Shown here in pieces: positions 1 through 64,000 of a DNA stretch of 64,000 bases. Position 1 is the first letter of the stretch. The number at the start of each line of letters is the position of its first letter. Made by a program: the position numbers and the translations under genes. The stretch covers positions 1 through 64,000 of the forward strand of contig NZ_LR734870.1 in assembly GCF_900010725.2 (NCBI RefSeq). The letters are read 5' to 3'. Under the pieces are notes generated by a model, which was not told the DNA's origin, made no database searches, and was given only the letters and a program-made list of their open reading frames with translations. The stretch comes from Planktothrix serta PCC 8927 (GTDB taxonomy: Bacteria; Cyanobacteriota; Cyanobacteriia; Cyanobacteriales; Microcoleaceae).

Positions 1-27
1 TAAATCTTGAAACCCTTTCACTTCTTA

Positions 28-55
28 CTGTTCCCTGTTCCCTGTTCCCTGTTCC
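28..55. repeat. Heptanucleotide tandem repeat (CTGTTCC x4)
   Basis: Four head-to-tail copies of CTGTTCC lie just upstream of the first gene. The same heptamer array recurs at 43045-43072 and 45616-45636. Such short tandemly repeated repeats are typical of intergenic DNA in filamentous cyanobacteria. Confidence 0.9.
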
Positions 56-106
56 CTTTCGCGTAGCGCTATAGCAGAAACCATTGAAGATTAGCGAGGA
101 TATATT

Positions 107-1816
107 GTGACAGCGACCCCTTTATCAATTTCTCCCCAGATTCAACCCTCGTTAACAATCACGATTTTTGCAGTTCCTAAACCGTTTCGAGGTCAGATTG
201 GTCTGATTCAACGCAATGCCATTCAAAGTTGGTTACACCTGCAACCCCAACCGGAAATCATCTTATTGGGAAACGATCAGGGAACAGAAGCAACGGCTAG
301 GGAGTTTGGTTTACGCCATATTCCTGACGTGAAACTTAATTCTCAAGGAACTCCCCTGTTAAATAGTATTTTTTTCCAAGCATCCCAACAAGCAACTCAC
401 CCGATTTTGACTTATGTTAACTCGGATATTATTTTAACCCGTGATTTTCTGCCAACAGTTCAACAAGTTATCCGCCAATACCCGCAATTTTTAATTCTAG
501 GAAGACGTTGGAATATTGATATTACTGAACCCCTAAACTATGATAATCCCAATTGGGAACAAAATTTGCGCGATCGCCTTCATCAAGCGGGAACTTTCAG
601 TGGAGTCGGCGCGTTAGATTATTTCGTGTTTCCCAAACCCCTATTTTCCCAATTACCCGAATTTGCTATTGGACGAGCAGGCTGGGATAACTGGATGGTC
701 GGGGAAGCTCTTAAACAAAATATTCCGGTAATTAATGGGAGTCAATTAATTACGGCTATTCACCAAAACCACGATTATAACCATCTGTCAGGACGGCGTT
801 TAGAAGCTTTTCAAGGAATAGAAGCACAACAAAATCAAACCTTCCTCCAGGGTCATTTGGCGGGAAATAGTGCTGATGCAACGGTTTACTTAACTCCCCT
901 ATCTTCTAACCACACTCCTAGAGTTAGTGTGATTATTCCTAACCTCAACGTAGAGACGTTGCAGGCAACGTCTCTACTACAGAATCAAGCCATTGATAGT
1001 GTTTACCAACAAACTTTTACCGACTTTGAAATTATCGTAATTGATGATAGTTCTACCGACGAAATGCGATCGCAACTTCAAGCAAAATATCCCTTAATCT
1101 ATTATATCCATCAACCCGATCAAGGGATAGTAGCGGCTTGGAATCGGGGTCTGGATGTCGCTCAAGGGGAATTTATCACCTTTTTGCACCCTGGGGAGGT
1201 CTTTTTACCGGACAAACTCGCCCAGCAGGTCGCCTGCTTTGAACAGAAAGCAGGTTCTTTAGAAATAGTTTACAGTTGTTGGCAAACCTCTCCACCCACT
1301 AATATTCAAGCCTTTCAGTCGGTTCTACAAGGGCGGGAAGGGTTGCACGGTGTTCATGCTTGGATGTTACCAACCCTGTGGCAATTTATCCGAACTAGCA
1401 CTATTTTATTTCGGCGCAGTTGGTTACAGCGTTATGGTGGTTTTAATATCTTTGTGGGCGAGGCGACCTCGCCCCTACAGCCCCAGGCTGCTACCCTTGA
1501 CTTACTCCTAAATTTATCCTCAAGGGGGGCGGCGGCGGTTTGTTTGGAACAGCCAACGGTTTGCTGTTTGGAAACCCAACCGTTAACGCCTCAAATAATT
1601 AGTCAAATGGCAGCCGAGTCAGAACAACTTCTACACAACTATTTTTCTCGCCCTACCGTTAAACCTTGGATGCGTCCCCTGGAGTCCCAAGCCTATGCTC
1701 AAACTTTCCTGTGGTTAGCAAGTTTGATCTCTAATAGTGGAGACAAACAGCAAGAAGCAAAATTCTTAGACCGTTATCATTATTATTTGAGAATCTTGAA
1801 ATCAAGAACTGCATAA
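107..1816 (+). CDS. Two-domain glycosyltransferase (GT-A-like + GT2)
   Basis: Probable glycosyltransferase of 569 residues. A GTG start is chosen because a GCGAGGA Shine-Dalgarno-like stretch lies 6 nt upstream. Residues about 15-235 look like a nucleotide-diphospho-sugar transferase fold, with an NSD motif after a hydrophobic strand (around residue 105). Residues about 272-500 are a family 2 domain, with VSVIIPNLN, then EIIVIDDSSTDE, then AWNRGLDVAQGEF. The position of the usual DXD/DDD metal motif reads HPGE (around residue 362), so the second domain may be inactive or use another mode. Two perfect palindromic repeats (950-977 and about 1454-1478) lie inside the coding frame and lengthen loops of the GT2 domain. 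The acceptor and donor sugar are unknown. It is the first gene of a glycan cluster. Confidence 0.75.
   Translation: MTATPLSISPQIQPSLTITIFAVPKPFRGQIGLIQRNAIQSWLHLQPQPEIILLGNDQGTEATAREFGLRHIPDVKLNSQGTPLLNSIFFQASQQATHPILTYVNSDIILTRDFLPTVQQVIRQYPQFLILGRRWNIDITEPLNYDNPNWEQNLRDRLHQAGTFSGVGALDYFVFPKPLFSQLPEFAIGRAGWDNWMVGEALKQNIPVINGSQLITAIHQNHDYNHLSGRRLEAFQGIEAQQNQTFLQGHLAGNSADATVYLTPLSSNHTPRVSVIIPNLNVETLQATSLLQNQAIDSVYQQTFTDFEIIVIDDSSTDEMRSQLQAKYPLIYYIHQPDQGIVAAWNRGLDVAQGEFITFLHPGEVFLPDKLAQQVACFEQKAGSLEIVYSCWQTSPPTNIQAFQSVLQGREGLHGVHAWMLPTLWQFIRTSTILFRRSWLQRYGGFNIFVGEATSPLQPQAATLDLLLNLSSRGAAAVCLEQPTVCCLETQPLTPQIISQMAAESEQLLHNYFSRPTVKPWMRPLESQAYAQTFLWLASLISNSGDKQQEAKFLDRYHYYLRILKSRTA
950..977. repeat. 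Palindromic repeat inside coding sequence
   Basis: A perfect 13-bp inverted repeat (GTAGAGACGTTGC, 2-nt spacer, GCAACGTCTCTAC) sits in frame inside the GT2 domain. Outside coding regions, related GTAGAGACG...CGTCTCTAC palindromes occur at 42911-42936 and 48205-48234. Confidence 0.85.
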
Positions 1817-2225
1817 AAGTGTATTTTTGTCAATCCCCTCGATATCGGCTTTCTCTCCTGTTCCAAAAACTCGTGCATCGCCTACTCCTGATTAGGGCTA
1901 AAAACTATTAAATTTGCTTAATATTTAACCAAGTTATAGGCTTATAGCCCCCATTTTTGCATTTAGACAGAGTAACCCCTTGGGTGATGTTTTTTTTAGT
2001 CTACCACAACCCCGATGATACTGTCAACTTTTTGAAAATAATTTTCAATAAAAAATCTTGATCTTTTAAATTTTAAAATCAATTCCTGTTAAACATAAAA
2101 TAAAATTATGTAAATCTCGATAGGGATCTGTGATCAGGGTCAAGCCTAATTTAACCACAAAGACACAAAGACACAAAGACAGGGAGCGTGTTTTCACTCG
2201 TTGGCTATTCTATTGTTCCTTGATT
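1817..2225. other. Intergenic region with 8-bp tandem repeat
   Basis: About 400 bp between convergent genes. It holds three tandem copies of CACAAAGA at 2156-2179 and is otherwise AT-rich. I see no credible gene or clear terminator. Confidence 0.6.
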
Positions 2226-2451
2226 TTACATAGATTGCTGGAGTTCTAATAACGCTTCTCCTAAATTGCGATAAAACCATAAATGAATCGGTTCTCCTTG
2301 CAATTCTATCCCTTTTTGATAACAATTAATCGCTTCTTTTAAATAGCCTTGACGATGTAATTGTTGTCCTAGATCCTGATAAATCTCAGGATCGGTAGGA
2401 CTATTTTTATGAATTTCCCGATAGCGAAATAGAGGATCTAAGTTAACTCCC
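2226..2451 (-). other. Out-of-phase 3' extension of the TPR gene
   Basis: On the minus strand an open frame continues past the A10 tract and encodes about 75 more residues, including DPEIYQDLGQQLHRQGYLKE and a NLGEALLELQQ segment, ending in TAA at 2226-2228. These are TPR-like helices, so this is the natural C-terminus of the upstream protein. It is one nucleotide out of phase: it would be reached if one A of the ten were missing in DNA or RNA, or by a +1 ribosomal shift. It could be a sequencing error, a phase-variable tract or transcriptional slippage. Confidence 0.7.
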
Positions 2452-4032
2452 TTTTTTTTTTGAAATCACACGACCCATCGCTTCATAAGCTAAATCAAAA
2501 TCTGGTTTGAGGTTAATAGCTTTTTGCAAATAAGCGAGTGCATCTTGATAGTTTTCCTTCTGTTCTAAGGCTTCTCCCCAATGTAAATGAATATCGGGAG
2601 AATGGGGATAAATTTCACAAGCACGCCGATAACAACTAATGGCTTCATCCCACTTTTGTAACATCGCAAAGGTATGACCTAACAGGTGATAAGCAATCGG
2701 AGATCCAGGGTTGAGAATACAAGCTCGACGTAAAGCTACAATTGCATTTTCAATGTCACCTTGTTGTCGGAGAGTTTGTCCTAAATTTTGATAAGATTCA
2801 AAGGAAGCAGGAATAAACTCTTGGGTACGACGATATTGAGCGATCGCTTCTTCAAATTGACGTTGTTTGTCTAAAATTTGTTGTAAGCGAAATTGAATTG
2901 TACTAGGATTTTCTGGATTTAGTTCTAAGGCTTGGCGATAGGTGGCGATCGCTTCTTCCCATTGATAAAATTGCGCTAAAGCCTGTGCTAATTCATCATA
3001 TAATTCAGCCGAGGTAGGTTCTAAATGACAAGCTTGACGATAAACTGTAATCGCTTCTTCCCAATTATAAACTTGAACCAATGCTTCAGCTAAACCCCGT
3101 TGAGATTCAACAGAATCAGGATTAAGTTCAATACAACGCCGATAAACCGTTACAGCTTCTTCCCATTCATTTTGTTTAGCTAAAGCTTTTCCTAACTGTT
3201 CATAAGCCTCTACAAAATTAGGATGGAGTTCACAAACTCGACGTAAAGCGATGACAGCTTCTTCCCATTCTTGTTGATGAATTAATGCTGTTCCTAAATG
3301 ATAATAAGCTTCCGCCGAATTAGCATTAACTTGACAACATCGACGAGAGAGGTTGATAATTTCCTGCCATTGTTCCTGCTGTTCTAAGATTTCTCGCAAA
3401 TTCTGGTAAGCTTCGATTAAATTAGGATTCAATTGACAAGCCCGACGATAATTGTTGACGGCTTGATCAGTTTGACCCAATTGCTCTTGAAGTTTGGCTA
3501 ATTCCAAATAACATTCTGACCAATAGGGGTTAATTTGTAAGGCTTGATGGTAAGCAGCGATCGCTTCTTCTGCTTGGTGCTGTTGTGTGAAAGCCTGTCC
3601 AAGATGGTAATAGATTTCCCCATCCTTGGGTTGAAGTTCTAACGCCTTGTGAAAGGAGGAAATCGCTTCGGGAATATTACCATCTTGAGTCAGAGCGATG
3701 CCCAAATTCATGTAAAATTCATAAAAACTGGCATCAAGAGCAATCGCTTTTTGAAAGCAACGAATCGCTTCCTTTGAATGTCCCGCTTGCAGTTTGACAC
3801 TCCCTAAGCGATCATGAAACCAAGGGGAATTAGAGTTGAGATCAACAGCTTTTTGGTAAGCGGCGATCGCTTGTTCAATACTTCCGGTGTTGACGAGAGC
3901 TTCCCCTAAGTTATAGTAAGACCAAGCCGACGTCGGATTTTCCTCAATCGCTTTCTGGTAACTTTCGATGGCATTTTCAAACTGGTTTCTTCTTAACAGT
4001 TGATTGGCGGTCTCAAAATAGCTAACACTCAT
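2443..4032 (-). CDS. TPR-repeat protein, frame-interrupted at an A10 tract
   Basis: A 529-residue protein made almost entirely of 34-residue tetratricopeptide repeats (about 14-15 units, each with the A...Y..A...P pattern, e.g. EAIAAYHQALQINPYWSECY). There is no signal peptide or membrane segment. TPRs form a superhelical protein- or peptide-binding scaffold. The frame stops right after a run of ten A (plus-strand T run 2452-2461) as ISKKKGS, but TPR sequence continues in another frame to 2226. It is convergent with the glycosyltransferase at 107 and divergent from the GT-B gene at 4199. Paralogues in this window are fused to glycosyltransferase domains, so a role as scaffold for glycosylation is inferred, not shown. 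Confidence 0.8.
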   Translation of the reverse strand: MSVSYFETANQLLRRNQFENAIESYQKAIEENPTSAWSYYNLGEALVNTGSIEQAIAAYQKAVDLNSNSPWFHDRLGSVKLQAGHSKEAIRCFQKAIALDASFYEFYMNLGIALTQDGNIPEAISSFHKALELQPKDGEIYYHLGQAFTQQHQAEEAIAAYHQALQINPYWSECYLELAKLQEQLGQTDQAVNNYRRACQLNPNLIEAYQNLREILEQQEQWQEIINLSRRCCQVNANSAEAYYHLGTALIHQQEWEEAVIALRRVCELHPNFVEAYEQLGKALAKQNEWEEAVTVYRRCIELNPDSVESQRGLAEALVQVYNWEEAITVYRQACHLEPTSAELYDELAQALAQFYQWEEAIATYRQALELNPENPSTIQFRLQQILDKQRQFEEAIAQYRRTQEFIPASFESYQNLGQTLRQQGDIENAIVALRRACILNPGSPIAYHLLGHTFAMLQKWDEAISCYRRACEIYPHSPDIHLHWGEALEQKENYQDALAYLQKAINLKPDFDLAYEAMGRVISKKKGS

Positions 4033-4198
4033 ACCAAAATTCTCAATAAGTTCTATGATTTAATTAAAGGCTCAGGGATATTTTAGGAAAGCTGAAAACA
4101 GGAGCAAAAGAGTTAGAGATTAATAAGTTAATCACTACTTGATTGTTCCAATTGAGTTTTCACCCAGGTCTACCTATTTTAAATTTTACACCGAATTT

Positions 4199-5290
4199 AT
4201 GCCATTGTCTTCTTCCCAATTACAAAAAATTCGAGACCAACTAGAGCGATCGCAGTCCTGGTTACAGGAAATTCAATCTGAGATAGAATCCTGTCAATCT
4301 CAATCAACTCTACCCTTTTCGTCCCCCGCCCTGACTAAACCCTCTCGTCAGTCAATTTTATTTTACCGAGATTATGGGGGGTTCACAGGGGGACATTTAA
4401 AAGTTTGGGATTATTTTAATCATGTCACATTTTCACAGAATTATTCTCCCTCTATTTATTTTACACCTCAAAGTAGTTGGGATAAAAATAATCCTTGGTT
4501 AAACCTTGAGCAAAGTTTTATCTTATCTCAACCCTTAGAGTATCCAGATCTAATATTTATGGAAGGGTTAGATTGGCAGTTACTAGATGAACGCTATAAA
4601 CACAATTCACCTATTCCTATTATTAATCTAATTCAGAGCGTTAGACACGCCTATCCTGATAATCCTCGTTATCCATTTTTGCAATATAAAGCAATTCGGA
4701 TTTGCGTTAGTCCCGAAATCAAACAATATTTAGAAATCCAAGCTAAAGTGAATGGAGAATTATTAGTCATTCCCTGTGGCTTAGATCGGACTCAAATTCC
4801 TGAATCGTTAGATTGGGAACAAAAGGATGATCATATTTTAATTGCAGCTTTAAAAGAACCTGAACTAGGACAGACCTTAAAAATAGAATTAGAAAAAATA
4901 GGAAAGAAAGTAGAACTACTAACAGCACAACTTACGAGAACAGAATATTTAGACAAGTTAAATCGTGCTAGAATAACGGTATTTCTTCCGAATCAAAAAG
5001 AAGGAGAGGGGTTTTATCTTCCTGCTTTAGAAGGAATGGCGGTAGGAACACTGGTAATTTGTCCAGACTGTATTGGCAATCGTTCTTTCTGCATTTCAGG
5101 GTATAATTGTTTCCGTCCTCACTATCGGGTAGAAAGTCTATTGAATGCGATCCAACAAGCGTTACAATATTCTCAATCTCAAGTTCAGGAAATATTAACC
5201 CATGCCAAACAAACTGCCAATGAACATAATCTTCTCAAAGAGCGTCAAGCCTTTTTAGAGGTTCTCGATAATATTCGAGAAATTTGGTAA
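4199..5290 (+). CDS. GT-B-fold glycosyltransferase (GT1/GT4-like)
   Basis: About 363 residues from the ATG at 4199; an in-frame TTG at 4139 would add 20 residues but has no ribosome-binding site. The N-terminus is a short helical stretch (QLQKIRDQLERSQSWLQEIQ). The N-terminal Rossmann half has a glycine-rich donor/acceptor loop (RDYGGFTGGHLKVWDYF). The C-terminal half carries the nucleotide-sugar signature GEGFYLPALEGMAVGTLVIC, followed by NRSFCISGYNCFRP, as in group 1 transferases. The sugar is unknown. It lies 54 nt upstream of the sulfotransferase gene on the same strand, so the two are probably co-transcribed. Confidence 0.7.
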   Translation: MPLSSSQLQKIRDQLERSQSWLQEIQSEIESCQSQSTLPFSSPALTKPSRQSILFYRDYGGFTGGHLKVWDYFNHVTFSQNYSPSIYFTPQSSWDKNNPWLNLEQSFILSQPLEYPDLIFMEGLDWQLLDERYKHNSPIPIINLIQSVRHAYPDNPRYPFLQYKAIRICVSPEIKQYLEIQAKVNGELLVIPCGLDRTQIPESLDWEQKDDHILIAALKEPELGQTLKIELEKIGKKVELLTAQLTRTEYLDKLNRARITVFLPNQKEGEGFYLPALEGMAVGTLVICPDCIGNRSFCISGYNCFRPHYRVESLLNAIQQALQYSQSQVQEILTHAKQTANEHNLLKERQAFLEVLDNIREIW

Positions 5291-5344
5291 AACAGACAAC
5301 CCCTTTATACTAAAATTATTTAATTGACATAGTATTCAAAAATT

Positions 5345-7510
5345 ATGCAAAAATCCAACAGCGAACAAACCGTTTTCATTATCACCGGAATGCACCGTTC
5401 AGGAACATCCTTAGCAGCATCTATTCTTCAGAGTGCGGGGGTTCATATAGGTCGCCGCTTAATGGAATCTACCGAGTTTAATGCAAAAGGACATTTTGAA
5501 AACCTAGATTTTTTTGAATTTCATTTAGATGCGTTTCGTTCTGTCGGTGTTAATATTGATGGATGGACACTTCAGGAAAATCTACAGGTTGATGAACCCT
5601 TAATTGATCGAGCTAAAGAACTAATTGAACGCAACTCTATCAGTTCTGTTTGGGGATGGAAAGAACCTCGAACTACCTTATTTTTAGAATTTTGGGCAAA
5701 ATTGTTACCGGAAGCTAAATTTTTATTAATCTATCGTTCTCCTTGGGAAGTCGCCGACTCTTTGTATCGGAGACAGGATGAAATTTTTCAAAGTCAACCC
5801 GAATTAGCCATTAAGTATTGGCAGCATTATAATCAAAAAGTCATCAATTTTTATAATCAGGAGCAACATCGTTGTCTATTGGTGAATATTCAAACCCTGG
5901 TCAAATACCAAACAGCCTATATTGATACAATTAATCAAAAATTTAATGTTAATTTAAGTTATCCGGCTCCCACAGCTTACGATCCATCTCTTTTGAAAAC
6001 AGGAATTTCATCGGATAGCCAGCACCCTAGTTTGATTGACTATTATTTTCCTGAAGCGATAGAACTTTATCAAGAACTCGAAGGAAGAGGATGGCATCCT
6101 GAACAAACACCGGACTTTTCTTGGCAAGAATTATTAAAACCCACTCTTTATAAAACTTGGGTTTTTCAAGATTGGGCTAATTTACGCCGATTAGAACAAG
6201 ACAATAAATTACTGAAAGCTCAATTGCAAGAAGAAAAAGCTGAATTACAAGAAGCAAAAGCAATTCAAGCTGAATTAGAACAAACAAAAATTCAGTTGAA
6301 AACGGCGGAATCTCTATTAGAGCAATCTCAAACTCAGTTACATGAAACAGAAACTGTTTTAGAACAATCTCAAGAACAATTGCAAAAAACTGAGTCAGTC
6401 TTAGAAATCTCTCAAAAACAATTGTGTCAAAATCGCGATCAATTGAACCAGACTAATTCGGAGCTAGAGAAAACTAAGACACAACTTTATCAAGCTCAAT
6501 GGGAAGCCCAGCGTTATCAGTTTCAGTGCCATGAGTTGGAAGAAAATAAGGTTCAACTTCAGAAAATTCAGTGGGATGTGCAACGATATCAATCTCAGTT
6601 ACATCAAACGCAGGAAGAATTGGAATACTACGAACTTCACCGTCAAGATTGGGAAAATTCTCAATCTCAACTCTATGAAAATGAGGTGGCTTTAAGCCAA
6701 TTAAGAATGCAGTTACAACAAACAAAAAAACGTGAACAAAGGTTTCAGATTCAATTGCATCAAAGTTTAGAAGAATTAGAAAAAACCGCAAATAACCTAA
6801 AACAAGAACAAGATAATTTGCAACAAGCAAACCATCAAGTTAAACAGTTAAAACGAGATTTAAAACGATCTAATTCTCAGTTTTATCAAGTGCAAAGCGA
6901 GTTAGACTTATATCATTCTCAACTTTTAGAACTTACAGACCCCACATCTAATGTCAATCAAACTAAACGAGAATTAAAACAAAAACAAGCCCAAGTTAAT
7001 CAACTGCAAACGGAATTAAAGCGATCGCAGTCTCAACTCCATCAACTTCAAGTAGAACTTTCCCAATCTCAGTTACAAATCGAGCAAATTCAAGAACGGC
7101 AACGGCTGGAGCAAACCCTCACTGATGATCCCCAAAAACACAGCGATATGGACTACAATCTCCTAATTTGGGATGCGTGGAATGCTTATCGCAATGGTAA
7201 ACTGTCTCAGATGAAAGCGCACTTACAAAAAGCCTTGAAGTTAACCAAAACCTCTCCTAGCGAAACCGTCCTAACCTGGTTAGAAAGTTTTTCTAAATTG
7301 TCCTTAGCTCAAGGAGTGGAACTAGATTCCCACAGTTTAACTAATTCTGATGAGTGGAAACAGTTAATGCGACAAATGACTGCGAAAAAAGGTGTTTCCT
7401 TAACCCCAACCGATAATTTTCTGCAACCGGATCGAACAATGGAGAAACAGTTGGACAAGTTGCAAACTGTTGGGACAAAAACCAAAGAGACCGAAACCGA
7501 ATCAGAATAA
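5345..7510 (+). CDS. Sulfotransferase domain + long coiled coil
   Basis: A 721-residue protein. Residues about 8-215 form a PAPS-dependent sulfotransferase domain: the 5'-phosphosulfate loop is GMHRSGTSLAASIL and the 3'-phosphate region is IYRSPWEVADSLYRR. Residues about 285-600 are an unbroken, Q/E/L-rich heptad coiled coil (repeats such as LEQSQTQLHETETVLEQSQ). A helical, poorly conserved tail follows. Family knowledge: such enzymes sulfate polysaccharides or glycolipids in the cytoplasm. The coiled coil probably oligomerises the enzyme or docks it to partners; the same kind of coiled coil ends the 1771-residue protein downstream. It follows the GT-B gene in the same direction. Confidence 0.75.
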   Translation: MQKSNSEQTVFIITGMHRSGTSLAASILQSAGVHIGRRLMESTEFNAKGHFENLDFFEFHLDAFRSVGVNIDGWTLQENLQVDEPLIDRAKELIERNSISSVWGWKEPRTTLFLEFWAKLLPEAKFLLIYRSPWEVADSLYRRQDEIFQSQPELAIKYWQHYNQKVINFYNQEQHRCLLVNIQTLVKYQTAYIDTINQKFNVNLSYPAPTAYDPSLLKTGISSDSQHPSLIDYYFPEAIELYQELEGRGWHPEQTPDFSWQELLKPTLYKTWVFQDWANLRRLEQDNKLLKAQLQEEKAELQEAKAIQAELEQTKIQLKTAESLLEQSQTQLHETETVLEQSQEQLQKTESVLEISQKQLCQNRDQLNQTNSELEKTKTQLYQAQWEAQRYQFQCHELEENKVQLQKIQWDVQRYQSQLHQTQEELEYYELHRQDWENSQSQLYENEVALSQLRMQLQQTKKREQRFQIQLHQSLEELEKTANNLKQEQDNLQQANHQVKQLKRDLKRSNSQFYQVQSELDLYHSQLLELTDPTSNVNQTKRELKQKQAQVNQLQTELKRSQSQLHQLQVELSQSQLQIEQIQERQRLEQTLTDDPQKHSDMDYNLLIWDAWNAYRNGKLSQMKAHLQKALKLTKTSPSETVLTWLESFSKLSLAQGVELDSHSLTNSDEWKQLMRQMTAKKGVSLTPTDNFLQPDRTMEKQLDKLQTVGTKTKETETESE

Positions 7511-7520
7511 ACTAGCCTAA

Positions 7521-7625
7521 ACTCAAGAAACCGGGTTTCTAACCCCAACTCAAGAAACCAAGAAACCGGGTTTCTAATTTAGGTGAATTGCATCTTATCA
7601 AAATCTGTTGAGAAACCCGGTTTCT
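7521..7625. repeat. Three copies of an AGAAACCGGGTTTCT palindrome
   Basis: Palindromic cores at 7526-7540, 7561-7575 and (as AGAAACCCGGTTTCT) 7611-7625, the first two with a common ACTCA flank. They fill the gap between two convergent genes, where the hairpins may act as a bidirectional terminator. Confidence 0.85.
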
Positions 7626-7632
7626 GATCTCC

Positions 7633-8880
7633 CTAACCGTCAGTCTGGTTAAGTTGAGCTAAAGCATGATTTAACTGCGAGTAAATAGCCTCTGAGTTGG
7701 GATTTAACTCAATAGCTTTACGATAACAACTCACCGCTTCTTCAAGATCAGCATGAGCATCTCGTTCTAGGGGTTGAACGTGAGAACGCTGTTCTAGTGC
7801 ATCTCCTAAATGCCCATACACCACATCAGACAAACTGATATCTAATGCTCGACGATAGGCTAAAATCGCATCATCCCAACGTTCCAGTTGAGCCAGAGCA
7901 AACCCCAAATGATCCTGAGCTTCCAGGGAATTAGGTTCTAAATCTACGGATTTCCGATAAGCCGTAGCCGCTTGTTCCCAATGTTGTAACGTCGATAACC
8001 CATCCCCCAAATGTTGATAAATAATCGCTGAGGTGGGAGCTAGTTCTAAAGCTTTCTTATAAGCTGCGATCGCCTCTTCCCACTGATGTGTTAGGGATAA
8101 GGTATGTCCCAGAAAATGATAATAAATCGCGGAGTTGGGGTCATGTTCGGTGGCTTGGCGGTAGTAGGCGATCGCCTGCTGATATTGACCTTGATCTCGG
8201 AAAATCATCCCTAACTGATAATAACTCCAAGCGGATTTAGGGTTAATCTGAATTACATTTTGGTAAGCAGCGATCGCCTCCTGAATTTGATTATTGGCCT
8301 TTAACGCTTCTCCCAACTGCTGATGCAGTTCTCCATTGTTAGGAGTCAGTACAACTGCTTTATGCAAATAAGCAATCCCTTCGGTTCTCCGTCCTTGTTG
8401 AGCAAAAGCTTCCCACAAATATTGATAACAGGAGCTCGCATCGGGTTCGAGTTCAATTGCTGTTTCTAGGGAACTGATGGCCTCCGAAAAATGTCCTTGT
8501 TGACAGAGCAGTTTTCCTAGACTCTGCTGAAACTCATAAAAGTCAGGATTGAGTTCCACCGCCCGACGATAGGCTTCTGTTGCTTCGGGGAGTCTCCCCT
8601 GTTGCTCTAAGAGTTCTCCCAGGTTATAGTAAGACCAAGCCGAGTTAGGGTTCAATTCGCAGGCCTTTTGGAAACTTGCGATCGCCTCCTCAACCTGACC
8701 CAGTTGAGCCAGGGTTTCCCCTAAGTTATGGTGATACCAGGAAAAATTGGGTTTTTCAATGATGGCTTGGCGGTAGGCAGTTAAAGATTGATTAAGTTGA
8801 TTAAGTTGTTGATATATATTGCCTTTAGTGAAATAATCGTTGGAGGTTGTTTTGGAAACCACGGCAGGAGAAGCATTCAT
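7633..8880 (-). CDS. TPR-repeat protein
   Basis: A 415-residue all-TPR protein (about eleven repeats of the type EEAIASFQKACELNPNSAWS). It has no other domain, signal peptide or membrane span. It is transcribed divergently from the 1771-residue multienzyme, sharing a 200-bp gap that must contain both promoters. TPR arrays bind partner proteins. Its position among glycosyltransferases, and its similarity to the TPR halves of the TPR-GT fusions nearby, suggest an assembly or substrate-presenting role (inference). Confidence 0.8.
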   Translation of the reverse strand: MNASPAVVSKTTSNDYFTKGNIYQQLNQLNQSLTAYRQAIIEKPNFSWYHHNLGETLAQLGQVEEAIASFQKACELNPNSAWSYYNLGELLEQQGRLPEATEAYRRAVELNPDFYEFQQSLGKLLCQQGHFSEAISSLETAIELEPDASSCYQYLWEAFAQQGRRTEGIAYLHKAVVLTPNNGELHQQLGEALKANNQIQEAIAAYQNVIQINPKSAWSYYQLGMIFRDQGQYQQAIAYYRQATEHDPNSAIYYHFLGHTLSLTHQWEEAIAAYKKALELAPTSAIIYQHLGDGLSTLQHWEQAATAYRKSVDLEPNSLEAQDHLGFALAQLERWDDAILAYRRALDISLSDVVYGHLGDALEQRSHVQPLERDAHADLEEAVSCYRKAIELNPNSEAIYSQLNHALAQLNQTDG

Positions 8881-9080
8881 GTTCTTAATTTTAACAAGCT
8901 AAATTTTTTATACCATAAATCTGTAAAAAATTGCTATATTGTCTGTGCAACTTTAGCAACAGGTTGGCTAAATTAGCTTGTTTTCAAGCTACTCTTAAGT
9001 GTAAATGATTAGAAAAATAGGTGTCTACTATCTTAATTTAAAATACTTATTTTTTAGATAATATCAGGAGAAAAAAGCGA

Positions 9081-12000
9081 ATGATAACAACAGATTTGAT
9101 TAGCCAATTTGTAGAAAGTGGTAACTTAGTTTTTGATGTTGGAGCAAATATTGGTCAAAAAATAGATGCCTATTTGGAGAGGGGGGCTAAGGTTGTCTGT
9201 TTTGAACCTCAACCTTATTGTGTCGAAATTCTCAATCAAAAATATCAAGACCATCCTGATGTTATTATCCTTAACAAAGGTTTAGCAGAAAAACAGGGAG
9301 AAATGCAGTTATCTATCTGTGATAATTCCAATGTTTTATCAACGTTTGCTGAACACTGGAAAACAGGACGATTTTCCCATGTTAACTGGGACAATACAAT
9401 TTTAGTAGAAGTCGCAACCCTAGATGCAATGATCCAACAATGGGGCAAACCTCATTTCTGTAAAATTGATGTTGAGGGATTTGAGTATCCGGTTTTGCAA
9501 GGTTTATCTCAACCCATTGCTTATTTGTGTTTTGAATTTACGGCTGAATTTTTGGATGAAGCCAAACGCTGTGTAGATCATTTAGAGCAATTGGGATATA
9601 AACAGTTTAACTTCGCTACAGGGGAAGAACAAAAATTAACTCTGACAGAGTGGGTAAGTGCTGAAGGGTTATTGACAGCAATTTTAGAATGTAATAATTC
9701 TCTATTATGGGGTGATATTTATGCAAAATATGATCAGCAACCTCCAATAGGACATCAAGCTCCGGTCACAAGCGCAAACCCAGAAATGGTAGCCAGTGGT
9801 GAAATTGAAATTATTCATCGGTATATATCCGATCACCAAGTTATTTTTGATGTCGGTGCTTATATTGGGGACTGGACGAAAGAAGTTGTCAAAACAGCCT
9901 CGAATTTAGAAATTCATTTATTTGAACCCAATCCGATTGCGTATCATAAACTGCTGCAAAATCTGCATCAATTTTCATCTCCTGATACTCAATTAGTCCC
10001 CCAAAATATGGGGGTAGGTTGTCAAGAAGGAGTCCAAACATTTTATCGTTATGGTTCTTTACCCGTTTTAAGCACCTTATACCGCCGAGTCGCCGTTGAA
10101 CAAGAGGGACTTCAAACACCGGAAGCATTTACAATTTTAACTACTACCCTTGATCAATATTGCCAACGCCAAGCGATTGAACGAATCAATTACCTAAAAA
10201 TTGATGTTGAGGGGGGAGAATTAGATGTTTTATTGGGTGCTGAAGTATTACTCAAAGCAAATAGAATTGATTATATTCAATTTGAATATGGGGGAACTTA
10301 TATTGATGCGAATATTACCCTCAAACAAGTTTTTGAATATTTACAACAGTTTCGATATTCAATCTTTAAGATTAAACCCAACCAATTAGAATATATCCCT
10401 GAGTTTAATTCTGAGCATGAAACCTTTGCATTTAGCAACTTTTTAGCAGTGAATGAACGATTTCACTGTCCTGCTTATCAAGGACAGAATGGAATGTTAG
10501 ATTTACAAAAACTTTGTCAGAAACATAATATTGTCCCTCGTGGCGTTATTCATATTGGAGCGCATGAAGGGTCAGAATTGCAATCCTATCAAGCGATGGG
10601 AGTCCCAAAAGTTTTATTCATTGAAGCTAACCCAACTGTATTCGAGCGTTTACAGCAAAAAGTTGCTGAATTTGAGAATGTACAAGCGGTGAATTATGCC
10701 ATTACTAATGAAAACGGGAGAATTAATTTACGAGTTACTTCCTTTGACCAAAGTAGTTCGATTTTACCCTTAAAACATCATCAAGATATTTATCCACAGA
10801 TAGTAGAAACTCATCAAGTTAATGTAGAATCTCGAACTTTGGATACATTACTATCTGAATTAGGACTCAACCCTGTTGACTTCAATCTGCTTAATATTGA
10901 TATTCAAGGAGCGGAATTGTTGGCTTTGCAAGGTGCAAAAAATTGGTTGCGATATGTAGATGTAATTAATACAGAAGTCAATTACAAAGAACTCTATGAA
11001 GGCTGTGCATTAATTGATGATTTAGATGAATTTTTAGATCAATATGGCTTTGAACGAATTGCAACCATCACACCTCATCATCCTGACTGGGGAGATGCTC
11101 TCTATATCAAAAAACCTGTGATCACAGCATCCCTATTAGGAGAAGCTAGTTTTGGGCGTTTAGGAAATCAAATCTTTCAATATGCTTTCTTAAAACTATA
11201 CGCTCTTGAGCATAATTTACGAGTAGAAACGCCCGCATGGATTGGTCAATATTTATTTGGTCACAATGATCCTTTAATGTTGAATCCTTTACCTCAAATT
11301 CAAGAACAGCAACAACCTTACAAACTTTCAGAATCAACAATTTTGAATGCAAAAAATCCATTTAAAAATGTGGATTTTCAGGGATATTTTCAATTCCATA
11401 CCCAATACCATGCTCGACACAAAGAGTATTTTTGTTCTTTGTTTAAACCTGTACCCGCTCTTGAAAGTTTACTTCAAGAAGCCGTTCATTGCTTGCGTTT
11501 GAAAGGAAAAACTGTGGTGGGAATTCATTTACGGCGTGGAGATTATCAGGTTGTCAGTAGTGTCGTCCCTTATTTAACCGTTGTTCCCACTCAATGGTAT
11601 CAGGACTGGCTTAAAGGCTTTTGGGAAACTTTAGATGAACCTGTGCTATTTATTGCCAGTGATGAAGTAGAAATGGTGATTGATGATTTCTCGGACTATA
11701 ACCCGATTACCATCCATGATTTAGGAATTGATTTACCTCAAGCTCCTTTCTATCCAGATTTTTATATTTTGAGTCAATGTGATGTTTTAGCAATTTCAAA
11801 CAGTACCTTTTCATTTGCAGCAGCCATGCTAAATGAACGCTGTAAGTTTTTCTTCCGTCCTCACTTGCACCAGAAAAAAATGATTCCTTTTGATCCCTGG
11901 AATAGCGAACCTTTATTACGTGAGCATCCTGATCATACAGAAAATCATCCGTCTCACCCCTTACTCCAAGTCAACTCAGTTGAGTCAGAGAATTCGGAAT

Positions 12001-14396
12001 TACTCTGGGGACATCATATTGATGCTCCTGCTGTTGGCAAATTAGTGGTTAGCCAAGTTTTAATTGGTGGTTGGGTGATTGGAAAACAGTCACAAGCAGT
12101 GGTTGTTGAATTGATTCACCAGGGTCAGGTGATTCGTCAAATTCCTGTGGGTGACATTCGTACAGATGTTGCTCAATCTTACCCAGATGCTTCTTTTTCA
12201 CTCGAAAGTGGTTATGCAGCTTTAATTAAAGTTCCTGAAACACAATCTAGTTCAGAAATTCAGATTCAAGTTGTTTTAGCTGATCAAACCTGTGTGAAAT
12301 TAGGTGTTATTCACTTTCAACCTACAGAACAAAAATGGTCTGTAGTTTCAGTTGCTAACCGCAAACCCCGAAAACAATGTGAACTTAGTATTTGCGCGAT
12401 CATGAAAAATGAAGCTCCCTATCTGATGGAATGGTTGGAGTTTCATAAACTGGTTGGGGTGGAACGATTTTATCTCTACAACAATAACAGCACTGATGAA
12501 ACCCTAGATATCATAGAACCCTATATTAAATCTGGCCAAGTAATTTTACACAATTGGCCGTTTAGCCCTGGACAACAAACATTAGCTTATGAACATTGTT
12601 TAGAAACCTATTGCTTTGAATCCCAATGGATTGCATTCATTGATCTAGATGAATTTTTATATCCCACTGAACATCGGAATTTAAGAGATGTCTTAAAAGA
12701 GTTAAGTGAAGTGCCCGCAGTGGGAGTGAATATGCTTTATTTTGGCACATCAGGTCATCTGACCCGGCCCGATGGGTTACAAATTGAAAACTTTACAATG
12801 CGAGGAACTGATGATTTTAAAGATAATAAACTGATTAAAAGCATTGTTCATCCTGATCTGGTGCTTCCTCCTACTTGTCCTCATTTTTTCCCTCCCATCA
12901 ATCCACAAACCTATGGTGTAACGGAAAACCAACAACCGCTTTTAAGTTCTATGACGGCTGAGGTTTCTGTGCAGAAGCTACGGATTAACCACTATTGCAC
13001 TCGTTCTCAGGCAGACATGATCCAAAAAGCAATGCGAGGAGATGCCTTTTTCCCCTGGCAAAAAAGTTTGGAAGGTTTAGAAGATTTGAATCGAAATGAT
13101 ATTCAAGATTTAACAATTCAGCGTTTTGTTGCTCCCTTAAAGCAAGCATTACAATCTAAGATGAGTCAGTTACCAACTGCTCAAATTCTAACTGAAAAAT
13201 GGGGTTTACAGTCTCAAGTTAGTCAGCTTAAAATTGAGCTAGAGCAATCACAAATCAGGTTATATAAATCCCTCTGGAAAAAAGCGAGTTTATATCATCC
13301 TTATTTTCCCCAGCAGTCCAAAATGAAATGGTTTTTTGCCATTAATGATGAAAGCCCATATTTTGCTGCTTATGCTCAAATGTTGAAAGTGGCTGTTTAC
13401 ACAGCACGACAATATACTTCCCTTGAACCTTTCTGTATTTATGATGGTCAAGAGAATGAAGTAACAGAGTGGATGCGGAATCAAGGTGTCACTATTATTC
13501 ATCACCGAATTCCTCATTATGAAAAATTGAAGTCTGACTTTTCTTGGTCTTTAAATGTTGCATCGGGTGCTTTTCTAAGAATTGAAATTCCGACAATTAT
13601 GGAACAGTATCAGATGGATGATGAGTATGTTCTTTATACGGATTGTGATGTGATGTTTTTAAATGATGTTGTTGACTATTTACAAGGAATAACTTGCCAA
13701 TATATTGCGGCTACTCCAGAACATGATCCCAATGATTGGAGTTATTTGAACAGTGGGGTGTTATATATGAATATCAAAAACCTGCAAAAAATTAACCAGG
13801 AATTTAACACCTTTATTGATGGAAATTTAGATAAAATTATGCAGTTGGCTTATGATCAAGGTGCATATAACCTATTTTTTACGGGTAAATGGGATCGGTT
13901 AGATGTGGGAATGAACTGGAAATCCTATTGGTCACTTAATTGTGATGCAAAAATGATTCATTTTCATGGGCCAAAACCTAATCAAGAAGTTCCTCATCAC
14001 TTAGGACACTTTGCGACTCAAACCTACTGGGAAAATACAGAAATTTGGAAAGATAAGTATCAAGAATTAGAAGACAACCATGCTGAATTAAAAACCCAAC
14101 AGGAATTAGCAAAAACCCAATCTGAATTACATAACATCAAAGAAGAATTAGAGCGATCGCAATCTCAATTCGATGAAGTTTTAGCAGAGTTAGAAGAAGC
14201 TCATCTGCAACTGCACCAAAACTCAACAACTAAACCTGGAGAATCTGTTGCGACTGAATTACACCAACAAAAAGAGTTAGAAGCTGTTCAAAAAGAGCTT
14301 GCTAAAACTCAGTCAGAACTTCATACCACTCAAGATAAATTAAAAAGCCTAACAGTTCTTTTAACACCTGTATTAGAGACAATTAATCAACTGTAA
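9081..14396 (+). CDS. Giant multienzyme: 3x FkbM methyltransferase, GT11, GT92-like, GT8-like
   Basis: One 1771-residue frame with an ATG preceded by CAGGAG. Approximate order: 10-205 FkbM methyltransferase (LVFDVGANIGQ, KIDVEGFEYPVLQG); 235-450 FkbM (VIFDVGAYIGD, KIDVEGGELDVLLG); 470-680 FkbM (GVIHIGAHEGSE, NIDIQGAELLALQG); 690-940 alpha-1,2-fucosyltransferase-like GT11 (RLGNQIFQYAF, GIHLRRGDY, ISNSTFSFAAAML); 975-1090 a beta-rich accessory domain (GWVIGKQ..., then DV...YP); 1098-1366 GT92/GT2-like (LSICAIMKNEAPYLMEWLEF, IAFIDLDEFLYP); 1414-1640 GT8-like (YVLYTDCDVMFLND, LNSGVLYMNI); 1654-1771 coiled coil. All catalytic signatures look intact. It would assemble and O-methylate a fucose-containing glycan in the cytoplasm; the true substrate is unknown. 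There is no membrane segment. Confidence 0.8.
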   Translation: MITTDLISQFVESGNLVFDVGANIGQKIDAYLERGAKVVCFEPQPYCVEILNQKYQDHPDVIILNKGLAEKQGEMQLSICDNSNVLSTFAEHWKTGRFSHVNWDNTILVEVATLDAMIQQWGKPHFCKIDVEGFEYPVLQGLSQPIAYLCFEFTAEFLDEAKRCVDHLEQLGYKQFNFATGEEQKLTLTEWVSAEGLLTAILECNNSLLWGDIYAKYDQQPPIGHQAPVTSANPEMVASGEIEIIHRYISDHQVIFDVGAYIGDWTKEVVKTASNLEIHLFEPNPIAYHKLLQNLHQFSSPDTQLVPQNMGVGCQEGVQTFYRYGSLPVLSTLYRRVAVEQEGLQTPEAFTILTTTLDQYCQRQAIERINYLKIDVEGGELDVLLGAEVLLKANRIDYIQFEYGGTYIDANITLKQVFEYLQQFRYSIFKIKPNQLEYIPEFNSEHETFAFSNFLAVNERFHCPAYQGQNGMLDLQKLCQKHNIVPRGVIHIGAHEGSELQSYQAMGVPKVLFIEANPTVFERLQQKVAEFENVQAVNYAITNENGRINLRVTSFDQSSSILPLKHHQDIYPQIVETHQVNVESRTLDTLLSELGLNPVDFNLLNIDIQGAELLALQGAKNWLRYVDVINTEVNYKELYEGCALIDDLDEFLDQYGFERIATITPHHPDWGDALYIKKPVITASLLGEASFGRLGNQIFQYAFLKLYALEHNLRVETPAWIGQYLFGHNDPLMLNPLPQIQEQQQPYKLSESTILNAKNPFKNVDFQGYFQFHTQYHARHKEYFCSLFKPVPALESLLQEAVHCLRLKGKTVVGIHLRRGDYQVVSSVVPYLTVVPTQWYQDWLKGFWETLDEPVLFIASDEVEMVIDDFSDYNPITIHDLGIDLPQAPFYPDFYILSQCDVLAISNSTFSFAAAMLNERCKFFFRPHLHQKKMIPFDPWNSEPLLREHPDHTENHPSHPLLQVNSVESENSELLWGHHIDAPAVGKLVVSQVLIGGWVIGKQSQAVVVELIHQGQVIRQIPVGDIRTDVAQSYPDASFSLESGYAALIKVPETQSSSEIQIQVVLADQTCVKLGVIHFQPTEQKWSVVSVANRKPRKQCELSICAIMKNEAPYLMEWLEFHKLVGVERFYLYNNNSTDETLDIIEPYIKSGQVILHNWPFSPGQQTLAYEHCLETYCFESQWIAFIDLDEFLYPTEHRNLRDVLKELSEVPAVGVNMLYFGTSGHLTRPDGLQIENFTMRGTDDFKDNKLIKSIVHPDLVLPPTCPHFFPPINPQTYGVTENQQPLLSSMTAEVSVQKLRINHYCTRSQADMIQKAMRGDAFFPWQKSLEGLEDLNRNDIQDLTIQRFVAPLKQALQSKMSQLPTAQILTEKWGLQSQVSQLKIELEQSQIRLYKSLWKKASLYHPYFPQQSKMKWFFAINDESPYFAAYAQMLKVAVYTARQYTSLEPFCIYDGQENEVTEWMRNQGVTIIHHRIPHYEKLKSDFSWSLNVASGAFLRIEIPTIMEQYQMDDEYVLYTDCDVMFLNDVVDYLQGITCQYIAATPEHDPNDWSYLNSGVLYMNIKNLQKINQEFNTFIDGNLDKIMQLAYDQGAYNLFFTGKWDRLDVGMNWKSYWSLNCDAKMIHFHGPKPNQEVPHHLGHFATQTYWENTEIWKDKYQELEDNHAELKTQQELAKTQSELHNIKEELERSQSQFDEVLAELEEAHLQLHQNSTTKPGESVATELHQQKELEAVQKELAKTQSELHTTQDKLKSLTVLLTPVLETINQL

Positions 14397-14481
14397 AACT
14401 TTTATAAATAGAAAAATATTTGCACTTTTTAACCGAATTGCAAGTATTTTTCGTATTAACAATATCTACAGAATGTGGTGA

Positions 14482-15453
14482 TTATTGTGGCTTAGGATAA
14501 TAACTTTCAGACTCTAACACATCATCTAAGGTCACATCCCATCTGAATTTATCATAATTTACTTCCCCAACTTTTTTAGCTAAAATAGCAACTCCTCCAA
14601 AACCCGGTTGTGTTGCCAGTAATTCTTGGGGTGAATTAACCTGATCCAAATGAAGGCGCAAAGGCGCAAAAAGACCGGATTTAATAATCTCAAATCCTAA
14701 AGCTGGAGAAAATAGTACCCTTAAACCTTCATCAGAAAAACGCCAAAAGTCCCAAGGTTTTTCATGGCTAGGCCAAGCAAAATGACTACTATGGTAAATA
14801 ATACCACCGACTTCAATAATTTTACTAATTTCTCTAGCAACGATCCAAGGCATTGCTAAATGTTCAAAGACAGAGATAGAAAAAATTGCATCAAATTTTT
14901 GATTCCCAAAGTATTGAGAAAGTTTATGAGCATCTCCAACAACATCCGTATTAGAGTCTGGATAATAGTCAAACCCAGTATAAGATTTAGAATCAGGAAA
15001 TAAAGGTCGCTTGCTGGCACTTCCAGGAGAAACAATGCGGGAACCAATTTCTAAAACATTAAGATGATTTTGGTTAACTAAATTAATAAAATCATTAAAT
15101 AAACTACCAGCATCAATATAGTCTATAGGAGGCAGAGGCAACGACCCGTCAAAAACAAGTGTTTTTTGATAAGTTTCACCTTGACTGTGAGTATTAAACG
15201 TGACTTGATGTTGGCTTAAACGAGGGAGATGAACTACAAAACCACAATTCCGAGTTTGATACTGGGGATAAATAGCAGTTACATCAGGACGAGGATACCA
15301 TGCAGTAATCGGGACTCTATTCCCACCTACAGAAATTTCTACTTTTTCTAATGCTCCTTTTTTAGAAATTAGCCAGCCTCTAATAGTAATAGAGTAATCA
15401 TTTGACCAAGACTCATCTATTGCTACAATTATCTTGTCGTCTTCTGCAATCAT
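14482..15453 (-). CDS. Class I SAM methyltransferase with N-terminal accessory domain
   Basis: A 323-residue protein. Residues about 1-105 match the accessory domain also present in the 1771-residue and 654-residue proteins (ITIRGWLISKK, then PRPDVTAIYP and a GF pair). Residues about 130-290 are a type 11-like methyltransferase: motif I NVLEIGSRIVSPGS, a D after the second strand (YTGFDYYPDS), VVGDAHKL, and FDAIFSISVFEHLAMPW. It probably methylates a sugar or a glycan end. It is transcribed toward the 1771-residue gene and follows the TPR-GT2-GT2 gene 98 nt away on the same strand. Confidence 0.75.
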   Translation of the reverse strand: MIAEDDKIIVAIDESWSNDYSITIRGWLISKKGALEKVEISVGGNRVPITAWYPRPDVTAIYPQYQTRNCGFVVHLPRLSQHQVTFNTHSQGETYQKTLVFDGSLPLPPIDYIDAGSLFNDFINLVNQNHLNVLEIGSRIVSPGSASKRPLFPDSKSYTGFDYYPDSNTDVVGDAHKLSQYFGNQKFDAIFSISVFEHLAMPWIVAREISKIIEVGGIIYHSSHFAWPSHEKPWDFWRFSDEGLRVLFSPALGFEIIKSGLFAPLRLHLDQVNSPQELLATQPGFGGVAILAKKVGEVNYDKFRWDVTLDDVLESESYYPKPQ

Positions 15454-15551
15454 AAGTGGATTTCCTGGATATTCAAAAAATTTTCAGGTGAGAATCATAA
15501 CTGTTACTATCTATTACTAGACAAAAATTCCGCTAGTGAATAATAACATAA

Positions 15552-18500
15552 CTAATTATCCTGCACTTTAATACTAAAGTTCTGACAAACTCTTGTCAAG
15601 TGAGGACTATAACAAGGATCATTATCAATATACTTTTGCCAACGTCCTTCAATAATATTTGATTCTCGCTTTAGACGTTCTTTCTTTTCGGGTGTATCTT
15701 CATAACCTCGACTTTTTGATTCATGGTGATAAAGGGTAACGTGAGGTAAATACAAGTTACGATAGCCTTGATCTAACATTTTTAAACACAAGTCTACATC
15801 ATTATAAGCGACCGTCAACTGTTCATCAAAACCCCCTATTTGTTCAAATACTTCTCGCCGACACATCAAACAAGCTCCGGTAACCGCAGAAACATTATTA
15901 AACCCAATAACATTGCCAAAATATCCGGGGATATCAGAAGACATGGCATAATATCCATGCCCGGCAACGCCCCCTAATCCCATGACAACGCCAGCGTGTT
16001 GAATCGTATTATCTGGGAATAATAATAACACTCCTACCGCACCAATTTGAGGACGTTGAACTTGTTCTACCATCGCATTCATCCAGTCAGGATTAATTAC
16101 TTCGGTATCGTTATTTAAGAATAGCAGATAATCTCCCGTTGCTTGACTGACTCCATAATTATTAATTGTGGAGAAGTTGAAGGGAATATCTAATCGATAA
16201 CATTTAAACCGTGAGGGTTCCTGAGAACTCCACTTAGAAAATACTTTAAAGGTATAGTCTTGAACGCTACCATTATCAATGATAATGACTTCATAGTTGG
16301 GGTAGGTTGTTAGAGTAAAAATAGACTCTAAACATCGGTCTAAAACTTCCCCTAAATCTCTTGTTGGAATAATGATGCTAACCTTCTTATAATCGGTAAT
16401 TTCATACCGGACTAAATGATGTCCTAAAAATCCCGGAACTCCTGTTACTATTCCACACTCTCCCCGTCTATTTAACGCATCCTGAATAGCTTTTTCTGAG
16501 GCTATATAAGCATAGGGTTTTGCTTCACTTCCCCCTGCTGTTGAACCCGAGTGCATTCGCCAGTGATATAAAACTTTGGAAATATGAGCAATTTTTTGGG
16601 TTTTTTCGGTAAATCTCAAGACTAAATCATAATCTTGAGCGCCTTCATATCCGATTCTGAAACCTCCAATTTCTTCTATAATAGAACGTCGGTAAGTTCC
16701 TAAATGGCAGGTATACATCCGAGACAAAAAGGATTCAGGGCACCATTCTGGTTTAAAGTAAGGATTAACTAAGTTACCATTGGGACTAATTTTATCTTCA
16801 TCGGAATAAATCATATCTAAATCAGGATTTCGATTTAATAATAAAGCAACTTCATATAACCCATCGGGAGTAATTAAATCATCATGATCCAGCAACGTAA
16901 TAAATTCTCCTGTTGCCAATTCTAAAGCGGAGTTAGAGGATTCAGAAATATGACCATTTTTAGTTCTATAAATGACTTTTATTCGGGAATCTTTGGCTTT
17001 ATATTCTTCTAAAATTTTCTTAACGTGGGGAGAGGGAGAAGCATCATCAGCAATACAAAATTCCCAGTAGGGATAAATTTGATTAATCACAGATTCTATG
17101 GCGTCTCGGAGAAATTCTTCTGGGGTATTATAAACAGGCATAATCACGCTGAATACGGGTTTATAGCTGAATAATTCCATTGTTTCTGCCATTTTGATTA
17201 AATCTGCTGCTCTAGGAAAGTTCTTGTCTCTCCAGAGTTTATACATATAATCTTCAACTAGAATTTGATCTAAAAGTGCTTTTTTTAAACCATTGAAATC
17301 AATTCCTAATGCGGGATCAAGTTCGGATGCACGTCGATAATGATGTAGAGAATCTTCTATTTTACCTTGTTTAGCTAAAGCGGTTGCTAAGTTACAGTGT
17401 GACCAACCAAAATGAGGGTTGATTTCTAAGCATTTGCGGTAAGTTGCGATCGCTTCTTCTGCATTACCTTGTTTTTCTAAAGTATCAGCTAAATTATGAT
17501 AAGACCAGTAAAAACTAGGATTTAATTCAATAGCTTTTTTATAAGATAAAACCGCTTGTTCAAATTTCTTTTGGCGTTGTCGAATATCCCCTAAATTGTG
17601 ATAGGAACCAAAAAAGTCAGGGTTTAATTCAATCGCTTTTTGGTAGCTTTTTGCTGCTGCTTCCATTTCACCTATTTTTTCTAAAGGTTCTCCTAAGTGA
17701 TGGTAAATATCCGATGAATTTGGGTTAATTTCTAAAGCTTTATTGTAAATAGCGATCGCATCTTCAAACTCACTCATCCTGACAAATGCTTCTCCCAACT
17801 TTAGCAATAGTTCAAAGTCTTGGGGTTCAGCATCTTTGACTTTTTTATAATAAATCAGAGCTTGTTCACGCTGATTTTTACTCCATAATAAATTAGCGTA
17901 TTCCCAACATAAATCTAAGTTATCCGGCTGAGATTTTAACAAGGTTTGATAGGCTTCTATATCCCCACTATTAGATTCAATAGACTTTTTATAATATTGA
18001 TTTGCTTTTTCCAAATCTGCGGGGGTTCCTCGGTCTTTTAAAGCATCTGCTAATCGAGAGTAAATATCTGTTAAATTAGGATTTAATTCTAAAGCTTTTG
18101 AATAGGAAACGATCGCAGCATCCCATCGTTCTAATTTGGCTAAAACTTCAGCAAAACTCTGATGACAATCTGCTGATTCAGGATTTAATACAATAGCTTG
18201 AGAATAAGCAGAAACGGCATCTTCCCATTGATTGAGTTGAGCAAAAACATTCCCTAAACCGTGATAAAATATCGCTGTATTGGGTTTAATTTGAATCGCT
18301 TGGGAATAAGCGTCAATAGCTTGATTCCACTGTTTAAAATAAACATAAATATCTCCTAGCACATGATATATTTCTGGCGACTTAGGGTTAAATTCCTGGG
18401 CTTCTAATAATATATTTAGAGCTTCATTAAACAAACCTTTCTGAACTAATACTTTGCCTAATATTTGATAAGCATCTCCTAAATTGGGATTGAGATCAAT

Positions 18501-19019
18501 CGCTTTTCGACAATAATCTATTGCTTCATCCAGTTGACCCCGTTGAGCTAAGGCTTCTCCTAAATATTGATAAGCGATCGCATCTTCTGAGTTAAGTTCC
18601 AGAGCTTTTTGATAGTAACTAATTGCTTGATCTAATTCTCCTTTTTTAAATAGAGCTTTCCCTAAACTATTATAAAATTCCGTAGCATTGGGATTAATAT
18701 CTATCGCCTTTTTAAACACCTTAATTGCATCGGGTAAATTCCCCAATTTTAATAAAACTTCTGCTAATTGGTATTGTGACCAAGCTGAATCAGAATTTAA
18801 TTCAATAGCACGCTGAAACGCTTGTATTGCTTCTAATAGTTGATTATTTTCAGCTAACGCTTCCCCTAAATTATGGTAAATCCAATGAAACTTAGGGTTT
18901 AATTGTGCAGCCTGACGATAAGCCATAATCGCAGCTTGTAACTGACCTGATTGTTTCAGTTGATTCGCTTCTTCTAGTAAATTTGTAGCGGTTTTCAATG
19001 TGTTAGATTTAGATAGCAT
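15552..19019 (-). CDS. TPR array fused to two GT2 glycosyltransferase domains
   Basis: An 1155-residue protein. Residues about 9-590 hold about sixteen TPRs. Residues about 620-800 are a first GT2 domain (VFSVIMPVYNTPEEF, FCIADDASPSP, ITLLDHDDLITPDG, MIYSDEDK). Residues about 875-1110 are a second (KVSIIIPTRDLGE, VIIIDNGS, LLFLNNDTEVINPDW, GGFDEQLTVAYNDVDLCLKM), of the rhamnosyltransferase-like type. Both DXD-type motifs are present (DHDD, NNDTE). It is cytosolic, with no transmembrane helix. It shows in one uninterrupted frame the architecture that the next two genes upstream would have if joined. It probably extends an O-antigen-like or glycoprotein glycan. Confidence 0.85.
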   Translation of the reverse strand: MLSKSNTLKTATNLLEEANQLKQSGQLQAAIMAYRQAAQLNPKFHWIYHNLGEALAENNQLLEAIQAFQRAIELNSDSAWSQYQLAEVLLKLGNLPDAIKVFKKAIDINPNATEFYNSLGKALFKKGELDQAISYYQKALELNSEDAIAYQYLGEALAQRGQLDEAIDYCRKAIDLNPNLGDAYQILGKVLVQKGLFNEALNILLEAQEFNPKSPEIYHVLGDIYVYFKQWNQAIDAYSQAIQIKPNTAIFYHGLGNVFAQLNQWEDAVSAYSQAIVLNPESADCHQSFAEVLAKLERWDAAIVSYSKALELNPNLTDIYSRLADALKDRGTPADLEKANQYYKKSIESNSGDIEAYQTLLKSQPDNLDLCWEYANLLWSKNQREQALIYYKKVKDAEPQDFELLLKLGEAFVRMSEFEDAIAIYNKALEINPNSSDIYHHLGEPLEKIGEMEAAAKSYQKAIELNPDFFGSYHNLGDIRQRQKKFEQAVLSYKKAIELNPSFYWSYHNLADTLEKQGNAEEAIATYRKCLEINPHFGWSHCNLATALAKQGKIEDSLHHYRRASELDPALGIDFNGLKKALLDQILVEDYMYKLWRDKNFPRAADLIKMAETMELFSYKPVFSVIMPVYNTPEEFLRDAIESVINQIYPYWEFCIADDASPSPHVKKILEEYKAKDSRIKVIYRTKNGHISESSNSALELATGEFITLLDHDDLITPDGLYEVALLLNRNPDLDMIYSDEDKISPNGNLVNPYFKPEWCPESFLSRMYTCHLGTYRRSIIEEIGGFRIGYEGAQDYDLVLRFTEKTQKIAHISKVLYHWRMHSGSTAGGSEAKPYAYIASEKAIQDALNRRGECGIVTGVPGFLGHHLVRYEITDYKKVSIIIPTRDLGEVLDRCLESIFTLTTYPNYEVIIIDNGSVQDYTFKVFSKWSSQEPSRFKCYRLDIPFNFSTINNYGVSQATGDYLLFLNNDTEVINPDWMNAMVEQVQRPQIGAVGVLLLFPDNTIQHAGVVMGLGGVAGHGYYAMSSDIPGYFGNVIGFNNVSAVTGACLMCRREVFEQIGGFDEQLTVAYNDVDLCLKMLDQGYRNLYLPHVTLYHHESKSRGYEDTPEKKERLKRESNIIEGRWQKYIDNDPCYSPHLTRVCQNFSIKVQDN

Positions 19020-19088
19020 TGTTGATATTTCCTGAATATTCCTAATGTGAATTAACTAATTTATTAGATGATCTGTTAAACCTGTTTT

Positions 19089-19118
19089 GGTGCGTGCGCT
19101 TTCGCTTACGCACCCTAC
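19089..19118. repeat. GGTGCGT...ACGCACC hairpin repeat
   Basis: A short inverted repeat between two genes of the same strand. A close copy (GGTGCGTGCG...GCTTACGCACCCTAC) lies at 54996-55026 between the convergent adenylate-forming enzyme and menD genes. It is a REP-like dispersed element that may fold as a terminator. Confidence 0.75.
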
Positions 19119-19120
19119 AT

Positions 19121-21085
19121 TTAAGGGTTGATTTTTAGCTTAACCTGTCCAAATTTAGCATAAGTTTCGTTATTTAGAACAGCTTGGAATAACAATTCTG
19201 TTTGTCCAGACAAATTTCTGAGTTCAATCGTTTCACAAAATCCACAAAACTCTGAATTTGGGTTTTCAGGATGTAGTAAGCGAACATCAGGACGGGTGAA
19301 GTTAGCAGGAATTTCCTTAATAACTTGACCGTGATTTCCTATAATTTGAACAGCAGTTATTTTCTGCTGTTTCCCCAGTACCCAACCTTTAAAAGTAATT
19401 TGGCTAATTCCCCAATAAGTTTTAATTTCAGGTTGATCTATCGCACAATCCTGTAATACTCTATCATCAAATTCTATGAAAACATCAAAAATTTCTACTT
19501 CAGCAAATTGCCTTAAACTATAATCCGATGCAGACAACGTTAAATTAGGATTATAACAGGGATCGTGATCAACATAACGTTGCCATCTTTGTCGTGTAAT
19601 CGCCACTTCCTGCATAAATCGTTGTAACTTATCCGGTGTTGTATCATAACCTCGACTCTTGGATTCATAATGATATAAAACAACGTGAGGTAAATAAATA
19701 TTCCGATAGCCTTGTTCAACGATTTTTAAGCAGAAATCAACATCATTATAAGCCACTGCTAACTGTTCATCAAATCCCCCCACTTGTGTAAATATTTCTC
19801 GCCGACACATCAAACAAGCTGCTGTCACCGCCGAATAATTACTAATAGAAATAATTTGACCATAATATCCGGGGTCTGTTTCCGATGCCAGGCGGTGACT
19901 ATGGGCGGCAAAATGACCAATTCCCACCACAACGCCAGCGTGTTGAACGATTTTATCAGGATACCGTAATAACGCACCCACAGCACCAATAGAAGGCCGT
20001 TGGGCTTGTTCTACCATGGCATCAATCCAATCAGGATGAATGACTTCGGTATCATTATTTAAGAATAGCAAATAATCCCCAGTGGCTTTGCTAACGGCGT
20101 AGTTATTAATCTTAGAAAAATTGAAAGGAATATCTAAAGGATAATATCTAAACCGAGTGGGTTCTTTTTCTTGCCATTTTGCTAAAATTTCCTGAGTTTC
20201 TGCTTCTGTACTGCCATTATCAATCACAATCACTTCATAATCAGGATAAATGCTAAGAGTAAAGATAGATTCCAAACAGCGATTTAAGATTTTTCCTAAA
20301 TCTTTAGTTGGAATAATAATACTCACCCGCTTGTAATCTAAAATTTTATAGCGGATTTGATAGTGTCCTAAATAAATCGGAACATCTTTAACAATTCCCG
20401 GTTCTTTTCTGCGGTCAATTGCATCTTGTAACGCCCGTTTAGCGGCTTCATAAGCGTAGGGTTTCGCCTCAGTTCCTCCGGCGGCAGAACTGCTATGAAT
20501 GCGCCAGTGATAGAGGATTTTAGGAATATGAAAAATATTATCGGTTTTTTCAGTAAATCTCAAGACTAAATCATAATCTTGACTGCCTTCATATCCGGTT
20601 CTAAAACCTCCAATTTGATTAATAATTTCCCGGCGATAAACTCCGAAATGACAGGTATACATCCGAGATAAAAAGGAATCAGGACACCAATCTGGTTTAA
20701 AGAAATGACCTGTTAATTCGCCTTTTTCATTGAGTTTATCTTCATCGGAATAAATCATATCCGCAGTCGGATGTTGATTTAATAAACTCACGACTTCATA
20801 TAAGGCATCGGGAGTTAACACATCATCATGATCTAATAACCCGATAAATTCTCCCGTTGCTAACTCTAAAGCAGAATTAGAAGTTGCAGAAATATGACCG
20901 TTTTTAGTTCTAAAAATGACTTTAATTCGGCTATCTTGCTGTTGATATTCTTCTAATATCTGTCTAACATGAGAAGCAGTTGAAGCGTCATCCGCAATAC
21001 ACAATTCCCAATTCGTATAAACCTGATCTAACACCGATTGAATCGCTTCGCGGAGAAACGTTTCAGGGGTATTATAAACAGGCAT
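19121..21085 (-). CDS. Tandem GT2 glycosyltransferase; probable -1 frame continuation of the upstream TPR gene
   Basis: 654 residues from the first ATG. Residues 1-200 are GT2 (MPVYNTPETFLREAIQS, CIADDAS, IGLLDHDDVLTPDA), about 250-500 a second GT2 (VSIIIPTKDLGK, LLFLNNDTEVIHPDW), and about 555-650 the accessory domain (ITFKGWVLGKQ, RPDVRLLHP, GF). The ATG falls inside the first conserved strand: the family normally starts this motif with LISIIMPVYNTP, and exactly that LISII precedes the ATG in frame. The frame is open, with no stop, up to the A AAA AAG heptamer at the end of the TPR gene. It is therefore probably made as the C-terminal part of a TPR-GT2-GT2 protein. Close paralogue of the GT half of the 15552 gene. 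Confidence 0.8.
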   Translation of the reverse strand: MPVYNTPETFLREAIQSVLDQVYTNWELCIADDASTASHVRQILEEYQQQDSRIKVIFRTKNGHISATSNSALELATGEFIGLLDHDDVLTPDALYEVVSLLNQHPTADMIYSDEDKLNEKGELTGHFFKPDWCPDSFLSRMYTCHFGVYRREIINQIGGFRTGYEGSQDYDLVLRFTEKTDNIFHIPKILYHWRIHSSSAAGGTEAKPYAYEAAKRALQDAIDRRKEPGIVKDVPIYLGHYQIRYKILDYKRVSIIIPTKDLGKILNRCLESIFTLSIYPDYEVIVIDNGSTEAETQEILAKWQEKEPTRFRYYPLDIPFNFSKINNYAVSKATGDYLLFLNNDTEVIHPDWIDAMVEQAQRPSIGAVGALLRYPDKIVQHAGVVVGIGHFAAHSHRLASETDPGYYGQIISISNYSAVTAACLMCRREIFTQVGGFDEQLAVAYNDVDFCLKIVEQGYRNIYLPHVVLYHYESKSRGYDTTPDKLQRFMQEVAITRQRWQRYVDHDPCYNPNLTLSASDYSLRQFAEVEIFDVFIEFDDRVLQDCAIDQPEIKTYWGISQITFKGWVLGKQQKITAVQIIGNHGQVIKEIPANFTRPDVRLLHPENPNSEFCGFCETIELRNLSGQTELLFQAVLNNETYAKFGQVKLKINP

Positions 21086-21245
21086 AATAATACTAATCAG
21101 GGGTGTAGTGAGCCCTTTAGGGCTATGATCCCTGAAGGGCTCACTACGGGTTGTGTTGTATTTTAGCCACGCCTGATAGAGTTGTTCATACTCAGATTGA
21201 GATTGAGAGACGGAAAAGTAGGGCGTTAACCTAGCTTTTTTTTTT
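21086..21245 (-). other. Slippery A AAA AAG site and in-frame linker joining TPR and GT2 frames
   Basis: On the minus strand the TPR frame ends GAA AAA AAA AAG CTA GGT TAA (A10 at 21236-21245, stop 21226-21228). The zero-frame heptamer A AAA AAG is the slippery type used by bacterial dnaX. A -1 shift there reads GCT AGG TTA ACG... without any stop into the GT2 gene, giving a linker that includes SEYEQLYQAWLKYNTT and LISIIMPVYNTP. The linker also contains a 44-bp palindromic repeat (21105-21147). One extra A in DNA or RNA would have the same effect. Confidence 0.75.
21105..21147. repeat. Palindromic repeat GTAGTGAGCCCTT...AAGGGCTCACTAC
   Basis: Two 18-bp near-perfect inverted arms separated by 7 nt. 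It lies in the stretch that would encode the TPR-to-GT2 linker. A related AGCCCTGAAGGGCT(T)ACTAC unit is repeated twice at 45491-45544. Confidence 0.8.
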
Positions 21246-23796
21246 CCACAATTCCCTCTAATTTTGCAATCACTTCGGGATGCTCCGGTTCTAAATCCAA
21301 TGCCATTTGATAGAATACAATCGCACCATCCAAATGATTATGATTCACTAAAGTATTGGCTAACTGAATATACAATTGGGGATCATCGGGTTTAATCTCA
21401 ATTGCTTTATGATAAGCTGCAACATGATCAGGGTTTTCTTGAATCACTTGATAATAATAATTTAAGGATTCCTGTAAATCCAATTTAGCTCGATTTCTCA
21501 ACGCATCGGCGAGTTTTTCTTGAATATTCGGTAAATCAGATTGAACTTTAATCGCACCCCGATAGGCTACAACTGCTTCTTCCCAATTTTCTAATTGAGT
21601 TAAAACTTCTCCTAAATTATAGTAAGACCAAGGGAATTGAGGATTATGTTTAATCGCATTTTGATAAGCAGGAATTGCCTCTTCCCAGCGTTCTAATTGA
21701 ACTAAAGCCTCGGCTAAACTATTGTGTGACCAAGAATAGGTTGAATCCAATGCGATCGCATTTTGATAAGCAGAAACCGCCTCTTCCCAGCGTTGTTGTT
21801 TAAACAAAATATCCGCTAAATTATTATGTGTCCAAAATACACTCGGATTAAGTTCAATTGAACGCTGATAAGCAATAATTGCCTGTTCAAACTGTTCTTG
21901 ATCTCGGAGTAAATCCCCTAATTTTTGATAAACTTCGGCATTATTTCCATCAAGTTCGGCAGATTTTTGATAGGCGGGAATTGCGGCTTGCGCTTCCCCA
22001 ACTTTTGCCAGTGCATCCCCTAAACCTTTATAGGCTTCTGCATCTCCACTGGGATTCATCTGTACTGCTTGACGCAAGACTTTAACAGCATCTTGCCAAT
22101 TTTCTTGTTTAACTAAAACTTTGCCTAATCCATAATAGGAAGACACCAATTTAGGATTTAAAGCAATTGATTTTTGATACAGGTTAACCGCTTCATCTAA
22201 CCGCCACTGACGATTAAAAATCTCCCCAACTTTGTAATAGGCAACGGCTTGATTAGCATCTAACCCCAAAATTTGGTTATAAACCCTGATCGCCTCATCC
22301 CAACGTTCTTGATGACTAAAGAAATCGGCAAACCCATAATAAAATTCTAATCGGGAGGGTTCTAATTCTAAGGCTTTTTGGTAAGCATGAATCGCCCCTT
22401 CTAGTTCCCCTTTTCTATAATATAATTGCCCTAACTGATAATAAGCTCCTGCCAACTCAGGATTTAATTGTAACGCCTGTTGATAAGCGCCGATCGCCTC
22501 ATCTAATCGACCTTGTTTAAAGCGGGTATTTCCTAAATTAAAATGTTCTTCGGCTGTAGCTTTTTCTGGTTCTAAACTATAGGCTTTTTCCAAACATTGA
22601 GAGGCTTGATCTAACTGCCCCATTTGGGTTAAAACCTTAGCAAAATTGCGATAAACCCCAGCAAAATCCGGCTTTAAATTAACAGCTTGTTGATAATAGG
22701 AGGCAGCTTTTTCTAACCGTTCTTCTTGAGCATATAAACTGCCTAAATTTGCATAAACTTCGGGATATTGGGGCTGAATTTCTAACGCCTTTGAATAACA
22801 GCGAACTGCCGCCGACATTTCCCCTAAAATTTGTAAAGCATTGCCTTGAATTTTATAAGCTTCTGCTAAATCAGGTTTTAATCGTAACGCTTTTTGACAG
22901 GCTGCGATCGCTTGATCCCATTCTTTCAAAGCACAATAGGCCTGAGCTTGTTTTAAATAAGTTTGGGGATTACTGGGATGATTCATCGGGGGTGTTATCC
23001 CATTATTCACCGTTGGCTGTTGAGTCGCCCCGGCCAAGGTATCTTGAGGAGAAAGCTCAACATTCACCGTTGTTCTTGTTGCTGTGGCGGCGGCTAAGGT
23101 ATCCGAAGGTGCGAGAGGAGTATTGATCTCAATCGCTTTGCGGTAAACCTGTGTTGCTTCCTGCGCCTTCCCCTGTTCTTTGAGGAGGGTTGCCAAACCT
23201 TGATGGGCTGCTGTTAAATTAGGATTGAGTTGAATAGCCCTGCGATAACAGGCTTCTGCTGCTTGGACTTCCCCTTGCTGTGCTAACTGATGACCTAAGT
23301 TTAAATGTTCTTCTGCTGTTGCTTTATTGGGTTCTAACCTCAAGGCCTGATATAATGCTTTTGCTGATTCCTGTGGTTCGTTGAGTTGTGTCCAAACTCT
23401 CGCCAAATTGCGATAGGCCCCTGCGAAATCCGGTTTTAGCATCACAGCTTTTTGATAACAAGCGATCGCCTGTTGCCATTGTTGCGCTTTAGCGTACAGA
23501 CTCCCCACATTAGCATGAACTTCTGCCCAATTGGGTTGAATTTCCAACGTCCGGGTATACCAGTGTTGCGCCTCTTGGGGTTTCCCTTGGCGTTGTAATA
23601 TATCCGCCATCAGTTTACAACCGGGTGCATAATCAGACTGAATTTGCAACAACTGGTTACAAGCCTTGATTGCATCCTCAAATTGTCCTTGATTAAAATA
23701 GATTTCTGTTTGTTGATGAAGAAACTGTACACTGCGGGCAGCGATTTCGTTAGGTAACATAGTAGGTTTCAGTTCAGACAATTGATATTTTATCAC
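21226..23796 (-). CDS. Long TPR-repeat protein ending at a slippery A10 tract
   Basis: An 856-residue protein with more than twenty TPR units (e.g. EEAISAYQ-type helices, NNLADILFKQQRWEEAVSAY). A low-complexity stretch near residues 225-275 (repeated DTLA segments) splits the array into two blocks. It ends in VEKKKLG at the A10 tract. Through a -1 shift it would continue into the GT2-GT2 gene, giving a product of about 1560 residues, like the neighbouring 1155-residue TPR-GT2-GT2 protein. TPRs would bind acceptor proteins or partner enzymes. Both a short TPR-only form and a long fused form are possible products. Confidence 0.8.
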   Translation of the reverse strand: MIKYQLSELKPTMLPNEIAARSVQFLHQQTEIYFNQGQFEDAIKACNQLLQIQSDYAPGCKLMADILQRQGKPQEAQHWYTRTLEIQPNWAEVHANVGSLYAKAQQWQQAIACYQKAVMLKPDFAGAYRNLARVWTQLNEPQESAKALYQALRLEPNKATAEEHLNLGHQLAQQGEVQAAEACYRRAIQLNPNLTAAHQGLATLLKEQGKAQEATQVYRKAIEINTPLAPSDTLAAATATRTTVNVELSPQDTLAGATQQPTVNNGITPPMNHPSNPQTYLKQAQAYCALKEWDQAIAACQKALRLKPDLAEAYKIQGNALQILGEMSAAVRCYSKALEIQPQYPEVYANLGSLYAQEERLEKAASYYQQAVNLKPDFAGVYRNFAKVLTQMGQLDQASQCLEKAYSLEPEKATAEEHFNLGNTRFKQGRLDEAIGAYQQALQLNPELAGAYYQLGQLYYRKGELEGAIHAYQKALELEPSRLEFYYGFADFFSHQERWDEAIRVYNQILGLDANQAVAYYKVGEIFNRQWRLDEAVNLYQKSIALNPKLVSSYYGLGKVLVKQENWQDAVKVLRQAVQMNPSGDAEAYKGLGDALAKVGEAQAAIPAYQKSAELDGNNAEVYQKLGDLLRDQEQFEQAIIAYQRSIELNPSVFWTHNNLADILFKQQRWEEAVSAYQNAIALDSTYSWSHNSLAEALVQLERWEEAIPAYQNAIKHNPQFPWSYYNLGEVLTQLENWEEAVVAYRGAIKVQSDLPNIQEKLADALRNRAKLDLQESLNYYYQVIQENPDHVAAYHKAIEIKPDDPQLYIQLANTLVNHNHLDGAIVFYQMALDLEPEHPEVIAKLEGIVEKKKLG

Positions 23797-23916
23797 TAAT
23801 TGAACCCCGAAGGCACAAAGGCACGAAAATTTACACCCAGTCTGTCCAGATCCTCACTTCTTCGTGTCTTCGTGTCTTCGTGTTTCTAAACCTTCCATCT
23901 AATTTAATATTAATAA

Positions 23917-26643
23917 TTAATTCAGCAGTTCTAATAACCGTTTTAAAGAAACGAGATTGATCCAAATATCCTCTGTCAAGGAATTTTGATACATCAACCC
24001 CCGCAGAGGATAGCAAGAAAACCCTTCTCCAGTTAAAGAATAATGGTCTAATCCCAAATATTGACTAATCACCCAATAATAATGACGATTATAGTGAGGA
24101 GACACCCACTCAATCACTTGGGTTCCCGGTTGACAAAATATAATATTGGTTAAACCGCTTCCATGGGCTCCCATAATCACCTTAGCTTGAGCAAAGAGAG
24201 CCACTTGTTGGGAAAAAGATAGAGACTCCAGTTGTACGACCACAAACCCCCAGGGATGTAAGGTTTCAATCACCTCGTCTTCATTTAAAATTCGTCGATA
24301 GCGAGCATCCCCCCGACTAATATAAATCCGTTCTGGATAATTTACCCCCTGATTTTGACCCAAATGCAGAAACCAACGGCGTAAAGTATCAATCGCCCAA
24401 GGTTGTAACCATCCCATATATCCAGGGTATGAGGGAACAATCAACTGTTGGGCTTGGATATGGGGAAATTGATCACTTTCAAGGATTTTAAACTCCTGAA
24501 TTCCTAGACGAGTTAGGGTTTCCCGTTGAAAGGACGCTTGTTGACTATTCACTAAAAACCAATCTATTTGATCGAAATCAATCCCACTTTGACGCAATAA
24601 TTCCAGTCGCGGTAAAACATCTACCATCCAATGAAAATAGACATTTCCCGACAACCCCGACAATACCGCCACCCGTCCCTCAATGTGCTGGAGGGGGGGT
24701 AAATATTCTTGTTGAAAGACTTGATGCTTTTGGGGATCATAACTGGGACAACCCGGAAGCGGTGCGGGATATTCCCGCGAAACATCCGCTAATAGTTGGT
24801 TATCCGGTGTAATAATCGCGATCGCTTTACAAACCATCCAATAATTCTCTTGCGGAACAATCCAGGCTCGTCCATTAGGAATTACCGCCACAAATAGAGG
24901 TATTGAAGGGACGTTATGCTTTGAAATTGAACACTTTTGAATTCCATGTCCTAAATTTTGCCACTGAAAAGATTGAAATACACGTTTAAGACAAGGTTCG
25001 CAGTCTAACCCCCCGCATTCACTCGGAACAGGGGTGTCGAGTGTCGGGTGTTGGGTGTCAAGTTCTGAGTTGAGAGAATAATAATGACTATCCTGTAAAT
25101 TCTGATTTCTCAGCCATGTCAGGGTTGAATCACAAACGCCTTGGGGAATATTACTCGATTCAATCTGTTGAGAATTAGCCCAATCTTTCAGTAACGTTAA
25201 AGTTGAGGGGGAGTTAGGAATTAAAGACTTAAACCCCTCCTGCTGCTGCATCTGCAAAACCTTACTGTAGTAGTCCGCCGCCGACTCCCAACATCCCTGT
25301 TTTTCCAGAATTCTCCCCAATTGTAAATCGACTTCTAGCAACTGCATCGGGGAAAAACTCGACTCCTGTTTTTTGAGTAATATTCGAGCAATTTGATAAA
25401 CCGTTAAAGCCGCATTGAATTGTTGATTTTTGAACAAACAATTGCCCAATTTTAGGTAAATATCTACCGACTGGGGGTTAATTTGTGTCGCTTTTTGGTA
25501 GTAACCTACCGCTTGGTCATATTTGCCATAAATTGCTAAGGTATTTCCCAGATGCAGATAGGTTTGATAGAGATATTCATAGACTGCTGTGAAACCCTCC
25601 CCGCCCCACTGTAGAGCCGTGAGAAAATCAGCACAAGCTATTTTTGCTAGGGATAATTCATCATAACCCGAATGTTTCTGCACTCCCTGACAATACCCTT
25701 CCACAAACTTAGGTTCGAGAGCAATAACCTGTTTAAAACAACGTAAAGCTGCATCAATTCGTCCTAAACTCAGCAAGGACGCTCCACAATCGGTGTAAGC
25801 CAATAAATAATCCGGGTCTAATTCAATGACTTTTTCAAAACAAGAAACTGCGATCGCGTGTTGGTTTTGTTGTTGACAAAGTTTTCCTAAATTAGTATAA
25901 GCAAGAGCAAAATCAGCCTTAAGTTCTAGGGCTTTATGATACGCTTCAATGGCTTTTTGAATTTGACCTTGGGCAGCCAGAACTTTACCAATATTATTAT
26001 AAATTAAACTATTATTTTCTTGATCATTATTATAGATCAGGGCTTTTTGCCACGCCTCTAACGCTTCTGCATAATCATTTTGATTAAATAATAAACAGCC
26101 TAAATTATTATAAGCGTTAGCAAAATCTGGTTTCAGAGCAATAATTCGTTGATATAGCGCTATGGCTCGTTCCGTTTCTCCTAATTGTCCATAAGCCATT
26201 GCTAAGGCAAAATAGGCATAAATATGATCGGGGTTTTGTTGTAATGTTTTTTGATAGCATCGAATCGCTTTCGGAACATCCCCACTCCACAAATAAGCTT
26301 GACCTAATTGAAAATATAACTCTGTCCAATCTGGGCACAGAGTTAGTGCTTTTTTATAACAGAAGAAGGCTTGATCAAATTCGCCCGTATTGCGATAAAC
26401 CTGAGCTAAATAGGCATAACCTTCAACAAAATTGGGTTCTAGTTTAATCGCCTTTTGGTAGGCAGAAATCGCCTCTGGAAATAGTCGTTGAACTTCGTAG
26501 AGATCCCCTAATATTTTATAAGCTTTCGCACAATAGGGATCGATGGCGAAAATTTGTGAAATTGTCCCATGAGCTTCCCGAACATTTCCCAGATCTAGGT
26601 CAGATTCTGCCGACTTAATTAAGGCTTCAAGGCTTGAATTCAC
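23917..26643 (-). CDS. TPR array fused to GT61 (DUF563) glycosyltransferase
   Basis: A 908-residue protein. Residues about 1-460 are TPRs, 470-560 a poorly conserved linker, and about 570-880 a GT61-type domain. The last shows YFHWMVDVLPRLELLRQ, RIYISRGDARYRR, and the nucleotide-sugar region GAHGSGLTNIIFCQPGTQVI. GT61 members are xylosyl- or N-acetylglucosaminyl-type transferases in other organisms; the sugar here is unknown. The linker region (plus-strand 25030-25075) is built from a GTGTCGRGTGT-like tandem repeat of intergenic appearance. A second TPR-GT61 gene lies at 38841. It is the most upstream gene of the minus-strand run that continues to 14482. Confidence 0.85.
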   Translation of the reverse strand: MNSSLEALIKSAESDLDLGNVREAHGTISQIFAIDPYCAKAYKILGDLYEVQRLFPEAISAYQKAIKLEPNFVEGYAYLAQVYRNTGEFDQAFFCYKKALTLCPDWTELYFQLGQAYLWSGDVPKAIRCYQKTLQQNPDHIYAYFALAMAYGQLGETERAIALYQRIIALKPDFANAYNNLGCLLFNQNDYAEALEAWQKALIYNNDQENNSLIYNNIGKVLAAQGQIQKAIEAYHKALELKADFALAYTNLGKLCQQQNQHAIAVSCFEKVIELDPDYLLAYTDCGASLLSLGRIDAALRCFKQVIALEPKFVEGYCQGVQKHSGYDELSLAKIACADFLTALQWGGEGFTAVYEYLYQTYLHLGNTLAIYGKYDQAVGYYQKATQINPQSVDIYLKLGNCLFKNQQFNAALTVYQIARILLKKQESSFSPMQLLEVDLQLGRILEKQGCWESAADYYSKVLQMQQQEGFKSLIPNSPSTLTLLKDWANSQQIESSNIPQGVCDSTLTWLRNQNLQDSHYYSLNSELDTQHPTLDTPVPSECGGLDCEPCLKRVFQSFQWQNLGHGIQKCSISKHNVPSIPLFVAVIPNGRAWIVPQENYWMVCKAIAIITPDNQLLADVSREYPAPLPGCPSYDPQKHQVFQQEYLPPLQHIEGRVAVLSGLSGNVYFHWMVDVLPRLELLRQSGIDFDQIDWFLVNSQQASFQRETLTRLGIQEFKILESDQFPHIQAQQLIVPSYPGYMGWLQPWAIDTLRRWFLHLGQNQGVNYPERIYISRGDARYRRILNEDEVIETLHPWGFVVVQLESLSFSQQVALFAQAKVIMGAHGSGLTNIIFCQPGTQVIEWVSPHYNRHYYWVISQYLGLDHYSLTGEGFSCYPLRGLMYQNSLTEDIWINLVSLKRLLELLN

Positions 26644-26990
26644 AGTTTTTGACTGTTGAGGTGTTGACTGGTACGGGCGGGGGAACCCCCAAGGAGTGTC
26701 AACTTAACGCTAAAAGTAAGCTAGAAAACCGAAAGTTCGTTGATTTTTTTAAGCGTCCTAGATCCCCCTAAATCCCCCTTAAAAAGGGGGACTTTGATCC
26801 CCCCCTTAAAAAGGGGGACTTTGATCCCCCCCTTAAAAAGGGGGACTTTGATCCCCCCCTTCTTAAGGGGGGTTAGGGGGGATCTGATCTCGGCTGTAAT
26901 CACGAGTTTTCGGCTTAAGTTGACACGGATGGGGGGAACCCCGCCCCTACGACTGTTGACTGTTGGTTATTAACCGACAACCGACAACCA
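26644..26990. other. Repeat-dense intergenic region
   Basis: About 350 bp between two minus-strand genes. It contains the 27-bp C7-A5-G5 array (26771-26880), and heptamer-like repeats near 26950-26988 (ACTGTTG twice, ACCGACA twice). The open frames on both strands here are produced by the repeats, and I see no gene. Confidence 0.7.
26771..26880. repeat. 27-bp tandem palindromic repeat (CCCCCTTAAAAAGGGGG)
   Basis: Three copies of the palindrome CCCCCTTAAAAAGGGGG, with spacer ACTTTGATCC, at a period of 27 bp, followed by a fourth diverged palindrome (CCCCCCCTTCTTAAGGGGGG). It is a known style of cyanobacterial interspersed palindrome, here tandemly amplified. Confidence 0.9.
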
Positions 26991-28289
26991 TTACTTAGAT
27001 TCATTAATCGCTAAGGGTCGATTTCCCGAACCCGCCACAAGAATAGAAATAGCTTTAGCGTAAAAAGGATCTTGGGGTGTCCCGATTAACTTCGGATCAG
27101 TGGCCAATTGTTTTTTCTGATCATCAGAGATATCAATTTTAATATCCGGCGTCACTCCTTTATGACTAATATCGGTTCCATTCGGCGTATAGTAATGGGC
27201 AATCGTTACGGCCAACCCTGAACCATCGGAGAGGGAAAACACCGACTGAACAAGGGCTTTACCAAAGGTTTGTGTTCCCATAACCACGCCGCGTTGATTA
27301 TCTTTTAAAGCTCCGGCTAAAATCTCGCTTGCACTGGCAGAATTACCATCAACTAACACGACAACGGGTAATTGAGTCATGGCGGTGCTATTGTTGCGAA
27401 TTTCCTGGGTTTTGCCATCCCGATCAACGGTACTAACAATTGCTCCGGTATCCATCCACATCCGAGCAATATCAATACTGCTACGCAATAATCCTCCTGG
27501 ATTTCCGCGCAAATCGAGAACAAAAGCTTGAACCTTTTCTTGGGTTAAGGCTTCAATTGCTTCTTGCATTTGTTCAGCCGCATGGGAATTAAATTCGCGT
27601 AGTTGAATATAACCAATTTTGCGATCGCCTTCGCTATTGAGACGATAGGTTACAGTTTCTAATTCAATTCGGGCACGAGTCAGGGTCAACTCAAATTCTT
27701 TTTGTCCTTCGCGTCCAATGCGTAAACTTACATCTGTTCCCAGGGTTCCCCGAATTTTATTCGCCGCTTGTTCAACCGTCATCCCAGTGGTGGAAACTCC
27801 ATCAATAGAAAGCACCACATCCCCAGGTAAAATTCCCGCTTTGATCGCCGGAGAATTCTTAATCGGCTCAACTACCGTAATGGCTTTGGTTTCTTCATCC
27901 AGTGTCAGTTGCATCCCCACCCCAGAGAGTTCTCCGGCGGTTTGATTCGTTAACGCCTCATACTGTTTGGGATCCATAAACCGAGTGTAAGGATCTTCCA
28001 GCCTTCCTAGGGCTTTTCTGAGGGCGACATAAGCTTCTTCAGGAGAGGTATAGTTTTTACTGAGGAGTTCTTCCCGTTCGGCTTGCCAGTTGACTTTGTT
28101 AAAATTTCTATCAACAAATTCTCGATTAACAATCTGCCAAGCTTCATCTAATACAGCTTTCGGGCTATCTTTGAGGGTGGCATTGACGCTGCTACTCCAA
28201 GCTGGCATCATCAAGGCGGTAACGGTTGCCAGCGCACCTGTAAACAGGGCTTGACGGAATGGGGAAAAGCGTTTCACTTTCTGATTCAT
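26991..28289 (-). CDS. Carboxyl-terminal processing protease (S41, Ctp family)
   Basis: A 432-residue S41 peptidase. Residues 1-37 are a signal peptide (ALFTGALATVTALMMPAW, SSVNA). A PDZ domain follows (GVGMQLTLDEETKAITVVEP, GDVVLSIDG). The catalytic serine lies in GNSASASEILAGALKDN and the lysine in GTQTFGKALVQSV, so the Ser-Lys dyad is intact. Family role: lumenal/periplasmic endoprotease; one cyanobacterial paralogue (CtpA) trims the D1 precursor of photosystem II. Which of the CtpA/B/C paralogues this is cannot be settled from the sequence alone. A GGGAGA ribosome-binding site precedes the ATG. It is transcribed away from the gene at 28704. Confidence 0.9.
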   Translation of the reverse strand: MNQKVKRFSPFRQALFTGALATVTALMMPAWSSSVNATLKDSPKAVLDEAWQIVNREFVDRNFNKVNWQAEREELLSKNYTSPEEAYVALRKALGRLEDPYTRFMDPKQYEALTNQTAGELSGVGMQLTLDEETKAITVVEPIKNSPAIKAGILPGDVVLSIDGVSTTGMTVEQAANKIRGTLGTDVSLRIGREGQKEFELTLTRARIELETVTYRLNSEGDRKIGYIQLREFNSHAAEQMQEAIEALTQEKVQAFVLDLRGNPGGLLRSSIDIARMWMDTGAIVSTVDRDGKTQEIRNNSTAMTQLPVVVLVDGNSASASEILAGALKDNQRGVVMGTQTFGKALVQSVFSLSDGSGLAVTIAHYYTPNGTDISHKGVTPDIKIDISDDQKKQLATDPKLIGTPQDPFYAKAISILVAGSGNRPLAINESK

Positions 28290-28703
28290 TTAATCTCCCT
28301 ATATCGCTTGAAACCCTTGACTTGTCGTTTACAGTCAGGGATGAAAGCCTACGTTAAATTTTAAAGTGTTCTGATTCTGATTAGGTGGGTAAAAGCAAAA
28401 ACGCTGTCACTATGATTTTACCGTTTACCTGTTTCCTGTTTTTGACAAGGATGAGGTTTGGGAAAGACCAACAGTTTCCGATGGGGAATCTGAGCAAAAT
28501 GTCAAATTCAGGAGATTCAGAACCGTTGTATTCAGAAAACCCCTAACTAATGATTCATTTCAGTGGGGGGATTTTCCTAACGGAATTATTGTTTTGATCA
28601 ATATTATAGTCTGACTTGGAGTTGAACTAGAGGAGTTACTCCCCTATTTTATAGTTTAACTGGAGTTTTTACAACTGGGCAAAAAATTCATGATATTCTT
28701 ATA
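28290..28703. other. Divergent intergenic region
   Basis: About 414 bp between the protease and the divergent conserved gene. AT-rich, with a TATAAT hexamer at 28700-28705. I see no RNA gene, repeat or open frame worth naming. Confidence 0.5.
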
Positions 28704-29582
28704 ATGATGCCATGTTTTCTTGTCTACACTGTGGTTAATCTTTCAGCTAAGTCTACTTTTTCTAAAGGGTTATCCATCCTCCTACCAATTGCGATCGCCG
28801 GAATTGCCTTAATTAGCATTGTGGGAGTACAACTGTATGCTCCGGGTGGGTTAGGGATTTCTACAGTTCAAACGACACAACCCGATCAGATTTCGACCGC
28901 CACAGCCCAACAAGCGCAACAACAGGAGGCGACGCGGTTAAAACTCCTAAAAACTTTACCCTCACTTGGTTATGGTAACTTACTGGCGGATTGGGCATTT
29001 TTAGGTTTTTTGCAATATTTTGGGGATGATCCGGCTCGTCAGAAAACCGATTATGAACTTTTAAATGATTATTTCGAGGTGATCGTTACCCATGATCCCC
29101 TCTGGGTAGAAATGTATAATTTCCTATCGACATCAGTTTCTTTTTACCAAGCTAGACCGGATTTAACGGTTAAATTGATCGAAAAAGGATTGCAATCTCT
29201 TTCCCCGGAAAAAAATCCTAAAGCTTGGTTAGTTTGGCGGGTAAAAGGAGTTGATGAATTATTGTTATTAGGAGATACTCAAGCTGCGATTAAATCTCAT
29301 CGGATGGCAGCAAAATGGGCTGAAAATACACCCGATCAAGATTTTGCGCCCCGGTTACGAGAATTTGCCGAAATTTTAAGTCAAAATCCCGATAATAAAT
29401 TGATCCGAATTCAATCTTGGCTCATGGTTTATGGGGCTACAGAAGATAAGTTAGTTCGCAAACGTGCGATTCAAGAATTAACAGAGTTAGGAGTTAAAAT
29501 CAAATATCAGGATAATGGGGAATTACGGTTTACGATTCCTCCTGAACCCCCAAAACCTCAAACTAAAAAGAAATCAAATTAA
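28704..29582 (+). CDS. Conserved membrane-anchored protein of unknown function
   Basis: 292 residues. One N-terminal membrane segment (SILLPIAIAGIALISIVGV) is followed by a soluble helical part with YGNLLADWAFLGFLQYFGD and a TPR-like stretch (residues about 130-240). The C-terminus is rich in proline and lysine. I do not recognise a named family; its look is that of a conserved cyanobacterial protein. A TATAAT overlaps the first ATG, so if that is the -10 box translation must begin lower, e.g. at GTG 28731 (VVNLSAKSTF). Function unknown. Confidence 0.6.
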   Translation: MMPCFLVYTVVNLSAKSTFSKGLSILLPIAIAGIALISIVGVQLYAPGGLGISTVQTTQPDQISTATAQQAQQQEATRLKLLKTLPSLGYGNLLADWAFLGFLQYFGDDPARQKTDYELLNDYFEVIVTHDPLWVEMYNFLSTSVSFYQARPDLTVKLIEKGLQSLSPEKNPKAWLVWRVKGVDELLLLGDTQAAIKSHRMAAKWAENTPDQDFAPRLREFAEILSQNPDNKLIRIQSWLMVYGATEDKLVRKRAIQELTELGVKIKYQDNGELRFTIPPEPPKPQTKKKSN

Positions 29583-29810
29583 TAATTGATTAGGTGATAG
29601 GACTTGAAAGATAGAGGTTTGTGGAACTCCAAAGAATCAAGTTTAAATCGACATCAGCAAATATTTCTGTTTTTTGACAATATAAAAGTTTTGATGCAGT
29701 TAGAACGTTATGAAGATGCAATTAGGGCTTAATTTTCATGCTTTTGGGAGATTTGACTAATAACCAACTAATATAAAATAACCTGAATAGGGTTAAAAGA
29801 GTCAAAAATT

Positions 29811-30287
29811 ATGATTAGATCTTGGATGGTAATTGGAGGAGTAGCCTTTTTGGTCGCCTTAGCCAATAATGTCCTTTTGACACCTAATGATATCCGATGG
29901 TTTAATCGTTTAACTCGTCCGGGTTGGTTAACGTTTGAAAAAGCCATTCCTTTAATTTGGATTATTGTTTTTATTGGCGGTGCGTGGTCGGCAATTTTAG
30001 TGTGGGAAGCAGAACCTGGAACGTCCCAGACTTGGGCATTAATGGGATTTTATCTATTATTAGAATTCGTAATTTTGTCCTATACACCTGTGATGTGTAA
30101 GGTGAAAAGTTTGCGGGTTGGAACAATTTTAGGAGGGACAGGTTTTATTTTAGGTTTAATGTTGATGGTTAGTGTTTGGCCAATTTCTCAAACCGCAGCG
30201 CTCTTACTACTCCCTTTTGTGCTGTGGAGTCCCATTGGCACCTATACCACTTGGGCGATGATCCCCCTCAATCCCGCAGACGCTTAA
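29811..30287 (+). CDS. tspO: TspO/MBR-family membrane protein
   Basis: 158 residues with five hydrophobic helices. The tryptophan-rich signature is visible: RPGW in WFNRLTRPGWLTFEK, IWIIVFIGGAWSAILVW, and W residues at helix ends. The family binds tetrapyrroles/porphyrins and sterol-like ligands and takes part in stress signalling in bacteria. The sequence is rather diverged from typical TspO, so the assignment is at family level. It stands alone and converges on infB with 64 bp between. Confidence 0.65.
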   Translation: MIRSWMVIGGVAFLVALANNVLLTPNDIRWFNRLTRPGWLTFEKAIPLIWIIVFIGGAWSAILVWEAEPGTSQTWALMGFYLLLEFVILSYTPVMCKVKSLRVGTILGGTGFILGLMLMVSVWPISQTAALLLLPFVLWSPIGTYTTWAMIPLNPADA

Positions 30288-30293
30288 AAAAGC

Positions 30294-30332
30294 AACAACC
30301 ACCTATTATTGCTGGAATAAAAAGTGGTTGTT
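30294..30332. terminator. Possible bidirectional terminator between tspO-like gene and infB
   Basis: Inverted arms AACAACCAC and GTGGTTGTT enclose a 21-nt loop in the short gap between two convergent genes. The A-rich flank on one side would give a U tract for the minus-strand transcript. Confidence 0.5.
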
Positions 30333-30351
30333 AAACAATTAGGGATAAAGA

Positions 30352-33300
30352 TTATAGGGTTAAGGTACGACGTTTCGTAGTCATCCGATAAGCTTCAATG
30401 ATATCGCCCATGTTCCAGTCGTTGAAGTTATCCAAAGCAATACCGCATTCATAGCCAGCATTAACTTCCTTAGCATCTTCTTTCATCCGTTTCAGGGAGT
30501 CGAGACCGCCTTCATGAACGATTTCATTCTTGCGTCGGACTCGAACTTTACAGTTACGAATCACTTTACCCGATAGCACATAACAACCTGCTACCGTACT
30601 GCGTCCGACGGGGAAGATCGCCCGGACTTCCACTTGACCCAGGGCTTCTTCTACCAGTTCCGGTTCTAGTAAACCTTCCATCGCCGCTTGGACATCATCC
30701 AAGAGGTTGTAAATAATGTTGTAATCGCGGATATCCACTCCCGCCCGATCGGCTGCTTGTCGTGCGCCATGAGCCAAGGTGGTATTAAATCCGAGTAAGA
30801 CGGCATTACTGGCGGCTGCTAAGTCAATATCCGTTTCGGTAATTTCACCCGGCGCGGCTAAGAGCAGTTGCAGTTCGACTTCTTTCTGAGGCAGTTTTTT
30901 CAGCGCGCCAACGATCGCTTCGACCGAGCCTTGAACATCTCCTTTGAGGATCAAGTTGAGTTCTTTCAACTCACCCTCTTGGGCGCGAGCCGAGAATTCA
31001 CTCAGACTGATCCGACCCTTCGTTAAGCGGGTTTCGCGTTTAGCTTCTGCCCGTTGGGTTGCTAGAGCCGAGGCTTCTTTTTCACTTTCAAACACCTCGA
31101 ATTCATCTCCAGCCGCCGGAACATCCCGCAGCCCTAAGACCTCAACCGCAAAGGAAGGACTGGCATCGTCTACGCGATCGCCTCGGTCATCCACCATTGC
31201 CCGCACTTTACCCAGGACTGAACCCGCCACAACGATATCCCCAACGCGCAGGGTTCCGTTTTGGACTAACAGCGTTGCCACAGGGCCACGAGATTTGTCG
31301 AGGTGAGCTTCAATAATCGTTCCTTTAGCTGCCCGGTTGGGGTTAGCATAAAGATCCTCAACCTCAGCCACTAACAGAATCATCTCTAACAGAGTATCGA
31401 GGTTTTCTCCCCGGATGGCACTGACCGGAACCATAATCGTGTCCCCACCCCATTCTTCGGGAACGAGAGCAAATTCGGTTAACTCTTGTTTCACCCGATC
31501 CGGCTGGGCACCTTCTTTATCAATTTTGTTGATGGCAATGATAATCGGGACTCCAGCCGCCTTAGCATGGCTAATGGCTTCAATCGTTTGGGGTTGGACA
31601 CCATCATCGGCTGCTACAACCAGAATTGCCACGTCAGTAACTCTGGCTCCCCTGGCCCGCATGGCGGTAAAGGCTTCGTGACCCGGAGTATCCAGGAAGA
31701 CGACTTGCTGGGTTTGACCCTCATGTTCCATATCGACATGATAGGCTCCGATGTGTTGGGTGATGCCCCCGGCTTCTCCTTGTGCCACTTTGGTTTCGCG
31801 GATAGCATCGAGGAGAGTGGTTTTCCCATGATCGACGTGACCCATGATGGTCACCACCGGAGGACGCCGTTGCAGATGTCCTAAGTCTTCCTCGTTGAGA
31901 ATATTGTCGGGCTTGATCGCACCGGATTTGAGTTTTTCGTTTTCAACTTGAACGTTTAGATCTTGACAAATTAACAGAATTGTGTTATAGTCCAGCGTCT
32001 CTGTAATATTAACGGCAATTCCTTGAGAGAATAAGCGTTTGATAATTTCTGTTTCTGGCAAGATTAAAGCCATCGCCAGTTCCTGAACCGTCATTGGCCC
32101 TGGTACAATCACTTTCTCTGGGCGTTCTGCTTTCGGTTTAGCTTCTGTGCGACGCATATTTGCACCCGAAGAACCTCCACTCCGACCCGGAGTTTGTTTT
32201 TTCGGTTTAGCCGTCGTGGCGGCTAGATTATTTTGTCCCGGACTCGATTTGGGTTTGGGTGGACGCGCCAGGGATATAGTCATCATGGCGTTATTGGCGT
32301 TCGATAAAGCCAATGCGTTTAACTCATCATCATCGTCTTCATCTAAGGAAGGTTTCGCCCGTCGTTTAGCCTTGACTTTAGCAGCTTTAGCTTTAGCTGT
32401 ATCGACAACTTCTTCTTCCTCTTCCTCCCATTCTGGCCCTCGTTTCCCAGTGCGAGGAGGGTTAGGTCGAGTTAATGTCGTCACCGCAGCCCGTTTTGGC
32501 CGTTTAATTAAATCGTCTGTAGCAATTAAGGGTTCTTCTTCTGCATTTTCTGAAGGTTCTGCATCCTCATCAATCGGTTGAACCGATTTACGCGCAGGAG
32601 GCGGTTGCAATTCCGGGCCACGGGGTCTGGGAGCCCCGATCTCTTTACGCGGTGCTTTTCGGGCTTCTGAGTCTTTTTCTTTAGCCTCAGTTGGAGCCAG
32701 GGATGGAGCCTGTTGTGTTTTGGGAGTCGGTTTTTCGGGAGTTTCCGTTTTGGGTTTTGATTCAACGGGTTTAGGCGTTGATTTATTCGTCTTCAAAACG
32801 GGCTTGTTTTTAATGATCGGTTCAACAACTTCAGAAGTAACAATAGGAACCGTTGATGCGGGTCTGACGGGTGGAGGAGACAGTAGAGCCGGTTCCGACA
32901 GATCTAGATCTTCTTCTTCAGGAATGGTGATCTCCTGCGGAGGAGAGTCAATGGCAATCTGCTCAGTTTCGGAACGTTCTTCGGCTGCTGTTTGGGAAGA
33001 GTCTGTTCCCGCTTGAGCAAGAGAATTGGGTTTCGATAATACAGGTCGATTTAACGTGGGTTTCACAGGCGCTTTTGGAGAAACAAGTGACTTAGGTGGT
33101 GTGGCAACTGATACTGATGCAGAGGAATTCTCCTCGCTGTACACAGGGGAGGAGTCAGAGTTAGGCCGAATTCTCGGCTTCTGGATCTCTAAAATTTCTT
33201 GCCTTTTCTTCTCTCCTGGTGTAGCTCCCGACGATTTCCCATTGGGGTGCGATCGCTCGGATTTGGCATCAAGCTGACCTGGGTTCGGGTGACTCGCTAC

Positions 33301-33453
33301 ATATTTTTCAATGCGTTCTTTATCCGATTCTGAAATCGTGCTACTGTGGCTTTTAACCGAAATATTCAGCCGTTCGCACACTGCTAAGATGTCCTTGTTA
33401 TCCAAATTAAGTTCCCGTGATAGTTCGTAAATTCTGACTTTGGCGTTGTTCAT
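30352..33453 (-). CDS. infB: Translation initiation factor IF-2
   Basis: 1033 residues. The IF2 N-terminal helical domain (residues 1-55, [18 protein letters not shown]) is followed by a long, charged, proline-rich linker (about 60-440) typical of cyanobacteria. The GTPase core starts near residue 535, with [11 protein letters not shown] (G1), DTPGHEAF (G3) and NKID (G4), then the initiator-tRNA-binding C-terminal domains. IF-2 delivers fMet-tRNA to the 30S subunit. It is last in the rimP-nusA-ylxR-infB operon. The gap to ylxR (354 bp) is unusually long. Confidence 0.97.
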
Positions 33454-33807
33454 CCACTGACCCCTCTTCGTACCAACCCATTGTTTGATGTTTACATAGT
33501 TCGATTTACTCTTACAACAGTAACCTCTACATTTTAAATAACGATATCATCTGCTCTTGTTATTTAAGTGTCAAGGATGCAGAGGATTCGTCTGCTGTGA
33601 CAGTTCTTAATGTTATGTCGATTTTTGTTGAACTTGAACCCCTTAAATCTTTACACTTGTCTTTCTCAAGTTAACAGATTTGAACCTTCGGGTGAAGGAG
33701 GATCATTGGACAACTTAGCCAATTTATCCCATTCTGCTACAACTTGGACACCCCATTCTTCTATCTGGGGAGTAGGTTTAGTAACTAAATGTGAACTTGA
33801 CACCTCC
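33454..33807. other. ylxR-infB intergenic region
   Basis: A 354-bp gap inside the operon on the minus strand. It contains one small minus-strand frame (stop 33666) preceded, at about 33807-33812, by an AAGGAGGTG sequence that looks like a strong ribosome-binding site plus GTG start; the product would be about 45 residues with no family I recognise. Otherwise I see nothing. Confidence 0.35.
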
Positions 33808-34122
33808 TTACAGGGGTTGTGAACGTGAACAGGTAGTTGATTCAGAAACATCGCCACAGGGCGAGGTCATCTCTGAAGGGTTTGCTAAACGTTGCCATAG
33901 GCTTTGATACAGTTCCTCTGGCACCGATGTTCGCAGTGCGTGTCCCAGTCGATTTTTTTTCTGAGCCACCCGTAAACAATCAGGGTTGGGGCAAAGGTAG
34001 GCTGAACGACCCATTCCTTGATCTAATTGTACCTGATGCGATGGATAGAGCCGGACAAATCGCCAGAAGGTTTCTTTGCCTGCTAACTGGCGACAAGCAA
34101 CGCAACGACGTTGGTTTTTCAT
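33808..34122 (-). CDS. ylxR: YlxR-family RNA-binding protein (DUF448)
   Basis: A 104-residue small basic protein. The N-terminus RRCVACRQLAGKETFWRFVR and the later GRSAYLCPNPDCLRVAQKKN are the YlxR signature. Family knowledge: a nucleoid/RNA-associated regulator (RnpM in Bacillus), always beside nusA and infB. The C-terminal 20 residues look unconserved. No Shine-Dalgarno is present; instead four copies of the heptamer GGTTGAC (plus strand) start immediately upstream of the ATG. Confidence 0.9.
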   Translation of the reverse strand: MKNQRRCVACRQLAGKETFWRFVRLYPSHQVQLDQGMGRSAYLCPNPDCLRVAQKKNRLGHALRTSVPEELYQSLWQRLANPSEMTSPCGDVSESTTCSRSQPL

Positions 34123-34157
34123 GGTTGACGGTTGACGGTTGACGGTTGACGGTTAGC
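34123..34157. repeat. GGTTGAC heptamer array between nusA and ylxR
   Basis: Four exact tandem copies of GGTTGAC plus a partial fifth directly abut the ylxR start codon, occupying the position where a ribosome-binding site would be. The array is within the nusA-ylxR spacer of 65 bp. Confidence 0.9.
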
Positions 34158-34187
34158 CACTGCCTCCGGCGCTCCCCCGGCTCCCCT

Positions 34188-35414
34188 CTACTCCTCTTCC
34201 CCAAATTCGTCAAAGTCCTCATCCCTTGCCGCTAAAGCTTGACGTTCGAGTTCTTCGGCGATTTTTTCATCTTCGGCTGCTGCATCATATTTAGCAGTAT
34301 CCTTAATATCGATTTTCCATCCTGTTAATCGGGCTGCCAGACGCACATTTTGCCCCTCTTTCCCAATAGCCAAACTCAATTGATCTTCAGGAACCAGAAT
34401 ATGGGCACGACGTTCTTCAGGATTGACTAAACGGACTTCATCGACTCTCGCCGGACTCAAGGCATTGGCAATATAGGTAGCCGGGTCAGGTGACCAACGA
34501 ATCACATCTATTTTCTCACCCCGCAGTTCATTCACCACGACTTGAATCCGTGAACCCCTGGCTCCAATACAAGCCCCAACCGGATCAACATCTCGATCGA
34601 GAGTATCTACTGCTATTTTAGTCCGGGGGCCAACATGACGGGAAGGGGGGTTGGCTTCTCGCGCCACCGCCACAATTCGCACCACTTCATCCTCAATTTC
34701 TGGGACTTCATTGGCAAACAAATAAACGACTAACCCGGCATCAGCCCTAGACACTAACAATTGTGGCCCCCGTTGGGAACCTTGACAGACTTTTTTCAGA
34801 TAGACGCGGAAAGTGGCATTGGCCCGATAATTATCATTCGGCAGTTGTTCCCGTTTGGGAAGTTCCGCTTCCACAGCCATGTGACCAAAGCCACTGGCCA
34901 CTTCCATAATTACAGATTGTCGTTCAAATCGCAGGACTTTGGCTTGCAGCACTGTTCCTTCGAGTTCTTTAAACTCCTCTTGAATCATTTTGCGCTGCTT
35001 ATCCCGCAGTTTTTGCGCTAAAACCTGTTTAGTTTGAATTGCAGCCATGCGGCCAAATTCCCCTTGATCCGGGGTGACATCCAGAGTAACGGTATCGCCT
35101 AATTGGGCTTCGGGTGCAACTTCTCGCACGTCTTTTAAGGCAATTTGATGATCTTGGTTACTGACTTGTTCAACAATAGTTAAATTTTTGGCTAAAACTC
35201 GAAATCCTTCGTCGTCTACATCGAGTTCTACATCAAAATTATCAAAATAATCGTCACTAAATTGAGTCTGGATTTCAATCGTTCGACGATAGCGTTCATA
35301 TCCTTTTAACAATGCTTCTCGTAACGCTTCTTCTACGGCTTTTTTAGGTAAATTGCGTTCCTGAGAAATACTATTAATCATATCTTGCAAACCGGGCAAA
35401 CTCACCATTGACAT
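34188..35414 (-). CDS. nusA: Transcription termination/antitermination factor NusA
   Basis: About 408 residues from the ATG in MSMVSLPGLQDMINSISQER; this start is 11 nt from a GGAGG and is preferred over the upstream in-frame TTG. The N-terminal RNA-polymerase-binding domain (KGYERYRR) is followed by an S1 domain and two KH domains (IGARGSRIQVVVNEL, AIGKEGQNVRLAARLTGWKI). The tail is acidic (DEDFDEFGEEE). As usual in cyanobacteria, the C-terminal acidic repeat domains of E. coli NusA are absent. It controls pausing and termination. Second gene of the rimP operon. Confidence 0.96.
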   Translation of the reverse strand: MSMVSLPGLQDMINSISQERNLPKKAVEEALREALLKGYERYRRTIEIQTQFSDDYFDNFDVELDVDDEGFRVLAKNLTIVEQVSNQDHQIALKDVREVAPEAQLGDTVTLDVTPDQGEFGRMAAIQTKQVLAQKLRDKQRKMIQEEFKELEGTVLQAKVLRFERQSVIMEVASGFGHMAVEAELPKREQLPNDNYRANATFRVYLKKVCQGSQRGPQLLVSRADAGLVVYLFANEVPEIEDEVVRIVAVAREANPPSRHVGPRTKIAVDTLDRDVDPVGACIGARGSRIQVVVNELRGEKIDVIRWSPDPATYIANALSPARVDEVRLVNPEERRAHILVPEDQLSLAIGKEGQNVRLAARLTGWKIDIKDTAKYDAAAEDEKIAEELERQALAARDEDFDEFGEEE

Positions 35415-35553
35415 AGGGCTTTTATCCTCCAAATTGGAAATTTTGTGATCACAGGACTAGATTTTTCAACAGAGAAAGGAAGGGCGCAAAATCAAGGGGA
35501 TAGACCCCCCTGCCTTCAATCACCAACGGTTTTAACTTGAGGTTGTAAAACCT

Positions 35554-36021
35554 TTATTCCTCCCCACTTTCATCGAATATAACTTGTGTAATTAACTCAC
35601 GCGGAATTGCCAGTTGTCGCCCTTTTTGGCTTAAGTAAACAGTGGTTTCATCCCGACGCACCAGTTTTCCTCGTTGTTGAGAATGACCTTTGTAGGGTTC
35701 TGATGTTTTAACAATGATAGAAAATCCTTTGAATGAAACAAATTCTCGATCGCTGGTTAAAGATTGCGAAATTCCAGGGCTGGAAATCTCCAAAACGTAG
35801 GCATCGGGAATAATATTGCTGGTCTCTAATTGTTCTTCCAAAGCTCGGCTCATCCGTTCACAATCTTCTAATCCAGTATCCTGACTGGGGTTGCGGATAT
35901 CTACACGCAGCACAGGAGGTTTCTGATTGGTGTAAAAGGTTGCCCCCACCACTTCCAGTCCCAATATTTGGGCGATGGGGGTGGCGATGTCGAGAATTTT
36001 GGGGATCAGAGGATGAGCCAT
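35554..36021 (-). CDS. rimP: Ribosome maturation factor RimP
   Basis: 155 residues. It shows the RimP fold: [30 protein letters not shown], then [18 protein letters not shown], and an SH3-like C-terminal half ([15 protein letters not shown]). It assists maturation of the 30S subunit. First gene of the rimP-nusA-ylxR-infB operon, 139 bp ahead of nusA. Upstream lie two hairpins, one followed by a T run (see the terminator entry). Confidence 0.93.
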
Positions 36022-36072
36022 AGTTGACGTGAATATTAGAGTCTACACAAGTTCTGACGTTACACTGCCATT

Positions 36073-36095
36073 AAAAAAGTGGGTGAAGCCCACTC
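36073..36095 (-). terminator. Rho-independent terminator/attenuator candidate upstream of rimP
   Basis: On the minus strand AGTGGG-CTTCA-CCCACT is followed directly by TTTTTT. It lies 50 nt before the rimP start and after the 36260 membrane gene. It could end that upstream transcript or act as an attenuator in the rimP leader. A second hairpin (CGAACCC-AAA-GGGTTCG, 36131-36147) stands just before it. Confidence 0.6.
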
Positions 36096-36186
36096 AGCGC
36101 GTGAAACAGTGTCTTCTCAGAAGCCAAAGACGAACCCAAAGGGTTCGCCTCTTTCTCTAGTTTAGCTTACAGCGAAAGCATTTGCC

Positions 36187-36232
36187 AGGTGTGTTGTCTG
36201 TTATCTGTTGTCTGTTGACTGTTAACTGTTGG
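36187..36232. repeat. CTGTTNN heptamer tandem array
   Basis: Six consecutive heptamers of the form CTGTTNN (TA-, GT-, GA-, AA-, GG-, GG-type endings) in the gap between the 36260 gene and rimP. Diverged relative of the CTGTTCC arrays. Confidence 0.75.
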
Positions 36233-36259
36233 CTGTTGGCTATTTACAGTTAACGCAAT

Positions 36260-37693
36260 TTACTCGGTTTCTGTTAATCGTCTTTGTTCGTGTAATTGGG
36301 CGAGAACCTGTTCAAAGTTAGATTCATCCACCTGTTGAATATAGTTAATTTTGAATTCTTCTAAAAAGTCAATTAATAAGGTTTGAATTTCGGCTAAACC
36401 TTGTTCTTTTTGGAGTTCTTCCCCTAAAACCTTACTAAAGTTTTTAACTAATTGATTGGTTAATTTTGTGCCCACGGGATCAGCCATTGCTGTTTTCACC
36501 GTTTCATAGGCATTCTGTGGCCCTTCCGTGGCTAATTTAGACAGTTCTGTAATTATTGTTTCTTGAATTTGTTCAGGAATTTGTTGTAACCCCGGAATAT
36601 TTTTAAACTGTTGAATAACCGGAGATTGTTGCATCACTTGTTCAATATTATAGCGCAATAATGCTTCAATATCGGGTTCTAGTTTAGGAATAACATGATA
36701 AATAATTGTCTGGATTAAATGATTGGCGATCGCCTCCATTTCATTGATATTATTAATATCTAAATATTGTTTATTTTGATTCACAAAAAATCGTTTAACT
36801 ACATCTCCTTTCCGAATTTCTCGTTGAACTTGTTCCAAGACTTCAATCACCACGGCTTCGGTTAATTCCCTGGCGATTCCAGCCACAAATCCGCGAGTGA
36901 CCTGAATCCGAATATATTCTAAACTGATAAAATTGACTTGATTTAAACGTAGTGCTACAGGAATTATTCTTAATAATCGCCAAAAGGGTAAAAACAAAAA
37001 GACATCATACCACCGCCATAACATCGCATCAAACCAAGTCACTTTAGGATAGCGACGACTAATAAAATAAGTTCGGGCTAAAAATTCTAGGAAGAAAATA
37101 ATAATAAAAGGTAAATCAATCTTCCAAAAGGTTCGAGTAAATTCCCCATTTTCTCCCAGAGTTCGATAATAATTTGTAGCAATTAAAGGGCGAATATTCT
37201 TCTCAAACCATTGAATTTCTCGATCATATCCTTTTGCTTGCAAATAAGAGGGACTCCAAAATATATTAAAAGATTGTTTAGCCGAATTATTTTTATTTTC
37301 GATCCGATCCCGCATCCGATTTTTAATCCGTTCTAAAGTTCCGCTTTTTTCAGCAATAGCAAACGGATTTTCATTGATCATTTCCTCACTTTGGCTGCGT
37401 AAGTTGGCTAAAATTTCCTCGGTTTCAGCCGAATTTAAGCTCGTTTCAACAACCGTAGTTTTTAACTGTTCAACGGTCTCTAAATATTTTTCAGTCTCTT
37501 GATGGGGCTCAATTCCTTTAAAGGGATCATAAATTTGGGTCAGGGTGGGAATATACCGGAAATAATAATCTCGCCAATGAGTATAACTGAGGTTAAATAA
37601 AATTAATCCATAGTTAACGGTCACTAAAATAGCCATTAACCGTTCAAACCAAGGGACATTTTGATGTTTTTTAACAAATACAGATTTTTTCAC
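36260..37693 (-). CDS. Conserved cyanobacterial membrane protein
   Basis: 477 residues from a GTG. The first membrane helix is near residues 17-33 (LMAILVTVNYGLILFNL). A charged helical loop follows, then a second membrane region around 195-260 (LPFIIIFFLEFLARTYFISR and FDAMLWRWYDVFLFLPFWRL, then LLRIIPVALRLNQVN), which ends in regularly spaced arginines, somewhat like the S3-S4 part of voltage-sensor proteins. The long C-terminal half is helical and cytosolic. No catalytic motif or pore signature is seen. Function unknown; the voltage-sensor likeness is only a visual impression. Confidence 0.6.
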   Translation of the reverse strand: MKKSVFVKKHQNVPWFERLMAILVTVNYGLILFNLSYTHWRDYYFRYIPTLTQIYDPFKGIEPHQETEKYLETVEQLKTTVVETSLNSAETEEILANLRSQSEEMINENPFAIAEKSGTLERIKNRMRDRIENKNNSAKQSFNIFWSPSYLQAKGYDREIQWFEKNIRPLIATNYYRTLGENGEFTRTFWKIDLPFIIIFFLEFLARTYFISRRYPKVTWFDAMLWRWYDVFLFLPFWRLLRIIPVALRLNQVNFISLEYIRIQVTRGFVAGIARELTEAVVIEVLEQVQREIRKGDVVKRFFVNQNKQYLDINNINEMEAIANHLIQTIIYHVIPKLEPDIEALLRYNIEQVMQQSPVIQQFKNIPGLQQIPEQIQETIITELSKLATEGPQNAYETVKTAMADPVGTKLTNQLVKNFSKVLGEELQKEQGLAEIQTLLIDFLEEFKINYIQQVDESNFEQVLAQLHEQRRLTETE

Positions 37694-37819
37694 AATTGGA
37701 TATCAAATGATAAGACAACAATTCAAAACTTAGAGAGGATATGAAAGCAGTTTTAGGTATTATAGAAGATCAGGATATATCCTGACATTTGACAGTTCAT
37801 CAAGTTCTAGATTTAATAT

Positions 37820-38854
37820 ATGTCCAATACTTTAGAAACTCCCCGGATTAGTGTAGTGATTCCAGCATACAACTGCGATCGCTATATTGGGCAAGCCGTC
37901 GAAAGTATTCTTAATCAAACTTATTCTGCTGATGAAATTATTGTCGTAGATGATGGTTCCCAAGACAACACCCGCCAGGTATTACAACCCTATTCTGACT
38001 CTATTCGCTATGTTTATCAACCGAACCAAGGAGTTTCTGTGGCGCGAAATCAGGGGTTAAGTTTAGCGCGGGGAGAGTTTATTGTCTTCCTCGATGCGGA
38101 CGATATTTTTCTTCCTGATAAATTAGAAACCCAGCTCGCCATTTTTGAAAAACAACCGCAACTCGGACTGGTTCAAAGTGGATGGCGTCGTGTTAACAAA
38201 CAGGGAGAAACCTTGACAGAAGCGACACCTTGGGATTATGTTCCTGAGTTGAATTTAGAAATGTGGTTGCGTTGGAAACCGTTGGGAACAATGGGAACCT
38301 TAATGTTTCGTCGAGAATGGTTATTAGAAGTAGAAGGGTTTGAACCGGGGTTAGCTCATGGGGAGGATGTGGATTTAATTTTAAGACTAGCATTATTAGG
38401 ATGTGAATCGGCTTGGTTACGTCAATCAACAGTTTGTTATCGTCAACATGACCGGAATACAATGCGGGATGGAATTTCTCAAGCGAAATCGATTAATTAT
38501 GTTTTGGATAAGTTTTTTAATCTTCCCAATATTCCCTTAGAAATTCAGTTAATTGAAAATTGGGTACGTTACAGTACCTTAGTTTGGAGTTCTTGGTATT
38601 TGTATTATACAGGTTTTCCTGTTGAAATGGGAGAATATCTGCAAAAAGCTTGGAAATATACCCCGTTTTTAGCCGTGGAAACTCTAATCAATTGGACAGA
38701 AAGTTTTGTGCATTATTCTAATAGTTTAGGACAGTCTTTAGAGGTGAATCAGCTTTGCAATTTACCCGAATGGCAAAATTTAACGGTTTGGGTTTTAGAA
38801 CAAACTTTAAAACAGCGTTCTCAATCTTTAGAAGGAGGATTTAAGTTGCTGTAA
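37820..38854 (+). CDS. Family 2 glycosyltransferase
   Basis: 344 residues. A complete GT2 domain: ISVVIPAYNCDRYIGQAVES, EIIVVDDGSQDNT, VSVARNQGLSLARGEFIVFL followed by DADD (the metal motif), and GFEPGLAHGEDVDLILRLAL near the acceptor site. The C-terminal 120 residues are helical. It probably adds a sugar to a surface glycan. Its 3' end overlaps the convergent TPR-GT61 gene by 14 bp, which suggests the two genes arrived or evolved as a compact pair. Confidence 0.85.
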   Translation: MSNTLETPRISVVIPAYNCDRYIGQAVESILNQTYSADEIIVVDDGSQDNTRQVLQPYSDSIRYVYQPNQGVSVARNQGLSLARGEFIVFLDADDIFLPDKLETQLAIFEKQPQLGLVQSGWRRVNKQGETLTEATPWDYVPELNLEMWLRWKPLGTMGTLMFRREWLLEVEGFEPGLAHGEDVDLILRLALLGCESAWLRQSTVCYRQHDRNTMRDGISQAKSINYVLDKFFNLPNIPLEIQLIENWVRYSTLVWSSWYLYYTGFPVEMGEYLQKAWKYTPFLAVETLINWTESFVHYSNSLGQSLEVNQLCNLPEWQNLTVWVLEQTLKQRSQSLEGGFKLL

Positions 38855-41498
38855 TTCCTGCTAATTCCAGTAAGCTGATTAAATCATCGATATTAATTCG
38901 CATATTCAAGAATCCCAAATGGGTCAGATTCTGTTCGGTTTTATCCGCTAAAAGTTCCCCAATTAAATAGTAATGTTCTAAATTACAAACATTACTAATA
39001 ATTCGATAACAAGGCGGCACATAGGTAGGAGTAAATAATTCAATGATTTTGGTTCCGGGTTGACAGAAAACAATATTGGATAATCCAGCACCATGCGGCG
39101 CTAAAACCACCGACGCACTCGCCATTAATAGCGCTTGCTCCGAGAGCGTTAACGATTCTAAAACAACGCTTTCAAAGTTAAACAATTCCAACCGTTGCAT
39201 CAATTCATCTTGGTTAACAACACTGCGAGAACCTGCATTTTCTCGACTAATATAAATTCGACGGTTCGCCTTTACAGTCTTAGCTTGTTCAGGAAGAAAC
39301 TGCTGTTTCAAGAACTTACAAATCCATTCCGGTGTTACTGTATTATTTTGAAATAAGTTAGGAGCAGGAACAATCAGCTTTTTAGCTTGAATATAAGGTT
39401 TGTCAATACTTTGAATAATCTTATGTTCAGGAATTCCTAAAAGTTCTAAAGTTTGTTTTTGGTAAGGGAAGCGGTAACTGTTAAACACAAAATAGTCAAT
39501 ACTCTCTAACTCGATCCCACTTTTTTGAATTAAATGAATTCCCGGTAAAACATCATACATCCAATGGTAAAATGATTCTCCCCAGCGAACCGACAAAAAG
39601 GCAACTGTTCCATTAATATGATGAATTGGAGGTAATTTATGAGAGGATAAAACTACTTCAGCGCATCCGGTTGAAATATCAGTCAGTAATTCATTTTGCG
39701 CGGTGATCACCGCACTGGTCGCGGAATCTCCCCAGACTTTCCCATTGTTTAATGTCACCACAAACGCATTTCGAGTTTCTGCTTGACCAAAGATAAATCC
39801 GGGATGAAATTGAGCAATAGTTCGGGAAGGGTTCAAAGGGATTTGACTACCTGGATAAACTGAAGTATAGCTGACATTAGAACTAAAGTCTGAGGTAATT
39901 AATTGATCGGGATTAACAAAACAATATTGTTCTAAAAGTGATAAAGGTAAATCTTTATAACTAAAACAGTTTATAGCCTCTTCATTTTTTCCTTGCTGTT
40001 GTAGAATTTTAGCAATATTTTCATAAACTGGAATGAAATCAGGTTTCATTTGTAAAGCGTCCATGAAGTAGGACATGGCGAGATCTAAGTCTTGTTTTTT
40101 TAACCACGATTCTCCTAATCCCGCGTAATATTCAGCAACTTTAGGATTAATATTGATAGCAGTTTGATAGGAGGCGATCGCCTCATCAAGTTGACCTTGA
40201 GAACTATACAAATTCGCTAAATTGTAATGTAAAATATCAGCTTTGGGAGCAACTTTTAGACGTTCTTTATACACTGAAATCGCGGTTTCAATTTCCTCCT
40301 GTTCAATTAAGATTTCTGCTAATTGCTCTAACAACCAGAGATTATTCGGATTGAGTTCAACCGCTTTACAATAAGCATTAATTGCCGGATTCCATTGTTG
40401 TTGAGCGATTAAAGCTTTTCCAAGTTGGGGATATAACCAATCGATGTTAGGTTCAAGTTCAATAGCTTGCTGATAGGAGGCTATTGCTTCCTCAAACTGT
40501 TGCATTTCAAATAAAGCATTTCCCAGGATAAAATACAGCCAAAAGCCATCAGGATTAATTTCAATGGCTTGACGATACCAATTAAGGGCTTCTTCTGGTT
40601 TACCTGTTTTTGAACAAATTTCTCCCTGTTTATAATAGGAGCCAAAAAATTTAGGATTTAGAGCAATTCCTTGGTAATAAGCGACGGTGGCTTCTTCCCA
40701 TCTTTCTTGTTCAAATAACGCATTTCCCAGTTGGTGATATGTCCAAGAAAAATCCGGGCTGAGTTCAATCGCTTTTTGATAATTTGCGATCGCTTCTTCC
40801 CATTTTTGTTGCTGAACGAACGCATCTCCCAAACTTTGATAACATAAGTTACTATTCCCATCCAGACTTAGGGATTGCTGATAGGCTGCGATCGCTTCTT
40901 CCCATCGTTGTTTCCGACTTAATGCTTCTCCGAAATTAAAATAGGCGTGCGACCAATTCGGATAAATTTCTACGCCCTTACTATACAGTTCCAGAGCTTG
41001 ATCTAATTTGCCTTTTTCAATTAACGTTTTCCCAAAATTCATATAATCTTGAGCCGAAACGCATTCAGGTTCTAAAATTAAGGCTTGATACCAAGCATTA
41101 TTCGCTTCTTCCGGTTGATTGAGATTAATCCAAACAGTATATAAACTCTGATAAATTCTAGCTTGATTGGGTTTAAAATGCAGAGCAGTTTGATAGGCTT
41201 GTAGTGCATCCCGCCATTGCTGTTGTTGGAAATACACCGTCCCTAAATTAGTATGAACTTCTACCCAATCGGGTTTCATGTCGAGGGCTTTGGTATACCA
41301 AAATTTAGCTTCATCCAGTTTCCCTTGTAATTGTTTCGCCAACCCCATCGTGCTATAAGCCGGAATAAAGCGAGGTTGCAGTTTTAGGGCTTGTGTACAC
41401 ACTTCAACCGCCTCATCAAGCTGCTGTTGGGCGATATAGCGATGTGCCTCGGCGTGCAAATCAAGAACCGTTTTCTCTGGAGTGTCAGACAATGGCAT
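38841..41498 (-). CDS. TPR array fused to GT61 glycosyltransferase
   Basis: 885 residues from the ATG in MPLSDTPEKTV; a TTG two codons earlier is less likely. Residues about 8-510 are some fifteen TPRs. Residues about 565-860 are a GT61/DUF563 domain with SFYHWMYDVLPGIHLIQ, RRIYISRENAGSRSV and LAPHGAGLSNIVFCQPG. It has the same architecture as the 908-residue gene at 23917 but only moderate sequence identity, so the duplication is old. No membrane segment. It probably transfers a sugar to a cytosolic acceptor held by the TPR superhelix (analogy with TPR-containing protein O-glycosyltransferases; inference). Confidence 0.85.
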   Translation of the reverse strand: MPLSDTPEKTVLDLHAEAHRYIAQQQLDEAVEVCTQALKLQPRFIPAYSTMGLAKQLQGKLDEAKFWYTKALDMKPDWVEVHTNLGTVYFQQQQWRDALQAYQTALHFKPNQARIYQSLYTVWINLNQPEEANNAWYQALILEPECVSAQDYMNFGKTLIEKGKLDQALELYSKGVEIYPNWSHAYFNFGEALSRKQRWEEAIAAYQQSLSLDGNSNLCYQSLGDAFVQQQKWEEAIANYQKAIELSPDFSWTYHQLGNALFEQERWEEATVAYYQGIALNPKFFGSYYKQGEICSKTGKPEEALNWYRQAIEINPDGFWLYFILGNALFEMQQFEEAIASYQQAIELEPNIDWLYPQLGKALIAQQQWNPAINAYCKAVELNPNNLWLLEQLAEILIEQEEIETAISVYKERLKVAPKADILHYNLANLYSSQGQLDEAIASYQTAININPKVAEYYAGLGESWLKKQDLDLAMSYFMDALQMKPDFIPVYENIAKILQQQGKNEEAINCFSYKDLPLSLLEQYCFVNPDQLITSDFSSNVSYTSVYPGSQIPLNPSRTIAQFHPGFIFGQAETRNAFVVTLNNGKVWGDSATSAVITAQNELLTDISTGCAEVVLSSHKLPPIHHINGTVAFLSVRWGESFYHWMYDVLPGIHLIQKSGIELESIDYFVFNSYRFPYQKQTLELLGIPEHKIIQSIDKPYIQAKKLIVPAPNLFQNNTVTPEWICKFLKQQFLPEQAKTVKANRRIYISRENAGSRSVVNQDELMQRLELFNFESVVLESLTLSEQALLMASASVVLAPHGAGLSNIVFCQPGTKIIELFTPTYVPPCYRIISNVCNLEHYYLIGELLADKTEQNLTHLGFLNMRINIDDLISLLELAGITAT

Positions 41499-42053
41499 GA
41501 GCAACCGTAAAAATAGACTATCAACATAGACGTTGTATTGATAAAGATAGTTTATCAGGCTTAAAGTTTCCGGTGTGGGGTAGCCAGAGGTTCAAACACC
41601 GAACGCTCACCTCCCGACTCATATTCCCTAACTCCATCACCGTAAGGAATCAGACAGCCTGACAACTCCTGTATATTGCTTAATTATGAAGTAATGTTAA
41701 GCAAATTTTATTAAAAAATGTTGCAACTTATTGCTTGGGTTGTTAGATTGTGCATGGAGGGTCTTTCCAATTAATGCTCGTATTGAGGAGACAGTTGAGC
41801 CATGCGTGAAATCAATGTCGCTCTATTAACCAGGAACTAAGGAAAAAAGATTACCTGGTGTGTTGTCTAATCACGACCCATTACTTATCTCTACACTCAT
41901 GACCCAAAAATTTTAACTTTTCAAGATTTTTTCAGATCTGCACAGAGGAATATCGGTGTCTAATCACGGTTGTTAGGTTGGGATGTGATGGAATTGTATT
42001 CTCCATCGCTGCCAAGATTACACCGAATTCCTCCTCAACAGGAGGTTTTCGCA
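41499..42053. other. Intergenic region with possible leader peptide and SD hairpin
   Basis: About 550 bp between divergent genes. At 41802-41840 a 12-codon frame (MREINVALLTRN) follows a GAGGAG, and could be a leader peptide. At 42030-42045 a perfect 6-bp hairpin contains the SDR Shine-Dalgarno. Otherwise nothing clear. Confidence 0.4.
42030..42045 (+). promoter_or_regulatory. Hairpin sequestering the SDR ribosome-binding site
   Basis: CCTCCT-CAAC-AGGAGG forms a perfect 6-bp stem in which the 3' arm is the complete Shine-Dalgarno, 8 nt before the ATG at 42054. In RNA this would hide the ribosome-binding site. The anti-SD sequence is locally encoded, so translation could depend on temperature or on a factor. 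Confidence 0.6.
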
Positions 42054-42878
42054 ATGAACATTCAAGGAAAAACAGCCCTAATTACTGGGGCTTCTCGTGG
42101 AATTGGGCGGGCAATTGCCTTAGAATTTGCCAAACATCAGGTCAAACGTCTGATTTTAGTTGCACGGGATCGTCAACGACTCGCGGAATTGGCTACAGAA
42201 TTAGAACCGATGGGCGTAGAAGTTGTCACCTTGGCCCTGGACTTAACGCAACCGATAAAAGTCAATATTGCGATCGCTCAAGCTTGGCGGTCACACGGGC
42301 CAATTGAGATTTTGATTAATTGTGCGGGTGTTGCCCACCAAACGCCGTTTTTACAGTCCAAACTCCTAGACGTTCAAGAAGAAATTTCTTTGAATTTTAT
42401 GGGGTTGTATACCATTACCCATGCTATTGCCCGACGCATGGCCACCCGCAAATCGGGAACCATTATCAATGTATCGAGTTTAATGGGAAAAATTGCAGCC
42501 CCTACGATGTCCACCTATTCGGCGACTAAGTTCGCTATTTTGGGATTTACAGAAGCCCTGCGCCAGGAATTAGCCGCCTACAATATTCGCGTTATGGCCC
42601 TATTACCGACCTTAACGGACACGGATATGACACGGGACTTGAAACTGTTCCGTTGGGTGGTTCCCATGACCCCCGAACAAGTCGCCAAAGTGTTAGTGGC
42701 GGGTTTGGATAAAGACACCTCGGAAATTTTAGTGGGATGGCAAAGCCATTTAGCCGTTTGGTGCAACCGTTTTGCCCCTTGGTTGATGGAGAAGATTATG
42801 TTATTGGCTTCTCCAGTTACCCACAAAATCAAGAAATCCTATCCCGTCTTCACAGAAGCTGAAGCAACATTGCATTAG
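42054..42878 (+). CDS. Short-chain dehydrogenase/reductase
   Basis: 274 residues. The start is the ATG of MNIQGKTALITGASRGIG, 8 nt after AGGAGG; an upstream in-frame ATG at 41970 lacks a ribosome-binding site. Classical SDR: TGASRGIG cofactor loop, NCAG (as LINCAGVAHQ), catalytic Ser in NVSSLMG and YSATK (Tyr, Lys). It uses NAD(P)H to oxidise or reduce an unknown alcohol/ketone; a lipid or retinoid-like substrate is possible from the family (SDR with long C-terminus). No operon partner. Confidence 0.88.
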   Translation: MNIQGKTALITGASRGIGRAIALEFAKHQVKRLILVARDRQRLAELATELEPMGVEVVTLALDLTQPIKVNIAIAQAWRSHGPIEILINCAGVAHQTPFLQSKLLDVQEEISLNFMGLYTITHAIARRMATRKSGTIINVSSLMGKIAAPTMSTYSATKFAILGFTEALRQELAAYNIRVMALLPTLTDTDMTRDLKLFRWVVPMTPEQVAKVLVAGLDKDTSEILVGWQSHLAVWCNRFAPWLMEKIMLLASPVTHKIKKSYPVFTEAEATLH

Positions 42879-42910
42879 TTTGTTGGCGGTTGACCGTTGA
42901 CTCTGATTGT

Positions 42911-42936
42911 TAGAGACGCGCCATGGCGCGTCTCTA
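42911..42936. repeat. Perfect palindrome TAGAGACGCGCCA/TGGCGCGTCTCTA
   Basis: A 26-bp perfect palindrome downstream of the SDR gene. Same family as 950-977 and 48205-48234. It may act as a terminator or be a REP-like element. Confidence 0.85.
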
Positions 42937-42993
42937 CACTGAACCGATTAAGGTAATATTAGGCAATAGGCTGTTATAGCAGTTGCCAAGGCA

Positions 42994-43074
42994 GTTAGGA
43001 CATAGACTGATGCTAAAACCGTGCGGAGAGAACTCTTTTCCTGTCTGTTCCCTGTTCCCTGTTCCCTGTTCCCT
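42994..43074. repeat. Dispersed repeat, copy 1
   Basis: Begins GTTAGGACATAGACTGAT, then CTAAAACC, then CTCTTTTCCTG, and ends in the CTGTTCC heptamer array (43045-43072). A second copy with the same order lies at 45563-45637. The unit is about 75-80 bp. Confidence 0.85.
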
Positions 43075-43138
43075 GCTATAAGTAACTTCCCTTAAATTCT
43101 GAAGTTCCCAGTCTCAACCTTTGGAGATCAAAAATTTT

Positions 43139-43660
43139 ATGCCCAGATCACAACGTAACGATAACTTTATTGATAAAACCTTTACGGTTATGGCAGATAT
43201 GATCCTGAAGATACTGCCCACAAACCAAAAAGCTAAAGAAGCATTTGCCTATTATCGGGATGGAATGTCAGCGCAAGCAGATGGGGAATATGCAGAAGCA
43301 TTAGAAAATTACTATGAAGCACTGACCCTAGAAGAAGATCCCTATGATCGGAGTTTTATTGTCTATAATATTGGCTTAATTCATGCTAGTAATGGGGAAC
43401 ATGAAGAAGCCTTAGAATATTATCAACAGGCAATTGAGTTAAACCCCCGAATGCCCCAAGCTTTAAATAATATTGCGGTGATTTACCATTATCAAGGGGA
43501 AAAAGCCAAAGAAGCGGGAGATGAAGACAAAGCTGAAGAAGAATTTCGGCAAGCAGCAGAATATTGGGTTAGGGCAATTCAACTAGCACCGAATAACTAT
43601 ATTGAAGCTCAAAACTGGCTGAAAGTCACCGGAAGAAGCAAGATTGATGTCTATTTCTAA
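43139..43660 (+). CDS. ycf3: Photosystem I assembly protein Ycf3
   Basis: 173 residues, the usual length, starting at the ATG of [15 protein letters not shown] with GGAG upstream. Three TPRs are visible (residues about 35-68, 72-105, 120-153), including [20 protein letters not shown] and [16 protein letters not shown]. Ycf3 is a thylakoid-associated chaperone that assembles PsaA/PsaB with other subunits. It lies upstream of gatC on the same strand. Confidence 0.95.
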
Positions 43661-43743
43661 TAGTTTTTAACTTTAAATCGCCCAATTGCAACCCGATGAC
43701 GGGTTGATCCCTTTCCCCACCCACCTGAAGATCGATTTAACCT

Positions 43744-44037
43744 ATGACTATTGATCGTGAACAAGTCTCTAAAGTCGCTTATCTGGCTAGACTGGAGTTA
43801 ACCCCAGAAGAAGAAGAAAAATTTACCGCTCAATTGGGTGAAATTTTAGACTATTTTGAGCAATTAAATGAACTCGATACCGCCCAAGTTCCTCCCATGA
43901 CCCGGGCAATTGAAATGAGTAATATTACTCGACCGGATCAAGGCGAACCCTATCCCCAACGAGATCATATTCTAGCCAATGCTCCCGAACAAGAAGGAGA
44001 CTATTTCAAAGTGCCTAGAATTATGGCAGAAGAATAA
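43744..44037 (+). CDS. gatC: Glutamyl-tRNA(Gln)/aspartyl-tRNA(Asn) amidotransferase subunit C
   Basis: 97 residues. The GatC family shows [33 protein letters not shown], and the end [13 protein letters not shown]. It stabilises GatA in the GatCAB complex that makes Gln-tRNA(Gln). An intrinsic-type terminator follows at 44097-44130. Confidence 0.95.
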
Positions 44038-44096
44038 ATCCGTAATTCCATCTCTGTGACCAGAAACCCCTTTTCTTAGGCGATCGCAGGTTCTTC

Positions 44097-44130
44097 AACC
44101 CCAGATTGTTCCGAGAAACGGGGTTTTTTT
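44097..44130 (+). terminator. Rho-independent terminator after gatC
   Basis: AACCCC (44097-44102) pairs with GGGGTT (44120-44125), followed by a run of seven T in all. Confidence 0.7.
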
Positions 44131-44171
44131 GCCCTTGTCCTAATTTTTTTGAAATTTGGGAGGCAAAAGAG

Positions 44172-44200
44172 TTGCTGAACTCAGGCTTTACCTCTATACT
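44172..44200 (+). promoter_or_regulatory. psbD promoter candidate
   Basis: TTGCTG (44172-44177) and TATACT (44195-44200) are separated by exactly 17 nt. Transcription would start near 44207, leaving a leader of about 125 nt with a hairpin (TCTGC-TAGT-GCAGA near 44250-44270). Confidence 0.55.
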
Positions 44201-44333
44201 ATGAACAGACGTAAAGAAACATTAACTGTGCTCATCAAATTTCTCAGATTCTGCTAGTGCAGATGAGAGAGTCTTAACGTGAGTCCAAGTCTCTTTACAA
44301 CTTGTCATTATATATATTCGGAGATTTGCGTCC

Positions 44334-45392
44334 ATGACTATTGCTGTCGAAAGACCGCAAGTTGAGAGAGGATGGTTTGACGTCCTCGACGACTGGCTAA
44401 AACGCGATCGTTTCGTCTTCGTGGGTTGGTCAGGAGTTCTGTTGTTCCCCTGTGCTTACCTAGCTCTTGGTGGCTGGTTAACCGGAACAACCTTTGTGAC
44501 TTCCTGGTACACCCACGGTTTAGCAAGCTCTTATTTAGAAGGCTGTAACTTCTTAACAGCCGCCGTTAGTACCCCCGCCAACAGCTTAGGACATTCCTTG
44601 CTGTTTCTCTGGGGGCCTGAAGCTCAGTGGGACTTTACCCGTTGGTGTCAACTGGGCGGTCTGTGGACATTTGTAGCTCTACACGGTGCTTTCGCGCTGA
44701 TCGGCTTTTGTCTGCGTCAGTTGGAAATTGCTCGTTTAGTGGGCATTCGTCCCTATAATGCGATCGCCTTTACTGGGCCGATTGCGGTATTTGTCAGTGT
44801 GTTTCTGATGTACCCCTTGGGTCAGTCGGGCTGGTTCTTTGGCCCTAGCTTTGGGGTGGCGGGGATCTTCCGTTTCATCCTGTTCCTGCAAGGCTTCCAT
44901 AACTGGACGCTGAACCCCTTCCACATGATGGGAGTGGCTGGAATTCTGGGTGGTGCGCTGTTGTGCGCCATTCACGGAGCGACGGTAGAAAATACCCTGT
45001 TTGAAGATGGCGACAAAGCCAATACCTTCCGGGCTTTTGAACCGACTCAATCGGAAGAAACCTATTCGATGGTGACCGCCAACCGTTTTTGGTCACAAAT
45101 TTTCGGGATTGCTTTTTCTAACAAACGTTGGTTACACTTCTTCATGTTATTCGTGCCTGTCACGGGTCTGTGGATGAGTTCTATCGGCATTGTTGGTTTG
45201 GCTCTAAACCTACGCGCTTATGATTTCGTCTCCCAAGAATTACGGGCAGCCGAAGATCCTGAATTTGAAACGTTCTATACCAAGAACATTCTGTTAAATG
45301 AAGGTCTGCGGGCTTGGATGGCGCCTTCGGATCAACCCCACGAAAACTTTATTTTCCCTGAAGAAGTTCTACCTCGCGGTAATGCTCTGTAA
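44334..45392 (+). CDS. psbD: Photosystem II D2 protein (monocistronic copy)
   Basis: 352 residues, full length. Key D2 features are present: the helix II/III region with [20 protein letters not shown], the iron/QA-site histidine in [20 protein letters not shown], and the C-terminus [15 protein letters not shown]2 binds P680 chlorophyll, pheophytin, QA and the non-heme iron in the thylakoid. A GGAG ribosome-binding site is 10 nt upstream. No psbC overlaps or follows: a strong terminator stands 50 bp after the stop. In cyanobacteria the usual psbD overlaps psbC, while a second, often high-light-induced copy is monocistronic; this resembles that second copy. Confidence 0.98.
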
Positions 45393-45442
45393 TTAGAGAT
45401 TCTAATTATTAGGGAATGTTTTAAAAACATCTGATTAATTTC

Positions 45443-45480
45443 AAAACCTCCTACAAATTTTGTAGGAGGTTTTATTATTT
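45443..45480 (+). terminator. Terminator after psbD
   Basis: A long perfect inverted repeat (AAAACCTCCTACAAA / TTTGTAGGAGGTTTT) followed by T-rich sequence. Typical intrinsic terminator. Confidence 0.85.
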
Positions 45481-45490
45481 TATTAACAGT

Positions 45491-45544
45491 TGATTGCAGC
45501 CCTGAAGGGCTTACTACTGATTGCAGCCCTGAAGGGCTTACTAC
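45491..45544. repeat. 27-bp direct repeat x2 with AGCCCTGAAGGGCT core
   Basis: Two exact adjacent copies of a 27-bp unit beginning TGATTGCAGCCCTGAAGGGC and ending TTACTAC. The core is palindromic and related to the palindrome at 21105-21147. Confidence 0.9.
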
Positions 45545-45562
45545 AGCAGTCGCGCCTGGGGT

Positions 45563-45637
45563 GTTAGGACATAGACTGATTCTAAAACCTAAACCGTACA
45601 CCCCTCTTTTCCTGCCTGTTCCCTGTTCCCTGTTCCC
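45563..45637. repeat. Dispersed repeat, copy 2
   Basis: Second copy of the GTTAGGACATAGACTGAT...CTGTTCC unit described at 42994-43074, here with three heptamers (45616-45636). The two copies flank the ycf3-gatC-psbD segment. Confidence 0.85.
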
Positions 45638-45649
45638 TAATATAACAAT

Positions 45650-46183
45650 TTATTGAAACTGTTCTCGAATGGTTTCAATCCGTTTGCGATTTACCCCTAA
45701 ATCTGATTCTCCTAAACGGGAGGCAGAACGCACTTGAATTAAACCCTCTTGTTCATCTAAATAAAATTCTACATCATCGACAAATCCCATCAGAGGCGAG
45801 GTGAATTCGGCGTAAATATAATTGGTTTCATCCTTAATAATTGCAGCATTTTCAGTATTTTCAAGAATAGTTTGAATCTGTTTAAATGCTGTTTCAGGAT
45901 CATCTTTATAGGAGAAAGGTTCAATTTGATGTTCGGCATCTATACTTTGACTAGAAACACAATTGGGAGAAGGGGGACAGGGTGCAAATTTCCCCTGTTC
46001 AACACCGAGGTTTGTCGGTGGAGTTCCTGAAAAAGAAAATAGACTTCCTAGGACTGGAGAAACAGAAAACCGGGAAGCCAAAGCCGGAGGAACTAACGCC
46101 AAGTGAGTCAGAATTAACACCATTACTGTTAACAAGACAAAGAAAGATTGAATTTTCCCAACAGACTCGATTAATTTTTTCAT
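45650..46183 (-). CDS. DUF1499 protein, probably exported
   Basis: 177 residues from the ATG of MKKLIESVGK; the open frame runs 50 codons further upstream but that part has no start signal or family character. Residues 1-37 form a signal peptide/anchor (FFVLLTVMVLILTHLALV, then ALAS). The DUF1499 signature CPPSPNCVSSQ is at about residue 67, followed by DDPETAF, ENTENAAIIKDE and GFVDDVEFYLDEQEGLIQVR. The function of DUF1499 is not established. It is transcribed toward psbD. Confidence 0.8.
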   Translation of the reverse strand: MKKLIESVGKIQSFFVLLTVMVLILTHLALVPPALASRFSVSPVLGSLFSFSGTPPTNLGVEQGKFAPCPPSPNCVSSQSIDAEHQIEPFSYKDDPETAFKQIQTILENTENAAIIKDETNYIYAEFTSPLMGFVDDVEFYLDEQEGLIQVRSASRLGESDLGVNRKRIETIREQFQ

Positions 46184-46749
46184 AATAAAAAAATGGGAAG
46201 TTTGGAAACCGCTTCTCTTCAGAGCGCGGAGGAAAAACGACTCAGGAGAATTTATTCTCCGTGAATACGAGATTAGGAATCGACAAAAATTGTTGTATTT
46301 GCCGATTCCCGGTTTTTTTGGTATTTCTACCACACTGATTTCTCAGGTAATGTTAGCTTCGCCAACCAATGTTATCGGTCGGTACTTTCTCGGTCATCAC
46401 GGTCTTACCCCTCGTAAAACTGTTTAACTTTCAAGTTTTAGAGCTTGGGACTAGCTACGCATCCCAAGGTAAGAACTTTAACGCTTCCCGATAACGTAGC
46501 CCGTTAAGGCTAAGGCGGGTACGAGCTATCCAAAGGAGAGGCATGAAGCCCCGTCTCTTCAGAGCGGGGTGCTGACGGAAGATTAAGATTGGATTTCTCC
46601 CCTGATTGATTCTACAAGAAAAGCCCCTGAACACCCTAGAATCATCTTTCGAGGGAGGTTGAGCAAGAAATCTATTGAACCTCCACTGGCTAAAACGATA
46701 ACTGATATGATCAACGGTATAGAAGTTTATCAATCAAAGACTGGAAATC
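46184..46749. other. Intergenic region with IS-end-like hairpins
   Basis: About 560 bp. Two related hairpins in the same orientation, CCGC..CTCTTCAGAG..GCGG (46209-46229) and CCCCG..CTCTTCAGAG..CGGGG (46549-46569, within GAAGCCCCG...GGGTGCTGAC), resemble terminal hairpins of IS200/IS605-family elements. No transposase frame remains between them. This may be an eroded element or a non-autonomous derivative. Confidence 0.4.
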
Positions 46750-47217
46750 ATGCCTAAGACTGTTGCTGAGGTGATGACCCCGAATCCCATACTGGCCCAG
46801 CCAGAGATGCCACTCAGAGAGGCACTTCAACTGATGGTGGACAGACATATCGGTTGTTTACCTGTGGTGAATTCATCGGGTCATTTAGTGGGAATCATTT
46901 CTGGAACAGACTTGATGTGGCAGGAAAGCGGTGTTACTCCTCCGGCCTATATTACGTTTCTCGATAGTGTGATTTATCTGGAAAACTTTTCCCGGTATGA
47001 ACAGGAATTACATAAAGCTTTGGGCCAAACGGTGGGAGAAGTGATGACTCCAGCACCCCTGGTGACGATTACTCCTGATCAATCGCTTTCTGATGCGGCT
47101 CGATTATTCAATGAAAAGCGGATTCATCGTTTACCTGTGGTGGATCAATCTCATCAAGTGATTGGGCTTCTCACCTGTGGGGATATTCTGCGGGTGATGG
47201 CAGAGGCAAAGAGTTGA
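46750..47217 (+). CDS. CBS-domain pair protein
   Basis: 155 residues made of two CBS domains: residues about 5-60 (VAEVMTPNPILAQPEMPLRE, HIGCLPVVNSSGHLVGIISG) and about 95-150 (VGEVMTPAPLVTITPDQSL, RIHRLPVVDQSHQVIGLLT). Paired CBS domains bind adenine nucleotides and sense energy state; stand-alone forms in phototrophs can modulate thioredoxin or other enzymes. No attached effector domain. The partner is unknown. Confidence 0.9.
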   Translation: MPKTVAEVMTPNPILAQPEMPLREALQLMVDRHIGCLPVVNSSGHLVGIISGTDLMWQESGVTPPAYITFLDSVIYLENFSRYEQELHKALGQTVGEVMTPAPLVTITPDQSLSDAARLFNEKRIHRLPVVDQSHQVIGLLTCGDILRVMAEAKS

Positions 47218-47420
47218 AATCGGATTTAGCAATGGCTTCAGGGTTTGAGTCATGATAACAAAAGGGCAGGGGTCGAGATTCTGTTTCTACTTCTGTCCTA
47301 AATTTATGATAAATAATTGTTAATACTGGAAAAATATTGATGTATTGATGCCCGAAAACATGATATTATTTTAATCATTTCAAAACCGTTTAGATCTTTA
47401 ATTTCACAACTTTAATTTTT

Positions 47421-48074
47421 ATGACTATTACCCCTGAATCTGTTCAGCAGTTGTTAAGTTCCAGTGATTTTGGCGATCGCTTACGGGGTGTAAATCAACT
47501 TAGACAATTGGAACCTGTGATCGCGTTTGAGTTAATTCAAGTCCCCATTAAAGATAGTAATAGTCGAGTCCGATATGGTGCGGTGAGTCAGATGGCAACC
47601 TTGGGAGAACAAAATTTAGAAATCTCTTATCAAGTATTGCGCCATCACTTATTAAATGATCCGGAAGTGGATGTGCAAGCGGCGGCAGCAGATGCGTTAG
47701 GAGCTTTAAAACTTCAGAATGCGTTTGATGATCTGCAAAATGTTTATAACACAACATCTGAATGGCTCGTTAAACTGAGTATTGTGGCAGCAGTGGGAGG
47801 AATAGAAGAACCTCGTGCTTTTGAACTTTTAGAACAAGCACTTCAAGATGAAAATACTCTGATTCAAACCGTTGCCATTAGCGCATTAGGAGAATTAGGA
47901 GACAAGCGGGCAATTCCTTTATTAGTTCCTTTTGTTACAAATTCTGATTGGCAAGTTCGTTATCGTGTCGCCCAAGCTTTAGCGCGTTTAGGAGGCAGCG
48001 AAGCTGAAGTTTTGTTACAACAATTAGCTGAGGATGAAGTTGAAATTGTAGCCCAAGAAGCTAAAACGGTTTAA
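47421..48074 (+). CDS. nblB: HEAT-repeat protein, NblB-like
   Basis: 217 residues of HEAT / PBS-lyase-type repeats: RVRYGAVSQMATLG, VQAAAADALGAL, IQTVAISALGELGDKRAIPL, WQVRYRVAQALARLGG. It resembles cyanobacterial NblB, a phycocyanobilin-lyase-like factor needed for phycobilisome degradation under nutrient stress. No catalytic residue can be assigned, so it could also be another small HEAT protein. Monocistronic, convergent with lipA. Confidence 0.7.
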   Translation: MTITPESVQQLLSSSDFGDRLRGVNQLRQLEPVIAFELIQVPIKDSNSRVRYGAVSQMATLGEQNLEISYQVLRHHLLNDPEVDVQAAAADALGALKLQNAFDDLQNVYNTTSEWLVKLSIVAAVGGIEEPRAFELLEQALQDENTLIQTVAISALGELGDKRAIPLLVPFVTNSDWQVRYRVAQALARLGGSEAEVLLQQLAEDEVEIVAQEAKTV

Positions 48075-48204
48075 TCACTGTAAGGGATCAAATCCCTGTA
48101 AAAATAGTTAGGAACTCCATACAGATTTAAGAGAAAACTAGACAATATTAAGACAAGAATCCGTCTGCTAAAATCTTGATTCTGGCTTTTATTTGATATT
48201 TCTG

Positions 48205-48234
48205 GGTAGAGACGTCAAATATTCCGTCTCTACC
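48205..48234. terminator. Bidirectional terminator-like palindrome
   Basis: GGTAGAGACG and CGTCTCTACC enclose a 10-nt loop between the convergent nblB-like and lipA genes. Same family as the 950-977 and 42911-42936 palindromes. Confidence 0.6.
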
Positions 48235-48254
48235 GAATATAATCGCCCCTCAAA

Positions 48255-49124
48255 CTAACGCGGATATTGTTCCATTAATCCTCGAACTTGTTCGGCGTGG
48301 TAGGAACTGCGGGTTAAGGGAGAAGCAACGACCTGTAAGAACCCAATAGACACGCCAAACTCTCGCCAAGCCTTAAATTGTTCAGGAGGAATAAACTCTA
48401 CCAGGGGTAAATGTTTGGGACTCGGTTGTAGGTATTGACCCAAGGTTAAAATATCACAGTCAACGGCTCGTAAATCCTGCATCGTTTCTCGAACTTCCGC
48501 ATCCGTTTCACCCAGTCCTACCATAATTCCTGATTTGGTATAAACTTCTGGGGTAAGTTGCCGCGATCGCTTTAATAATTCTAAACTGCGGTGATAATCT
48601 CCTTGAGGGCGCACCCGACGATACAAGCGTTTAATCGTTTCGGTATTGTGGTTGAGAACTTCCGGCTTTGCTTGCAAAATCAGTTCTAAAGCGTCCCAAT
48701 TTCCACACAAATCAGGAATTAATACTTCAATGGTAGTTTGGGGAGATACAGCACGCACCCGGTCAATACACCTAACAAATTGGGACGCACCGCCATCGGG
48801 TAAGTCATCCCGGTTAACAGAAGTGATCACAACATGATTCAGGTTCATCCGTCGAACTGCTTCCCCTAGTCGCTCAGGTTCAGTAGCATCTAGGGGTTGG
48901 GGCTTTTTCTCAAAATTAATATCACAGTAGGGACAGGCACGGGTACAAGCTGGCCCCATAATTAAAAATGTAGCAGTTCCGGCGTTGAAGCACTCGCCAA
49001 TATTGGGACAGGAGGCTTCTTCACAGACGGTGTTTAGGCCTAAGTCCCGTAAAATTCCTTTAACGTTTCCGACGCGCTCCCATTGAGGCGCCTTCACTCG
49101 CAACCAGTCTGGCTTGACAACCAC
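48255..49124 (-). CDS. lipA: Lipoyl synthase
   Basis: 289 residues from a GTG. Auxiliary cluster cysteines lie in [12 protein letters not shown], the radical-SAM cluster in [10 protein letters not shown] (CxxxCxxC), and the C-terminal RSSYHA holds the conserved RSSY serine. It inserts two sulfurs into octanoyl groups on E2/GcvH proteins. Cyanobacteria often have two lipA copies; this one is full length. Confidence 0.96.
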
Positions 49125-49214
49125 GCGCTACCTTTTCCTGCTAAATTCACATCTTTTAGATCCTAACTGATATTTTATGTGTTAAACTGTCTAATCATGT
49201 CTTGTTAAAGACAC

Positions 49215-49288
49215 CGGGATGTAGCGCAGCTTGGTAGCGCACCTCGTTCGGGACGAGGGGGTCGCAGGTTCAAATCCTGTCATCCCGA
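49215..49288 (+). tRNA. trnP: tRNA-Pro(CGG)
   Basis: A 74-nt cloverleaf. The acceptor arms CGGGATG and CATCCCG pair perfectly, the anticodon stem CCTCG/CGAGG encloses TTCGGGA (anticodon CGG), and the T arm has GGTTCAAATCC. CCA is not encoded. Confidence 0.95.
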
Positions 49289-49548
49289 TTTGATGGATTC
49301 TCCCCCAAGTATTAGCGCAACGGGAACCGGACGCAGCATTTATTACTCTGGTTGGGAGTTGGTGAAGTTGGCAGCAATGGAATATTGTTTATATTTACGA
49401 GTCTTACTTTGGCAATGGTCAAAGCGTTTATAATACGGCTATAATACGGCGGGGTAGTTCGTAAAGATTTTGTATTGAGTTTTATTGATGCTCAATTTAA
49501 AAAGATTTATGAGGTTTATTGTTATTAAAGTTAACACAAATTAGTATA

Positions 49549-51006
49549 ATGGAAAACGAATCTTTATTCCGGTTATTACAACAATTAATTACACTTCCTC
49601 AAGAAACTGAGTGGGTTGAATTTAAAAAAGATAATACAGAACCAGAAAATATAGGTGAATATCTATCAGCTTTGTCAAACTCGGCTACATTACACGATAA
49701 GCAAACTGCTTATCTAATCTGGGGTATTGATGATCAAAGTCATAATATCATTGGTACAAAGTTTAAACCCAAGCAAAAAAAAATTAATAGCGAAGAATTA
49801 GAGAATTGGCTGGCTATACAACTTCAACCCAGAATTGATTTTAAAATTTATGAGTTTACTAATAATGGCAAAGATATCGTTTTATTTGAAATACCTAGAG
49901 CTACTTATATTCCTATCGCGTTTAAGGGTGTTGAGTATATTCGTGTAGGGAGTTACAAAAAAAAACTTAAAGATTTTCCCGAAAAAGAAAGGCAATTATG
50001 GTCGTTATTTGATCGCCAACCCTTTGAAAAGGGAGTTGCCTTACAAAATGTAACGGCAGATGAAGTTTTAGCAAAGATTAATTATCCGAGTTATTTCGAG
50101 TTAACCAACCAAAATCTGCCAGATCACAAACAAGGTATTTTAGAACGTTTAGCAGCAGAAAATATAATTAATATCAAGCCAAGTAACTATTATGATATTA
50201 CTCAGCTTGGAGCGATTCTTTTTGCTAAAAGACTAACAGATTTTAACAGATTAGGTAGAAAGGCAGTTAGAGTGATTATATACAGTGGCAACAATCGTAT
50301 TAACACTCAAAGAGAAGAATTGTTTGATAAAGGTTATGCTGTTGGTTTTGAAGAAATTATAAAATTTATTAATAGTCAATTACCTCAGAATGAAGAAATT
50401 CGTCAAGCCTTACGCCAAAATATAAAAATATATCCAGAAATCGCCATTAGAGAATTAGTTGCTAATGCAATTATCCATCAAGACTTTAATATGACTGGTG
50501 TGAGTTCTACTATAGAAATTTTTTCTGATCGCATGGAAATTAGAAACCCTGGTGAACCCTTAGTTGATACAATGCGATTTATCGATTTACCTCCTCAATC
50601 TCGTAATGAAGATTTAGCTGCTTTTATGAGAAGAATTAATATCTGCGAAGAACGAGGTATTGGTATAGATAAAGTAATTAACTCAGTAGAGATTTGTCAA
50701 CTCCCAGCCCCAGAGTTTAACGTTAAAAGTAAACATACCGAAGCTATCTTGTTTACTTATAGAGAATTAAAAGATATGGACAAGAGAGATCGAATTAGAG
50801 CTTGTTATCAACACGCTTGTTTACGCTTTGTATGTCGTGAACAAATGACTAATGAATCTTTGCGAAGACGATTCGCAATTGCTGAAAAAAATTACTCTAT
50901 GGCCTCACGAATTATTGCAGATACAATTAATGAAGGACTAATCAAGCCTTATGATTTAGAAAATAAATCGAGAAAACACGCTAAATATGTACCCTTTTGG
51001 GCATAA
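49549..51006 (+). CDS. AlbA_2/Schlafen-type putative DNA-binding protein with GHKL-like ATPase
   Basis: 485 residues from the ATG of MENESLFRL (an upstream TTG is less likely). Residues about 15-130 form an AlbA_2 (Schlafen) domain: ETEWVEFKKDN, AYLIWGIDDQSH, YIRVGSYKKKL. Residues about 290-400 hold a HATPase_c_4-like domain (IRELVANAIIHQDFN, RNPGEP, CEERGIGIDKVI). The C-terminus has a winged-helix look (NESLRRRFAI...). Such proteins are called transcriptional regulators and frequently occur on mobile or defence-rich DNA. It is AT-rich and lies between tRNA-Pro and a TnpB element, so horizontal acquisition is likely. Target unknown. Confidence 0.75.
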   Translation: MENESLFRLLQQLITLPQETEWVEFKKDNTEPENIGEYLSALSNSATLHDKQTAYLIWGIDDQSHNIIGTKFKPKQKKINSEELENWLAIQLQPRIDFKIYEFTNNGKDIVLFEIPRATYIPIAFKGVEYIRVGSYKKKLKDFPEKERQLWSLFDRQPFEKGVALQNVTADEVLAKINYPSYFELTNQNLPDHKQGILERLAAENIINIKPSNYYDITQLGAILFAKRLTDFNRLGRKAVRVIIYSGNNRINTQREELFDKGYAVGFEEIIKFINSQLPQNEEIRQALRQNIKIYPEIAIRELVANAIIHQDFNMTGVSSTIEIFSDRMEIRNPGEPLVDTMRFIDLPPQSRNEDLAAFMRRINICEERGIGIDKVINSVEICQLPAPEFNVKSKHTEAILFTYRELKDMDKRDRIRACYQHACLRFVCREQMTNESLRRRFAIAEKNYSMASRIIADTINEGLIKPYDLENKSRKHAKYVPFWA

Positions 51007-51180
51007 ATCCTTATCTATTCTGAATTAAATATAAATTTAGTTTATGTGACGGTTATGTGACTGACTAGCCAAAATCCTTGAAATAGTGACAAAGTAAAAT
51101 CGCCAAAACCCCTGTTCATTAAAGGTTTCAGAGTTTTCTGCTTAATTGATTTTTATGTGATTTGACAAAAGCTATAACTC

Positions 51181-51365
51181 TCAACAAGCCTTCTGATGCT
51201 TAGTCATTTCTACAAACGCTAAGAAACATCTCTGACACCAGCCATCAACCCACAACGCCGGAATCTTAAACCGTGCCTTACAATTAGGACACTCTGAAAG
51301 TAAGCGTAAGGAATGGCGATCGCATCTTAAACTGCCATTCAATTCTATGGCAAGGGGAAGGGAGA
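51181..51365 (-). pseudogene. Zinc-ribbon gene remnant
   Basis: An open minus-strand frame of about 60 codons without a good start. It encodes two CxxC pairs (CPNCKARFKIPALW and CQRCFLAFVEMTKHQKAC) and stops at 51181. It looks like the C-terminal zinc ribbon of a larger protein whose 5' part is gone; I do not recognise the parent family. Confidence 0.35.
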
Positions 51366-51425
51366 GTAATTAGATTTATTGCTCCCCCTTCCCTGAAACC
51401 CGTTAACAGTCAACCGTCAACAGCC

Positions 51426-51623
51426 TTATTTTTTCCCTTTTCGTCCCGCAGTGGTATCGATAGCTTCTAGTTCAGAACGTTTGAAAGTGACGAGTTTATC
51501 CCAGTTTCCCCCTTCAAACAGAACAGCAACTTTCCCGTCACTGACTCGTTGAACTAGACCTTGGAAACCATAGTAAGTATCGACGGGGTTCGTGACTCGC
51601 ACGGCAGAACCTGGCAAAATCAT
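51426..51623 (-). CDS. ndhS: NDH-1 (NAD(P)H:plastoquinone oxidoreductase) subunit S
   Basis: A 65-residue SH3-like small protein: [40 protein letters not shown]. This matches cyanobacterial NdhS, which binds ferredoxin at the NDH-1 complex for cyclic electron flow. The tail is Lys/Gly-rich. Its upstream region is occupied, from about 45 bp, by the tnpB element, so its promoter is either within that 45 bp or inside the insertion. Confidence 0.8.
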
Positions 51624-51670
51624 AGTATTTCAACTGTTCGGTGGACTCAATCTTAGTTTACACGAACAAG

Positions 51671-53037
51671 GGGGGAGCATGAAAGCCACCATGATTTATC
51701 TGGTGGATGAAATGCGACACGGCGGATTTATCCGCCTGTAACTTGTCAACCCAGAAAATATTACGCTATCATATTGGCGTAAGGAGGATTGAGCCAATGC
51801 TAGTGTACGAATTCAAGCTCAAGGGTAAAGCAGAGCAATATCGCTTGATTGATGAAGCGATTAGAACTGCCTTGTTCATCAGAAATAAGTGTATTAGACA
51901 TTGGTTGGATAACTCCAAAGTTGGTAAGTATGATCTAAGTGCTTATTGCAAGGTATTGGCATCGGAGTTCAGTTTCGCCAAGAAATTGAACTCAATGGCA
52001 AGACAAGCATCGGCAGATAGGGCTTGGTCTGCAATTTCACGGTTTTATGATAACTGCAAAAAGAAGGTTAAAGGCAAAAAAGGTTTTCCACGATTCAAGA
52101 AACGGGGCCATTCAGTAGAATATAAAACAACTGGATGGAAACTATCAGAAGATCGAAAATACTTAACTTTAACTGATAGTTTTGGGATGGGGAAACTTAA
52201 ATTAATTGGAACCCATGACTTGCATTTCTATCAGTTGGCAGATATCAAACGAGTTAGACTAATCAGACGAGCAGATGGTTATTATGCTCAATTCTGTATT
52301 AACCACAATCGTGAGATCAGAACCGAACTCACTAAAAGAATGATTGGACTTGATGTAGGATTAACTAATTTTTATACTGACTCAGATGGAAATAAAGTAG
52401 ACAATCCCAGATTTTTGAGACCGTCAGAAAAATCCCTGAAAAGACTACAAAAAAGGGTGTCTAAAAAGTTTCGTCGGGGTCAGAAACAGTCAAACAACTA
52501 CATTAAAGCCAAGCAAAAATTAGCCAAAAAACACCTCAAGGTTAGTAGACAACGTAAAGATTGGGCGTGTAAGTTAGCCCAGTGCGTAATTCAGTCTAAC
52601 GACTTGATTGCCTACGAAGATTTGCAGGTGAGAAATATGGTTAAAAACCATAAATTAGCAAAATCAATTAGTGACGCAGCGTGGTATCAATTTCGAGTTT
52701 GGCTGGAATATTTTGGAAAGATATACGGAAAAATAACCGTAGCTGTTCCCCCTCAATACACCAGTATTAATTGCTCAAATTGTGGTAACGAAGTTAAGAA
52801 AACACTCAGCACCAGAACTCATAAATGTAGTTGTGGACTGGTGTTATGTCGGGATACTAATGCTGCAATCAATATCTTGACTAAAGGATTAGGTACGGTA
52901 GGGCATACCGGAACTTGGGCGCAAGACGCTCTAAACGCTTGGGGAGAGTTGTCCCTCTATTTAGATTCAGTAATGGATCTAGACAAGGACTCTCGCTGAA
53001 CCAAGAATCCCCCGATTTTTAATCGGGGGAGTGTCAA
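51671..53037 (+). mobile_element. tnpB-only IS200/IS605-family element
   Basis: The left part carries hairpins CCACC...GGTGG (about 51690-51710) and GGCGGAT-TT-ATCCGCC (about 51721-51738). The right part carries TCCCCCGAT-TTTTA-ATCGGGGGA (53008-53030), then GTGTCAA. It contains only tnpB; no tnpA (Y1 transposase) is present, so mobility would need a transposase from elsewhere. Exact ends are estimated. The 3' end of tnpB plus the right hairpin probably produces the guide (omega) RNA. Confidence 0.75.
51797..52999 (+). CDS. tnpB: TnpB, RNA-guided nuclease of IS200/IS605 family
   Basis: 400 residues from the ATG of MLVYEFKLKGKAEQY, 9 nt after AAGGAGG; an upstream in-frame extension is not used. 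RuvC catalytic residues are all present: D in IGLDVG (about 186), E in YEDLQ (about 273) and D in CRDTNAA (about 354). A zinc ribbon is formed by CSNCG and CSCG. TnpB cleaves DNA next to a short motif using an RNA made from the element's right end, and so keeps the element in place. Apparently intact. Confidence 0.92.
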   Translation: MLVYEFKLKGKAEQYRLIDEAIRTALFIRNKCIRHWLDNSKVGKYDLSAYCKVLASEFSFAKKLNSMARQASADRAWSAISRFYDNCKKKVKGKKGFPRFKKRGHSVEYKTTGWKLSEDRKYLTLTDSFGMGKLKLIGTHDLHFYQLADIKRVRLIRRADGYYAQFCINHNREIRTELTKRMIGLDVGLTNFYTDSDGNKVDNPRFLRPSEKSLKRLQKRVSKKFRRGQKQSNNYIKAKQKLAKKHLKVSRQRKDWACKLAQCVIQSNDLIAYEDLQVRNMVKNHKLAKSISDAAWYQFRVWLEYFGKIYGKITVAVPPQYTSINCSNCGNEVKKTLSTRTHKCSCGLVLCRDTNAAINILTKGLGTVGHTGTWAQDALNAWGELSLYLDSVMDLDKDSR

Positions 53038-53224
53038 CCCTCCTGATCCTGCTTGGTAAGGGGGGTGAATTGATCGCCTTTCCTCTAGGACTAAAAACCC
53101 TTGCTGAAAAGGATTCTAGCTATTCTGAAAAAAAACTTTCCCAAAACCCTTGCAAAAATCAAAATAAAATGCTTAGATATAAAAATGTGAGAATTCAAAA
53201 ACGAATTAACACATAACCCAATAC

Positions 53225-53574
53225 GGGGGCGTGGCGGAATGGTAGACGCTACGGACTTAAGATAAATTGAGCCTTGAGGCGAGAAATTCCTCAAGTGTAA
53301 GCTGTCAAATTCAGGGAAACCTAAATCTGTGAATTCAGACAAGGCAATCCTGAGCCAAGCCGAAGGGTATTAGAAATGAGGGAGAGAAAGTTTCCCCAAT
53401 CTAAGATCAAAACTTCGGAAGGTGCAGAGACTCGACGGGAGCTACCCTAACGTTAAGCCGAGGGTAAAGAGAGAGTCCAATTCTCAACGCCAATGGGCAG
53501 TAGCGAAAGCTGCGGGAGAATGAAAATCCGTTGACCCTTATCCGGTCGTGTGGGTTCAAGTCCCACCGCCCCCA
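53225..53574 (+). tRNA. trnL: tRNA-Leu(UAA) interrupted by a group I intron
   Basis: 5' exon 53225-53258 ends at the first U of the UAA anticodon (…ACGGACTT). 3' exon 53523-53574 starts AAAATCCG. The acceptor GGGGGCG pairs with CGCCCCC, the anticodon stem ACGGA/TCCGT closes once spliced, and the T arm is GTGGGTTCAAGTCCCAC. CCA is not encoded. The long variable arm is as in leucine tRNAs. Confidence 0.93.
53259..53522 (+). other. Group I intron in trnL-UAA
   Basis: 264 nt, ending in G as group I introns do and inserted at the position known for cyanobacterial and plastid trnL. No homing endonuclease frame is present. Conserved core elements such as the GACTCGACGGGAGCTACCC-like P/R/S region (around 53430-53450) are visible. 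Presumably self-splicing. Confidence 0.88.
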
Positions 53575-53639
53575 TACCTAAAAATATAGTCAATATTATT
53601 AGTTTGTAAGGTGCTGTTTAAGCATCCTACAATAATATT

Positions 53640-54986
53640 ATGCAGGTGAAACGCACATTAACAATTCTCCAGCACTATTTACAAACTAAATATTTTAGAC
53701 AATTTAATAGTCGAGAACAGTTATTAACTTGGCAAAATCAACAGGTTCAAAAGTTTTTAAAGGTGATTGTACCTCAATCTCCCTTTTATCAAAAGTATTA
53801 TCAAGGTTTAGACTTGCAAGATTGGAAAAATTTTCCCCTGATTGATAAGGCTACAATGATGGAAAATTTTGATCAACTCAATACTGTTGGAATTGCAGCA
53901 TCAGAGGCGTTTGAAATCGCATTGAAAGCCGAACAAACGCGGAATTTTAGCTCTAATTTTCGAGGTTATACGGTTGGGTTATCAACGGGAACCAGTGGAA
54001 ACCGAGGATTATTTTTAGTCAGTTCTCAGGAACAAAGAATATGGGCAGGAACGATTTTAGCAAAATTATTACCCAATTTTATTCTATTTCCTGAGAAAAT
54101 CGCATTTTTTTTGAGGGCAAATAGTCGATTATATGAAACGGTCAAAAGTCGGCGTTTGCAGTTTAATTTTTTTGATTTATTAGAACCTATTACGGATCAT
54201 ATTCAAGGGTTAAATCAGGATCAACCCACAATTTTAGTCGCTCCTGCTTCTTTATTACGATTATTAGCAGAATCTCAAAAACAAGGAGTTTTAAAAATAT
54301 CCCCGAAAAAAATAGTCTCTGTTGCAGAGGTACTTGATCCCTTAGATGCTAATTATATTAGTGGAGTTTTTAATCAAATTATTCATCAAGTTTATCAATG
54401 TACAGAAGGATTTTTAGGTTTTACCTGTGACTATGGAACTTTACATCTTAACGAGGACATTGTTGCTATTCAGACAGAATATATAGATGAAAAAAAATCA
54501 AGATTTATGCCGATTATAACAGATTTTAGACGAACAACACAACCGATTATCCGTTATCGTCTGAATGATATTTTAGTAGAGCGTAAAACACCGTGTAAAT
54601 GTGGGTCGGTATTAATGGCAATTGAACGAATTGAAGGACGACAGGATGATATTTTTTATCTCCCTCATCGGTCTACAAATGAATGGGTGACAATTTTTCC
54701 TGATTTTATTCGCAGAGCAATTGTTATGGTTTCTACGGATATTGAAGATTATCAAGTCATGCAGTTAAGTTTAAATCGGATAGAAGTTGCTTTAAAAGTT
54801 AGCAATAGCCAAAAACAGATGATTCAAGAGGAGGTTATGAAATCGTTGCGATCGCTTTTTGAACGTCTGCACTGTGATCAGCCTGAAATTGTATTTCTTG
54901 ATCAATTTCCTGCTATTCCAAAAGGTCAAAAACGTCGGAGAGTTTGGCAAAAAGATAGTGAAATTAGAGGCGTTTTTAATGGGTAA
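53640..54986 (+). CDS. Adenylate-forming enzyme, PaaK/F390-synthetase-like
   Basis: 448 residues. The AMP-binding loop STGTSGNRGLFLVS (about 118-132), a CTEGFLGFTCDYGTLHLNED segment, RYRLNDIL (A8-like) and CxCG in CKCGSV place it in the coenzyme F390 synthetase / phenylacetate-CoA ligase group. It activates a carboxylic acid as an adenylate; substrate unknown. In other genomes such stand-alone enzymes occur beside glycan or lipid genes. It converges on menD with only the GGTGCGT hairpin repeat between. Confidence 0.75.
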   Translation: MQVKRTLTILQHYLQTKYFRQFNSREQLLTWQNQQVQKFLKVIVPQSPFYQKYYQGLDLQDWKNFPLIDKATMMENFDQLNTVGIAASEAFEIALKAEQTRNFSSNFRGYTVGLSTGTSGNRGLFLVSSQEQRIWAGTILAKLLPNFILFPEKIAFFLRANSRLYETVKSRRLQFNFFDLLEPITDHIQGLNQDQPTILVAPASLLRLLAESQKQGVLKISPKKIVSVAEVLDPLDANYISGVFNQIIHQVYQCTEGFLGFTCDYGTLHLNEDIVAIQTEYIDEKKSRFMPIITDFRRTTQPIIRYRLNDILVERKTPCKCGSVLMAIERIEGRQDDIFYLPHRSTNEWVTIFPDFIRRAIVMVSTDIEDYQVMQLSLNRIEVALKVSNSQKQMIQEEVMKSLRSLFERLHCDQPEIVFLDQFPAIPKGQKRRRVWQKDSEIRGVFNG

Positions 54987-54995
54987 AGATAAGGT

Positions 54996-55026
54996 GGTGC
55001 GTGCGCGGAGCTTACGCACCCTACGT
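54996..55026. repeat. GGTGCGTGCG...ACGCACC hairpin repeat, copy 2
   Basis: Second copy of the 19089-19118 hairpin, lying between convergent stop codons, where it may act as a terminator. Confidence 0.75.
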
Positions 55027-56799
55027 TTAGAGCATTTTTAAATTGAGTTGATTGGCGAATTGCTGTAGATGTTTTTGCCTCCATTGAGCATCTTTTTTAC
55101 GATTTGTTGGAATTTCTAAAATCCTAATTCCTGTTTCTGGAAGGGGATTTAATCGTTGTTTTAACTGTTCCCAAGATAGGATGTTTTCATATTTAATATT
55201 ATAAGTTACAGCTAATTGAGAAAAATCAATATTTTGAGGGGTAGTAAAATAGTCCTCGAAGGGAGGATCAAATTGAGAAATGGGTAACATTTCAAAAATT
55301 CCACCCCCATTATTATTGATTAAAATAATTGTTAAATGTCCGATGAATTGATTCCTAATTAAAAATCCATTAGTGTCATGAAGTAAAGCTAAATCTCCTG
55401 TTAATAAAATACTACTTTGTTGATGATGGGCAATTCCTAACGCGGTGGATAGAGTTCCATCAATGCCATTAGCTCCCCGATTAAAAAAGGGTTGAATGTT
55501 TAAATTATTAGGAATCCAAAAAAACTCTACATCTCTTACTGGCATACTATTTGCAATAAAAATTGGTGTATTTTTAGGTAAAATATTAGGGAGAAAACTA
55601 GCAATTTTAGGTTCTATTAATAGATTAATGGGTTCTACTTGTTGCTCAATGACGGTTCTCGCTTGAGCTTCTAATTTACACCAAAGATGACAATAGAATT
55701 GAGATTGAGTTAAATTAATCGGTTCTGGATTTTTCCCTTGATGAATTTGTTCTGATAGCTGTTCGATAGATATCCTCAAATGGGTTGTTTTTCCATGTAA
55801 CCCATCTAAATTTTGATAGGTTGGGTCAAGAATAAAATAATCCGGTTGTAGTTGCTCTAACCAGTTTCTGAGGGTTTTACTGGTGGGTAAATCTCCAATT
55901 TGAATCACAACTTGAGGCGCGAGTTTGTCCGCTAATATTGAATTTTTCAGGATTAAATTATAGGTTGAAATTAAATAGGGATTAAGGTTAGAATAATTTC
56001 TAACGGGGGATAATCCCTCTGCTAATACGGGATAATTTAATTGTTTAGCAAGTTGGGCGATCGCTTGACAATAAACCTCGGAATTTTGAGGTTGAGCGAC
56101 ACCCGCAATAATAATTCCTTGAGAATAATTATACCACTGTTTAAAATAATTTTCAACATCAAAACTAGAGAAAACAGAAGTTTTTACTGAATTTATTGTA
56201 CTGAAAAAATTATCAGGAAATATCGCTTTTAACGCTTCTGTTTCCGGTTGATAAACGGGATGTAATGGATCACGAAAGGGAATATTAAGATGAACAACAC
56301 CGGGAATAGGAAGTTGCGATCGCTCCCAAGCATAAATCAAGGTTTGTCGCAAATAACGTAACAATCCTAAATCTAAACTAGGGATGGTTAATTCTGTTTG
56401 AAAATTGGGATAATTGCCATATAATTTAACTTGATCAATGGTTTGACCCCCATGACAATCTCTTAATTCAGGGGGACGATCTGCTGTTAAAATTAATAAA
56501 GCAACTCGGCTTTCTTTAGCTTCTATAATAGCGGGATAAAAATTAGCTCCTGCGGTTCCTGAAGTACAAACTAAAACCGTTGGTAAACCCGAATTTTTAG
56601 CAATACCTAAAGCAAAAAATGAGGCAGAACGTTCATCTAAAATGGGAATTGTTTCAATATTAGAATGTTGAGCAAAAGCAATCGTTAAAGGGGTAGAACG
56701 GGAACCGGGACAAAGAATAGCAGTTTTTAATCCTAATTGAGCCAGGGTTTCCACTACTACAGAAGCCCAAACTGTGTTAATATTACGGAAGTCAATCAT
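55027..56799 (-). CDS. menD: SEPHCHC synthase (menaquinone/phylloquinone pathway)
   Basis: 590 residues. ThDP-dependent enzyme: N-terminal LCPGSRSTPLTIAFAQH, the ThDP glutamate region, and the diphosphate/metal motif GDLALLHDTNGFL with NNNGGGIFEMLP. It joins 2-oxoglutarate to isochorismate to make the first phylloquinone precursor; phylloquinone is the photosystem I cofactor. Divergent from dnaE, with a 46-bp gap. Confidence 0.95.
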   Translation of the reverse strand: MIDFRNINTVWASVVVETLAQLGLKTAILCPGSRSTPLTIAFAQHSNIETIPILDERSASFFALGIAKNSGLPTVLVCTSGTAGANFYPAIIEAKESRVALLILTADRPPELRDCHGGQTIDQVKLYGNYPNFQTELTIPSLDLGLLRYLRQTLIYAWERSQLPIPGVVHLNIPFRDPLHPVYQPETEALKAIFPDNFFSTINSVKTSVFSSFDVENYFKQWYNYSQGIIIAGVAQPQNSEVYCQAIAQLAKQLNYPVLAEGLSPVRNYSNLNPYLISTYNLILKNSILADKLAPQVVIQIGDLPTSKTLRNWLEQLQPDYFILDPTYQNLDGLHGKTTHLRISIEQLSEQIHQGKNPEPINLTQSQFYCHLWCKLEAQARTVIEQQVEPINLLIEPKIASFLPNILPKNTPIFIANSMPVRDVEFFWIPNNLNIQPFFNRGANGIDGTLSTALGIAHHQQSSILLTGDLALLHDTNGFLIRNQFIGHLTIILINNNGGGIFEMLPISQFDPPFEDYFTTPQNIDFSQLAVTYNIKYENILSWEQLKQRLNPLPETGIRILEIPTNRKKDAQWRQKHLQQFANQLNLKML

Positions 56800-56845
56800 T
56801 TTATCTTAATTAATCTAAAGTTTAATTTAACCCAGGAACTCAACC

Positions 56846-59800
56846 ATGTCTTTTGTAGGTTTACATATTCATAGTGATTATAGTTTACTCGATGGTGCGT
56901 CTCAATTACCTCAATTAATTGATCGAGCGTTAGAGTTAGGAATGCCTGCGATCGCTGTCACCGATCACGGTGTTATGTATGGGGCAATTGAGTTAATTAA
57001 AACTTGCCGAAATAAAGGGATAAAACCCATAATTGGCAATGAGATGTATGTGATTAATGGGGATATTAAAGTTCAGGATCAGAAGGGTGAGAAACGAAGA
57101 AAATATCATCAAGTGGTCTTGGCTAAAAATACCCAAGGTTATAAAAACTTAGTTAAACTAACCACCATTTCACACTTGCAAGGGTTTCAAGGAAAAGGCA
57201 TTTTTGCACGTCCCTGTATTAATAAAGAACTATTAGAACAATATCATGAAGGGTTAATTGTTACCAGCGCTTGTTTAGGGGGAGAAATTCCCCAAGCGAT
57301 TTTACAAGGACGTTATGATGTGGCGAGGGAAGTCGCTCAATGGTATCAAAGGGTATTTGGAGAGGATTTTTATTTAGAAATTCAAGATCATGGTTCTCCA
57401 GAAGATCGGATGGTGAATGTTGAGATTGTTAAAATTAGTCAAGAATTAAATATTAAAATTGTAGCCACTAATGATTCCCATTTTATCTCCTGTAATGATG
57501 TAGAAGCCCATGATGCGTTACTTTGTATTAATACTCAAAAATTAATTAGTGAAGAAAAACGGATGCGTTATAGCGGGACAGAATATTTAAAATCTGCCGA
57601 AGAAATGGCGCAATTATTTCGAGATCATTTATCGGATGATATCATTCAAGAAGCGATTAATAATACGGTAGAAGTTGCCAATAAAGTTGAACCTTATTCC
57701 GGTATTTTAGGAGAACCTCGCATCCCTGACTATCCCATTCCAAGTGATCATACGGCCGATACTTATTTAGAAGAAGTGACTTGGAAAGGGTTGTTAGAAC
57801 GGATGAATGCTAAAACTCGAAGTGAGATTAAACCTATTTATAAAGAGCGCTTAGAATATGAACTTAAAATGATGCAACAGATGGGGTTTTCGACTTACTT
57901 TTTAGTCGTTTGGGATTATATTAAATTTGCCAGAGACAACAATATTCCTGTCGGGCCAGGACGAGGTTCTGCGGCGGGATCATTAGTTGCTTATTCCCTA
58001 AAAATAACCAATATTGATCCGGTCTTTCATGGTTTATTATTTGAACGATTTTTAAACCCTGAACGAAAATCAATGCCAGATATTGATACGGATTTTTGTA
58101 TTGAACGGCGAGACGAAATGATTAAATATGTAACTGATAAATATGGAGAGGATAAAGTTGCTCAAATTATTACGTTTAACCGGATGACTTCTAAAGCAGT
58201 GTTAAAAGATGTTGCCAGGGTATTAGGAATTTCCTATAAAAAATCGGATCAAATGGCGAAATTAATTCCAGTTTCACGGGGAAAACCTGCTCGTTTAAAA
58301 GTTATGATTTCCGATCAAAGTCCCGCGCCGGAATTCAAAGAAGCTTATGATAATGAAGATGTCGCTGTTCATAATGATGCCGGGGAAGAAGTCGGAACTA
58401 TTAAAGTTAAACAATGGCTAGATATGGCAATTCGCATCGAAGGAACAAACAAAACCTTCGGAGTTCATGCGGCGGGTGTGGTGATTTCTAAACAGTCTTT
58501 AGACGAAATTGTTCCCCTCCAGCGAAATAATGATGGGGCGGTGATTACTCAATATTATATGGAGGATTTAGAGGCAGTTGGATTATTAAAGATGGACTTT
58601 TTGGGGTTAAAGAATTTAACCATGATTCAAAAAGCAGTTAATTATATTGAAGAAATACATGGCTATAAAATTGACCCCGAAAAACTGCCTTCTGATATTG
58701 AAAGAAAAGCCCAAGATGCCTATAAAACCCATAAAAAATTACCCGAAGATGTGTTAAAAACTTATAAATTACTGGGAAAAGGGGATTTAGATGGAATTTT
58801 TCAGTTGGAATCTTCTGGAATGATGGATATTGTTAAAAAACTGAAACCTTCTTGTTTGGATGATATTTCTTCTATTTTAGCGCTGTATCGTCCGGGGCCT
58901 TTAGATGCAGGTTTAATTCCCCAATTTATTGATCGTAAACATGGACGGGATGAAATTAGCTATGATCACCCGATGTTAGAACCGATTTTAAAAGAAACCT
59001 ATGGAATTTTATGTTTTCAAGAACAAATCATGAAAATGGCGCAAGATTTAGCGGGCTATTCTTTAGGTCAAGCGGATATTCTTCGCCGATGTTTGAGTGG
59101 ATCTACGCAAATTTTAGATGCTGCTACTGGAAACTTAGTTTCTTTAAAAGAAATTGCACAATCTCCTGAATATTGGTTAGGTAGAAAAGTCTTTTCTCTC
59201 AATCTTAATACTCAAAAAATTACTCAACAACCCATCACAGAAATTCATCCGAATGGAGTTCGGGATATTTGGGAAATTACCACGAAAACAAATCACCAAA
59301 TTAAAGCTACTGACGATCATCTTTTCTATACAATTTTAGGATGGCAACCCTTAAAAGCCTTTAAAATTGGCGATCGCGTGGGTTTAGCCAAAACTATCCC
59401 GATTACGAATCAAAGTAAAATATCAGATGCTCAAATCAAGTTGGTCGCGTATTTAATTGGAGACGGTCATTTATCCACAAAGAGTCCAGCTTGTAGTTAT
59501 TTTTGTAACAGCGATCAAGAATTAATAGATGATTTTAATCAGTGTGCAAAAGAACTTTTTGGCAAACCAGCACCCAGTCTATCTCGTCATCGTGTGGAAA
59601 ATTTTGCGATTGCATTTCAAAATGACCAATTAAAAGCAATCGCGGAATCGGATGTTTTTTGGGATGAAATTGTTAGAATTGATTATATAGGCAAAGAAGA
59701 AGTGTTTGATTTAAGCATTCCCGAAACTCATAATTTTATTGCCAATAATTTTATTGCCCACAACTGTATGGGTAAAAAGAAAGCAGAAGAAATGCAGAAG

Positions 59801-61621
59801 CAAAGGGAACTCTTTATTGACGGTGCAACCAAAAATGGAGTCTTGCAAAAATTGGCAGAAAAGTTATTTGAGCAAATGGTTCAATTCGCTGAATATTGTT
59901 TGAGCTATGATACAGAGATTTTGACTGTTGAATATGGGTCAATGCCCATCGGTAAAATTGTTGAGGACAAAATAGAATGCACAGTTTATACTGTTAATAA
60001 TCACGGTTATATCTATACTCAACCCATCGCTCAATGGCATGATCGAGGAGAACAAGAAGTTTTTGAATATTGCCTAGAAGATGGTTCAGTTATTCGCTCA
60101 ACAAAAGATCATAAATTTATGACCACTAATGGTCAAATGTTACCCATTGATGAAATTTTTGAAAATGGGTTAGAGTTAAAACAGATTAACTCTAAATCTC
60201 ATGTTAAAATTATTAGTCGCAAATCTTTAGGAACTCAACCTGTTTATGATATTGGTGTAGTACAAGATCATAACTTTATTCTTAGCAATGGTTTAGTTGG
60301 TTCTAATTGCTTTAACAAATCCCATTCAATGGCCTATGCCTATGTCACCTATGAAACTGCTTATTTAAAAGCGAATTATCCCGTTGAATATATGGCGGCT
60401 TTATTAAGTGCAAATAGTGGGGATACGGATAAAATTCAAAAATATATTGAATCTTGTCAAAAATCTCTGGGAATTCAGGTAATCCCCCCAGATATTAATC
60501 TTTCGGGTATGGATTTTACCCCATCAGATCAGAGTATTATTTTTGGACTTTCTGCAATTAAAAACGTGGGAGAAGGTGCTATAGAACATTTATTAGAAGT
60601 TCGTAAAGAAGGAGGAGAATTTAAGAGTTTTCCCGATTTATGCGATCGCATTAACTTACAAATGGTGAATAGTCGCGCCTTAGAAGCCTTAATTAAATGT
60701 GGAGCATTAGATAAACTGAACCCCAACCGTCGCCAAGCGATTGATCATTTAGATAAATTAATTTCTTGGGCACAAAGCAAAGCTAAAGATCGGGCTGTTG
60801 GTCAACAAAGTATATTCGATATTTTAGGAGGGGGAATCAATACAAAAAATACCCACGAAGATGCGCCAAAACCAGCAAAACTTGAGGATTTTAAAGTTCA
60901 AGAAAAACTACAATTTGAAAAAGAATTATTAGGATTTTATGTTTCTGAGCATCCTTTAAAATCTATCTTAAGATGGATTTCTGTAGATGAAAGAGTGACT
61001 TTAGCAGAATTAACGGATAAAAAATCTAAAGTTAAAGTAGTAGTTGTAATCACTGCTATTAAACCCCATACGACCAAAGACGGGAAGCGGATGGCATTTT
61101 TACAAATTGAAGATTTAACAGGACAAATGGAAGCCATTATTTTCCCAACAACTCATCAAAAAATTAAGGATTTTCCCAAGGGAAATGATATAGTTTTAAT
61201 CACGGGTAAAATTGAAAAAAAGGAAGATAAAACTCAGTTTATTATTGATGAATTACAATTAGCCGATACCCTCCCTCGTCTTGAAAAACTCCCGACTCCT
61301 CTATTAGAAGATTTGGAAATAGAAGAATCAGAATTTATGGTACTTTTACATTTAAACCCGCAACAAATCTTCAATGATGATACCCTGGGACGAATTAAAC
61401 TATTTCTTTCAGAACAATCTTCAAGTGATCCACAACAAGCCCATATTCCTGTGGGTGCAGTTATTACCACTCCATTAATTCAGAAACCTCAATCATTAAT
61501 TCTCTTTGATCGTTTCTTTTGGGTACAGAATGCAGAAGAGACAATTAGTTACTTAAAATCCAAAAATCTTAATGTCGAAATTTCGCCGAGACTGGATTTA
61601 AAAAAGCACCCTGATTTTTAA
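56846..61621 (+). CDS. dnaE: DNA polymerase III alpha subunit with two inteins
   Basis: A 1591-residue precursor; after splicing 1229 residues. The N-terminal PHP domain ([18 protein letters not shown]) is followed by the palm with catalytic MPDIDTDF (about residue 410), thumb/fingers, the helix-hairpin-helix region, and a C-terminal OB fold (about 1395, [15 protein letters not shown]). Inteins occupy residues 749-973 and 1018-1154; both begin with Cys and end with Asn, and are followed by a Cys. In many cyanobacteria dnaE is split into two genes at the second intein. Here it is one continuous frame. Its stop overlaps that of the convergent helicase by 4 bp (TTTTTAAA). Confidence 0.96.
59090..59764 (+). 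other. Intein 1 of DnaE (eroded homing endonuclease)
   Basis: 225 residues inserted between GQADILRR and [10 protein letters not shown], where DnaE normally reads [12 protein letters not shown]. It has a splicing block A ([10 protein letters not shown]), block B ([14 protein letters not shown]), one LAGLIDADG-type motif (YLIGDGHLS) and the C-terminal block ([19 protein letters not shown] then AHN). A second LAGLIDADG motif is not seen; full-length inteins are much longer, so the endonuclease has probably lost its second half. Confidence 0.9.
59897..60307 (+). other. Intein 2 of DnaE: continuous homologue of the split DnaE intein
   Basis: 137 residues in [18 protein letters not shown]...[15 protein letters not shown]. 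The first 102 or so correspond to the N-half of the split DnaE inteins (same block [30 protein letters not shown]) and the last 35 to the C-half ([30 protein letters not shown]). The joint, [10 protein letters not shown], is in frame with no stop. The position and exteins are those of the split site. Confidence 0.93.
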
Positions 61622-64000
61622 AATTTCTCTAAAAAATGTTGAGGAAATTGTTGTTTTAAAGCGATAAAAACCGGACAGGCTTTTTGTTCTTGCTGATTTT
61701 CTGGTTTATGCCAATTGTAAGCAGAAAAACGCGATGCAGCCATCCAAAGAAAACGCTTGGCTCTAGTCATGGCAACATAGAGTAATCGATATTCCTCTGC
61801 GGTTTTTAAATCCTTGGCTTGTTCCCAAGCGGTAGCGACATCAGGAATCGATTCTTCTCCATGAGATGCGGCTCGAATTTGAGCGCGTGCGACTTCAGAA
61901 AGGGTTAATTCTCCTAAAAATTTTGTTTGGGATAAAACTCGTAAACTACCGGGAATTGTAGACTCTTGTAAGAAGGGAATAAACACATAATCCCAATCTA
62001 ATCCTTTGGCTTTGTGCATAGTAATTAATGTTAATTGACCTTCTCGCGTATAGGGACTTTCTTTAGAGGTTTCTTCATCATCAATATCAACGGGTTCAAA
62101 CCGTTCAGAACTAACAATATCGTTTAAAACATCTAAAATTGTTCCCATTGAATGGTTCCCAGATGTGTTTTTAGCAATGCGTTCTGCTAATTTATCAGCC
62201 GTTGCTAATTCCGTTCTTTCATAGCGCAAGGATAACGCTAAAAAGGAGATCAATTGATAGGGAGGAAGTTCTAAACGCGCTTGTAATAATTGACAACAAA
62301 AATAACGACATTTCCGAATTTCTTCTGATTGTGGCGGATCAAGGGGGCCAGGATACAAAAATTCTTCGGGATGAATCGCAATTTTATTATAATCTAAATT
62401 CGGAATTAAATTGCGATCGCCTAATACTTTTAACGCTAATTTTAAATAATCCGGTGAATGGGGACGATCTAAAAATTGTAATAAAGATAAAATTTCTGCT
62501 GGGATTTTAGAATTTCGCGCCTGTTGGGAAGCATCATAAATCCGAATTTTAGTTTTAAATTCTTCGGGAATTTTAATATTATACAATTGGGGATTAGTAA
62601 AAACGCTAGAAATAAACTCTCCTTGTTTATTCTCTCGAAGTAAAATAGCAAATTTACCTTTAGGATCGTCTTGAATAATCGTCATAATTCGTTCCACAAT
62701 CCACTCAACGGTTTGATAAATATCCGCAGGTTCACAGAGTTCTAAACCTCGACTGTATGCGGGAGGATTAGCATTCGATTGATGGTCATTCAATCCGACT
62801 AAACGAATCATTTGCTCTTGAAAAGGTTGTTCATTTCCGGCTAATTTTGATCGATTTACCCAGGACAACATATAGTTAGCTGCATCAATAATAATCGCAC
62901 TACTTCGTCCTGCTTGATCCATTGTGGCTAATCGTTTTAACTGTTCACAATCATTACAAAAACGACGAAAATAAATCGGATCAGCCGGAGTAAAGGTTGA
63001 GTTAATCGCTTGATTAGGATCACCGACTCTAACCAAATTCAAAGTGTCTAAATCATCAGTAATTGACTCAGAAGAACAAGCTAAAATTCTCAAGAGTTTA
63101 CTTTGTAGAGGGGTAGAATCTTGAGCTTCATCTTCAAAAACGGCAAAAACTTGATTTTGCCAAACTTGACGAATTGTGGGATTTTCTAAGACTCGCAAGG
63201 CTGCTAAAATCATTTCATCATAATCAATTAAATTCTGCGATCGCAATATATTTTGATAATTTTCATATAATCCTCCTGCTATTTTTAAAACTTCATAATC
63301 ATCAGGAATTTGTTCTGAAATTTCTTTTAAATCTTGGGGTTGCAGTCCTGAACTTTTGGCTTCTTGAATCACTTTCCAAGCTAAATTCGGTAAAACTTCT
63401 GTCCGTAAAACCGATTGACGTCTTAATCTTTCTGTTTCTTCTCCATCAAATTGAACTCCCTCAATTAACCGTTGATAATGGCGAGGATTAGCAGCAATCC
63501 ACTGTTCAACACAGGTGCGAGTAATTCGATTACTGGGAGTGGGTAAAATTAAAGTAAAATTGTCTAAACTTAATCCCGATAATTCAGGATGTTTTAAGGC
63601 AATATTTAAAGCTAAACCATGCAATGTATAAACAAAAAACCCTCCTAAAGGTAATCGCATTTCTTTGAGTTCTTGACTAACTTTAGCTCGAATATTTGCA
63701 GCGGCTGAACGAGTAAATGTTACAATAACTAATTGATGATTTCCATGCAGTTGATAACGAGCGATGGCTAAAGTGGCTGCAAAGGCCATTCCCGTTGATT
63801 TCCCAGCACCTGGAACGGCAGAAATCGCTAATGGCCCCCCCTTCCAATCTGCCATTTGTTGTTGACCTGGACGTAAACTTTGATAAATTTCTTCAATTTT
63901 TTGCGCTCGAAATGCTTGAATTTGCTCAATATTTTCTAAGGAATTCGTTGTCAGATCAGAAACGACCGATTCCGCTTCTGGCGTTGGTATAGAATAGAGG
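61618..64000 (-). CDS. UvrD/PcrA-type superfamily 1 helicase (5' end outside window)
   Basis: At least 794 residues; the frame runs open past the window end, so the start is missing (the internal ATG at 63855 is not the real one because [15 protein letters not shown] upstream is the family's Q-like region). Motif [13 protein letters not shown], Ia [74 protein letters not shown]. It is an ATP-dependent 3'-5' DNA helicase, probably in repair. Motif I has VPGAGKST instead of the more common APGTGKT form. Convergent with dnaE, overlapping by 4 bp. Confidence 0.9.

What the first reader, a model, noticed from the sequence alone, without database searches (positions are those of the whole stretch)
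21086..21245. Dna-X-like A AAA AAG slippery site joins a TPR protein to a double glycosyltransferase
The TPR gene stops six nucleotides after an in-frame A AAA AAG (inside A10). A -1 shift opens a stop-free path of 50 codons into the GT2-GT2 gene, restoring the conserved LISII strand before MPVYNTP that the GT2 gene lacks from its own ATG. The fused product matches the architecture of the adjacent 1155-residue TPR-GT2-GT2 protein. So one mRNA could give a free TPR scaffold and a TPR-glycosyltransferase, in a ratio set by slippage, or the A10 could be phase-variable.
Basis: partly seen in the sequence, partly recalled or inferred. Interest (0 to 1): 0.85.

Follow-up and report, generated by a model that had tools for sequence, protein, structure and literature searches.

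The report
Conserved poly-A frameshift in glycosyltransferase gene
In the bloom-forming cyanobacterium Planktothrix, a run of exactly ten A's, identical in the nine species that could be read, sits where one protein stops and a sugar-transferring enzyme begins in another reading frame, so the cell probably makes both a short scaffold protein and a scaffold-enzyme fusion from one gene by letting the copying or reading machinery slip.

Summary
The TPR ORF (21226-23796, minus) ends GAA AAA AAA AAG CTA GGT TAA; the -1 frame runs open through 50 linker codons into a GT2-GT2 ORF. The genus is Planktothrix.

G-A10-GCTAGGTTAA is identical in 9 of 9 genus genomes that cover the site (in a tenth the contig ends short), at dS to the window's genome of 0.23-0.74. 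This argues against sequencing error and phase variation. Variable sites follow the zero frame upstream (4/3/16 by codon position) and the -1 frame downstream (5/2/15; pN/pS 0.115; no stops), so the linker is translated in the -1 frame. No ATG/GTG/TTG at a conserved place could start it.

G-A10-G occurs once in the genome. Of 89 exact A10 sites compared in ten genomes, only this one is shared by nine. A second A10 in the window varies in length.

Other genera encode a plain TPR-GT2-GT2 fusion. Some carry A8-A10 at the junction, but a GT tree does not join those to Planktothrix.

Best reading: slippage yields TPR and TPR-GT2-GT2. Transcriptional slippage and dnaX-like ribosomal frameshifting are not separated; no dnaX-like stem-loop was found. 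A new member of a known kind.

The parts
21226..23796 (-). TPR-repeat ORF (856 aa, GTG start as listed), zero-frame product; stops two codons after the slippery site
   Evidence: many TPR Pfam models
21236..21245 (-). A10 tract; exactly A10 in 9 of 9 readable Planktothrix genomes
21235..21241 (-). A_AAA_AAG heptamer in zero-frame phase
21255..21258 (-). SD-like GAGG, 13 nt upstream of the heptamer, present in 9 of 9; an all-GAG column is uncommon (3 of 49 Glu columns of the TPR gene)
   Evidence: 9-14 nt spacing for -1 shifts from PMC5009743 (passage seen)
21226..21228 (-). zero-frame TAA stop, conserved 9 of 9
21086..21235 (-). 50-codon -1-frame linker; its first 27 codons (21155-21235) are under purifying selection in the -1 frame
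21105..21147 (-). palindromic dispersed repeat inside the linker (0, 1 or 2 copies per species, read by eye; frame kept in 9 of 9); 87 nt downstream of the heptamer, too far for a dnaX-type stem-loop
19121..21085 (-). GT2-GT2 tandem glycosyltransferase ORF from its first ATG, which lies inside the start of the first GT2 domain
15552..19019 (-). adjacent plain in-frame TPR-GT2-GT2 paralogue (1155 aa)

Best explanation
The A10 is a programmed slippage site. The unslipped message gives the TPR protein, ending KKKLG. A one-base realignment on the A-run (an extra A in the RNA, or a -1 step of the ribosome on A_AAA_AAG) carries translation into the linker and makes the TPR-GT2-GT2 glycosyltransferase, so one gene gives a scaffold and a scaffold-enzyme in a ratio set by slippage. 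Shown by sequence: the frame break, its conservation, selection on the -1 frame, absence of a start codon at a conserved place, and fused orthologues elsewhere. Inferred: that slippage happens, its ratio, and that the free TPR has a role. Of the two routes I lean slightly to transcriptional slippage (about 0.5) over ribosomal frameshifting (about 0.4); both may act.
For: dS to G000 0.24-0.51 (GT) and 0.23-0.74 (TPR). Variable sites by codon position: upstream zero frame 4/3/16, downstream -1 frame 5/2/15, none in the tract; a frame-switch model beats no switch by 18-23 log units, and the tract lies inside the allowed interval. Linker -1 frame pN/pS 0.115 and 0 stops; the other two frames 1.4 and 2.7 with 18 and 24 stops. 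No ATG/GTG/TTG in the -1 frame before MPVYN in 4 of 9; in 5 of 9 one at +69, +96 or +141 nt. The only one of 89 compared A10 sites shared by nine genomes. Full fusion ORFs in other genera. For transcription: an IS-type transposase in this genome also switches -1 across an A10 without the AAG heptamer; A8-A10 runs fuse IS ORFs in the cyanobacterium Nostoc PCC 7120, and a run conserved in length among all homologues is given there as the mark of purposeful slippage (PMC1088944, Discussion read). For the ribosome: A_AAA_AAG, GAGG at 13 nt, and one tRNA-Lys(UUU) with no CUU among the 35 of 39 tRNAs typed.
Against: No RNA, protein or reporter data. No dnaX-type stem-loop. An ATT codon at -27 in the -1 frame is present in 9 of 9, so a rare non-AUG start is not formally excluded, and the switch interval (-37 to -19 and -11 to +11) does not exclude it. 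Lys codons here are mostly AAA (26 of 37 all-Lys columns are all AAA in TPR), so A-richness alone is weak evidence. Nine related species are not independent. The second A10 site of the window needs the opposite (+1) shift, so it does not support a common -1 mechanism. Other genera do without the split.
Confidence: 0.7

Rival explanations
1. A frameshift mutation fixed in the Planktothrix ancestor and tolerated because slippage on A10 restores enough fusion protein (a 'pseudo pseudogene'); the free TPR is a by-product without a role.
For: Runs of this kind do change length here: at the second A10 of the window (2452-2461) 10 genus genomes have A10 in 5, A9 in 3, A11 in 1 and an interrupted run in 1; the TPR frame passes the run in 3 of 10 (the A9 ones) and stops just after it in 7 of 10. 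A one-base difference separates split from fused arrangements.
Against: At the focal site no length change is seen in 9 species. At the comparator at least four changes are needed among these nine if A10 is ancestral (my reading); at equal rates zero then has a probability of about 0.02. This rests on one comparator, which may be under weaker constraint.
Confidence: 0.2
2. Two separate genes: GT2-GT2 is translated on its own by reinitiation or a non-AUG start after the TPR stop.
For: ATT at -27 in the -1 frame in 9 of 9; a GTG or TTG further down in 5 of 9; the genes are adjacent and on one strand.
Against: No ATG/GTG/TTG before the catalytic domain in 4 of 9 and none at one place in the rest; no shared SD-like sequence in front of the ATT by eye; the ATG at MPVYN drops the start of the GT2 domain; linker constraint is consistent with a switch at the tract.
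Confidence: 0.07
3. Phase-variable tract: replication slippage switches the fusion on and off between cells.
For: A10 tracts are mutable in principle; the 2452 site does vary between species.
Against: Exactly A10 in 9 of 9 species; no A9 or A11. Variation within a strain could not be tested.
Confidence: 0.02
4. Assembly or sequencing error of an in-frame fusion.
For: Homopolymers are error-prone.
Against: Same length in nine assemblies, of which the five that could be matched to named records come from different records and isolates or MAGs.
Confidence: 0.01

Closest known systems
dnaX of bacteria (E. coli -1 frameshift; 'reversed' type with the long product from the shift; Thermus thermophilus A9 transcriptional slippage), as described in PMC5009743 and PMC1088944 (passages seen)
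   Same: A_AAA_AAG or a long A-run; a short and a long product; a zero-frame stop directly after the site as in the reversed type; SD-like GAGG 13 nt upstream, within the 9-14 nt given for -1 shifts.
   Different: Different gene (TPR-GT2-GT2); no 3' stem-loop found; the run is A10; the ratio is unknown.
IS-element ORFA-ORFB fusion by transcriptional slippage on A8-A10, including Nostoc PCC 7120 (PMC1088944, passages and Discussion read)
   Same: A conserved A-run joining an upstream ORF to a catalytic domain in another frame. The focal genome has an IS-type transposase with A10 and a -1 switch in 5 fetched copies (the name is my reading, no family search was run).
   Different: The focal gene is not mobile by its neighbours and lies among glycan genes.
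Tandem GT2 chondroitin synthase (PDB 2z86/2z87)
   Same: Best solved relative by sequence of the GT2-GT2 part, E about 1.6e-31.
   Different: Mainly the first GT2 aligns (query 30-250); no TPR match; substrate unknown here.

Membership tests
Programmed -1 ribosomal frameshift of the E. coli dnaX type | A_AAA_AAG in zero-frame phase | tested here: met
   (9 of 9)
Programmed -1 ribosomal frameshift of the E. coli dnaX type | SD-like sequence 9-14 nt upstream | tested here: met
   GAGG at 13 nt in 9 of 9; spacing from PMC5009743. Only four bases long, so weak.
Programmed -1 ribosomal frameshift of the E. coli dnaX type | stem-loop close downstream | tested here: not met
   z -0.97 for the first 86 nt; consensus fold of 8 of 9 sequences -2.9 kcal/mol, no compensatory pair; the strong palindrome is 87 nt away and absent from G003
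Programmed -1 ribosomal frameshift of the E. coli dnaX type | tRNA-Lys(UUU) as the only Lys tRNA | tested here: inconclusive
   One Lys(UUU), no CUU among 35 of 39 tRNAs typed; the 4 untyped are 81-84 bases long, a length unusual for tRNA-Lys (recalled)
Programmed transcriptional slippage | A-run of nine or more with length conserved in all homologues that share the split | tested here: met
   A10 in 9 of 9; criterion from PMC1088944 Discussion
Programmed transcriptional slippage | extension in the shifted frame conserved at protein level | tested here: met
   pN/pS 0.115, 0 stops
Programmed transcriptional slippage | heterogeneous mRNA at the run | not testable with these tools
   no RNA reads available
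Phase-variable homopolymer | tract length differs among strains or cells | tested here: not met
   A10 in 9 of 9 species; within-strain variation not tested

The most novel reading that the evidence does not exclude
The TPR/GT2 junction is a recurrent slippage switch in this cyanobacterial family, whose default differs between lineages. Where an A8-A10 run is in frame (12 of 13 in-frame orthologues of two other groups) slippage would release a short TPR protein; in Planktothrix (A10, out of frame) slippage makes the long TPR-glycosyltransferase. Because the GT tree does not join these groups to Planktothrix, the run would have arisen more than once, or been lost several times. The TPR to TPR-GT ratio in glycan synthesis would be set by slippage.
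Probability: 0.18. Interest if true: 0.75.

Novelty: new member of a known kind. Interest (0 to 1): 0.58.

Why it matters
Conserved recoding of a bacterial chromosomal gene that is neither an IS element nor one of the classic cases (dnaX, release factor 2) is worth having. Comparing genera (same junction, split or fused) would let one ask whether cells need both the free TPR and the enzyme-bound TPR. Practically, a gene finder that does not model frameshifts will call this gene two genes or a pseudogene, hiding a TPR-glycosyltransferase.

Tried and rejected
Rejected: sequencing error (9 of 9 assemblies agree); phase variation between species (same); the palindrome as a dnaX-like stem-loop (87 nt away, absent from G003); start at an ATG/GTG/TTG at a conserved place.

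Weakened on checking: (a) I had taken the second A10 of the window (2452) as a -1 site, also in my notebook entry; searches show that it needs a +1 shift from A10 in 5 genomes, +1 from the interrupted run in G005, -1 from A11 in G008, and is passed in frame with A9 in G002, G004 and G006. (b) I had thought the A-run older than the genus; the GT tree of 30 rows puts Planktothrix with the plain-fusion paralogues and G013 (100/98), apart from the 12-row group that holds most A-runs (11 of the 12 rows) and from G018/G023 (A10). By GT identity the run-less fusions G013, G025 first copy, G080 and G082 (59-62%) are nearer to the window's gene than the A-run orthologues (52-58%). (c) An A8-A10 at the junction is only moderate evidence: 111 of 166 other Lys-Lys pairs in those 13 ORFs are AAA AAA.

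Led nowhere: literature for a description of this case. Searches (0 papers; 1; 9; 1; 18; one listed; 2) showed nothing on a TPR-glycosyltransferase frameshift in titles and starts of abstracts; of these papers only PMC3711429 and PMC5009743 were opened, for passages. One search (dnaX, 1 paper) and one search (Planktothrix palindromic repeats, 2 papers) were not followed; one search returned none. One search (a guessed pattern in 13 genomes of three other genera) found 0 of 13.

Full report
What is there. On the minus strand the TPR ORF 21226-23796 ends ...GTG GAA AAA AAA AAG CTA GGT TAA, with A10 at 21236-21245. The -1 frame from the same run reads GCT AGG TTA ACG... and stays open for 50 codons to the ATG at 21085 and on through a GT2-GT2 enzyme. 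With the linker, Pfam Glycos_transf_2 aligns from profile position 1; from the ATG it starts at position 4 (191.7 against 184.5 bits). The next gene, 15552-19019, is an in-frame TPR-GT2-GT2 protein 67% identical over 531 residues.

Where it is. The surrounding genes include GT2, a weak GT1 match, GT61, a weak sulfotransferase match, FkbM methyltransferase with GT92 and GT11 matches, further TPR proteins and an S41 peptidase: a glycan cluster by its parts. The substrate is unknown. The best solved relative of GT2-GT2 is chondroitin synthase 2z86/2z87.

Conservation. The genus search returned 10 genomes. In G005 the contig ends inside the GT2 ORF. In the other 9 of 9 the string G-A10-GCTAGGTTAA is identical, the zero frame stops at the same TAA, and the -1 frame is open to LISIIMPVYN. 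dS to the window's genome is 0.24-0.51 for the GT part and 0.23-0.74 for the TPR part.

Frame of selection. Over 90 nt upstream of the tract, variable sites fall 4/3/16 on zero-frame codon positions; over 81 nt downstream they fall 5/2/15 on -1-frame positions; none lies in the tract. A model with a switch of frame beats no switch by 18 (all -1) to 23 (all zero) natural-log units; the position weights were mine. The allowed switch points (-37 to -19 and -11 to +11 around the first -1 codon) include the tract but do not pin it. Linker pN/pS in the -1 frame is 0.115 with no stops; in the other two frames it is 1.4 and 2.7 with 18 and 24 stops over the nine sequences. The linker also carries a palindromic repeat of about 45 bp in 8 of 9 species (none in G003; two copies in G002, G007 and G008; read by eye; the strict pattern finds only part of them), and the -1 frame is kept in all nine.

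No other way in. In 4 of 9 genomes there is no ATG, GTG or TTG in the -1 frame between its last stop and the ATG of MPVYN; in 5 of 9 there is one, at +69 (TTG, two genomes), +96 (GTG, two) or +141 nt (GTG, one). An ATT at -27 is present in all nine, so a rare non-AUG start is not formally excluded.

Chance and controls. G-A10-G occurs once in the 6.27 Mb genome. Exact A10 runs number 107 in ten genomes. I compared 89 of them: the 9 focal sites and 80 of 98 others; the 18 left out are all T-A10-G sites of G008. The focal site is the only one shared by nine genomes; the next is shared by five, the one after by four. In a rough test on about 200 nt of flank, among sites open on both sides, the open frame differs across the run only at the focal site (-1, 9 of 9), at a second site of this window (+1, 5 of 5) and in an IS-type transposase of the window's genome (-1, 5 copies). 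The transposase name is my reading.

The second site as a yardstick. It lies at 2452-2461, at the end of TPR ORF 2443-4032; the +1 frame continues as more TPR. Over ten genomes the run is A10 in 5, A9 in 3, A11 in 1 and interrupted in 1. The TPR frame passes the run in the three A9 genomes: in G002 into the same extension, in G006 and G004 into other, short ends; in the other 7 of 10 it stops just after. So such a run does change length in this genus, which gives the constancy of the focal run some weight, though this comparator may be under weaker constraint. It resembles the 'pseudo pseudogene' class of PMC1088944 (Discussion read).

Other genera. In the family search (61 genomes; listing capped) the near full-length matches outside the genus lie in open frames of 1042-1138 aa (G013, G025, G080, G082) or 1491-1607 aa (13 others), except G030 (719 aa). 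The first four are plain fusions without a run at the junction. Of the 13 others, all in frame, 12 carry an A8-A10 run at the end of the TPR domain (A10 in G018 and G023; the second copy of G025 lacks it); G030 has A10 and a frame break that needs a +1 shift, and could be real, decayed or an assembly fault. One extra base in those 12 runs would bring a stop within 4-13 codons in 11 of 12 (51 in G029); one base fewer, within 4-73 codons. This is suggestive, not strong: elsewhere in those 13 ORFs 111 of 166 Lys-Lys pairs are AAA AAA, and A8 or longer runs occur 17 times in 60,210 nt. Against a common origin, a tree of the GT part (30 rows) joins Planktothrix to the plain-fusion paralogues and G013 (100/98), not to the A-run groups.

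Mechanism. For the ribosome: A_AAA_AAG in phase, GAGG 13 nt upstream in 9 of 9 (PMC5009743 gives 9-14 nt for -1 shifts; passage seen), and a single Lys tRNA (UUU) among 35 of 39 typed. Against: no stem-loop near the site. For the polymerase: the run is long enough by published criteria; runs of A8-A10 fuse IS ORFs in Nostoc PCC 7120 (PMC1088944); and an IS-type transposase here switches -1 at A10 without the AAG heptamer. PMC3711429 reports frameshifting of 10, 40 and 63% for reporter cassettes with 7, 9 and 11 A's (passage seen), so efficient slippage of either kind at ten is plausible. I put polymerase slippage slightly first, without proof.

Odds. On checking I lowered the best explanation from 0.82 to 0.7, the polymerase lean from 0.55 to 0.5 and the novel case from 0.3 to 0.18, because the second site shifts the other way and the tree does not support a family-wide origin; the rivals were trimmed so that the readings exclude one another. 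That the fusion is made by slippage at all, selected or tolerated, I put at about 0.9.

What is not shown. No RNA, protein or reporter evidence exists here; the ratio, any regulation and a role for the free TPR are inferences. The literature searches named in Tried and rejected found no description of this case in the held library, which lacks most subscription journals.

Noticed in passing
window 2452-2461 (-): A second A10 at the end of TPR ORF 2443-4032; the +1 frame continues as further TPR sequence to about 2227. In ten genus genomes A10 in 5, A9 in 3, A11 in 1, interrupted in 1; the TPR frame passes the run in the three A9 ones.
   Followed up: partly
window 21105-21147; also G000:C41:14824-14912 and the linkers of other species: A palindromic dispersed repeat of about 43-45 bp inside the coding linker (reads RSEAFTPHSPEGLTT-like), 0-2 copies per species; resembles palindromic elements that insert inside genes (comparison recalled).
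   Followed up: partly
L264 (G030:C280), about 200 nt upstream of the GT2 start: Another genus of the family has A10 and a frame break at the same TPR/GT2 junction, but needing a +1 shift; could be real or an assembly or gene-decay case.
   Followed up: partly
L138, L139, L140, L145, L147 (window's genome): Five copies of an IS-type transposase split by GA10C with the rest in the -1 frame, as in known slippage-decoded IS elements (name from reading, no family search).
   Followed up: partly
G008, T-A10-G sites (fetched: L179-L182, L188, L196): 24 T-A10-G sites in one genome; the six fetched share their flanks and four of six show one open frame across the run: probably a multicopy element carrying an in-frame A10. 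The other 18 were not fetched.
   Followed up: no
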